Shown here: positions 1 to 31,164 of the stretch, piece by piece | Numbering within the stretch: the stretch's first letter is position 1 | Layout: each line of letters opens with the position of its first letter | Virus record (IMG/VR): IMGVR_UViG_3300030104_000258 | Coordinates: 1-31,164 of that record | DNA length: 31,164 bases | From: a virus | Direction: 5' to 3' (one strand) | Position numbers and translations under genes: made by a program | The notes under the pieces: model-generated | Seen by the model: only the letters and a program-made list of their open reading frames with translations | The model's database searches: none | Told to the model about the DNA's origin: nothing

Positions 1-37
1 TGGTCATCTGAAAGCTCGATCATTTTTTAGCGTGGAG

Positions 38-66
38 TTCACAAGTACCTTTACACGCTTTACAAT
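38..66 (+). promoter_or_regulatory. Predicted sigma70-type promoter of the late operon
   Basis: TTCACA at 38-43 and TACAAT at 61-66 are separated by exactly 17 bp, which would put transcription start about 20 nt before the terminase small subunit ATG at 94. No copy of the GGGTATACC palindrome found elsewhere in the window occurs here, so this operon is probably controlled differently from the minus-strand units. Prediction from sequence only. Confidence 0.45.
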
Positions 67-93
67 GAAAATATACAGCCTTTACAAATATTT

Positions 94-594
94 ATGAGTT
101 TAATTTCATTTGCAGATTTAGCAACACTAAAAAACGTGTCAAGGCAAGCGATTTACGACAGAAAGCGTAGAGGTTTTTTTAATAAAGCTATTGTAAAGCA
201 CAATGGAAAAGAGGTACTAAATTCAGAGATAGCTTTACAACTATGGGAAAAGAATGATGTAAATATTCCAAAACCAACAACAAAAAAGGAGTTAAGAGAT
301 AAGATAGATAGTTTGCCTTCTGATTCCATACCAGATTTTGCAGAAAGTAAAGCTAAAAGAGAATTTTATCTTGCAGAGTTAGCAAAGTTAGATGTATTAG
401 AAAAGAAGAAAGAATTAGTTAGTGTAGAAGAAATAAAAAAAAGCAGTTTTGCAAAAGCTAGAGCTATAAGAGAGCAACTTATAAATTTAGCAGATAGATT
501 AAGTCATCAGTTGGCAGGGGAAGATGATGCAACTGTTATTTATAAAATTATTAATAGTGAACACAGAGAAGCACTAGAGAATTTATCACAATGA
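94..594 (+). CDS. terS: Terminase small subunit-like DNA-binding protein
   Basis: A 166-aa protein directly upstream of the large terminase, which it overlaps by 4 nt (ATGA). The N-terminal 50 residues look like a helix-turn-helix (FADLATLKNVSRQAIYDRKR), resembling the winged-helix start of lambda Nu1-type small terminases. Residues 75-130 are highly charged and helical, suiting oligomerisation. By family knowledge it would recognise the packaging site and regulate the large subunit. The ATG at 94 has no clear Shine-Dalgarno sequence. The role rests on position plus the HTH-like start. A generic phage HTH regulator is the alternative. Confidence 0.75.
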   Translation: MSLISFADLATLKNVSRQAIYDRKRRGFFNKAIVKHNGKEVLNSEIALQLWEKNDVNIPKPTTKKELRDKIDSLPSDSIPDFAESKAKREFYLAELAKLDVLEKKKELVSVEEIKKSSFAKARAIREQLINLADRLSHQLAGEDDATVIYKIINSEHREALENLSQ

Positions 595-2456
595 ACGCTT
601 GGGAAGAGGGATTCTTAGCAGGGTTAAGACCAGAAAAGGCACTAACTGTTAGTGAATGGGCTGATACTTATAGGATTCTGTCTAGTAAAGCTAGTAGTGA
701 ACCAGGTAAATGGAGAACAAGTAGAACACCATATTTAAAAGAACCGATGGATTGTTTAGGTACACAAAGTCCTGTACAACGTGTGGTGTTAATGTTTGCA
801 GCACAAACTGGGAAGACTGAAGCACAGAATTGTTGGTTGGGTTATGTAATAGATCATGCACCTGCACCTATGTTATTAGTGCAACCTACTTTAGAAATGG
901 GAAAGAGATTAAGTAAGCAAAGATTAGAAAGTATGATTACTGATACCCCTTGTCTAAATGAAAAGATTGCACCATCTAGGAGTAGGGATAGTGGTAATAC
1001 TTTAAGCAGTAAAGAATTTCCTGGTGGAATGATGTTAATAACAGGTGCTAACTCAGCAACAGGACTAAGATCAACACCATGTAAGTATATAAGCTGTGAT
1101 GAAGTTGATGCGTTTCCATCTGATGCATCAGGTGAAGGTGATCCTGTAGCACTTGCGGAAAAGAGGGCAACAACATTTAGTACACGTAAAAAAGTATTAC
1201 TTACATCTACACCTACAATTAAAGATTTTTCAAGAATAGAGGCAGAATATTTAGCATCGGATTGCAGATTGTATTATGTACCTTGTCCGATTTGTGGAGA
1301 GTATCAAGATTTACGCTGGGAACAATTACAGAAAGAAGATGTAAATAATGTGAAATATAAATGTATACATTGTGATGGTCTATTTGATGAAAGCCATAAA
1401 ACAAAGATGTTAAGACAGGGTGAATGGAGGGCTAATAAAGATGGTGATGGTATAACAGCAGGTTTTAGATTAAATGGCTTATATAGTCCATTAGGTTGGT
1501 TTAGCTGGAAAGAAGCGGTAATGGAATTTAATAAGGCAAAAGGAGATGCACCATTAATAAAAACTTTTGTGAATACACGTTTAGCAGAAACATTTGAAAC
1601 AGATTATGTAAGTGCAATGAGTGCAGAAGGGTTGTTAAAAAGATGTGAAAGTTATGAACAGGCAACTTGTCCAGAAGGTGTACTATTTCTTACTCAGGGT
1701 GTTGATTGTCAGGTAGACAGATTAGAAGTAAGCACATGGGGTTGGGGTAAAGGAGAGGAATCATTTTTTATAGATCATATTGTTTTATATGGTGATCCAC
1801 ATCAGGCAGAAGTATGGAAGCAATTAGAAATTGTTATTAATCAACAGTATGAACATGAGAATGGTAAAAGTTTAGTACCTGTTATTACGGCTGTTGACTC
1901 AGGTGGTTTACATACACAAGAGGTATACCAATTTGCAAGAGAAAAAGTAGCACAGGGTGTTATTGCTATTAAAGGTCAATCACAGGCTAATAAACCTGCT
2001 ATAGGTAGACCTACAAGAGTAGATATTAATTTTAGGAAAGCTAACAAGGCAATAAAAAAAGGAGGTAAGGTTTATCCATTAGGTGTAGATACTATAAAAA
2101 ATACTTTGATGGGTAGATTAAAGAATAATAAAATAGGTAGTTATGGTTATGTACATTTTCATGCAAGTACAACAGAAGAATTTTTTAAACAGATAACAGC
2201 AGAAAGACAGATATTAAAAACTAATAGGAGTGGTTTTCAAGTACCACAATGGGTTTTACCTTCTGGGGTAAGGAATGAGTGTTTAGATACATGGGTATAT
2301 AGTTATGCAGCAATGTGTTTATATATAAGTCCATTTAATAGAAATACAGTATGGCAACAGTTAGAAGATAAAATTAATGAAACAGATAATGTAGTTAAAC
2401 AAAAAAAAGGTACAATAAAGAGAACACGTAAAACTGATTTTGTAACTAACTGGTAA
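591..2456 (+). CDS. terL: Terminase large subunit, lambda GpA family
   Basis: A 621-aa motor and nuclease that cuts concatemeric DNA and pumps it into the prohead. The Walker A-like motif AAQTGKT is at residues 70-76 and the Walker B-like YISCDEVD at 166-173. Four cysteines (C232, C235, C258, C261) form a CxxC...CxxC zinc-ribbon-like insert as in GpA proteins. The nuclease half begins around GVDCQVD (D372), with a second acidic segment at AVDSGG. Its length suits the family (lambda gpA is 641 aa). It overlaps terS by 4 nt and is followed after 4 nt by the gpW-like gene, as in lambda A-W. Arg is almost always AGA and Leu mostly TTA, the strong AT-biased codon use shared across this operon. Confidence 0.95.
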   Translation: MNAWEEGFLAGLRPEKALTVSEWADTYRILSSKASSEPGKWRTSRTPYLKEPMDCLGTQSPVQRVVLMFAAQTGKTEAQNCWLGYVIDHAPAPMLLVQPTLEMGKRLSKQRLESMITDTPCLNEKIAPSRSRDSGNTLSSKEFPGGMMLITGANSATGLRSTPCKYISCDEVDAFPSDASGEGDPVALAEKRATTFSTRKKVLLTSTPTIKDFSRIEAEYLASDCRLYYVPCPICGEYQDLRWEQLQKEDVNNVKYKCIHCDGLFDESHKTKMLRQGEWRANKDGDGITAGFRLNGLYSPLGWFSWKEAVMEFNKAKGDAPLIKTFVNTRLAETFETDYVSAMSAEGLLKRCESYEQATCPEGVLFLTQGVDCQVDRLEVSTWGWGKGEESFFIDHIVLYGDPHQAEVWKQLEIVINQQYEHENGKSLVPVITAVDSGGLHTQEVYQFAREKVAQGVIAIKGQSQANKPAIGRPTRVDINFRKANKAIKKGGKVYPLGVDTIKNTLMGRLKNNKIGSYGYVHFHASTTEEFFKQITAERQILKTNRSGFQVPQWVLPSGVRNECLDTWVYSYAAMCLYISPFNRNTVWQQLEDKINETDNVVKQKKGTIKRTRKTDFVTNW

Positions 2457-2460
2457 AACT

Positions 2461-3042
2461 ATGTTTAAATCTGATTTACCTAGTGAAATAACTGCTGGTA
2501 CTACTATTGAATGGGTAGATGAAGCAACTACTGCTGGAATAAATGAAAGTATTAGTAGTCCTGATTGGACATTAGAGTATTATTTACGTACAAATACATC
2601 TAGTGAAGGTCATACAGCAACAGGTACACAATATTCAAATAGTTCTGGTTGGCAGTTCTCTATAAGTGCTACTGCAAGTGCAGAATTTATTGCAGGTAAT
2701 TGGTTTTGGTCAGTTAGAGCATTTAAGGGTGCAAAAGTATTTGAAATTGGTAGTGGTGAATTAACAGTAAAACAATCATTACAATATACTGGTACACCTG
2801 CTGCTATTGATAACAGAACACAGAATGAAAAAGATTTAGATGCTGTTACTGCTGCTATTAGAGCAATGGTAGAAGATAAGGCACAGGAATACAGTATTGG
2901 TAATAGAACATTTAAAAGAATAGATTTAGATAAGTTAGAAAATTTACAGGCTAAATTAAAAAGTAGAGTTGCAAGCGAAAAGCGGTATAGTTTAATAAGT
3001 CAGGGTTTAGGAGATCCTAAAAACCTCTATGTACGCTTTTAG
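2461..3042 (+). CDS. gpW-like head-tail connector with N-terminal beta domain
   Basis: A 193-aa protein between terL and portal, exactly the lambda W position. Residues about 1-110 are beta-rich and Ig-like (WTLEYYLRT, WQFSIS, WFWSVRAF, GSGELTV). The C-terminal ~70 residues have gpW character: a helix (DAVTAAIRAMVEDKAQ), a small hairpin (YSIGNRTFKRIDL) and a helix (DKLENLQAKLKSRVASEKR). gpW stabilises packaged DNA and forms the platform for the next head-completion protein; lambda gpW is only 68 aa, so this one has an extra domain in front. Similar two-domain proteins occur in proteobacterial prophages, as far as I recall. The function of the N-terminal domain is unknown. Confidence 0.7.
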   Translation: MFKSDLPSEITAGTTIEWVDEATTAGINESISSPDWTLEYYLRTNTSSEGHTATGTQYSNSSGWQFSISATASAEFIAGNWFWSVRAFKGAKVFEIGSGELTVKQSLQYTGTPAAIDNRTQNEKDLDAVTAAIRAMVEDKAQEYSIGNRTFKRIDLDKLENLQAKLKSRVASEKRYSLISQGLGDPKNLYVRF

Positions 3043-3051
3043 GTAAGTTAA

Positions 3052-4635
3052 ATGGGCTTAATTAATGCTTGGAGGGGTCTAATTTCCTCTAATGATGATC
3101 TAAATAAGCGTAGAAATCGCTTAAAAAGAATGTATTCTGGTGCAAAATTTGACCGCACTAATTTAAGTTGGGTAACACCTTTATCTTCACCTGACCAAAG
3201 TTATAAAAATTCTATAAACACTCTTAGAAAACGTGTACATGATTTAGTACGTAATAATAATTATGCTGCACAAGCCATAAGATATGCAACTAATCAAATT
3301 GTTGGTCAGGGTGTAACAATGCAAGCACAAATTAAAAGTCAACGTGGCGGTACACCTAATACAAGAATAAATGAAAGTATAGAGAGTGAATGGAGTAGAT
3401 GGGGTAGAAAAGATAGTTGTGATATACGTGGTGTTCTTTGTTTTTCTGAATTGGAAAGATTAGCTGTTAGATCAATGATAGAAAGTGGAGAATGTTTTAT
3501 AGTTATACATAGAAAAGCATTTGGTAGAAGTAAAATACCATTTTCATTAGAGGTATTAGAAGCAGAACAGTTAGATGAAGATTATAAAGGTGCTACAAAA
3601 AATAATAAAAATGTATGGCGTTTAGGAATAGAACTAAGTCCCGAAGGTAGGGCTGTTAGTTTTGCCTTTCTTAGAAAACATCCTGGTGATACTAATTTTG
3701 CAACAATTCCAGAAGAGAATAGACATATTATTGTAGCTGCAAAAGATGTTATACATTTATTTTTGCCATTAAGACCAGGACAGCATAGGGGTGTACCATT
3801 TTTAGCAAGTGCAATAAATCATTTACATCAATTAGATGGATATATAGAAGCAACAGTTGTAGGACAACGTGCAAGTAGTGCATTAATGGGATTTATTACA
3901 AGTCCAGAAGGTGAACTAGATGTAGGTGGTGAAGTATTTGATTATGAACGTGTTAGTGGATTTGAACCAGGTACATTTAAATATTTAGCACCAGGAGAAT
4001 CTATATCTGTACCTGATTTAGACAAAGCTAATGGTGAATTTGAACCTTTTGTCAGGTCTATGTTGCGTAGTATGGCTAGTGGTTTGGGTTGTAGTTTTGA
4101 AGCGATAAGTTCTGACTATTCACAATCTAATTACAGTAGTAGCAGGTTAGCGATGTTACAGGATAGAGATAATTGGAGAACAATACAGAAGATGTTAAAG
4201 GAAAGTTTTTACCAGCCTTTATTTGAGCAATGGTTAGAAATGGCAGTATTAAGCGGTACTTTATCTTTGCCAACATATTCAACAACACCAGAAGTATATG
4301 AAAAAGTTAGATGGGTATGTAGGGGATATTCATATATTGACCCTCAAAAAGAAATTGCTGCACAACGTGACGCTATAAGATCAGGTTTGAAAACATTATC
4401 AGAATGTATTGCAGAAAATGGTGGAGATGTAGAGGAAATGTTAATTGCTAGACAAGCAGAACTGGCAAAACTTGATGAGTTAAATATCATAACTGACTCA
4501 GATCCGAGTGCTGTTAATAAATCAGGTGGTTCACAATTTAAACCTATTAATACTGTTGATCCTTTTGGTGATACGCAACCACCAACAGGTGAAGATGCAG
4601 AAAATGTAGCGGACGGTAAAGATGGCAGTTATTAA
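3052..4635 (+). CDS. Portal protein, lambda gpB family
   Basis: A 527-aa protein in the portal position between the gpW-like gene and the protease/capsid gene, whose 5' end it overlaps by 14 nt. Family-like features are the N-terminal helical segment (LRKRVHDLVRNNNYAAQAIRYATNQIVGQG), the central EVLEAEQLDE and HLFLPLRPGQHRGVPFLA segments, and the stem/crown part with SSDYSQSNYSSSRLAML, a signature of lambda-type portals. Twelve copies would form the DNA channel at one capsid vertex. The C-terminal tail is acidic and probably disordered (about residues 485-527). The start is ATG at 3052 with only a weak purine run upstream. Confidence 0.93.
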   Translation: MGLINAWRGLISSNDDLNKRRNRLKRMYSGAKFDRTNLSWVTPLSSPDQSYKNSINTLRKRVHDLVRNNNYAAQAIRYATNQIVGQGVTMQAQIKSQRGGTPNTRINESIESEWSRWGRKDSCDIRGVLCFSELERLAVRSMIESGECFIVIHRKAFGRSKIPFSLEVLEAEQLDEDYKGATKNNKNVWRLGIELSPEGRAVSFAFLRKHPGDTNFATIPEENRHIIVAAKDVIHLFLPLRPGQHRGVPFLASAINHLHQLDGYIEATVVGQRASSALMGFITSPEGELDVGGEVFDYERVSGFEPGTFKYLAPGESISVPDLDKANGEFEPFVRSMLRSMASGLGCSFEAISSDYSQSNYSSSRLAMLQDRDNWRTIQKMLKESFYQPLFEQWLEMAVLSGTLSLPTYSTTPEVYEKVRWVCRGYSYIDPQKEIAAQRDAIRSGLKTLSECIAENGGDVEEMLIARQAELAKLDELNIITDSDPSAVNKSGGSQFKPINTVDPFGDTQPPTGEDAENVADGKDGSY

Positions 4636-7201
4636 TGGCACAAAAATAGACCTAATGCCTACAAAAGGTATGAGGGAGGAAGCACAAAGATATAGAGATT
4701 GGAAAGCAGAAGGAGAAGCAGGCGGTACAGAAGTTGCACGTAGAAGGGCAACACAAATATTAAGTGGTAATGAATTAAGCCCACAGGTTGTTATTGAAAT
4801 GTCAGCATGGTTTGCAAGACATAAATCAGATAAAACTGGACAAGGCTTTACACCTGATGAAGATGGCTACCCTAGTAAAGGCAGAGTAGCGTGGGCTGCC
4901 TGGGGTGGTGATGCAGGTAAAAGTTTTTCTGATGCAAAATCAGCTAGAATAAAACAATTAAGAAACAATGATGCTATGCCAAAAACAAAACGTGCAAAAG
5001 CTAAACGTGCAGAACCAGATGAATTATCTGTAGGTGATTATGTCAGATGGAACGCAAGCGGTGGTATTGCAAGAGGGCAGATAGATAGTATTGAACGTGA
5101 TGGGACTATAAATGTACCTGATAGCTCATTTGAAATTACTGGTACAGAAGATGACCCTGCTGCATTAATTAGTGTATTCAGAGAAGATGATGGAGAGTTT
5201 GAAAAGACAGATGTACAGGTTGGTCACAAATTCAGCACACTAACTAAGATAGATTCGTTAAGAAGTATTACAACTGTATTAAAAAGAAGTGGAGAGACAT
5301 CTTTTTCTTCACAAGAAGATAATACATATGAATTTAGCTTTAGTTCTGAATTTCCTGTAGAGCGTACTTTTGGTACTGAAATATTAAGTCATGAACAGGG
5401 TTCTATTGATTTCAGCAGGTTAAATGGAGGGGTTGCACCTGTATTATGGAATCATAATATGGATCAGGTGATAGGAATTGTCAGAAATGCTTATTTAGAC
5501 GAAAAAAAGAAGAAAGGTAGAGCAGTTGTTGAACTAAGCAGAAATGCAAAGGCACAAGAGGTAAAAAGAGACATAGATGACGGCATTTTAAGCTCGATAA
5601 GCGTAGGATATCGTATTTTAGAGATGGAAGAACGTGAAATAGATGGAAATAACGCATTTTTAGCAACAAGATGGGAACCTCATGAAGTTAGTGTTGTTGC
5701 AAGCCCAGCAGCCCCAGATGTAGGTATTTCTAGAGGGTTAATTGATGAAAACACCATGCCTAGTGCTAAAAAACAAGATATAGTAGAAGATAAGCGTGTA
5801 AACGCTGCATCACTTGATGCACAACTGTCCAATTCTAAAAAAACAGAAACTATGTCCAAAGAACAACCAGATTTAGAGGTTGTGCGTAGTGAAGCTTCAA
5901 AAAAAGCTCAATCAGCAGAACGCACAAGAATTAGAGAAATTAATGCCATGTGTACTAAACGTGGTTTTGATGATCTTGCAGATCAATTAATTAATAACGG
6001 ATCATCTGTAGATTCATGCAGACAGGCAATCTTAGAAAGAATAGATGCAAAGCCAGTAGAAACTGCAAAGCCTATTGAAGAGCAGTTATCACCAAAAGAA
6101 AAAGAACAGTATGCTAGAGATTACAAGATCACATCTGGTATTAGAGGTCTTTTAACAAACGATTGGTCAGATAAAGCATCTGGTTTTGCAAAAGAAATTT
6201 CACAGCAGATTGCAAAAGATTCTCAAAGATCTAACAGCCAATCTTCTTTGTTTATTCCTTATAGTGCATTAGCAAAAAGAGCTACTTATGTAACATCAGG
6301 TGCTAATACTGGTGGAAATATTGTTGCAACAGATTTACTAGCTGATGACTTCATAGAAGCATTAAGAAACAGCACAGTAATGGTTGGTTTAGGTGTACAG
6401 ACATTATCAGGTTTAGTTGGTGATGTTGCGATACCTAGAAGATCAGGCGTTGCATCAACTGGTTATCTATCAAGTGAAACTGCAGCACTATCTCAGGCAG
6501 AAAGTACATTTGATCAGATTTCAATGACACCTAAAACATTAGGAACATTGTCAAAATTCTCTAGGAATATGCTTATCCAAGCAACACCTGGTATTGAAGA
6601 TTTAGTTAGAACTGACATCTTAGATGGTATCAATGTTGGTCTTGATTTAGGTATCTTAAATGGTACTGGTTCATCAGGTCAGCCTACAGGTATCATGCAA
6701 ACTTCTGGTATTGGTTCTGTTGCTATGGGTACTAACGGTGGTGCTATTACAGTAGATGCTTTAGTAGACCTAGAAACAGCCATGATGGAAGATAATGCTG
6801 CTGTTAATGCTGACTCTATTTCTTATGTAACTAACGCTAAAGTATTAGGTGCTATCAAGAAACTAAAAACATCTGGTGGTGAGTACTTAGTAAATAACAA
6901 CTTACAGGCAATAGGTAGAGGTGGTACACCATTAGTTGTTAATGGTTATCCTTTAGCTATGACAAATCAAGTACCCAGCAACCTAACAAAAGGTTCTACA
7001 TCTGGTTCTTGTTCTGCTGTTGTTATGGGTGACTTCTCACAAGCAATATTAGGCTTATTCGGTTCTGGTATTGAAATTACTGCAGGTGAGGACGGTGATG
7101 ATTTCAGCAAAAATCTCGTAAGTATTAAGGGTGTAGTTGCATTTGACGTTGCTGTTAGACACGCACAATCATTTGCTGCAATCTTAGACGTAACCACATA
7201 A
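4622..7201 (+). CDS. Prohead protease, scaffold and HK97-fold major capsid protein in one polypeptide
   Basis: An 859-aa single frame with several domains. Residues 1-115 are helical and charged. Residues 134-205 are an SH3/Tudor-like segment (SVGDYVRWNASGGIARGQI, then DDPAALISVF). Residues 235-375 are an S78/U35-type prohead protease: His278 in LWNHN, Ser in SSISVGYR (324-330), then EVSVVASPAAPD. Residues 410-520 are a charged helical, probable scaffold (delta-like) region. From about 545 to 859 it is an HK97-fold major capsid protein (YVTSGANTGGNIV, DVAIPRRSG, and the typical end VVAFDVAVRHAQSFAAI). The protease should cut itself free and release mature capsid from the scaffold. In lambda and HK97 these are separate genes. 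An internal ATG (ETMSKEQ, residue 411) could give a second product. A terminator follows immediately. Confidence 0.92.
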   Translation: MAVINGTKIDLMPTKGMREEAQRYRDWKAEGEAGGTEVARRRATQILSGNELSPQVVIEMSAWFARHKSDKTGQGFTPDEDGYPSKGRVAWAAWGGDAGKSFSDAKSARIKQLRNNDAMPKTKRAKAKRAEPDELSVGDYVRWNASGGIARGQIDSIERDGTINVPDSSFEITGTEDDPAALISVFREDDGEFEKTDVQVGHKFSTLTKIDSLRSITTVLKRSGETSFSSQEDNTYEFSFSSEFPVERTFGTEILSHEQGSIDFSRLNGGVAPVLWNHNMDQVIGIVRNAYLDEKKKKGRAVVELSRNAKAQEVKRDIDDGILSSISVGYRILEMEEREIDGNNAFLATRWEPHEVSVVASPAAPDVGISRGLIDENTMPSAKKQDIVEDKRVNAASLDAQLSNSKKTETMSKEQPDLEVVRSEASKKAQSAERTRIREINAMCTKRGFDDLADQLINNGSSVDSCRQAILERIDAKPVETAKPIEEQLSPKEKEQYARDYKITSGIRGLLTNDWSDKASGFAKEISQQIAKDSQRSNSQSSLFIPYSALAKRATYVTSGANTGGNIVATDLLADDFIEALRNSTVMVGLGVQTLSGLVGDVAIPRRSGVASTGYLSSETAALSQAESTFDQISMTPKTLGTLSKFSRNMLIQATPGIEDLVRTDILDGINVGLDLGILNGTGSSGQPTGIMQTSGIGSVAMGTNGGAITVDALVDLETAMMEDNAAVNADSISYVTNAKVLGAIKKLKTSGGEYLVNNNLQAIGRGGTPLVVNGYPLAMTNQVPSNLTKGSTSGSCSAVVMGDFSQAILGLFGSGIEITAGEDGDDFSKNLVSIKGVVAFDVAVRHAQSFAAILDVTT

Positions 7202-7214
7202 TTGGTTTACTATT

Positions 7215-7240
7215 AGGGGTGTAAAAACCCCTTTTTTTTT
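7215..7240 (+). terminator. Rho-independent terminator after the capsid gene
   Basis: AGGGGT (7215-7220), loop GTAAAA, and ACCCCT (7227-7232) are followed by a T run to 7240. The hairpin lies 14 nt after the capsid stop and directly touches the next ATG at 7241. It probably lets a fraction of transcripts end after the most needed virion gene, with read-through to the tail genes. Confidence 0.8.
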
Positions 7241-7405
7241 ATGAAAGTTAAATGTTTAAAAAATGTTTGTGCTAGTGGCATAAGCCTAGAAGCAGGCCAA
7301 ACTTATGATGTATCAGAAAATGATGCAGAATTATTAATTTCTATGGGAAGAGTTGAAGTTTATACACCAAAACCAAAAGTAAAAAAAATAGTAAATAAAA
7401 ATTAA
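7241..7405 (+). CDS. Small head-region protein (DUF7210-like), 54 aa
   Basis: ATG at 7241 to TAA at 7403-7405, immediately followed by the next gene's ATG at 7406. The product starts MKVKCLKNVCASGISLEAGQ and has an AELLISMGRVEVY segment. This is the compact beta pattern 'K.L.N....G....aG...dv.e..A..Li..G.a' seen in small phage head-region proteins (I associate it with DUF7210/FluMu-like families). The C-terminus is lysine-rich. The start codon sits right behind a terminator T-tract with no possible Shine-Dalgarno sequence, so translation may depend on coupling or on AT-rich leader recognition. The assignment to head completion is inferred from position. Confidence 0.7.
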   Translation: MKVKCLKNVCASGISLEAGQTYDVSENDAELLISMGRVEVYTPKPKVKKIVNKN

Positions 7406-7693
7406 ATGGCATTAGTAGAGGACAGTACAACACAATCTGCATACCTAAATGATTTTGGGGTTAGTTGTACATCTGGTGGTACTACTGCAAAAGCAATATT
7501 AGAACAGCCAGATTTAGTTCTTGCAGGTAATCAAATTGTTAGTACTGATTATCAACTAACAGCTAAAGTTAGTGATTTTGGAAGTCTTATTGCAGGTGCA
7601 TCAATAACAGTAGATTCTGTTGCGTATACAGTTAGAGAATTAAGAAAACTAGATGATGGTATTTTTTGTGAAATCAGTATACAGAAAACATGA
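7406..7693 (+). CDS. Head-tail joining protein, gpFII-like
   Basis: A 95-aa protein between capsid and tail terminator genes. The C-terminal half has the small beta-barrel pattern of the lambda gpFII/Phage_attach family: YQLTAKVSDFGSLIAGASIT, VDSVAYTVRELRKLDDG, FCEISI. gpFII-type proteins close the filled head and provide the surface for tail docking. It starts directly at the previous stop (TAAATG) and its own end overlaps the next gene by 4 nt (ATGA). The assignment rests on position and fold-like pattern; sequence identity to lambda is low. Confidence 0.6.
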   Translation: MALVEDSTTQSAYLNDFGVSCTSGGTTAKAILEQPDLVLAGNQIVSTDYQLTAKVSDFGSLIAGASITVDSVAYTVRELRKLDDGIFCEISIQKT

Positions 7694-8115
7694 CTACTAA
7701 ACGTGAGCAAATTATGGCAAGACTATTAACAGTTCTTGCAAATACTGCAGGGGTTAGTACACGTATTTATAGAAGTAGAACAGTACCTTTAACAAGAGGT
7801 GAATCACCTGCATTAATATTAGAACCTGTTAGTGATACTGTTGAACAAAACACATCATTACCTACTCTTGACCATTTTTTAACAGTAAGGGTAAGTGTAA
7901 TAGTAAGGGGTGATATTCCTGATAACGTGGCAGATGCAACTGTTGAAAGTTTGCACAGTAAAATAATGGCAGATTTGACAGTTAATAATTTAGCAATAGA
8001 TGTACAACCATCTGATACATCATTTGAATTGTTAGACGCTGATCAACCAGGAGGAGTTATAGGTGTTGAATATATAGTGCGATATAGAACAGAAGTTGAT
8101 GATTTAACGCAATAG
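7690..8115 (+). CDS. Tail terminator / minor tail protein (gpU- or gpZ-like)
   Basis: A 141-aa protein. The N-terminal helix TKREQIMARLLTVLAN is followed by strands including YRSRTVPLTRGESPALILEP, FLTVRVSVIVRGD, a helix ATVESLHSKIMADLTV and a final GVIGVEYIVRYRTEV strand. This alpha/beta order is the tail-terminator fold (lambda gpU/DUF3168-like proteins), which caps the growing tube and joins it to the head. It lies between the gpFII-like protein and the tail tube gene, as Z-U lies in lambda. It overlaps the previous gene by 4 nt. Whether it is gpU or gpZ cannot be settled by eye. Confidence 0.6.
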   Translation: MTTKREQIMARLLTVLANTAGVSTRIYRSRTVPLTRGESPALILEPVSDTVEQNTSLPTLDHFLTVRVSVIVRGDIPDNVADATVESLHSKIMADLTVNNLAIDVQPSDTSFELLDADQPGGVIGVEYIVRYRTEVDDLTQ

Positions 8116-8170
8116 ATGGTGTTTCTTACTAAAAACCTATATTATATAAACATACTGATTTGAATTGACA

Positions 8171-9106
8171 ATGCCAAAGCTACACAGAAAAAGAAGCATA
8201 TTAGCTAAAGCTGAATCAAGTTATGGCACAAACCCTACACCTACTGGTTCAGCTAACTATGTACAGGTAATTGATCTGAATATAGAACCTATTGTTAGTG
8301 ATGAAGTAAGTAGAGATTTAATAAGGCCATATATGGGTAATTATGAAGTTATCCCTGCTAATACAAGAGTCAATGTAACTTTTGATGTAGAAATGTCTGG
8401 TAGTGGTTCTGCTGGTACAGCACCTAAATACGGAGCAATATTAAAAGCGTGTGCATTATCAGAAACAGTTGTTAGTTCTACATCAGTAACTTATGCCCCA
8501 GTTACTACACCTTCTTCTAGTGTTACTTTGTTTGTTAACTATGATGGTGTCAGACATATGGTTACAGGTTGTAGAGGTACTTTCAGTATTAATTGTGAAG
8601 TAAATAATATTCCACGTATTAGTTTTTCTTTAACAGGTATATTTAATGCACCTACTGATACTGCATTACCTACACCAACTATAAGTAACCAGGCATCACC
8701 ATTAATATTTAAAAATGGCAGTACATCAAACTTTGCTATTTTTGGTTTTGCTGCAGCATTACAATCTTGGTCATTAGATTTTAATAATGAAGTTATTTAT
8801 AGAGAATTGGTAGGTGGTACAAAAGAAGTATTGATTACAGACCGTAGACCATCAGGTACAGCAGTTATAGAGGCTGTTGCTTTATCAGCCCATAACTTTT
8901 TTACAGATTATACTGGCACATCAACTGGTACAAACACATGGTTACATGGAACTTCTGCAGGTAATAAAGTAACAGTATCTTGTCCACAGACAGATTTAGG
9001 GCAACCTACATATGAAGAATCAGATGGAATAACAATGCTTAGTCTTCCATTTTATGCAACACCAACTGCTGCAGCTAATAATGAATTTAGCCTTGTATTT
9101 ACCTAA
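8171..9106 (+). CDS. Major tail tube protein
   Basis: A 311-aa beta-rich protein placed where lambda gpV lies. I chose the ATG at 8171 (MPKLHRKRSILAKAESSYGT) over an in-frame TTG two codons upstream. The pattern K.ES.YGT.P.p..s..Y..v at the N-terminus followed by ANTRVNVTFDVEMSGSG, and a second half with WSLDFNNEVIYRELVG, fits the large tail tube family of siphoviruses and podophage-like Myo tails. It would stack in hexameric rings around the tape measure. The 55-nt gap upstream is very AT-rich (CTATATTATATAAAC) and may hold a promoter, though no convincing -35 element is present. Confidence 0.75.
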   Translation: MPKLHRKRSILAKAESSYGTNPTPTGSANYVQVIDLNIEPIVSDEVSRDLIRPYMGNYEVIPANTRVNVTFDVEMSGSGSAGTAPKYGAILKACALSETVVSSTSVTYAPVTTPSSSVTLFVNYDGVRHMVTGCRGTFSINCEVNNIPRISFSLTGIFNAPTDTALPTPTISNQASPLIFKNGSTSNFAIFGFAAALQSWSLDFNNEVIYRELVGGTKEVLITDRRPSGTAVIEAVALSAHNFFTDYTGTSTGTNTWLHGTSAGNKVTVSCPQTDLGQPTYEESDGITMLSLPFYATPTAAANNEFSLVFT

Positions 9107-9108
9107 AT

Positions 9109-9122
9109 TAGGGTATACCCTA
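9109..9122. promoter_or_regulatory. Perfect 14-bp palindrome TAGGGTATACCCTA (operator copy E)
   Basis: Located between the tail tube stop (9106) and the tail assembly chaperone ATG (9144). It has the same GGGTATACC core as four sites in the early minus-strand region (25554, 26775, 27693 and 29569), and is the only copy in the late genes. It is too short for an ordinary terminator and has no T-run after it. A protein binding site is more likely. Confidence 0.55.
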
Positions 9123-9143
9123 GTAAATAGTTACTAGATTTTT

Positions 9144-9485
9144 ATGCCTTTTGTTTTAGATCAAAGTCCATTTTATAAATGGAAAGTAGAAGTTAATGTA
9201 AATAAAGATGGAACTGTACATACAGAGGTTTTTACTGCTTTATTTAAAAATATTACTCAGTCAAGATTTAAGGAAATGATAAAAATGGTGGAAGATAAAC
9301 AGATAGATGATATTGATGTTACAAAAGAAATATTAGTAGGTTGGGAAGATATGGAAGCAGCAGATGGTACACAAGTAGAATTTAATAAATCTAACCTTAA
9401 TAAGTTATGTGAGGTAAGAGGTTTTGCTACTGCTGTAGGTTTTGCATTTATGGAATCAAATCAACAGATTTTTGAAAAAAACTAA
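9144..9485 (+). CDS. Tail assembly chaperone, short form (gpG-like)
   Basis: A 113-aa protein directly before the tape measure gene, as lambda G. It has an N-terminal beta part (YKWKVEVNVNKDGTVHTEVF) and a helical rest (FKEMIKMVEDKQIDDIDVTKEILVGWEDM). By family knowledge it coats the tape measure protein and recruits tail tube subunits. It ends in codons GAA AAA AAC TAA, which contain the slippery heptamer described separately. A -1 shift yields a longer protein, as in the lambda G/GT pair. Confidence 0.8.
   Translation: MPFVLDQSPFYKWKVEVNVNKDGTVHTEVFTALFKNITQSRFKEMIKMVEDKQIDDIDVTKEILVGWEDMEAADGTQVEFNKSNLNKLCEVRGFATAVGFAFMESNQQIFEKN
9476..9482 (+). promoter_or_regulatory. Programmed -1 frameshift slippery site A AAA AAC
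   Basis: The zero frame reads GAA AAA AAC TAA, giving the X XXY YYZ heptamer A AAA AAC one codon before the stop. In the -1 frame a TGA at 9473-9475 closes the frame just before the heptamer. The frame then stays open to 9805, so the two frames can only be joined inside this 10-nt overlap. Confidence 0.85.
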
Positions 9486-9805
9486 TAGGGGCAGGTGAGT
9501 ATTGGGCTGTTGGCTCTACTGTCATAGATAAAACAGCAGAAGATGATGCAGTATTAGGAATAAAAACAGAAAAAAAAGAAATAGATAATAATTATTATGT
9601 ATATTTACAAAATTGGGAAACTGTACAAATGTTCTTACGGTGTCAGACACAATGGCGTGTAGGAATGAGTGGAATTATTGGATTAGACTATACATCTGTG
9701 GTAGAAATGATTAAACTGTATTTAGTAGAAGATACTGTTGCAATGCTAGAAAATCTACAAATTATGGAAGCTGCAGCATTACAGGCATTAAATAGAGATA
9801 AATAA
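9476..9805 (+). CDS. -1 frame extension of the tail assembly chaperone (GT-like fusion)
   Basis: This frame runs from the slippery site to TAA at 9803-9805, two codons' width before the tape measure ATG. After slipping, reading resumes L-I-G-A-G-E-Y-W and adds 107 residues to the 113-aa protein, giving about 220 aa. The added part contains NWETVQMFLRCQTQWRVGMS followed by GIIGLDY, the pattern of DUF1799-type phage proteins, which are known as the T part of tail assembly chaperones. There is no start codon between 9476 and the ATG at 9629, which would cut off the front of the domain, so frameshifting is the better explanation. It accounts for the apparent 320-nt gap. Confidence 0.83.
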   Translation, partial: KKLIGAGEYWAVGSTVIDKTAEDDAVLGIKTEKKEIDNNYYVYLQNWETVQMFLRCQTQWRVGMSGIIGLDYTSVVEMIKLYLVEDTVAMLENLQIMEAAALQALNRDK

Positions 9806-9806
9806 T

Positions 9807-11555
9807 ATGGCAAAGTTTGATTTAGTAGTAGCAGCAAAAACTGTAGGGGCAAGTTCTATAAAACGTCTTGGTAACTCTATGCAAGGGGTTACAGGTAAGG
9901 TGAAAAATTTAAGGCTTGCAATGGGCGGTCTTAATAAAACATTTGGTGCATTAGGTTTAATTATATCTGGTGGTGCTTTTGTAGGTCTTGTAAAGGGTGC
10001 AATAGATAGTGCAGATGCATTCGGTAAGATGTCAGATCAAACAGGCATAGCAGCTAATACATTACAGGCTTATGTAAACGCAGGTAAATTAGCTGGTGTT
10101 AGTCAGGAAACAATAGACAAAGGGTTAAAAAGATTAGCACAATCAATGAGGGAAGCAGACCAGGGTGTTGCTACTTATAAAGATAGCTTTGATTCATTAG
10201 GAATATCTGTAAGAGGTACAGATGGCACATTTAAAACAAGTGAACAAGTATTAGGAGAAGTTGCAGATAGGTTTGCAACTATGGAAAATGGTGCAACAAA
10301 AGCAGCTATATCTATGGAAATATTTGGTAGGTCAGGAGCTAATTTAATAAACTTACTTAATGGTGGTGCAGCGTCATTAGAAGAATTTAATTATGCAGTA
10401 TCAGATGAATTTGCACAAAACGCAGAGTTTTTTAATGATCAGATAGCAGTTTTAGCTATACAGTTTGATGGATTTAGAAAACAACTTACAGATGCATTAC
10501 TACCATCATTAAATACCATTGTTGGTGTATTTAGTGAATTGTTTAGTGCAGAAAATGATTTTAGTGGATTTTTTAAGGCTATTGAAATAGGTATAAGAGG
10601 TATATCTATTGGAATATTTGCAACTGTAAAATTAGTAGATGAAATAATTAGAGTTCTAGGAACAGCAGCACAACGTGTACAAGGTTTTTTTGACAGTATA
10701 AAAATACCACCTTTTATACAAAAACTATTAGGTGGTGCTGGCAATATTGCAAAAGATTTAGGTAATAAATTTAAAACGCAGCAGAAAAGTAATTTAACAG
10801 CATTATTAGGAGAAGATTTTACAAAAGGTTTTTCTGATAGGTTTACTGAAAGTTTTAATAAAATACAAGAATTATTTAGTGGGACAACAAACGCACCTGC
10901 TAGTTATTTTCAAGATATAAAAGATAGTGCTGATGGTGCAGGTGATTCTATTAATAAGTCATTTGGTCAAACAATGCGTGATAAGTTAAAAACTTTTGAT
11001 GATGGCATCAAATCTTTAAAAGAATCTATGGCAGATGTAGTAATAAAAGGAATAAAAGGAATGGAAGATGCTTTAGTGAAGTTTGTAGAAACAGGGAAAC
11101 TTAATTTTAAAGATTTAACAAGATCAATAATATCTGATATGGTGCGTATGCAAATACAACAATCAATAACAAAACCACTAAGTAATTTTATTGGTGGATT
11201 ATTTGGCAATGCAGATGGTAATGCTTTTGTTAATGGAAAAGTAAAAAAATATGCTTACGGAGGCATTGTAAATAGACCAACACTTTTTCCTATGGCTAAT
11301 GGTGGAGTAGGGCTAATGGGTGAAGCAGGTTCACCAGAAGCTATTTTACCTCTACGCAGGGGTAGCAATGGTAAATTAGGTGTTGAATCATCTGGTGGTG
11401 GCAGTACAATTATAAATGTATCTGTAGATGCTTCTGGTTCTTCTGTTAGTGGTAATAATAATGAAGGAAATCAGTTGGGACAGTTAATTGGTGTTGCTAT
11501 AAAAAATGAATTAATTAAAGAAAAAAGGCCTGGTGGTTTATTATCAACTGCATAA
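9807..11555 (+). CDS. Tail tape measure protein
   Basis: A 582-aa protein. The N-terminus is helical, followed by the hydrophobic glycine-rich segment FGALGLIISGGAFVGLVKG (about 46-64) and then FGKMSDQTGIAANTLQAYV and FGRSGANLINLL, all typical of lambda-family tape measures. The C-terminal part has MRDKLKTFDDGIKSLKES and the family's GLMGEAGSPEAILPLRRG motif (about residues 505-522). It sets tail length and probably reaches the host membrane at ejection. With roughly 0.15 nm per residue (family rule), it predicts a tail of about 85-90 nm, shorter than lambda's. Its ATG follows the end of the frameshifted frame by one base. Confidence 0.92.
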   Translation: MAKFDLVVAAKTVGASSIKRLGNSMQGVTGKVKNLRLAMGGLNKTFGALGLIISGGAFVGLVKGAIDSADAFGKMSDQTGIAANTLQAYVNAGKLAGVSQETIDKGLKRLAQSMREADQGVATYKDSFDSLGISVRGTDGTFKTSEQVLGEVADRFATMENGATKAAISMEIFGRSGANLINLLNGGAASLEEFNYAVSDEFAQNAEFFNDQIAVLAIQFDGFRKQLTDALLPSLNTIVGVFSELFSAENDFSGFFKAIEIGIRGISIGIFATVKLVDEIIRVLGTAAQRVQGFFDSIKIPPFIQKLLGGAGNIAKDLGNKFKTQQKSNLTALLGEDFTKGFSDRFTESFNKIQELFSGTTNAPASYFQDIKDSADGAGDSINKSFGQTMRDKLKTFDDGIKSLKESMADVVIKGIKGMEDALVKFVETGKLNFKDLTRSIISDMVRMQIQQSITKPLSNFIGGLFGNADGNAFVNGKVKKYAYGGIVNRPTLFPMANGGVGLMGEAGSPEAILPLRRGSNGKLGVESSGGGSTIINVSVDASGSSVSGNNNEGNQLGQLIGVAIKNELIKEKRPGGLLSTA

Positions 11556-11558
11556 ATT

Positions 11559-11900
11559 ATGACGACATTTCCTTCTATTGAACCTTCCTATGGGTTTACA
11601 AAAACACAGACACCTAATGTAGAAACAATACAATTAGGTGATGGATATCAGCAGCGTTTTACAAGAGGATTAAATCAAAATCCCATGACATTATCTGTTG
11701 CATTTAATAATCTAACTGAAGCTGATGCAGATACTATAGAAGCATTTTTTGTAGAAAGAAAAGGTGTAGAAAATTTTGATTTTACAGCACCAGGAGAATC
11801 AGCAGCTAAAAAATATATCTGTAAAAGTCATAAAAAAGAAATACGTTTTCCAAATAGAGCAACTATAGCCTGTCAATTTGAAGAGGTATTTGAACCATAA
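11559..11900 (+). CDS. Minor tail protein, lambda gpM family
   Basis: A 113-aa beta-barrel tail-tip protein right after the tape measure, as lambda M (109 aa). Recognisable segments are PSYGFTKTQTPNVETIQLGD, GYQQRFTRGLNQNP and EAFFVERKGVENFDFTAP. It acts as a distal tail hub or collar that connects the tube to the tip. Its stop overlaps the gpL-like start by one base (TAATG). Confidence 0.9.
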   Translation: MTTFPSIEPSYGFTKTQTPNVETIQLGDGYQQRFTRGLNQNPMTLSVAFNNLTEADADTIEAFFVERKGVENFDFTAPGESAAKKYICKSHKKEIRFPNRATIACQFEEVFEP

Positions 11901-12517
11901 TGGCAATACCTGTATCTGAATTACAGAAGTTAACACCTAATTCAATAATTGAATTATTTGTACTTGAATTAGTTGAAGGCTTACATTATGCAACTGGTAA
12001 TCCTTCTGGTGTTCCAATTTTATATAGATTTCATAGTGGAGTAAACCTTAATAGTAATGCAGAATTAGTATGGCAAAGTAATAGCTATCAAAGATTTCCT
12101 ATAGAAGCAGATGGTTTTGTAAAAAGTGGTACTGGGATGATTCCAAGACCTACATTAACTGTTTCAAATTTAGGTGGTATTACTAGATCTGGTTCTGTTA
12201 TAAGTGTTACTGATTTAATGTTGTTAGTTAATTTAGTTACACCACATAATGATTTATTAAATGCAAAAGTAACAAGAATACAAACTACTGCAGATAATTT
12301 AGATGCTGCTAATTTTAGTGGTGGTACTAATCCATTTGGTACTCCATCTTCTGATGAATTAGAACAGGAGATATATTTAATCAAACGTAAGGTTACAGAA
12401 ACACGTACATTAGTACAATTTGAATTAGCTGGTGATTTAGATAAAACAAATCTACGAATACCTAAAAGACAAGTAACAAGAAAAGACTTTCCTGGAGTTG
12501 GTACATTTATTAACTAA
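11900..12517 (+). CDS. Minor tail protein, lambda gpL family, lacking the cysteine domain
   Basis: A 205-aa protein following gpM in lambda order. The conserved body is clear (ILYRFHSG, YQRFPIEADGF, RPTLTVSNLGG, EIYLIKRKV, FELAGDLD). The family normally continues past 'P.R.V' into a C-terminal domain whose cysteines bind an iron-sulfur cluster in lambda gpL (232 aa). Here the protein stops at RQVTRKDFPGVGTFIN and contains no cysteine at all. The next gene begins one base after the stop, and no remnant of the domain is visible in other frames, so this looks like a stable shortened form rather than a fresh frameshift. Confidence 0.88.
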   Translation: MAIPVSELQKLTPNSIIELFVLELVEGLHYATGNPSGVPILYRFHSGVNLNSNAELVWQSNSYQRFPIEADGFVKSGTGMIPRPTLTVSNLGGITRSGSVISVTDLMLLVNLVTPHNDLLNAKVTRIQTTADNLDAANFSGGTNPFGTPSSDELEQEIYLIKRKVTETRTLVQFELAGDLDKTNLRIPKRQVTRKDFPGVGTFIN

Positions 12518-12518
12518 C

Positions 12519-12872
12519 ATGGAACAATGGAAAAAAGATGCTATTGCACATGCAAAAGAATGTAAACCAGAAGAATCATGTGGAATATTAGCAATAAAAA
12601 ATAATCAAACAATATATTATAAATGTAAAAATGTAGCAGATGAATTAAAAACTGAATCTTTTATTATTGAACCTATACAGTATGCAGATATTGAAGATGA
12701 AACTGATGAAATAGTTGGTATAGTTCATAGTCATCCACAAAATATATTAGTTTTTTCTGATGCTGATATTTATAGCTGTAACTCAATAGATTTACCTTTT
12801 TATCTAGTTTCACCAGATTCAGATAAAATAGAAACATTATTGCCAAATAAAATAGATGCTAAAAAAAATTAA
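12519..12872 (+). CDS. JAMM/MPN-domain tail protease (gpK N-terminal part)
   Basis: A 117-aa protein. I chose ATG 12519, one base after the gpL stop, over an in-frame TTG at 12498. The JAMM zinc-protease motif is complete: Glu18/19 in EESCGIL, His70-Ser-His72, seven residues, Ser80 and Asp83 (HSHPQNILVFSDAD). In lambda gpK this domain is fused to an NlpC/P60 peptidoglycan hydrolase; here the gene ends after the JAMM domain. By family knowledge the tail JAMM protease sits next to a ubiquitin-like gpI, which is the neighbouring gene here (overlap 17 nt), and may process it or act at the tip during assembly. Confidence 0.85.
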   Translation: MEQWKKDAIAHAKECKPEESCGILAIKNNQTIYYKCKNVADELKTESFIIEPIQYADIEDETDEIVGIVHSHPQNILVFSDADIYSCNSIDLPFYLVSPDSDKIETLLPNKIDAKKN

Positions 12873-13431
12873 GGTATATGGTAAATTAAGAAAATTTGTA
12901 GGCAAATCAGAATTTATTGCTGATATTAATAGTCCAAGAGAAGCCTTTAGTTTTTTACTTTGTAATTTTAAGGATATAGATAAGCACATGAAAGAACAGC
13001 TATATGTTGTTACTGTTGGTGCAAAAGTTATTACAGAAGATTTATTAAATATACAAACTGATAAAGATATAAAAATAATCCCTGTTGTACATGGTAATTT
13101 TTTCAGTATTATTATTGGTGCTGTTGTTAAATATGCAGCAAAAAAATATTTAGCAAAAACAATTATTGGAACTATTGTTAGCTATATTGGTACAACTTTA
13201 ATGTTAAGTGGCGTAAATAATCTTATATCTGAGCAGAAAGATACAAGAAACCCTAATACATCACAAGATTCATTAGATCCATCTGCATTAGCATCTAACT
13301 ACTCCTTTACAGGACTTACTAATATTAGTAATGCTGGTGTTCCAGTTAATATTGCTTATGGTGAAATTTTAGTTGGTTCTATTGTTGTATCTAATGGTGT
13401 TGATACAATTCAAGTTGAAGGTACAAACTAA
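12856..13431 (+). CDS. Tail assembly protein, lambda gpI-like, ubiquitin-like N-terminus plus membrane-type segment
   Basis: A 191-aa protein. Residues 1-80 have the beta-grasp pattern (KKIKVYGKLRKFVGKSEF ... SPREAFSFLL ... DKDIKIIPVVHG), as in lambda gpI. About residues 82-122 hold one or two hydrophobic stretches (FFSIIIGAVVKYAA, TIIGTIVSYIGTTLMLSG). The C-terminus, FTGLTNISNAGVPVNIAYGE then ILVGSIVVSNG, is the motif seen at the end of gpI proteins that feed into the gpJ hub. The hydrophobic stretch may insert in the host membrane. It overlaps the JAMM gene by 17 nt and gpJ by one base (TAATG). Confidence 0.85.
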   Translation: MLKKIKVYGKLRKFVGKSEFIADINSPREAFSFLLCNFKDIDKHMKEQLYVVTVGAKVITEDLLNIQTDKDIKIIPVVHGNFFSIIIGAVVKYAAKKYLAKTIIGTIVSYIGTTLMLSGVNNLISEQKDTRNPNTSQDSLDPSALASNYSFTGLTNISNAGVPVNIAYGEILVGSIVVSNGVDTIQVEGTN

Positions 13432-16400
13432 TGTCAATAAACGAATTTAATCAAAATACAGTTTTCAATAATCCTGATTTACCTAGTGGTGCATTATCTT
13501 CTAAACAATTTAATACAATTGTGGAAGTGCTTTCTGAAGGAAATATAGAGGGTTCAGCCACAGCATCAAAAGATGGAATTACTGATAAAACATCTGCAGC
13601 ATATTTTAATGCATTTAAAAAAGATATATTTTTGAATCAAACTCCTATACTACAGGCTGCAGCAAGTAACACAGCACCACAGGATAGTGATTTTAACTAT
13701 AAAGATGTAGGTTTTGATTTTAGACTTGGCACATCAAATCAAGCTTTCATTGATGGCATTAATAATATTGAAACTGAAATACCAATAGTTACAACAGTTA
13801 CATCATCTTCTCCTGTAACACATACTGTAAATCAATCAAATATTAATTCAGTACGTGTTACTTTAAGATTTCCATCAATGCAGAAATTTGAAGATAATGG
13901 TGATATTAATGGTGTTTCTGTAAATTTATTAATAAAAACTATAGAAAATGATGGTACAACAACAACTGTTATAAATGACACAGTAACAGGTAGATCAACA
14001 AATGCATATTTCAGAGATTATCTTGTAAAACTAAAATCTACTACTTCATTTCCTGTACAGATAAGAGTAGAAAGAATAACTGCAGATAGTACAGAATCAA
14101 AACTTGTAAATGCATTTTTATTTCATAGTGCAACTAATATAATTTTTGAACAAAACGCATACCCAGATACAGCACATGTTGCACTAAGGTTTAATGCTGA
14201 GCAATTTCCAAGAGTTCCCAAGAGGGTGTTTAAAATACGTGGTATAAAAATAAAAATTCCTTCTAATTCAACAGTAAATTTAGCTGATGGATCTTTAACA
14301 TATAGCGGTACATGGAATGGAACATTTAAGGTTGATAAGGTATGGTGTTCAGATCCAGCATGGATTTTATATGATTTATTAATTAATACACGTTATGGCT
14401 GTTCTATTTCAGAATCAGCACTAGATAAATTTACTTTTAAAACAGTAAGTGAATACTGTGGAGGTCAGGTTGATGATGGATCTGGTACAGGTTCTACAGA
14501 GCCTAGATTTAGCTGTAATGTAAATATTACACAAGCACAGGAAGCCTACACAGTTATTAATGATTTATGTAGTGTAATGAGAGCAATGCCTTATTATTCT
14601 GCAGGTGGTATTGTAATTTCACAGGATGCACCAAAAAATTCATCTTATTTATTTAATAATGCAAATGTTACTGATGATGGTTTTACATATTTTGGTTCTA
14701 GCTTAGATACAAGACATACTGTAATACATGTTTCATACTTAGACATGACAACACAGGAATTAGATATTGAAACAGTTGAAGCTGATAACGCAACACAAAA
14801 TAAATATGGAGTTCATGTAAAAACTATAAAAGCATTTGCAACAACATCAAGAGGTCAAGCTGCAAGACTAGGAAAATGGTTTTTATACAATGAACAAAAT
14901 TCTGGAGAAACAATTACATTTAATACAACTATTGCTGCAGGTTGTTTAGTAAGACCAGGAGATATTATATCTGTATCAGATAATTTAAAAGCAGGTGTTA
15001 GAAGAGGTGGGTTACTGAAAAGTGTTACTAATACAACTACTGTTGTTTTAGATGATACTGCTGATACTGATATACCTTCACTTTCTGATAATCCTACATT
15101 ATCTGTAATTTTGCCTGATGGATCTTTAGAGACAAGAAATATAAGTACTATAAACTCAGCTACAATATCTGTTTCTTCTGGTTATTCTCAAGCACCTAAT
15201 CAGCATGCACCATATATTTTAGAAACTTCAACATTACAAACAACAACATGGCGTGTTTTATCAATAACAGAAAATGATGATCTTACTTTTACTATCAGTG
15301 GTTTAGAGCATAACAGTGGTAAATATGCTTTTGTTGAAGATGGTTCTGCATTACCTACAAGAAATATTACAACACTTACTGAAATAAAAAATCCTCCTGA
15401 TGGACTAAATGCATCTGAAAAAATTGTTGTTATAAATAGCACTGCAGTACCAAAAATTATTTTAGATTGGCAACCACAGGCAGGTGTAACAAAATACCAG
15501 GTACAATTCAGAGCAAATAATGGTGATTTTAAAACTATTGAAACACCATCAAGTAATGCTGAAATATTTAATACAGATGTTGGTACTTACGAATTTAGAG
15601 TATTTAGTTTTAATGCTTTGAATCAGCCATCAAGAACACCTGCAACACTTACATTTAATGCTGTAGGTAAAACAGCACCACCTGCTGACATAACTGGTCT
15701 TACATTTGAACCTATAACAGATAAACTTGCAAGAATAAGATGGAATCCTGTAACAGAAGCAGATGTTATAGCAGGTGGAAGAATTTATGTAAGACATTCA
15801 CCTGTAACAGATGGTAGTGGTACATTTTCTAATGCAACAGATTTAATTCAAGCATTATCTGGTAATACAAGTTCTGCTGAAATACCAATACTAGAAGGTG
15901 AAGTAATATTAAAAGCACAAGATGACGGTCAGAGGTTTAGTGTTGGAGAAACAAGTGTTGTAATAGATTTACCAGACCCACAACCATCACTAATAACGCA
16001 AACAAGGCGAGAAGATCAGGACAATCCCAAATTTCAAGGTACAAAAACTAATATTGGTTTTGATCCTGTCAGTAATTCTATAAACCTTAGTGGTACAGGT
16101 GTTTTTGATGATATTACTGATTTTGATGCAGAAGCAAGTCTTGATGATTTAGGGGGTGTAAGTTCTACTGGAAATTATGATTTTGGTGGAACGGCTGGTG
16201 GTACTACCTTAGATTTAGGAGGTGTTTTTGCTCTTGATCTTAAAAAACACGTTAAATCACAGGCAATATATCCTAATGATCTGATTGACAGTAGAGGATT
16301 AATTGATGATTTACAGGATTTTGATGGTACTGCCTCTGTTGATGTGAACGCAGATATGCTTGTTAGAGTAACAACAGATGATCCCACTTCTGGTTCACCT

Positions 16401-16814
16401 ACTTATACAGCCTTTCAAAAATTTGCAAATGGAACGTATAGAGGTAGAGGGTTTCAGTTTAGAGCAAATCTTACATCAAATGATCCAGCACAGGATATTC
16501 AAGTTACTGAATTAGGTTATACAGCCAGTTTACAAAGAAGAACAGAACAAAGTGCAACAGCTATTACCTCTGGAGCAGGTGCTAAAAATGTTACTTTTGA
16601 TCATCCTTTCTTTGTCGGTACTAGCAGTTTATTAGGTGCAAATTCACACTTACCATCGGTGGGAATAACGGCAACTGATCTTGCAAGCGGTGACTTTTTT
16701 ACTCTTACAAATGTAAGTTCAACTGGTTTTACAGTTCATTTTAAAGATAGTTCTAATGCTTCAATAAATAGAAACTTTAATTTTACTGCTGTTGGGTTTG
16801 GTAAAGGTGGATAA
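13431..16814 (+). CDS. Tail tip / central fibre protein, lambda gpJ family
   Basis: A 1127-aa protein, the host-specificity hub in lambda-like tails. The N-terminal hub region includes SSKQFNTIVEVLSEGNIEG and YPDTAHVALRFNAEQFPRVP. The middle contains WILYDLLINTRYGCSI and DLCSVMRAMPYYSAGG, both typical of gpJ. A fibronectin type III-like domain lies around residues 650-750 (ILDWQPQAGVTKYQVQFRA). The C-terminus (about 1040-1127) ends in the GFTVHFKDSS ... FNFTAVGFGKGG module common in marine phage tail tips. It would contact the receptor or anchor the side fibres encoded downstream. It begins by a one-base stop/start overlap with gpI. Confidence 0.92.
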   Translation: MSINEFNQNTVFNNPDLPSGALSSKQFNTIVEVLSEGNIEGSATASKDGITDKTSAAYFNAFKKDIFLNQTPILQAAASNTAPQDSDFNYKDVGFDFRLGTSNQAFIDGINNIETEIPIVTTVTSSSPVTHTVNQSNINSVRVTLRFPSMQKFEDNGDINGVSVNLLIKTIENDGTTTTVINDTVTGRSTNAYFRDYLVKLKSTTSFPVQIRVERITADSTESKLVNAFLFHSATNIIFEQNAYPDTAHVALRFNAEQFPRVPKRVFKIRGIKIKIPSNSTVNLADGSLTYSGTWNGTFKVDKVWCSDPAWILYDLLINTRYGCSISESALDKFTFKTVSEYCGGQVDDGSGTGSTEPRFSCNVNITQAQEAYTVINDLCSVMRAMPYYSAGGIVISQDAPKNSSYLFNNANVTDDGFTYFGSSLDTRHTVIHVSYLDMTTQELDIETVEADNATQNKYGVHVKTIKAFATTSRGQAARLGKWFLYNEQNSGETITFNTTIAAGCLVRPGDIISVSDNLKAGVRRGGLLKSVTNTTTVVLDDTADTDIPSLSDNPTLSVILPDGSLETRNISTINSATISVSSGYSQAPNQHAPYILETSTLQTTTWRVLSITENDDLTFTISGLEHNSGKYAFVEDGSALPTRNITTLTEIKNPPDGLNASEKIVVINSTAVPKIILDWQPQAGVTKYQVQFRANNGDFKTIETPSSNAEIFNTDVGTYEFRVFSFNALNQPSRTPATLTFNAVGKTAPPADITGLTFEPITDKLARIRWNPVTEADVIAGGRIYVRHSPVTDGSGTFSNATDLIQALSGNTSSAEIPILEGEVILKAQDDGQRFSVGETSVVIDLPDPQPSLITQTRREDQDNPKFQGTKTNIGFDPVSNSINLSGTGVFDDITDFDAEASLDDLGGVSSTGNYDFGGTAGGTTLDLGGVFALDLKKHVKSQAIYPNDLIDSRGLIDDLQDFDGTASVDVNADMLVRVTTDDPTSGSPTYTAFQKFANGTYRGRGFQFRANLTSNDPAQDIQVTELGYTASLQRRTEQSATAITSGAGAKNVTFDHPFFVGTSSLLGANSHLPSVGITATDLASGDFFTLTNVSSTGFTVHFKDSSNASINRNFNFTAVGFGKGG

Positions 16815-16826
16815 AACAGATATACT
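16797..16826 (+). promoter_or_regulatory. Possible promoter for the fibre genes
   Basis: A good -10 hexamer TATACT at 16821-16826, with a weak TTTGGT 18 bp upstream (16797-16802), in the only gap between gpJ and the first fibre gene (34 nt). This would let the fibre block be expressed separately. Weak prediction. Confidence 0.3.
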
Positions 16827-16848
16827 AAGAAAAATTGCTTTAAATTAA

Positions 16849-17802
16849 ATGGCAAGAGTTGATAATACGGGTGGTTCTGGCTTTACAGTTGATAACGGAA
16901 CTGGCCTTGTTGTTCGTACAAAGTTAAATCAAATAATTGCAGCTTTATCAACATTAAACCAAGGCTCGGGAACACCAAGTATAGGAGTTGCAGCTTATAC
17001 ACCTTTTATTGATGGTAATACTTTAAAAATACAAAATGCAGCTAACAACGCTGCAATTTCTTTAGGTGATGTAAGTCTTGCAAACTTAGGTCATGCTTCA
17101 TTATCTGTTGCTAATACTTTTACTGCTAGAGCAACATTCAATATAACCTCTTCGATAACTTTACCCTCTGGTACAACTGCTCAAAGAGACGGCAGCCCAG
17201 CAGTTGGAATGATACGTCATAATTCTGAAGTTAACCAGTACGAAGGCTATAACAATGGATCTTGGATTTCATTAAGTGGTGTTAGTGGTATTTCTAACGT
17301 GGTTGACGACACTTCCCCTCAACTCGGAGGCAACCTTGATGTGCTGGCGAGAGAAATAAATACATCTACAACAAATGGAAATATAAAAGTAACACCGAAT
17401 GGAACAGGATTATTTGAAATTAAGGGAAATACAAATGATGGAACATTACAACTTAACTGTAATGCAAATAGTCATGGGGTAAAGATAAAATCTCCTGCTC
17501 ATAGTGCTGGACAATCTTATACTTTAATTTTGCCTGATAACCAAATAGCGGCAGATAAAGTTTTAAAAGTTAAAAGTATTTCTGGTAGTGGTGCAACAGC
17601 AGTAGGACAGTTGGAATATGCCGATGCTGGTGGCGGTGGCGGTGGAACTGGTGGAGGAAATGAACAAATATTTTTTGAAAGTGAAAATGCTATGGATCAG
17701 GATTACACAATAACTGCAAATCATAACGCTTTGGTTGCTGGCCCTCTAACAATTAATGCTACACTAACAATAGATAGTCCTTCAGTTGTAACAATTCCAT
17801 AA
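16849..17802 (+). CDS. Tail fibre-like protein
   Basis: A 317-aa protein rich in Gly, Ser, Thr and Asn. A helical N-terminus (RTKLNQIIAALSTLNQGSGT) is followed by modules widely shared among marine phage fibres: GMIRHNSEVNQYEGYNNGSW, VDDTSPQLGGNLDVLAREI, ASTYTLI-like SYTLILPDNQIAADKVLKVK, a poly-Gly linker near residue 265, and an end of ALVAGPLTINATLTIDSPSV. Probably a trimeric side fibre that needs the small partner genes downstream. Codon use is visibly less A/T-biased than in the assembly genes (for example CTC GGA GGC AAC), suggesting a horizontally exchanged module. Its stop overlaps the next start (TAATG). Confidence 0.75.
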   Translation: MARVDNTGGSGFTVDNGTGLVVRTKLNQIIAALSTLNQGSGTPSIGVAAYTPFIDGNTLKIQNAANNAAISLGDVSLANLGHASLSVANTFTARATFNITSSITLPSGTTAQRDGSPAVGMIRHNSEVNQYEGYNNGSWISLSGVSGISNVVDDTSPQLGGNLDVLAREINTSTTNGNIKVTPNGTGLFEIKGNTNDGTLQLNCNANSHGVKIKSPAHSAGQSYTLILPDNQIAADKVLKVKSISGSGATAVGQLEYADAGGGGGGTGGGNEQIFFESENAMDQDYTITANHNALVAGPLTINATLTIDSPSVVTIP

Positions 17803-18401
17803 TGGCTTTAGTACTAAACGGTAGCTCTAATACTATTGGCGGTGTAGCAGTAGGCGGATTGCCTGACGGAATAGTAGATACTGATATGATTGCTGCTAAC
17901 GCTGTTACAGCAGCTAAAGCTTCGGGGAGAATTAACGGAATAACACAGGCAGACGAATGGAGGGTTACAGCTAGTTTTAATACTTCTAATGCCAATATAA
18001 TAACAACTAATTGGGCAAGAAATAGTACTAATTTTTCTGTATTAGGTTCTGGAATGTCTGAAAGTTCTGGTATATTTACTTTTCCAGCAACAGGTATTTA
18101 TAAAATTGAGTTTAATACTATGACTAAATCATATAATCAACAGGTTAAATATGTAGTAGGAGAGATCATTACAACAAGTAATAATTTTAGTTCTGAAGGT
18201 TCTGCTGGTTTTGCGTCTCAAAGTTTTTCTAATGATGATGATGCAAACGTAACCGTAAATATTTCTTGTCTTTTTGACGTAACAAATACATCAACTCATA
18301 AGTGTAAATTTACAGTTTATTCAGAACACTCTATTACATGGGAAGGGGATAGTTCAAGAAATAGAACTTACGCAACCTTTATTCGTTTAGGAGATACATA
18401 A
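17802..18401 (+). CDS. Fibre protein with C1q/TNF-like C-terminal domain
   Basis: A 199-aa protein. The N-terminal 45 residues are a fibre-type linker (GLPDGIVDTDMIAANAVTAA, then KASGR). From about residue 55 to the end is a jelly-roll pattern like C1q heads: F.T...FSVLGSGMSESSG, FTFPATGIYKIEFNT, KCKFTVYSEHSITWEG and a last strand TYATFIRLGDT. Such heads trimerise and bind ligands, so this may be a receptor-contacting tip. It overlaps both neighbours by one base. Confidence 0.65.
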   Translation: MALVLNGSSNTIGGVAVGGLPDGIVDTDMIAANAVTAAKASGRINGITQADEWRVTASFNTSNANIITTNWARNSTNFSVLGSGMSESSGIFTFPATGIYKIEFNTMTKSYNQQVKYVVGEIITTSNNFSSEGSAGFASQSFSNDDDANVTVNISCLFDVTNTSTHKCKFTVYSEHSITWEGDSSRNRTYATFIRLGDT

Positions 18402-18727
18402 TGGATATTAAAGGAAGAGCAGATCACATAGAAGATTATCTTGTAACTGTTAGATTAGGACAATGGTTTGGTTGGACTGATTCTAAGAATAAAATTTATG
18501 CAAATTTAGTTGTACATGATGGAGGATCTAAGCCTACCGAAAAAGAATGTACAGATGGACTTGCTGCAATGCAAGCTGCTTGGGATTTAGAAAACGATAG
18601 TTATAAATCAAAAAGAAGGGCAGAATTTCCTAGTATTGTTGACCAGTTAGACGACATCTATAATAATGGTATAGATGCTTGGAAAGCTACAATCAAAGCC
18701 ACCAAAAACAAATATCCTAAACCATGA
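18401..18727 (+). CDS. Small fibre-associated protein of cyanophage type
   Basis: A 108-aa protein. One half contains FGWTDSKNKIYANLVVHDGG and the other KRRAEFPSIVDQLDDIYNNG followed by IDAWKATIKATK. Both halves are motifs I associate with small proteins placed among tail fibre genes of marine cyanophages, possibly fibre chaperones. No signal peptide or membrane segment. It is translationally coupled on both sides (TAATG start, ATGA end). Its function is unproven. Confidence 0.55.
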   Translation: MDIKGRADHIEDYLVTVRLGQWFGWTDSKNKIYANLVVHDGGSKPTEKECTDGLAAMQAAWDLENDSYKSKRRAEFPSIVDQLDDIYNNGIDAWKATIKATKNKYPKP

Positions 18728-19428
18728 CAGCAAAAATTAAACTAAACTCAGCATCAGGCGGTGGTTCAGTAAGCATACAAGCACCTTCATCATCTAGTAA
18801 TAACAGAGTTATATCTTTACCTGATATTGCAGATGGTACTCTTGTCACAAGTCAAAGTACGTTAGATGCAACAAAACTTTCTGGTAATTTACCGGCATTA
18901 AATGGTTCAGCTTTAACAAACTTGCCTGCTGGTGGTGGTATGACATTATTAAACACCACTACAATTACTAACAACTCTACATCTATAAGTTTAAGCTTAT
19001 CGAGCTATCAACATTTATACGGAACAATTACAGGGTTAGTTGGTGCTTCTGCTCTTAGTGATTGCTATTTAAGATTTAATTCTGATAGTGGTACAAATTA
19101 TATTTGGTATAGAGAAGTTCAAAATGGAGATGAAGGAAGAGCTACAGGTGGTGATCGAGACGCTACAGCTTTTTACCCTAATGGTGTAGGTTTTGCCGGT
19201 TGGCCTAACTCACAAAATGTTCATCAGTTTACTTTGTTTGATGTTAATAGCGGTGCAAGAAAACTTTTTGAAATGTTTTCCGTTGGTGATGATCCTTCTT
19301 ATAGTGGTCATCCTTTATTAATTATGACAAAGGGTCAATACAAAAGCACAGCAGCGATAACTTCTTTGCAACTTTCTGGAGCTACTGCTTTTACTGGTGG
19401 TGAGGTAAAACTTTATGGAGTTAAATAA
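18724..19428 (+). CDS. Tail fibre-like protein
   Basis: A 234-aa protein. The N-terminus TAKIKLNSASGGGSVSIQAP and RVISLPDIADGTLVTS is a collar module shared by many marine phage fibres. The rest is beta-rich (LSSYQHLYGTITGLVGASAL, YLRFNSDSGTNYIWYR) and resembles a receptor-binding head. It ends with FTGGEVKLYGVK, a typical last strand. The start overlaps the previous stop by 4 nt. Probably one of several alternative fibre subunits in this block. Confidence 0.65.
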   Translation: MTAKIKLNSASGGGSVSIQAPSSSSNNRVISLPDIADGTLVTSQSTLDATKLSGNLPALNGSALTNLPAGGGMTLLNTTTITNNSTSISLSLSSYQHLYGTITGLVGASALSDCYLRFNSDSGTNYIWYREVQNGDEGRATGGDRDATAFYPNGVGFAGWPNSQNVHQFTLFDVNSGARKLFEMFSVGDDPSYSGHPLLIMTKGQYKSTAAITSLQLSGATAFTGGEVKLYGVK

Positions 19429-19680
19429 ATGACTACGCATGCAGCCCACAAAGCATACCTTGAATCTTGTGAAGCATATTGCAGAGCAAATTTTTCCGAG
19501 GCACAAATGTTAAAAAGATTAAGAAGTGCTAGGGATTATTTTTTACAAGCAACAGATGTTTATGCAATAAGTGATAGAACAATGTCTGATGAAATGAAAA
19601 CTTATAGACAAGCATTGAGAGATTTACCGGCTACAGTAAGTGATGTGTACCTCCCAGTTTTCCCCACTCCACCTAGTTAA
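19429..19680 (+). CDS. Putative tail fibre assembly chaperone (PF16778-like)
   Basis: An 83-aa protein. The segment RLRSARDYFLQATDVYAISD plus YRQALRDLPATV matches the 'R..Ll..tD......D......YRqaLRdlP' signature of phage tail assembly chaperone proteins (PF16778), which help neighbouring fibres fold or attach. It starts immediately after the preceding fibre stop and ends 2 nt before the next fibre, which suits a chaperone for either. Confidence 0.65.
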   Translation: MTTHAAHKAYLESCEAYCRANFSEAQMLKRLRSARDYFLQATDVYAISDRTMSDEMKTYRQALRDLPATVSDVYLPVFPTPPS

Positions 19681-19682
19681 TT

Positions 19683-20849
19683 ATGTCAGAGATCAAGGTA
19701 AATTCGATAAAAGGGGTTGCAGCAAGCTCGGCTGCTATAACGATTTCAAATACTGATGGAACGTGTACTGCCAACCTAAGTAATAGGCAAGGTAAAAATT
19801 TAATAATTAACGGAGCTATGCAGGTGGCTCAACGTGGTACGTCATCTAATTCTTCTGGTTATCAAACAGTAGATAGAATTGCAACTGTTTATAGTGGATT
19901 GGACAATGCACCTACTTTTGAACAAGTAGATACTTCATCTAGTGATACACCATATACTTTGGGATTAAGAAAAGCATTTAAAGTAACAAATGGAGATCAA
20001 ACAAGTGTTGGTGCTGCTGATAATTTTAGACTAGAGTACAAAATAGAAGCACAAGATATTGCTCAAAGTGGTTGGAATATTAAATCAGCTACAAGTTTTA
20101 TAACATTATCTTTTTGGGTAAAATCAAGTGTTGCACAAAATTTTGCAATAAGACTTTTTAATCAAGATGCAAGTTATGCTTACAGTTTTGTTTTTGCAGC
20201 GACAACATCTTGGACAAAGATTACACATTCTATAAAAGGAGATTCTGGAATTGTAATTAATAACGATACTGGAAGTGGTTTAAATATAAACTGGGTTTTA
20301 TATGAAGGTACAGATGCTACTACTTCAGGTCATACAAATGAAACTTGGGCAACTTATTCTGGCACAAGTAAAGTTGGAGATATGACAAGCACTTGGTACG
20401 ACACAAATGATGCGACATTTGAGATTACAGGAGTTCAATTAGAAGTTTCGGATCATGCCACCAATTTCCAATTTAGAAGTTTTGCGGAGGAGCTTCAGCT
20501 TTGTAAAAGATACTTTAATATGTACTCCAGAACTGATTCAGACTCAGGTACAGAATCATTTTTAGCTCATGGATTTTATTTTACTTCAACTCGTTTTATG
20601 GCCCCTTTAAGATTTGATGTCCCTATGAGGACACATTCTTGGTCACTTTATAAAGTAGTAGGTAGTAGTTATTTTGCTCTTTATGATGATACTGGTGGTG
20701 AACATACACTTAATGATGTAGGTTTAAATGGTCAAGGACATAACCAATCAGCAAATTTAAATCTTACTGGAATATCAAGTAGTGGTGCTGCTGGTATGTT
20801 TTTTACAAAAAATACTTCTGCAAGACTTGGCTTTGATGCTGAACTTTAA
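19683..20849 (+). CDS. Large tail fibre / carbohydrate-binding-like protein of cyanophage type
   Basis: A 388-aa protein. It begins SEIKVNSIKGVAASSAAITI, then contains RQGKNLIINGAMQVAQRGTS and GYQTVDRI, hallmark segments of fibre proteins in marine cyanophages. The middle is a jelly-roll-like module (FITLSFWVKSSVAQNFAIRL, FAATTSWTKITHSI, FEITGVQLEV), like glycan-binding domains. The end (from about residue 275) is a separate beta domain. Likely the main surface-polysaccharide-binding side fibre. Its start is 2 nt after the chaperone stop. Confidence 0.7.
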   Translation: MSEIKVNSIKGVAASSAAITISNTDGTCTANLSNRQGKNLIINGAMQVAQRGTSSNSSGYQTVDRIATVYSGLDNAPTFEQVDTSSSDTPYTLGLRKAFKVTNGDQTSVGAADNFRLEYKIEAQDIAQSGWNIKSATSFITLSFWVKSSVAQNFAIRLFNQDASYAYSFVFAATTSWTKITHSIKGDSGIVINNDTGSGLNINWVLYEGTDATTSGHTNETWATYSGTSKVGDMTSTWYDTNDATFEITGVQLEVSDHATNFQFRSFAEELQLCKRYFNMYSRTDSDSGTESFLAHGFYFTSTRFMAPLRFDVPMRTHSWSLYKVVGSSYFALYDDTGGEHTLNDVGLNGQGHNQSANLNLTGISSSGAAGMFFTKNTSARLGFDAEL

Positions 20850-20862
20850 TTAAAAACTTATT

Positions 20863-21078
20863 ATGGCTTATCCTACAGATCCAATTTACAAACTCTATAA
20901 ATCTTATGATTTGAAAGAATCTGCCAAACAAAAAACTGATGTTTTTGTTACAGATAAATTAATAACAAAGGAAGGAGATACCGAAATTGTTTTTCCTATG
21001 AATGAAGAAAATAGACATTACCAACAGTACCTTGAGTGGAAAGCTATAGACGGTAATGAACCCGAAGCTGCTGATTAA
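20863..21078 (+). CDS. Small acidic protein of unknown function
   Basis: A 71-aa protein closing the fibre block, 13 nt after the large fibre. It is charged and soluble, with YPTDPIYKLYKSYDLKE at the start and EENRHYQQYLEWKAIDGNE at the end. The second half resembles short proteins that follow fibre genes in marine phages, so a fibre-partner role is possible. I do not recognise a named family. Confidence 0.5.
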   Translation: MAYPTDPIYKLYKSYDLKESAKQKTDVFVTDKLITKEGDTEIVFPMNEENRHYQQYLEWKAIDGNEPEAAD

Positions 21079-21083
21079 TTTTC

Positions 21084-21114
21084 TTGAATTTTAAATAAAA
21101 ACAGTTAGTATATA
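21084..21114 (+). promoter_or_regulatory. Possible promoter of the porin-like gene
   Basis: TTGAAT (21084-21089) and TATATA (21109-21114) are spaced 19 bp apart, in the 55-nt AT-rich gap before the porin-like ATG at 21134. The spacing is at the long end of the usual range, so this is tentative. Confidence 0.35.
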
Positions 21115-21133
21115 ACTTTAATTTTTAAAAAAA

Positions 21134-21487
21134 ATGATCAAAAGACTATTAACAATAGCCGCCGCTTCAGCACTATCAACACCTGCTTTTGCTGGTTTCT
21201 ATGTAAACGTAGAGAACAATGGTTCTTATACAGGTAAAGACTTTACTGGGTCTGGTACTGATTTACATCTTGGTTATGAGAATGGTAATGCTTTTGGTAG
21301 CTACTACGTTCAAGGTGGTGCTTATCTAAACAACCCAGACGGAGCAAATTCAGAAACAAACTTTTCTGGTAAAGTTGGCGGTTCTGTAGTCGCATCAAAA
21401 AATATTGATGTATACGGTGAGTTTTCTGTTGTTACAGATACAGTCAATTCTTATGGAAGTAAAATTGGGCTTAAGTATAAATTTTAA
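21134..21487 (+). CDS. Porin-like outer-membrane beta-barrel protein with signal peptide
   Basis: A 117-aa protein. A clear Sec signal peptide (MIKRLLTIAAASALSTPAFA, cleavage after AFA, about residue 20) is followed by alternating beta strands (GFYVNVENNGSYTG, DLHLGYENG, GSYYVQGGAYL, GKVGGSVVAS, DVYGEFSVVTD). The last residue is Phe (IGLKYKF), the classic signal of outer-membrane barrels. At about 97 mature residues it could form an 8-strand barrel. I associate this family with cyanophages; the role is unknown (receptor masking, superinfection exclusion or permeability are guesses). It is preceded by a possible own promoter. Confidence 0.75.
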   Translation: MIKRLLTIAAASALSTPAFAGFYVNVENNGSYTGKDFTGSGTDLHLGYENGNAFGSYYVQGGAYLNNPDGANSETNFSGKVGGSVVASKNIDVYGEFSVVTDTVNSYGSKIGLKYKF

Positions 21488-21615
21488 TTAGTTTTATGTT
21501 GCATTTGTCGTGATATTAAACCCATAGTGACGTAGAGAGGGCTAATTGCTACTATAAGAAGCAGAACGACTAGACTCATTAATGAGCAAGCTCGTATTAT
21601 CTGGTACTTAATCAT
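21484..21615 (-). CDS. Possible 43-aa membrane protein (doubtful)
   Basis: A minus-strand frame fills the 126-nt gap between the porin-like gene and the next + gene. Its ATG at 21615 overlaps the divergent ATG at 21614 (CATG), and its stop overlaps the porin stop. The product has one hydrophobic helix (SLVVLLLIVAISPLYVTMGL) and a polar end. Codons (CGA, CTC, CTG, GTC, TAC) are unlike the phage's AT-biased choice, and there is no Shine-Dalgarno sequence. It could be a real toxin-like or host-derived mini-protein, or just structured non-coding DNA: the same gap holds the palindrome CTCATTAATGAG. Confidence 0.3.
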   Translation of the reverse strand: MIKYQIIRACSLMSLVVLLLIVAISPLYVTMGLISRQMQHKTN

Positions 21616-21844
21616 GCGAAAGGTTTTAGACATTATTACCATCGTAACTGGAATCCTAATGCTAGGAATCTTAGGCGGTGGTTTTTTTACATTTAAGTAT
21701 GTGACCAGCGAACAGTTTAAGGCCAAGATGATGAATCAAGTTATGGGTAATGTCCAAGGAATGATGCCTAAAGTTTTAGATGAAGCGTTACCAAAAACTA
21801 CAGGTAAATCTTTACCTTTATCTAAAGGTTCTATAAGTTTATAG
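21614..21844 (+). CDS. Small single-span membrane protein
   Basis: A 76-aa protein. One transmembrane helix lies near the N-terminus (ITIVTGILMLGILGGGFFTF, residues 8-27). It is followed by a soluble part with FKAKMMNQVMGNVQGMMPKV, then an end rich in Pro, Lys and Leu. I recognise this pattern as a small conserved protein of marine cyanophages next to the proline-rich gene that follows here (1-nt gap). Its function is unknown; it is probably anchored in the inner membrane. Confidence 0.65.
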   Translation: MRKVLDIITIVTGILMLGILGGGFFTFKYVTSEQFKAKMMNQVMGNVQGMMPKVLDEALPKTTGKSLPLSKGSISL

Positions 21845-21845
21845 A

Positions 21846-22544
21846 TTGCCAAAAATTAAAATTATACCTACTGCATCAATACCACGTATACCTGATGTTG
21901 TAATACCTAATCCAACAACCTTACCTAATACAACCCATGTAACAAGGTCATTACCGCCTACTTTTGATATGCCTTGTGCAACTGTCAGAAGAGATGGAAC
22001 AAAAAATACACAGCTATTTACAGATGACCCTGCAGGTAATGTAGTAATAAATTGTCCTATACCCTTCTATAAACCCCTTCAATACAATGCAAAAGAATTA
22101 GTACCAATACAGGAAGCAAAACCACCCACTAACGTAGAACAGCCACCTATAACAGAAACAGAAACACCAAAAGTACCTGATATACCAAATGAAGAACAGC
22201 CACCTTGTCCTGACCCTAAAAAAAACAACCCACGCATAGGTGATTTAAATAGTAAAGGTACAGAAAAAGTAGTTGGGTTTACTTATATAAAAGAAACTAA
22301 AGAATGTGTTGTGAATTATATGCCTACTAATGCAGTAGAAAAATATTTACCATCAGCAAATACAGTTTCTACAACATTTGCTATAACCGTAGTTGCAACA
22401 ACGGCAGCTACCCTAACGCCTATCTTAAATAAAATTCTTAAACCTGTATTTAAAAAACTTATAGGTGCTGTAAAAAAAGCTTTAGGTAAAAAAGGTACAA
22501 AATTTACAGGTAAAAAACCTATTAAATCTAAACTTAATTCTTGA
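21846..22544 (+). CDS. Proline-rich protein with C-terminal membrane segment and basic tail
   Basis: A 232-aa protein starting at TTG 21846; an in-frame stop at 21834-21836 leaves no ATG or GTG option. The order is a Pro/Ile-rich N-terminus (IPTASIPRIPDVVIPNPTTL), a segment with CATVRRDG and VINCPIPFYKPLQYN, and a Pro/Glu-rich linker at about 95-125. Then come GFTYIKETKECVV, a hydrophobic helix (TTFAITVVATTAATLTPIL, about 178-197) and a strongly basic end. I recall similarly built proteins in marine cyanophages, uncharacterised. The start follows the preceding gene's stop by one base. Its 3' end overlaps the convergent gene's 3' end by 11 bp. Confidence 0.65.
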   Translation: MPKIKIIPTASIPRIPDVVIPNPTTLPNTTHVTRSLPPTFDMPCATVRRDGTKNTQLFTDDPAGNVVINCPIPFYKPLQYNAKELVPIQEAKPPTNVEQPPITETETPKVPDIPNEEQPPCPDPKKNNPRIGDLNSKGTEKVVGFTYIKETKECVVNYMPTNAVEKYLPSANTVSTTFAITVVATTAATLTPILNKILKPVFKKLIGAVKKALGKKGTKFTGKKPIKSKLNS

Positions 22545-23196
22545 TTTCATGTACGTGTTCTAAATTTGTAGGTTCGATAATTTCAATATCTGAACATATT
22601 TTTGCCATTGGTGTACCTGCCTTGAACCTAAAGCCCTGTTTAAAATTATCTGCACAGGTTTTTGCCCTACTCATTTCATAATTTAACCTTTTTGCTGCAA
22701 GTGATGCTTCATATAGTTCATTTTGTTTTTCCATTGCTTTACGGCATTGTCTTATAGGTTCTCTATCTAATGGAATACTAAAAGTAGCTGTAATTCCACC
22801 ATTAATAGATGTGTTTGATTGTCTCATTCCTGTACGCACCTTTTCAAAATATAAAATCTCACCTCTATGACCTGCATCTACATCACCATCACCAATAGCA
22901 TTATTACTGTCATCAAAATCACCTTCTATATCTCTTGTGCTGTAAACAGGTCTATCAAAATGCGGTTCATAAGGTGTAGCAAAACCATAGGTAGTAGAAA
23001 CAAAAGGAGATATATTTAATGTTGCACCCTGACAACTAATAGTGTTCATCTGGTACTGAAATTGTCTAGAAGGTACTACCTGGACAGCCTGATTAACAAC
23101 CGAGCCACTAGAATTCGAAGTTGTATTGATACTATTAGCTTTTAGAGGGGTATTAATTATACTTAAGCCTATTAATAAATACCTAAAAAATCTCAT
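22534..23196 (-). CDS. Secreted protein with signal peptide and helical C-terminus (envelope cassette gene 4)
   Basis: A 220-aa protein. The signal peptide is MRFFRYLLIGLSIINTPLKA (cleavage about residue 20). The mature part has a Ser/Val/Gln-rich start, an acidic Asp/Asn-rich loop (DIEGDFDDSNNAIGDGDVDA) and a charged helix (CRKAMEKQNELYEASLAAKR) with two further cysteines in CADNFKQGF and ICSDIEII. Cysteine pairs suggest disulfides in the periplasm. It is the last of four adjacent minus-strand genes. I do not recognise a characterised family; such genes occur in marine cyanophages, as far as I recall. Confidence 0.7.
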   Translation of the reverse strand: MRFFRYLLIGLSIINTPLKANSINTTSNSSGSVVNQAVQVVPSRQFQYQMNTISCQGATLNISPFVSTTYGFATPYEPHFDRPVYSTRDIEGDFDDSNNAIGDGDVDAGHRGEILYFEKVRTGMRQSNTSINGGITATFSIPLDREPIRQCRKAMEKQNELYEASLAAKRLNYEMSRAKTCADNFKQGFRFKAGTPMAKICSDIEIIEPTNLEHVHEIKN

Positions 23197-23625
23197 TTAT
23201 TGACTAAAAGTACTGGTGCTATCAGAAATACTTTCTATAGTTGTTTGCCTGGTAACATGAGTGTAATTAGTAATTCCTGGTGTTTCTAATGTCTCATAAT
23301 ACATAAAACTTTCCGCTTCATTTATAACGCTGAAATTAGGCTTATTATCTAAATTTGGTGCAACAAATGTTGTACCCACACCTTCTACTGTTGTATTAAC
23401 TTTAGTCCAACCTGCAGGGGCTACATTACCTGTGGAACTTTGTACATTTTCACCACCTACTGTTAGCTGGTAGCCATTCCTTATATCAAAACTCTTTATG
23501 TCCTCAACTATTGTACTTTTTGTTTCTACGTGTTGCTGTAGAACCCCCTGTTGAAAATTTGGAATAACACTACCTGCATAAGTTGGTGCAGTACAAAAAA
23601 CATATAGCCAAAAAAGCCTATACAT
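23197..23625 (-). CDS. Secreted beta-rich protein with signal peptide (envelope cassette gene 3)
   Basis: A 142-aa protein. I chose ATG 23625, giving the signal peptide MYRLFWLYVFCTAPTYA; an upstream in-frame TTG at 23640 would spoil its length. The mature part is predicted beta-rich, with GVLQQHVETKSTIVEDIKSF, YQLTVGGENVQSSTG and TTVEGVGTTFVAP. The end is Thr/Ser-rich (TTIESISDSTSTFSQ). Its stop directly abuts the start of gene 4. The 'LTVGG' strand also appears in gene 2 of this cassette, so the two may share ancestry or assemble together. Unknown function. Confidence 0.68.
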   Translation of the reverse strand: MYRLFWLYVFCTAPTYAGSVIPNFQQGVLQQHVETKSTIVEDIKSFDIRNGYQLTVGGENVQSSTGNVAPAGWTKVNTTVEGVGTTFVAPNLDNKPNFSVINEAESFMYYETLETPGITNYTHVTRQTTIESISDSTSTFSQ

Positions 23626-23632
23626 ATTTTTA

Positions 23633-24130
23633 TTATTCAACTATTAATGTTGTTATTACCTGTCCTACCGCTTCTGTATTAGCCCCCCCTGCGGTTAATG
23701 AAATTGCACCTGCTGATGTAATAGTACCTGCTAAATTCCCTGCAGTACCACCTGCAACACTTGTTAAATCAGAAAAGTTTGCGGTATCACCTGTGGTAAC
23801 TGCTGACCCTGCTATAGCATCTGCTTGGGTAAATGACTGACTAAAACTGAAGCTATTAGCTGGAACGTCTTGTGTGACTGTTAAATCTGGGGCTGTACCA
23901 ATTCCTGATGAGATGGTTAATGAACCTACACCATTAGCAACTGCATTACCACCTGCAGTATAAGTTGTATCCACACCTGTACCGCTTACGCTATAACTGC
24001 TACCAATGCGATCTGAGGAAGTTGTAGCCCCTCCTACGGTCAGTTTTATTGATTGATTTATACTATGCGATAAATTAGCATAACAGGCAGGTGTAATTGC
24101 AAGAAGCAATAATGGTAGAAGCTTTTTCAT
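23633..24130 (-). CDS. Secreted Gly/Thr-rich beta protein (envelope cassette gene 2)
   Basis: A 165-aa protein. The signal peptide is MKKLLPLLLLAITPACYA, with a Cys near the end of the hydrophobic stretch. The mature chain has very low charge and is Gly/Ser/Thr/Ala-rich: SIKLTVGGATTSSDRIGSSY, VGSLTISSGIGTAP, GGTAGNLAGTITSAGAISLT and AGGANTEAVGQVI. It looks like a repetitive beta-strand protein such as an autotransporter-like or beta-roll layer. I associate very similar sequences with marine cyanophages, where they are unannotated. The start overlaps the upstream stop by 4 nt (ATGA). Confidence 0.7.
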   Translation of the reverse strand: MKKLLPLLLLAITPACYANLSHSINQSIKLTVGGATTSSDRIGSSYSVSGTGVDTTYTAGGNAVANGVGSLTISSGIGTAPDLTVTQDVPANSFSFSQSFTQADAIAGSAVTTGDTANFSDLTSVAGGTAGNLAGTITSAGAISLTAGGANTEAVGQVITTLIVE

Positions 24131-24567
24131 TTGTTTAGTTTAGGGTCAATTTTAATTACTTCTGGTTTAGTTGTAATTAGTTCTATTGGCTGTTTAATAA
24201 TAATTGTCTGTACACCACCATTAGAGTTACTAATAGTACTATTTTCTCCTTCTTTCTTTTTCTTCTTTGCACCTTGTGCAGCATTAACACTAATACCTAG
24301 ACCACCTAATATATTTCCAAGTAAACCAGCAGCAAATGTACTATCTACTCTAGGCTGGTCAGGTATATCTATTCCAAATAGTTTATTAGGCAACTTTATA
24401 TACCCTAGAGATAAAACTAATAGACACCAGGCAAGAATAAAGCCTTGTGCAACCGTAGAAATTAAGAAAGTAATTTTTTCTTGATAATCAGGTTTTTCAT
24501 CATCAAGTTCTTTTATTTTCTTTGAACTTTCTGCTTGCATAACTCTTTTTTCTGTCATAATAGCCAT
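24127..24567 (-). CDS. Membrane protein, first gene of the minus-strand envelope cassette
   Basis: A 146-aa protein. The N-terminus is charged and cytoplasmic (residues 1-30). One transmembrane helix follows (FLISTVAQGFILAWCLLVLS, about 33-54), then a hydrophobic glycine-rich stretch (FAAGLLGNILGGLGISV, about 79-95), a lysine cluster (KKKKKEGE) and a polar C-terminus. The start is ATG 24567 or an ATG three codons later at 24558. It opens a cassette whose other three products carry signal peptides, so it may anchor them or help their export. Divergent from the + gene at 24587 across only 19 bp. Confidence 0.65.
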   Translation of the reverse strand: MAIMTEKRVMQAESSKKIKELDDEKPDYQEKITFLISTVAQGFILAWCLLVLSLGYIKLPNKLFGIDIPDQPRVDSTFAAGLLGNILGGLGISVNAAQGAKKKKKEGENSTISNSNGGVQTIIIKQPIELITTKPEVIKIDPKLNK

Positions 24568-24572
24568 AGAAC

Positions 24573-24582
24573 CCTATATAGG
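24573..24582. promoter_or_regulatory. Palindrome CCTATATAGG between divergent genes
   Basis: A perfect 10-bp palindrome in the 19-bp gap between divergent starts at 24567 (-) and 24587 (+). Its centre TATATA can serve as a -10 on either strand, but no good -35 is seen. It differs from the GGGTATACC operator. Confidence 0.3.
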
Positions 24583-24586
24583 CAAA

Positions 24587-24817
24587 GTGGTAGAACTATT
24601 AGCAGCTACAAGTGGTGCTTTATTATCTGCAATATTTATATCAGCAGGTTCACTTAGCTATAGAGGTAAAAAGAATAGAGAAGATGTAGTGACCTTAATA
24701 ACAAAGGTAGAATTAATGACAGATAAAATGGACTCTATGCATAATGATATGCGTGATATATATGCAAGATTAAATGGTGTAGAGATAGGTGTGGCATCAC
24801 TAAAACCTAAAAGGTAG
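24587..24817 (+). CDS. Small membrane protein with coiled-coil tail (holin-like candidate)
   Basis: A 76-aa protein starting at GTG 24587. The N-terminal hydrophobic helix ATSGALLSAIFISAGSLSY (about 7-25) is followed by basic residues. A heptad-patterned helix (TKVELMTDKMDSMHNDMRDI, YARLNGVEIGVASL) follows, and it ends in KPKR. This size and plan fit hemolysin XhlA-like or DUF-type phage membrane proteins that sit near lysis genes. No endolysin is recognisable beside it, so holin is only a suggestion. The start codon choice is forced by the short gap and the absence of an ATG ahead of the hydrophobic helix. Confidence 0.55.
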   Translation: MVELLAATSGALLSAIFISAGSLSYRGKKNREDVVTLITKVELMTDKMDSMHNDMRDIYARLNGVEIGVASLKPKR

Positions 24818-24866
24818 TGTATAAAAGGTATTACTGCTAATATTCAGATATATTTGTATTTTTGGT

Positions 24867-25049
24867 ATGTTAAAACTATTAAAACCAATACTGTTAGGTC
24901 TATTTCCAGAAAGAGTAATTAAGCAATTAATTGTGGACTTATTACGTGTGGTGGTAAAACAAACCTCAAATGATGTTGATAATAAGGCTGTAGACTTTTT
25001 AGAACAGCAATTATTCCCAGGTAGAAAGATTAGCAGTTTACCTAGATAA
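24867..25049 (+). CDS. Small conserved-looking hypothetical protein, 60 aa
   Basis: A 60-aa protein: an amphipathic N-terminus (MLKLLKPILLGLFPERVIKQ), a helix LIVDLLRVVVKQTSN, then DNKAVDFLEQQLFPGRK. No true transmembrane segment is seen; a helical bundle or membrane-surface peptide is likely. It is the last + gene before a terminator 70 nt downstream. I do not recognise a named family. Confidence 0.5.
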   Translation: MLKLLKPILLGLFPERVIKQLIVDLLRVVVKQTSNDVDNKAVDFLEQQLFPGRKISSLPR

Positions 25050-25117
25050 CACTTGCATGAGGTGTAAATATAATTTACTTTTGGTATGCCTATGATATGC
25101 AAAGCAGTAGGCAACTT

Positions 25118-25151
25118 AAACCCTTTAGATGGATTCCCCTAGAGGGTTTTT
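25118..25151 (+). terminator. Rho-independent terminator, + strand
   Basis: An 11-bp stem AAACCCTTTAG (25118-25128) / CTAGAGGGTTT (25139-25149), with one G-T wobble, a 10-nt loop and TTTTT at 25147-25151. It ends the + strand transcripts from the envelope block. Confidence 0.8.
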
Positions 25152-25159
25152 GTATAGGC

Positions 25160-25184
25160 AAAAAAAAAGACCCAGTTAAGGGTC
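25160..25184 (-). terminator. Rho-independent terminator, minus strand
   Basis: GACCC (25169-25173), loop AGTTAA, GGGTC (25180-25184), with an A-run at 25160-25168 that is a U-run on the minus-strand RNA. It lies 9 bp downstream of the minus-strand gene ending at 25194 and almost touches the + strand terminator. Confidence 0.75.
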
Positions 25185-25193
25185 ATGTGTTTA

Positions 25194-25508
25194 TTAGCTT
25201 TGCCAATAGTTTGAAAAAGTCCTATCTAGGTGGTAAGGAATGTTTACAGGCTGTACAATTTTGTTACCTGTTCTTGCACAAATACCTTCTTGCGTTTTCT
25301 CTATATTTTTGTGAAAAAAATCTTTTTCAGCTATAGCATAGTCATCTTTTATAAAGTTGTTTACATAAGGTATCCTTGATAAACCTTTATCACATCTTGT
25401 AAGAAAAGATTTTGCAGAACTCTCAGTATTCCATGTAGTTCTTGAAATACCTCTACTTGCTTTGTATGCAAGTTTTGTAGTTTGTTTGTTGTAAATAACA
25501 AAAGTCAT
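25194..25508 (-). CDS. Small early-type phage protein of unknown function
   Basis: A 104-aa protein. I chose ATG 25508 (MTFVIYNKQTTKLAYKA) because AGAGGT lies 10 nt upstream within the leader shared with two other units. An upstream in-frame ATG at 25550 would lie within a few bases of the predicted transcription start. The pattern FVIYNKQTTKLA ... TESSAKSFLTRC ... DDYAIAEKDFFHKNIEKT resembles a small protein common in marine phages (strand, helix, then 'YAIA...ff...IEK'). Its role is unknown. It is a monocistronic unit between promoter A and the terminator at 25160. Confidence 0.65.
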   Translation of the reverse strand: MTFVIYNKQTTKLAYKASRGISRTTWNTESSAKSFLTRCDKGLSRIPYVNNFIKDDYAIAEKDFFHKNIEKTQEGICARTGNKIVQPVNIPYHLDRTFSNYWQS

Positions 25509-25541
25509 AATTGGAAACCTCTCGGTGTTGTTTATAAATCT

Positions 25542-25570
25542 AGTATACATACAGGGTATACCCCTATAAA
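25542..25570 (-). promoter_or_regulatory. Promoter A with palindromic operator in the spacer
   Basis: On the minus strand: -35 TTTATA (25565-25570), a 17-bp spacer containing GGGGTATACCC (palindrome core GGGTATACCC at 25554-25563), and -10 TATACT (25542-25547). The leader then carries ACCGAGAGGTTTCC and the ATG at 25508. Same layout as promoters B and C. Confidence 0.7.
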
Positions 25571-25595
25571 GGTTATGTTACGAAATAGTAATAAT

Positions 25596-25708
25596 TAGTC
25601 AGGAGATCGATCAAGTCCAACGCTTGCCCTGTCTTTCCTATGGCGGTAGGTATTCTATAACTTTCAAGTTAGAAGATGTGCAGTACTAACTATCAGGCTT
25701 CCCGACTA
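25596..25708 (-). ncRNA. Candidate structured RNA element of unknown type
   Basis: A non-coding stretch between the end of the mini-gene operon (25717) and promoter A. Read on the minus strand it is closed by GTCGGGA (25706-25700) pairing with TCCTGAC (25604-25598); pairs extend outwards by 2. The stem's G-U pair becomes A-C on the + strand, so the minus strand is favoured. Inside are GCCTG/CAGGGC (25698-25694 / 25631-25626), a 22-nt hairpin (25653-25674), CCTA/TAGG (25637-25650) and a small AAG/CTT arm (25612-25626). It does not fit a canonical tRNA cloverleaf and lacks a terminator U-run. Confidence 0.4.
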
Positions 25709-25716
25709 TTTGGTTA

Positions 25717-25884
25717 TTACTTTGTTACCTCCTTTTCCTTAACTGCAAAATCATTGTGCATTGCTACTTTTATCATATATTGTTCAAGTCTTTTGATTAA
25801 TTCATTTCTGGTTTCAAGATTTATCCAAGAACCCTCTTTTAATGCTGAGTAAATTTCAACTAATTGATGGTGTCTAAAATTCAT
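25717..25884 (-). CDS. Mini-gene, 55 aa, last of the coupled chain
   Basis: ATG at 25884 overlaps the previous gene's stop (ATGA) and is preceded by GGAGGTAAACAA. The product starts MNFRHHQLVEIYSALKEGSW and has a charged helix (TRNELIKRLEQYMIKVA). It ends KEKEVTK-stop, encoded by AAGGAGGTAACAAAGTAA, a ribosome binding site-like sequence with no start codon after it. No family recognised; it is probably a small soluble helical protein. Confidence 0.7.
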   Translation of the reverse strand: MNFRHHQLVEIYSALKEGSWINLETRNELIKRLEQYMIKVAMHNDFAVKEKEVTK

Positions 25885-26120
25885 TTGTTTACCTCCAAAT
25901 TTGTTAAAGCTGTTTCAATAATATTTAATTTATTTTTTAAAAAGATTAATTTTTCTGTATTTCTATCAAATGCTTTTTTTCTTGTTATTTGTTGCATTTT
26001 TGAACCTGTATGCCAATCTTTATATGTGTTTATGAAATTTTTTGTAGTATTTATTTGTGTTATTAAATTAAGTCTTTTATCGTTTAGCAAATCTTTGTAT
26101 AAAGGTAAATTTACTTTCAT
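25881..26120 (-). CDS. Mini-gene, 79-aa helical protein
   Basis: ATG at 26120 is preceded by AAGGAGGTAAACAA, a strong Shine-Dalgarno sequence. The protein is basic and helical throughout (YKDLLNDKRLNLITQINTTK, RNTEKLIFLKNKLNIIETAL). It ends LEVNK-stop, and those last codons (GGAGGTAAACAAATGA) are the ribosome binding site and start of the next gene. Low-complexity coiled-coil character; no known family. Confidence 0.7.
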   Translation of the reverse strand: MKVNLPLYKDLLNDKRLNLITQINTTKNFINTYKDWHTGSKMQQITRKKAFDRNTEKLIFLKNKLNIIETALTNLEVNK

Positions 26121-26251
26121 TTGTTTACCTCCTTATATCTTTTATCACCTCTTTCTTTTATTAGTAAATTTTTTTCTTCTTTCGATATACCCTCGTCTTT
26201 GAGCATTTCTTGAAAAATATCAAAAGGTACTTTTTTAATATCTATAATCAT
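26117..26251 (-). CDS. Mini-gene, 44 aa
   Basis: ATG at 26251, stop TGA at 26117-26119 overlapping the next ATG. It has a strong AAGGAGGTAAACAA upstream. The product starts MIIDIKKVPFDIFQEMLKDE, continues with a charged helix GISKEEKNLLIKERGDK and ends KEVNK-stop. The 'F..mL.DEGiskeEk.lLikeR' pattern suggests a helix-turn-helix-sized fragment or a small helical regulator, but no family is assigned. Confidence 0.7.
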   Translation of the reverse strand: MIIDIKKVPFDIFQEMLKDEGISKEEKNLLIKERGDKRYKEVNK

Positions 26252-26388
26252 TTGTTTACCTCCTTACAAGCTAGTTCATAATTACCTACCTGACTCTCAC
26301 ACGCTGTAACTGTCATGTCATGTAGGGTGGAATTAAGGGCTGTATAAAACAACCCTGACGCTGCTAACATCATTAGAAAGTTAGACAT
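26248..26388 (-). CDS. Mini-gene, 46 aa, with hydrophobic N-terminus
   Basis: ATG at 26388 overlaps the preceding TAA (TAATG), with AAGGAGGTAGCATA upstream. The product begins MSNFLMMLAASGLFYTALNS, either a short transmembrane helix or a signal peptide. A polar tail follows with two Cys (TACESQVGNYELAC), ending KEVNK-stop. It may be an exported or membrane peptide. No family recognised. Confidence 0.65.
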   Translation of the reverse strand: MSNFLMMLAASGLFYTALNSTLHDMTVTACESQVGNYELACKEVNK

Positions 26389-26729
26389 TATGCTACCTCC
26401 TTATTGCTTTTCATTAATTGTGTAGCTACTTCACTATTTGGCATTTCGTACGATTTAAAACCTGCTTTAGCACGTTCTGGATATACTAGCCATGGGTCGT
26501 TAGTAAGGGTTGCAATTTCAATTAACGTATTACTATCTGCATTTCTGTATTTTGAAACTGTTTTACGCATTAAATCTTCTCTACCGCATAAGAATTCATC
26601 ATGGTAATGTGGTTTTAGATTTTTATCACGAAATATAACGTGAACTGCATGTGTGTAGTTTCTTGCAGTTACTGGTTCTCTTGTCTCACCATCAGGGTAT
26701 GTAAGTGTGAGTTTTCTTGTTTTAGCCAT
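26388..26729 (-). CDS. Small early-type protein, first gene of operon B
   Basis: A 113-aa protein. I chose ATG 26729 (MAKTRKLTLTYPDGETREPV) because the conserved leader CCGAGAGGTTTTCC lies just upstream; the in-frame ATG at 26759 would leave almost no leader. The beta-type N-terminus (KLTLTYPDGETREPVTARN) is followed by HAVHVIFRDKNLKPHYHDEF and a mixed C-terminus with DPWLVYPERAKAGF. It ends SNKEVA-stop, whose codons carry the ribosome binding site of the next mini-gene. Soluble; no characterised family. Confidence 0.65.
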   Translation of the reverse strand: MAKTRKLTLTYPDGETREPVTARNYTHAVHVIFRDKNLKPHYHDEFLCGREDLMRKTVSKYRNADSNTLIEIATLTNDPWLVYPERAKAGFKSYEMPNSEVATQLMKSNKEVA

Positions 26730-26763
26730 CTTGGAAAACCTCTCGGTTGTTTGGTACATTCTT

Positions 26764-26792
26764 AATATACATCAGGGGTATACCCCTATCAA
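26764..26792 (-). promoter_or_regulatory. Promoter B with palindromic operator in the spacer
   Basis: Minus strand: -35 TTGATA (26787-26792), 17-bp spacer, -10 TATATT (26764-26769). The spacer holds GGGGTATACCCC (26775-26786), part of the perfect 14-mer AGGGGTATACCCCT (26774-26787). It drives the five-gene chain from 26729 to 25717 and lies just downstream of the terminator of the next unit. Confidence 0.75.
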
Positions 26793-26810
26793 GGTATTGT
26801 TAACAAACGG

Positions 26811-26842
26811 TAACAAAAGAAAAACCCTCTATAAAAGAGGGC
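26811..26842 (-). terminator. Rho-independent terminator of the DUF2786 gene
   Basis: Minus-strand stem CCCTCT (26841-26836) / AGAGGG (26830-26825) with a 5-nt loop, followed by a U-rich tail (A-rich + strand at 26811-26824). It is placed 20 bp after the stop at 26862. Confidence 0.75.
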
Positions 26843-26861
26843 TGTAATTATTTAAATAAAT

Positions 26862-27647
26862 TTAGTAACCTGATAACTGTTTTTGTCCACCACCTGCTAC
26901 CTGTCTATTAAGTCCTACAGAACTACCTGCTGCTAATCCACTATTTCTACCATCACCACCTGCACCTGTAAGTCTTGTTTTACTAGGTAAATTGCCATAC
27001 TTTTCATCTTTATATTTTTGTATAATACCCTTTTCTGTTTTATTAGACTCAACAACAGCTAATGCAGATTGATTTACAGTTTTATCTGCTATTTGTAATT
27101 GCCTACCATTCTGTTGTTCTTCTCTTTTCATCTTATATAATCTATTGCTTATATCTTCTGCAAAACCTTTTCTAAAATCGTTTCTATAAGCTGCACCTTT
27201 CATAGCAACTGCAAATGGGTCATCTTTACAATGTGTAGCCCATTGATCTGCCAAAGCTTGTAAAATGTAATCTGTATAAATTTCTATTTCTATTTTTCTT
27301 GCCTTAGAACACATAACATCTATTTGTCTTGTGCCACGTTCAAACCTGTTACCATCTTCATCACGTACACAAAAAACTATCGAACCATTATAAAAATGTG
27401 CAACAGCAGAAATAATATATTGTGTAGCAGGGTCTATACGTTTGTATGGGTCACCATACCTAAATGATGTTGCCTCTATATTTTCTTCAACAGTTTGCAT
27501 ATCTAACTGCTGTTCTAGCTGTTCTCTTGTAATACCTTTAGCTGCTAACTGTTGTTCTAATTTTTCTTCTGCTAATTTAGCTTCATGTGGGTTAGTACTA
27601 GCTGTAAGTCCTAAGATTTTTGAAAGAACATTTAATGATCTGGACAT
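26862..27647 (-). CDS. DUF2786-like protein, 261 aa
   Basis: The N-terminus LSKILGLTASTNPHEAKLAE followed by KLEQQLAAKGITREQLE (residues 8-45) is the DUF2786 signature (K+L.La.stn.hEA..A..k...l..+gi). Residues 75-170 contain YIISAVAHFYNGSIVFCVRD and IEIEIYTDYILQALADQW, like the partner domain that usually follows DUF2786 (DUF7168-type), then a helix-rich part. The C-terminus (about 215-261) is Gly/Ser-rich and disordered (GGDGRNSGLAAGSSVGLN). Such proteins are common in phages, possibly nucleic-acid-associated, but unproven. Single gene between promoter C and its own terminator, with the shared CCGAGAGGT leader. Confidence 0.8.
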   Translation of the reverse strand: MSRSLNVLSKILGLTASTNPHEAKLAEEKLEQQLAAKGITREQLEQQLDMQTVEENIEATSFRYGDPYKRIDPATQYIISAVAHFYNGSIVFCVRDEDGNRFERGTRQIDVMCSKARKIEIEIYTDYILQALADQWATHCKDDPFAVAMKGAAYRNDFRKGFAEDISNRLYKMKREEQQNGRQLQIADKTVNQSALAVVESNKTEKGIIQKYKDEKYGNLPSKTRLTGAGGDGRNSGLAAGSSVGLNRQVAGGGQKQLSGY

Positions 27648-27679
27648 TGGTTTACCTCTCGGTTGTGTTTACAATATTT

Positions 27680-27708
27680 AGTGTACATCTAAGGTATACC
27701 CCTGTCAA
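27680..27708 (-). promoter_or_regulatory. Promoter C with operator in the spacer
   Basis: Minus strand: consensus -35 TTGACA (27703-27708), 17-bp spacer, -10 TACACT (27680-27685). The spacer contains GGGGTATACCTT (27691-27702), an imperfect half of the palindrome. The stop codon of the upstream Mom-like gene (27705-27707) lies inside the -35 hexamer, so that gene's end and this promoter are fixed together. Confidence 0.75.
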
Positions 27709-28451
27709 CTTCTTTTAGGATATTCTTTTATATATTCTTGTATTTTAGATTTATAATATTTCTTTTCTGTTTTATTTCCTAAAAAATAAAAATATCTACG
27801 CTTACTTTTTTGCGGTATAAATTTTGCATCGGGAAACATTTTAAGTATTTCTTCTTTTTTTTGCGTACCTAGTTTTTGTCTTATTGATCTTGCACCATAC
27901 AATTTACCTTTTATTTCTACACCAAACCTGTCATTATCTCTATCATTAACTTTAGGGTTGTTTTCTCTCATAGACCCTATATATGTAAAATTACAGGCTT
28001 GGTAGATAGTGCCTATTTCACCTGCTAATTCATCAACAGTTGCAGTTACTACTTTATATTTATCAGGTAACATTTTCATACTTTGTGTTATTAACTTACT
28101 AGCACTATGTGGGTGTGACCAATGAACACAAGCACCTCTACTAAGTAAAATAATTTTTCCTGTATAATCAAATTTATCCCAATGTCCTAAGTTTTCACTA
28201 TATTCTGTGCTATAAACAACCGCACCACCTAAATTACCTTCAAAATATATTCCATAACAATACTGAACCATAGCGGGCATACATTGTAGCCATTCATATC
28301 TTTTTATTAAATTAGTAGCTGTTCTTACGTCTATTTCTTGTACAACTGCTTTTTTTATATCTGTATCTACATTTTCCCACCACCTACCAAAAAGGTTATG
28401 TGCATCTTCTTTTTCCATCTGATCTTTTATTAACTTCTGATGTGCAATCAT
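27705..28451 (-). CDS. Mom-like GNAT-fold protein (putative DNA base modification)
   Basis: A 248-aa protein. Residues 44-160 follow the plan of phage Mom-type acyltransferases: RTATNLIKRYEWL, then MVQYCYGIYFEGNLGGAVVY, then ILLSRGACVHWSHPHSASKL (102-121). After that come KYKVVTATVDE and AGEIGTIYQACNFTYIGSM (143-161). The 'SR......hp.saS.li......' plus 'D.....GtIYQA.nF.YiG' pair is the Mom hallmark. In phage Mu, Mom converts adenine to N6-methylcarbamoyl adenine and so blocks restriction. The C-terminal 85 residues, rich in Lys, include KLYGARSIRQKLG as in relatives. It overlaps the resolvase-like gene by 4 nt. A generic GNAT acetyltransferase is the alternative. Confidence 0.65.
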   Translation of the reverse strand: MIAHQKLIKDQMEKEDAHNLFGRWWENVDTDIKKAVVQEIDVRTATNLIKRYEWLQCMPAMVQYCYGIYFEGNLGGAVVYSTEYSENLGHWDKFDYTGKIILLSRGACVHWSHPHSASKLITQSMKMLPDKYKVVTATVDELAGEIGTIYQACNFTYIGSMRENNPKVNDRDNDRFGVEIKGKLYGARSIRQKLGTQKKEEILKMFPDAKFIPQKSKRRYFYFLGNKTEKKYYKSKIQEYIKEYPKRS

Positions 28452-28789
28452 TTTATTAATCTTGCATACTGTTCAATGGTCATAACAACACGCCAATTAT
28501 CACCTTCTGCACAACCTGGTCTTTTATTAAATCTAACCATAGTAATAGCATGATCTGCTTTTGCATTTATTCTTTGCTGTTCTGCTTCTCTTGGTTTTCT
28601 TAATACTGCTTCTGCTTTATTTTTCATATCTGTTACCTGTACAACAGTATTAGGTATGCCAGTTAAATCACCTTTATCTTTTTCCATACCTGCCCCAAAA
28701 CGTCTTTCAACTTCATAACCTGTTGCTTTTGACAGATAAATACAGGCTTCTCTCTCTGCCCTATCACCTTTGTTTTTTTGTGTGTTCAT
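28448..28789 (-). CDS. Small PD-(D/E)XK nuclease, resolvase-like
   Basis: A 113-aa protein. NKGDRAEREACIYLSKATGY (6-25) and RRFGAGMEKDKGDLTGIPNT (29-48) followed by VVQVTDMK (49-56) match phage Hjc/RecU-like or VRR-related nucleases: the Glu in GDRAERE, Asp41 in KGDLTG, then a Q-x-x strand. The usual Lys of the E/QxK motif is displaced (QVTDMK), so activity is uncertain. It could resolve recombination or replication intermediates before packaging. It overlaps the genes on both sides by 4 nt, so it is cotranslated with the Mom-like gene. Confidence 0.65.
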   Translation of the reverse strand: MNTQKNKGDRAEREACIYLSKATGYEVERRFGAGMEKDKGDLTGIPNTVVQVTDMKNKAEAVLRKPREAEQQRINAKADHAITMVRFNKRPGCAEGDNWRVVMTIEQYARLIK

Positions 28790-29052
28790 TTTTCTAATTC
28801 TTTAATTTTCTTTTTTAGTGCTTCATACTCTACTAAATATTCCTTAGTAGCAAACTCTGATTTATGGTTAAACATATACCGATCACTTAATGCACCTAAT
28901 TGATTATGTAAATCATCTATCATTTTTTGTTTCTTATCTTTAAATTCTTTTGTTAATTCATCTTCTTTTGGGTTCTTAGTCCAATCAGCAACTAAATTAA
29001 GTAACTCTTTCACCCTTTTAAATGCCTGTTCTACTCTTTCTGTTGTTTTCAT
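28786..29052 (-). CDS. Small helical protein of unknown function
   Basis: An 88-aa protein. I chose ATG 29052 (MKTTERVEQAFKRVKELLNL) because it overlaps the upstream stop as ATGA, like its neighbours; an in-frame ATG lies four codons further upstream at 29064. It is almost entirely charged helix (EFKDKKQKMIDDLHNQLGAL, EYEALKKKIKELEK), so a coiled coil is likely. It is the third gene of operon D. No family recognised. Confidence 0.6.
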   Translation of the reverse strand: MKTTERVEQAFKRVKELLNLVADWTKNPKEDELTKEFKDKKQKMIDDLHNQLGALSDRYMFNHKSEFATKEYLVEYEALKKKIKELEK

Positions 29053-29363
29053 CTTATTGCCCATGTAAAACCAGTATCTATTTTAGTTGCAATTCCTTCT
29101 TCTCTTTCCTGTTGTTCCCTATCTTCTATAGCTGTTGCAATATCTTTTTTATAATCTACTAACTCTTTACTATATTCCCATTTTTCTGGTTTACGTTTTC
29201 GTACAGCCTTTACATTATCAATACTAAAAGTACTCATAATAATACTTTCTTGGAAATACTTTTCTAATATCATTTTCTTTTCAGTAATTTGTGTTTCTAA
29301 TTCTTTTTTTTGCAGTTGTGCAACTCTAATCTGCCTTAATAACTGTTCTGGTTGTACGTTCAT
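29049..29363 (-). CDS. Coiled-coil protein of unknown function
   Basis: A 104-aa protein. It has a long N-terminal helix (QLLRQIRVAQLQKKELETQI, TEKKMILEKYFQE), a short beta part (STFSIDNVKAVRKRKPEKWE), a second helix with many Glu/Gln and the end TKIDTGFTWAIR. The plan 'helix, KW.YS, helix, f.TG..W.iR' recurs in small phage early proteins. It overlaps the next start by 4 nt. Confidence 0.6.
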   Translation of the reverse strand: MNVQPEQLLRQIRVAQLQKKELETQITEKKMILEKYFQESIIMSTFSIDNVKAVRKRKPEKWEYSKELVDYKKDIATAIEDREQQEREEGIATKIDTGFTWAIR

Positions 29364-29365
29364 AA

Positions 29366-29527
29366 TTAATAAAATCTATATTCTGGATAAAGGTCAGGTT
29401 GGTAATCATCAGGTAAATTTACTAACCATTCTAAATACATTTTTGCAGCGTTCATAATTTGTATATCATCAAATTTAGCAAGCCATTCTTCTCGGTCTAG
29501 TTGTTCTAGTTCTTCTTCAAATGACAT
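29366..29527 (-). CDS. Small acidic protein, first gene of operon D, 53 aa
   Basis: ATG at 29527, TAA at 29366-29368, two bases before the next ATG. The product starts MSFEEELEQLDREEWLAKFD, continues DIQIMNAAKMYLEWLVNLPD and ends DDYQPDLYPEYRFY. Strongly acidic and helical at the N-terminus, with an aromatic C-terminus. Acidic phage mini-proteins are sometimes DNA mimics or inhibitors, but nothing here proves that. It lies directly downstream of operator copy D. Confidence 0.65.
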   Translation of the reverse strand: MSFEEELEQLDREEWLAKFDDIQIMNAAKMYLEWLVNLPDDYQPDLYPEYRFY

Positions 29528-29567
29528 AGCTTAGAAAAATAAACAATAATAAGTACACATTTAGTAT

Positions 29568-29579
29568 GGGGTATACCCT
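29568..29579 (-). promoter_or_regulatory. Operator copy D upstream of the nuclease/Mom-like operon
   Basis: GGGTATACCC at 29569-29578, 41 bp before the ATG at 29527 (minus strand). TTGTAA (29579-29584) sits in the same -35-like position as in promoters A-C, but no good -10 lies 17 bp away; TGTACT lies 21 bp away. The following leader lacks CCGAGAGGT. Regulation here may differ in detail. Confidence 0.55.
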
Positions 29580-29597
29580 TACAAGATGCAAGCCCTA

Positions 29598-30221
29598 CTA
29601 AAATGGTAACTGTTTACCAAAGTACAAACCTCTTGCTTCTTCATAATCGTACATACATTCCTGTGGGTTATAGTCTTGTGTTTTTATTCCATTAGGAGTG
29701 ATATAAATAACTCTGCATGACCATAAATCTATTCCAGGATAGTTTTGATACAACAAAGATACATAACCACCCATCTGTAACCTATGGTTTTTTTTCTTAT
29801 ATACGTCTTGTGTTTTAAAATCTGCCAGACATAACATACCTGTATCTTTATGCTGCAATATCACATCACAACTACCTGCAATATCTCTTTTTCTATCAAC
29901 CATACGCAGTTCATTAACAACACATTCCCATGTATTCCACATTCTGTAATTAATTAAATGTTCAATCCATTTTGAATAATCTTTTGCATAAGCTAGTGCT
30001 AATGTCTTATCTTTTGTTTCGCACCATATCTGTGCTGCTTCATGTATAGCTGTACCCCTTATTGCAGCCTTTTCCATTGCTTTACTTACATAAGTAGTTT
30101 CTTTTACCACTTCAGATATAGAACGTGCAACATACTTTTTACGTTTTAAATCGTAGTATTTATGTGGTTCTGGATCAAAGCGTACAAATGGATCTTGTAT
30201 AAGAATATCTTTAATTTTCAT
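29598..30221 (-). CDS. RecB/Cas4-like PD-(D/E)XK exonuclease
   Basis: A 207-aa protein with the full motif set of PD-(D/E)XK exonucleases: RGTAIHEAA (His60), VVNELR (Glu104), AGSCDVIL (Asp119), LADFKTQ (Asp134, Lys136) and RLQMGGY (Gln149, Tyr153). By family knowledge this would degrade or process DNA ends for phage recombination or host DNA breakdown. It has no cysteine cluster for an iron-sulfur centre as in true Cas4. Its start overlaps the upstream DUF2786-like gene by 4 nt. Being last in its unit, it ends just before operator D without a visible terminator. Confidence 0.85.
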   Translation of the reverse strand: MKIKDILIQDPFVRFDPEPHKYYDLKRKKYVARSISEVVKETTYVSKAMEKAAIRGTAIHEAAQIWCETKDKTLALAYAKDYSKWIEHLINYRMWNTWECVVNELRMVDRKRDIAGSCDVILQHKDTGMLCLADFKTQDVYKKKNHRLQMGGYVSLLYQNYPGIDLWSCRVIYITPNGIKTQDYNPQECMYDYEEARGLYFGKQLPF

Positions 30222-30706
30222 AAACTATCTATATGCAAAGTACTAGTAGAATTACTAAAAAATATATGCCCTGCAGCATTATTAAAGTTATTTATTTTTA
30301 TTCTATTTAATTTTTTTTCTTGCACAATTTCGCTACATTCTGTTTTTTGTATAGCTACAGAATTTTTACCTTCTAAAAAACCTTTATTGTATTGATTTTG
30401 CATATCTTGATAAGTATAACCTTCTCTTTTTCCATCTATATAACCTTCATTGTATTTTGCACTCAAGTGCCTGTTTAATTCTTGTTGATATTGGTTTTTT
30501 ACGTCTTGTATACCTTTTTTATAAGCATTATCTATAGCTTTTTGTATATCTACTTGTGTTGCAGGTTTTTGTCCTTTAAATAGTTGCACATTTATATTTT
30601 CTTTTGCTACTGCTTCTATAAATTTTGTAGCAGCAACCATAGCTTCATTTTTATTAGGGTTTTTTGTTGCTAACCTAAATAATTTTTCAATTTTTTCTAT
30701 ATTCAT
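30218..30706 (-). CDS. Second DUF2786-like protein with Y-x-x-G repeats
   Basis: A 162-aa protein. The N-terminus IEKIEKLFRLATKNPNKNEA and MVAATKFIEAVAKENINV (residues 4-41) again looks like DUF2786. The middle has repeated helix-turn units of 'Y..G..dGk' type (NAYKKGIQDVKN, KYNEGYIDGKREGY, QYNKGFLEGKNS). The tail is unlike the 261-aa paralogue. It overlaps the exonuclease gene (ATGA) and the preceding gene (ATGA, with AAGGAAAT as ribosome binding site). Possibly a nucleic-acid-associated scaffold; function unproven. Confidence 0.65.
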   Translation of the reverse strand: MNIEKIEKLFRLATKNPNKNEAMVAATKFIEAVAKENINVQLFKGQKPATQVDIQKAIDNAYKKGIQDVKNQYQQELNRHLSAKYNEGYIDGKREGYTYQDMQNQYNKGFLEGKNSVAIQKTECSEIVQEKKLNRIKINNFNNAAGHIFFSNSTSTLHIDSL

Positions 30707-30975
30707 ATTTCCTTCTCATATTCCACAGGATCAAAAGTTACTTTACCTGTAAGTGTATTTGTCCATTTTGGTATTTGTTCTAAACGTAGAGATGGTGTTG
30801 CACCACATTTAGTACGTAATAAACGTTTCCATTTTCCTGTTTTATTTTCCCTGTCATAACCCATAGCAATAAACCAACCTTCTGAAGGTGTATCTAAATC
30901 TGATACTTTCATAAGACCTTTATCTACCATTTTTTGTAGAGTTCTTTTTGCACTACCATTAAATATTCTTTGCAT
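30703..30975 (-). CDS. Small protein of unknown function, 90 aa
   Basis: It starts MQRIFNGSAKRTLQKMVDKG, then SDLDTPSEGWFIAMGYDREN, KWKRLLRTKCGA and a final FDPVEYEKEI. One Cys and many basic residues in the middle suggest nucleic acid contact, but no family is recognised. It is cotranslated with both neighbours: its start overlaps the upstream stop (TAATG) and its stop overlaps the next start (ATGA). Confidence 0.55.
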   Translation of the reverse strand: MQRIFNGSAKRTLQKMVDKGLMKVSDLDTPSEGWFIAMGYDRENKTGKWKRLLRTKCGATPSLRLEQIPKWTNTLTGKVTFDPVEYEKEI

Positions 30976-31163
30976 TAGATTAAGTTCCCCATATCATCAA
31001 ACTGTACAACCTTCTGGTTAGGGTGAGTTGTTGTTGGTTCTGGTTCTTTATTAAACCTATTCATACGCTGTTGTTGTTCTTCATAATGACTTAGTTTTAA
31101 ACCTTTCCAAGTACCTGCAAGAATACCTGCTTCTAACTGATCTTTAAGTATCTGTTCACTATA
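30975..31163 (-). CDS. C-terminal end of a gene cut by the window edge
   Basis: An open minus-strand frame enters at 31163 and stops at TAA 30975-30977, overlapping the next ATG. The visible 62 residues include SEQILKDQLEAGILAGTWKG, a Gln/Arg stretch (HYEEQQQRMNRFNKE) and a polar tail ending FDDMGNLI. An acidic hydrophobic tip like this occurs in single-stranded DNA-binding proteins, but too little is visible to say. Confidence 0.6.
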   Translation of the reverse strand, partial: YSEQILKDQLEAGILAGTWKGLKLSHYEEQQQRMNRFNKEPEPTTTHPNQKVVQFDDMGNLI

Positions 31164-31164
31164 T

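Follow-up and report, generated by a model that had tools for sequence, protein, structure and literature searches.

In a stretch of viral DNA of 31,164 nt (the window) and in its relatives, we found a phage regulon whose units are portable cassettes of promoter and operator. Promoter, operator and leader form a unit that stands before about 35 unrelated families of small genes. The palindrome within this unit is probably the operator of a phage-encoded repressor acting over the cassettes, for which the small protein c27 is the most likely candidate.

Palindromic sites in the window

The window encodes a terminase, a portal protein, a major head protein, tail genes, an exonuclease, a RusA-like protein and a Mom-like protein. 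Its terminase is nearest to those of the Synechococcus siphophages S-CBS3 and S-CBS1 (about 45%), and one further gene matches almost exclusively cyanophages; judged by this kinship, the phage probably infects a marine picocyanobacterium. Among isolate phages, there was no DNA match to the window and the cassette is absent, as is the motif from S-CBS1 and S-CBS3. An early module of ~7 kb (window about 22534-29591, from the p53 operon to the phrog_848 gene) lies in either orientation among relatives, between the phrog_570 and exonuclease genes. The Mom-like DNA modification protein (27705-28451; Pfam Mom, E 5.6e-23) is encoded by some relatives and not by others.

A string search of the window located the exact 9-mer GGGTATACC at 25554/25555, 26776/26777, 27693 and 29569/29570, and in addition at 9111/9112. 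The copy at 27693 is exact on one strand only, its opposite side reading AGGTATACC. When up to one mismatch was allowed, 14 matches were obtained versus 3.9 ± 2.6 in shuffled sequences (0 of 100 shuffles reached 14).

At three minus-strand sites, the palindrome begins right after the -35 hexamer and lies within a sigma-70 spacer of exactly 17 bp (class A). This arrangement had been claimed in the preliminary description, and it was borne out both by reading the sequence and by a generic promoter scan, which picked up all three promoters. The first (25542-25570; TTTATA-GGGGTATACCCTGTATG-TATACT) comprises the -35 TTTATA at 25570-25565, the operator GGGGTATACCC at 25564-25554 and the -10 TATACT at 25547-25542, upstream of gene 25194-25508. 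The second (26764-26792; TTGATA-GGGGTATACCCCTGATG-TATATT) is a member of the repeat family D2/D3 upstream of gene 26388-26729, and the third (27680-27708; TTGACA-GGGGTATACCTTAGATG-TACACT) stands upstream of the phrog_421 gene (26862-27647) and reaches into the Mom-like gene at its 3' end. Since promoter-like sites of the window, all taken together, were not in excess over shuffles in the same scan, the hexamers alone are no proof; conservation in relatives does count.

The fourth site had been thought to retain its -35 side only, which is not what we found: TTGCAT (29591-29586) and CATACT (29568-29563) are separated by 17 bp, and both hexamers are conserved in relatives. Here the operator GGGTATACCC (29578-29569) abuts the -10 hexamer (class B, 29563-29591, minus strand), upstream of the p53 operon (29366-29527 onward). 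A fifth copy was overlooked when four copies, all before minus-strand units, were described. This class D site, GGGTATACCC at 9111-9120 on the plus strand, falls in the gap from the end of the major tail protein (9106) to the tail chaperone gene (9144), so the sites are not confined to minus-strand units. The sequence GGGTATACCC, GGGTAAACCC or a near variant was present at class D in 17 of 17 genomes examined. A role of class D as a promoter was ruled out, as there is no convincing 17-bp hexamer pair.

Class A promoters are followed by a leader, ACCGAGAGGT, with the Shine-Dalgarno sequence GAGG (25517-25526, minus strand; copies at 26739-26746 (core) and 27654-27663). The idea that a leader hairpin, ACC-GAGA-GGT, acts as regulatory RNA was rejected: the stem is broken or the CC arm missing in several cassettes, and the folding energy is ordinary. 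One leader family (AGTG-GAGA-CACT) looks compensatory, and the leader may be read as a Shine-Dalgarno sequence with a possible weak hairpin.

On the same strand, terminator-like hairpins lie at 26823-26843, just upstream of the 26.8-kb cassette, and at 25169-25184, downstream of gene 25194-25508. Another cassette of the window is preceded by a conserved noncoding element (25597-25707, minus strand; about 110-120 nt, AGTCGGGAAGCCTGATAG...CTTGATCNATCTCCYGACT), which was detected in ~91 viral stretches with one match each. In its predicted structure 99% of cells are paired, a helix covaries (GUUAG/CUAAC to GUAAG/CUUAC, and others), and in many relatives the element ends in a terminator-like hairpin. 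A comparison with Rfam gave no match. The element is possibly an undescribed phage RNA.

Conservation and spread of the cassette

The cassette pattern matched 79 viral stretches, and relatives provided 109 distinct instances of class A and 47 of class B. A spacing of 17 bp was the best in all 109 class A cassettes when 16-18 bp were allowed, class A itself being defined at 17. To avoid the circularity of a motif-defined class, the p53 and phrog_421 promoters were collected by their genes. The operator was exact in 47 of 53 p53 promoters and within one mismatch in 52 of 53, and in their alignment it is conserved as strongly as the hexamers and more strongly than the remaining spacer. Among phrog_421 promoters, 16 orthologues carry the exact operator, and no close match is seen in the 15 that come from more distant relatives. 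The palindrome is thus conserved at equivalent places in relatives, which supports the earlier proposal of a phage regulon with an operator in the spacer. A literature search with the palindrome string returned, among the matches listed, only unrelated work, judged by title and abstract.

For 107 class A cassettes, the gene that comes first was grouped by family; there are 35 such families, mostly of small genes with unknown function. A GAGG-type ribosome site is present in 105 of these 107 cassettes, and most genes begin 43-46 bp past the operator core.

Such spread bears on a reading in which the palindrome merely hitch-hikes in a copied promoter without a binding protein, or is a target of modification or restriction. 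The cassettes have clearly been copied about, shared ancestry explains part of their identity, and a Mom-like modification gene is present. However, promoters of quite unlike sequence (classes B, C and E) conserve the palindrome at differing offsets, class D conserves it outside any promoter, and we regard this reading as extremely unlikely. A regulator of the picocyanobacterial host, which would couple phage early genes to the state of the host by reading the palindrome, is unlikely as well. Phages do exploit host regulators, and no regulator gene is recognisable within the window, but a search of 257 Gb of bacterial and archaeal sequence (84,980 species genomes) for the full cassette pattern found no match.

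What kind of regulator would suit the site is indicated by its geometry. Where in the spacer the core GGTATACC of the operator begins depends on the promoter class: at position 3 in class A, at 5 in class E (the promoter of c28-c27, described below) and at 9 in class B. The preliminary description had left open a repressor competing with RNA polymerase or a MerR-like activator; the former is favoured by our analysis and the latter disfavoured. Promoters of MerR-family activators share the operator within the spacer, but they have spacers of 19-20 bp and a fixed geometry, in contrast to the 17 bp and variable offset found here. The weak hexamers of class B, with 7 of 12, do not surpass shuffled flanks, and an activator could be needed there; class A hexamers are near consensus (9-11 of 12). 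Because the offsets differ inside spacers of optimal length, a steric repressor is favoured, and we consider it very unlikely that a MerR-like or other activator binds the site and remodels the spacer.

The candidate regulator c27

That no regulator gene is recognisable in the window had been stated before and proved correct; the likely one, c27, is encoded in relatives, shortly beyond the point that corresponds to base 31164. There, the gene order past the window end is c23, c26, c28, c27, SSB, c30 and then TerS. The 3' part of c23 (30975-31164, minus strand), placed by the synteny of relatives, is cut by the window end, and c28 is annealing-protein-like by appearance. We identified c27 in a screen of conserved small genes. 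It is a protein of 64 aa encoded beside SSB, known from relatives and not from the window's own record. In S-CBS3, a hypothetical 64-aa protein with a ribbon-helix-helix (RHH)-like pattern is encoded beside SSB as well, in the position of c27 (L275:23375-23569).

Comparison of c27 with Pfam gave no RHH family match. PHROG matches were weak (Arc-like repressor, 0.045; transcriptional repressor, 0.0031), as was a match to 2kel, which we take to be SvtR, an RHH repressor. A monomer model (pLDDT 72) contains the two helices that an RHH protein should have, but is also helical in place of the expected beta strand, and its non-significant fold matches include Arc (PDB 1par) and CopG. In appearance, c27 is a ribbon-helix-helix, Arc-like protein, every match lying below significance thresholds. 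A c27-like match in another genome (G024) was ruled out, being antisense to a phrog_421-like gene.

In nearly all genomes, the spacer of the c28-c27 operon promoter (class E, TTGCCA-17-TATACT) includes the operator-like sequence GGGTAAACC, which overlaps the end of c26. For the Lys codon that GGGTAAACC overlaps, 13 of 14 genes use AAG, versus 20% genome-wide. This makes GGGTAAACC a plausible candidate for an autoregulatory site, and c27 would likely act like Arc at its own promoter. Clades without the motif are also without c27; we dropped this co-occurrence as proof, since it is confounded by shared descent.

In one relative (L310), operators and c27 differ jointly, which is the strongest evidence for c27 as the regulator. 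All three class A operators of L310 read GGGGTTAACC, that is, they are of a TTAA type instead of the usual TATA type, and a control pattern with GGGGTTAACC matched two stretches only, both in the same phage group. The putative c27 strand of L310 is HMVGAKL (within NRHMVGAKL), versus (H/F/Y)LVS(S/A)KL elsewhere, the differences being L23M and S25G. In the other c27 sequences read, L23 is found in all and S25 in all but the G005 lineage. Positions 23 and 25 presumably align with the base-contacting strand residues of Arc, and the argument for a joint change rests on these two strand positions. A second genome (L320) has the operator form of L310, with c27 not found on its contig; a third (L323) has the c27 allele of L310, with no class A site seen. 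TTAA operators and altered c27 are thus seen together in L310 alone, and because this is a single lineage, the joint change is suggestive, not proof. The chances appear about even that an Arc-like repressor and cassette operators recruiting unrelated genes have jointly switched to another recognition sequence in one or more lineages of these uncultured marine cyanosiphoviruses.

An excess divergence of L310 c27 as a whole (Fisher p 1.6e-5, counting near-invariant columns) was not robust and was set aside: under strict leave-one-out, 3/23 compared to 4/27 in another genome. In the G005 lineage, L206 has c27 with S25Q and changed sites at class D (AAGTATACCC) and class E (AAGGTATACTT), but its class A operator is unchanged.

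The difference in L310 also bears on the rival readings. The operators of one phage genome differ in concert, which argues against a hitch-hiking palindrome, and they do so along with a phage protein, which argues against a host regulator. Another phage protein could be the regulator, be it an unknown small protein or c23, a divergently placed gene conserved across the group, whose product has an N-terminal pattern resembling RHH (its structure model is poor, pLDDT 53). But the N-terminus of c23 in L310 is the form found in TATA-type genomes, whereas the c27 strand differs, and there is no operator in front of c23. On these two grounds c23 was rejected, and a phage regulator other than c27 is, overall, unlikely.

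Proposed control and comparison with known systems

With c27 as the preferred regulator, the cassettes could work as follows. The palindrome GGGTATACC(C) would be the operator, and host RNA polymerase would use the surrounding promoters until the repressor covers the spacer and the promoters are off. The repressor would be produced from the c28-c27-SSB operon, whose promoter holds the imperfect operator GGGTAAACC, so that c27 may limit its own synthesis as well as turn down early accessory genes. Binding of the site by c27, repression by this binding and its timing are what we infer from sequence. A newly acquired gene would enter the regulon on arrival, because a portable unit of promoter, operator and leader stands ahead of it.

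These results provide a concrete pair of candidate regulator and operator for phages known from metagenomes only, which probably infect very abundant cyanobacteria of the ocean. They suggest that acquired genes come under control at once, arriving with a standard promoter-operator ahead of them. The TATA/TTAA pair may be a natural specificity switch, in which the sites of a small DNA-binding protein change along with the protein itself.

The Arc repressor of phage P22 is a ribbon-helix-helix protein with an operator in P-ant. The likeness to Arc lies in a small phage RHH-like protein that would govern the operon encoding it, in alternating strand residues expected to contact bases, and in a palindromic operator between -35 and -10, which we observed in classes A, B and E, the candidate regulator's own promoter included. 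Unlike in P22, many operators lie genome-wide in portable cassettes before unrelated genes; host and genome are unrelated, the operator sequence is different, and c27 is a candidate member of the Arc/MetJ superfamily.

The stoperators of mycobacteriophages L5 and Bxb1 are asymmetric 13-mers, mainly intergenic and in one orientation, with 24 (L5) to 34 (Bxb1) per genome (PMC3029335). As proposed here, one repressor serves several sites per genome, and site sequence and repressor recognition residues differ together between groups. In contrast to stoperators, the sites described here are palindromic, only a handful in number and mostly placed in promoter spacers; class D alone resembles a stoperator.

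A moron is an ORF flanked by a promoter and a terminator (PMC3029335). The genes behind the cassettes have the same character: they have promoters of their own, terminator-like hairpins are seen in the window, and distribution among relatives is patchy, as the 35 families vary between genomes. Mobile regulatory cassettes are also reported for T4-type phages (Arbiol et al. 2010, cited in PMC4177764). Morons and the reported T4-type cassettes resemble the present ones in that small accessory genes have their own promoters and a promoter unit recurs before different genes; the unit found here differs by including a shared operator, by which the accessory genes would form one regulon.
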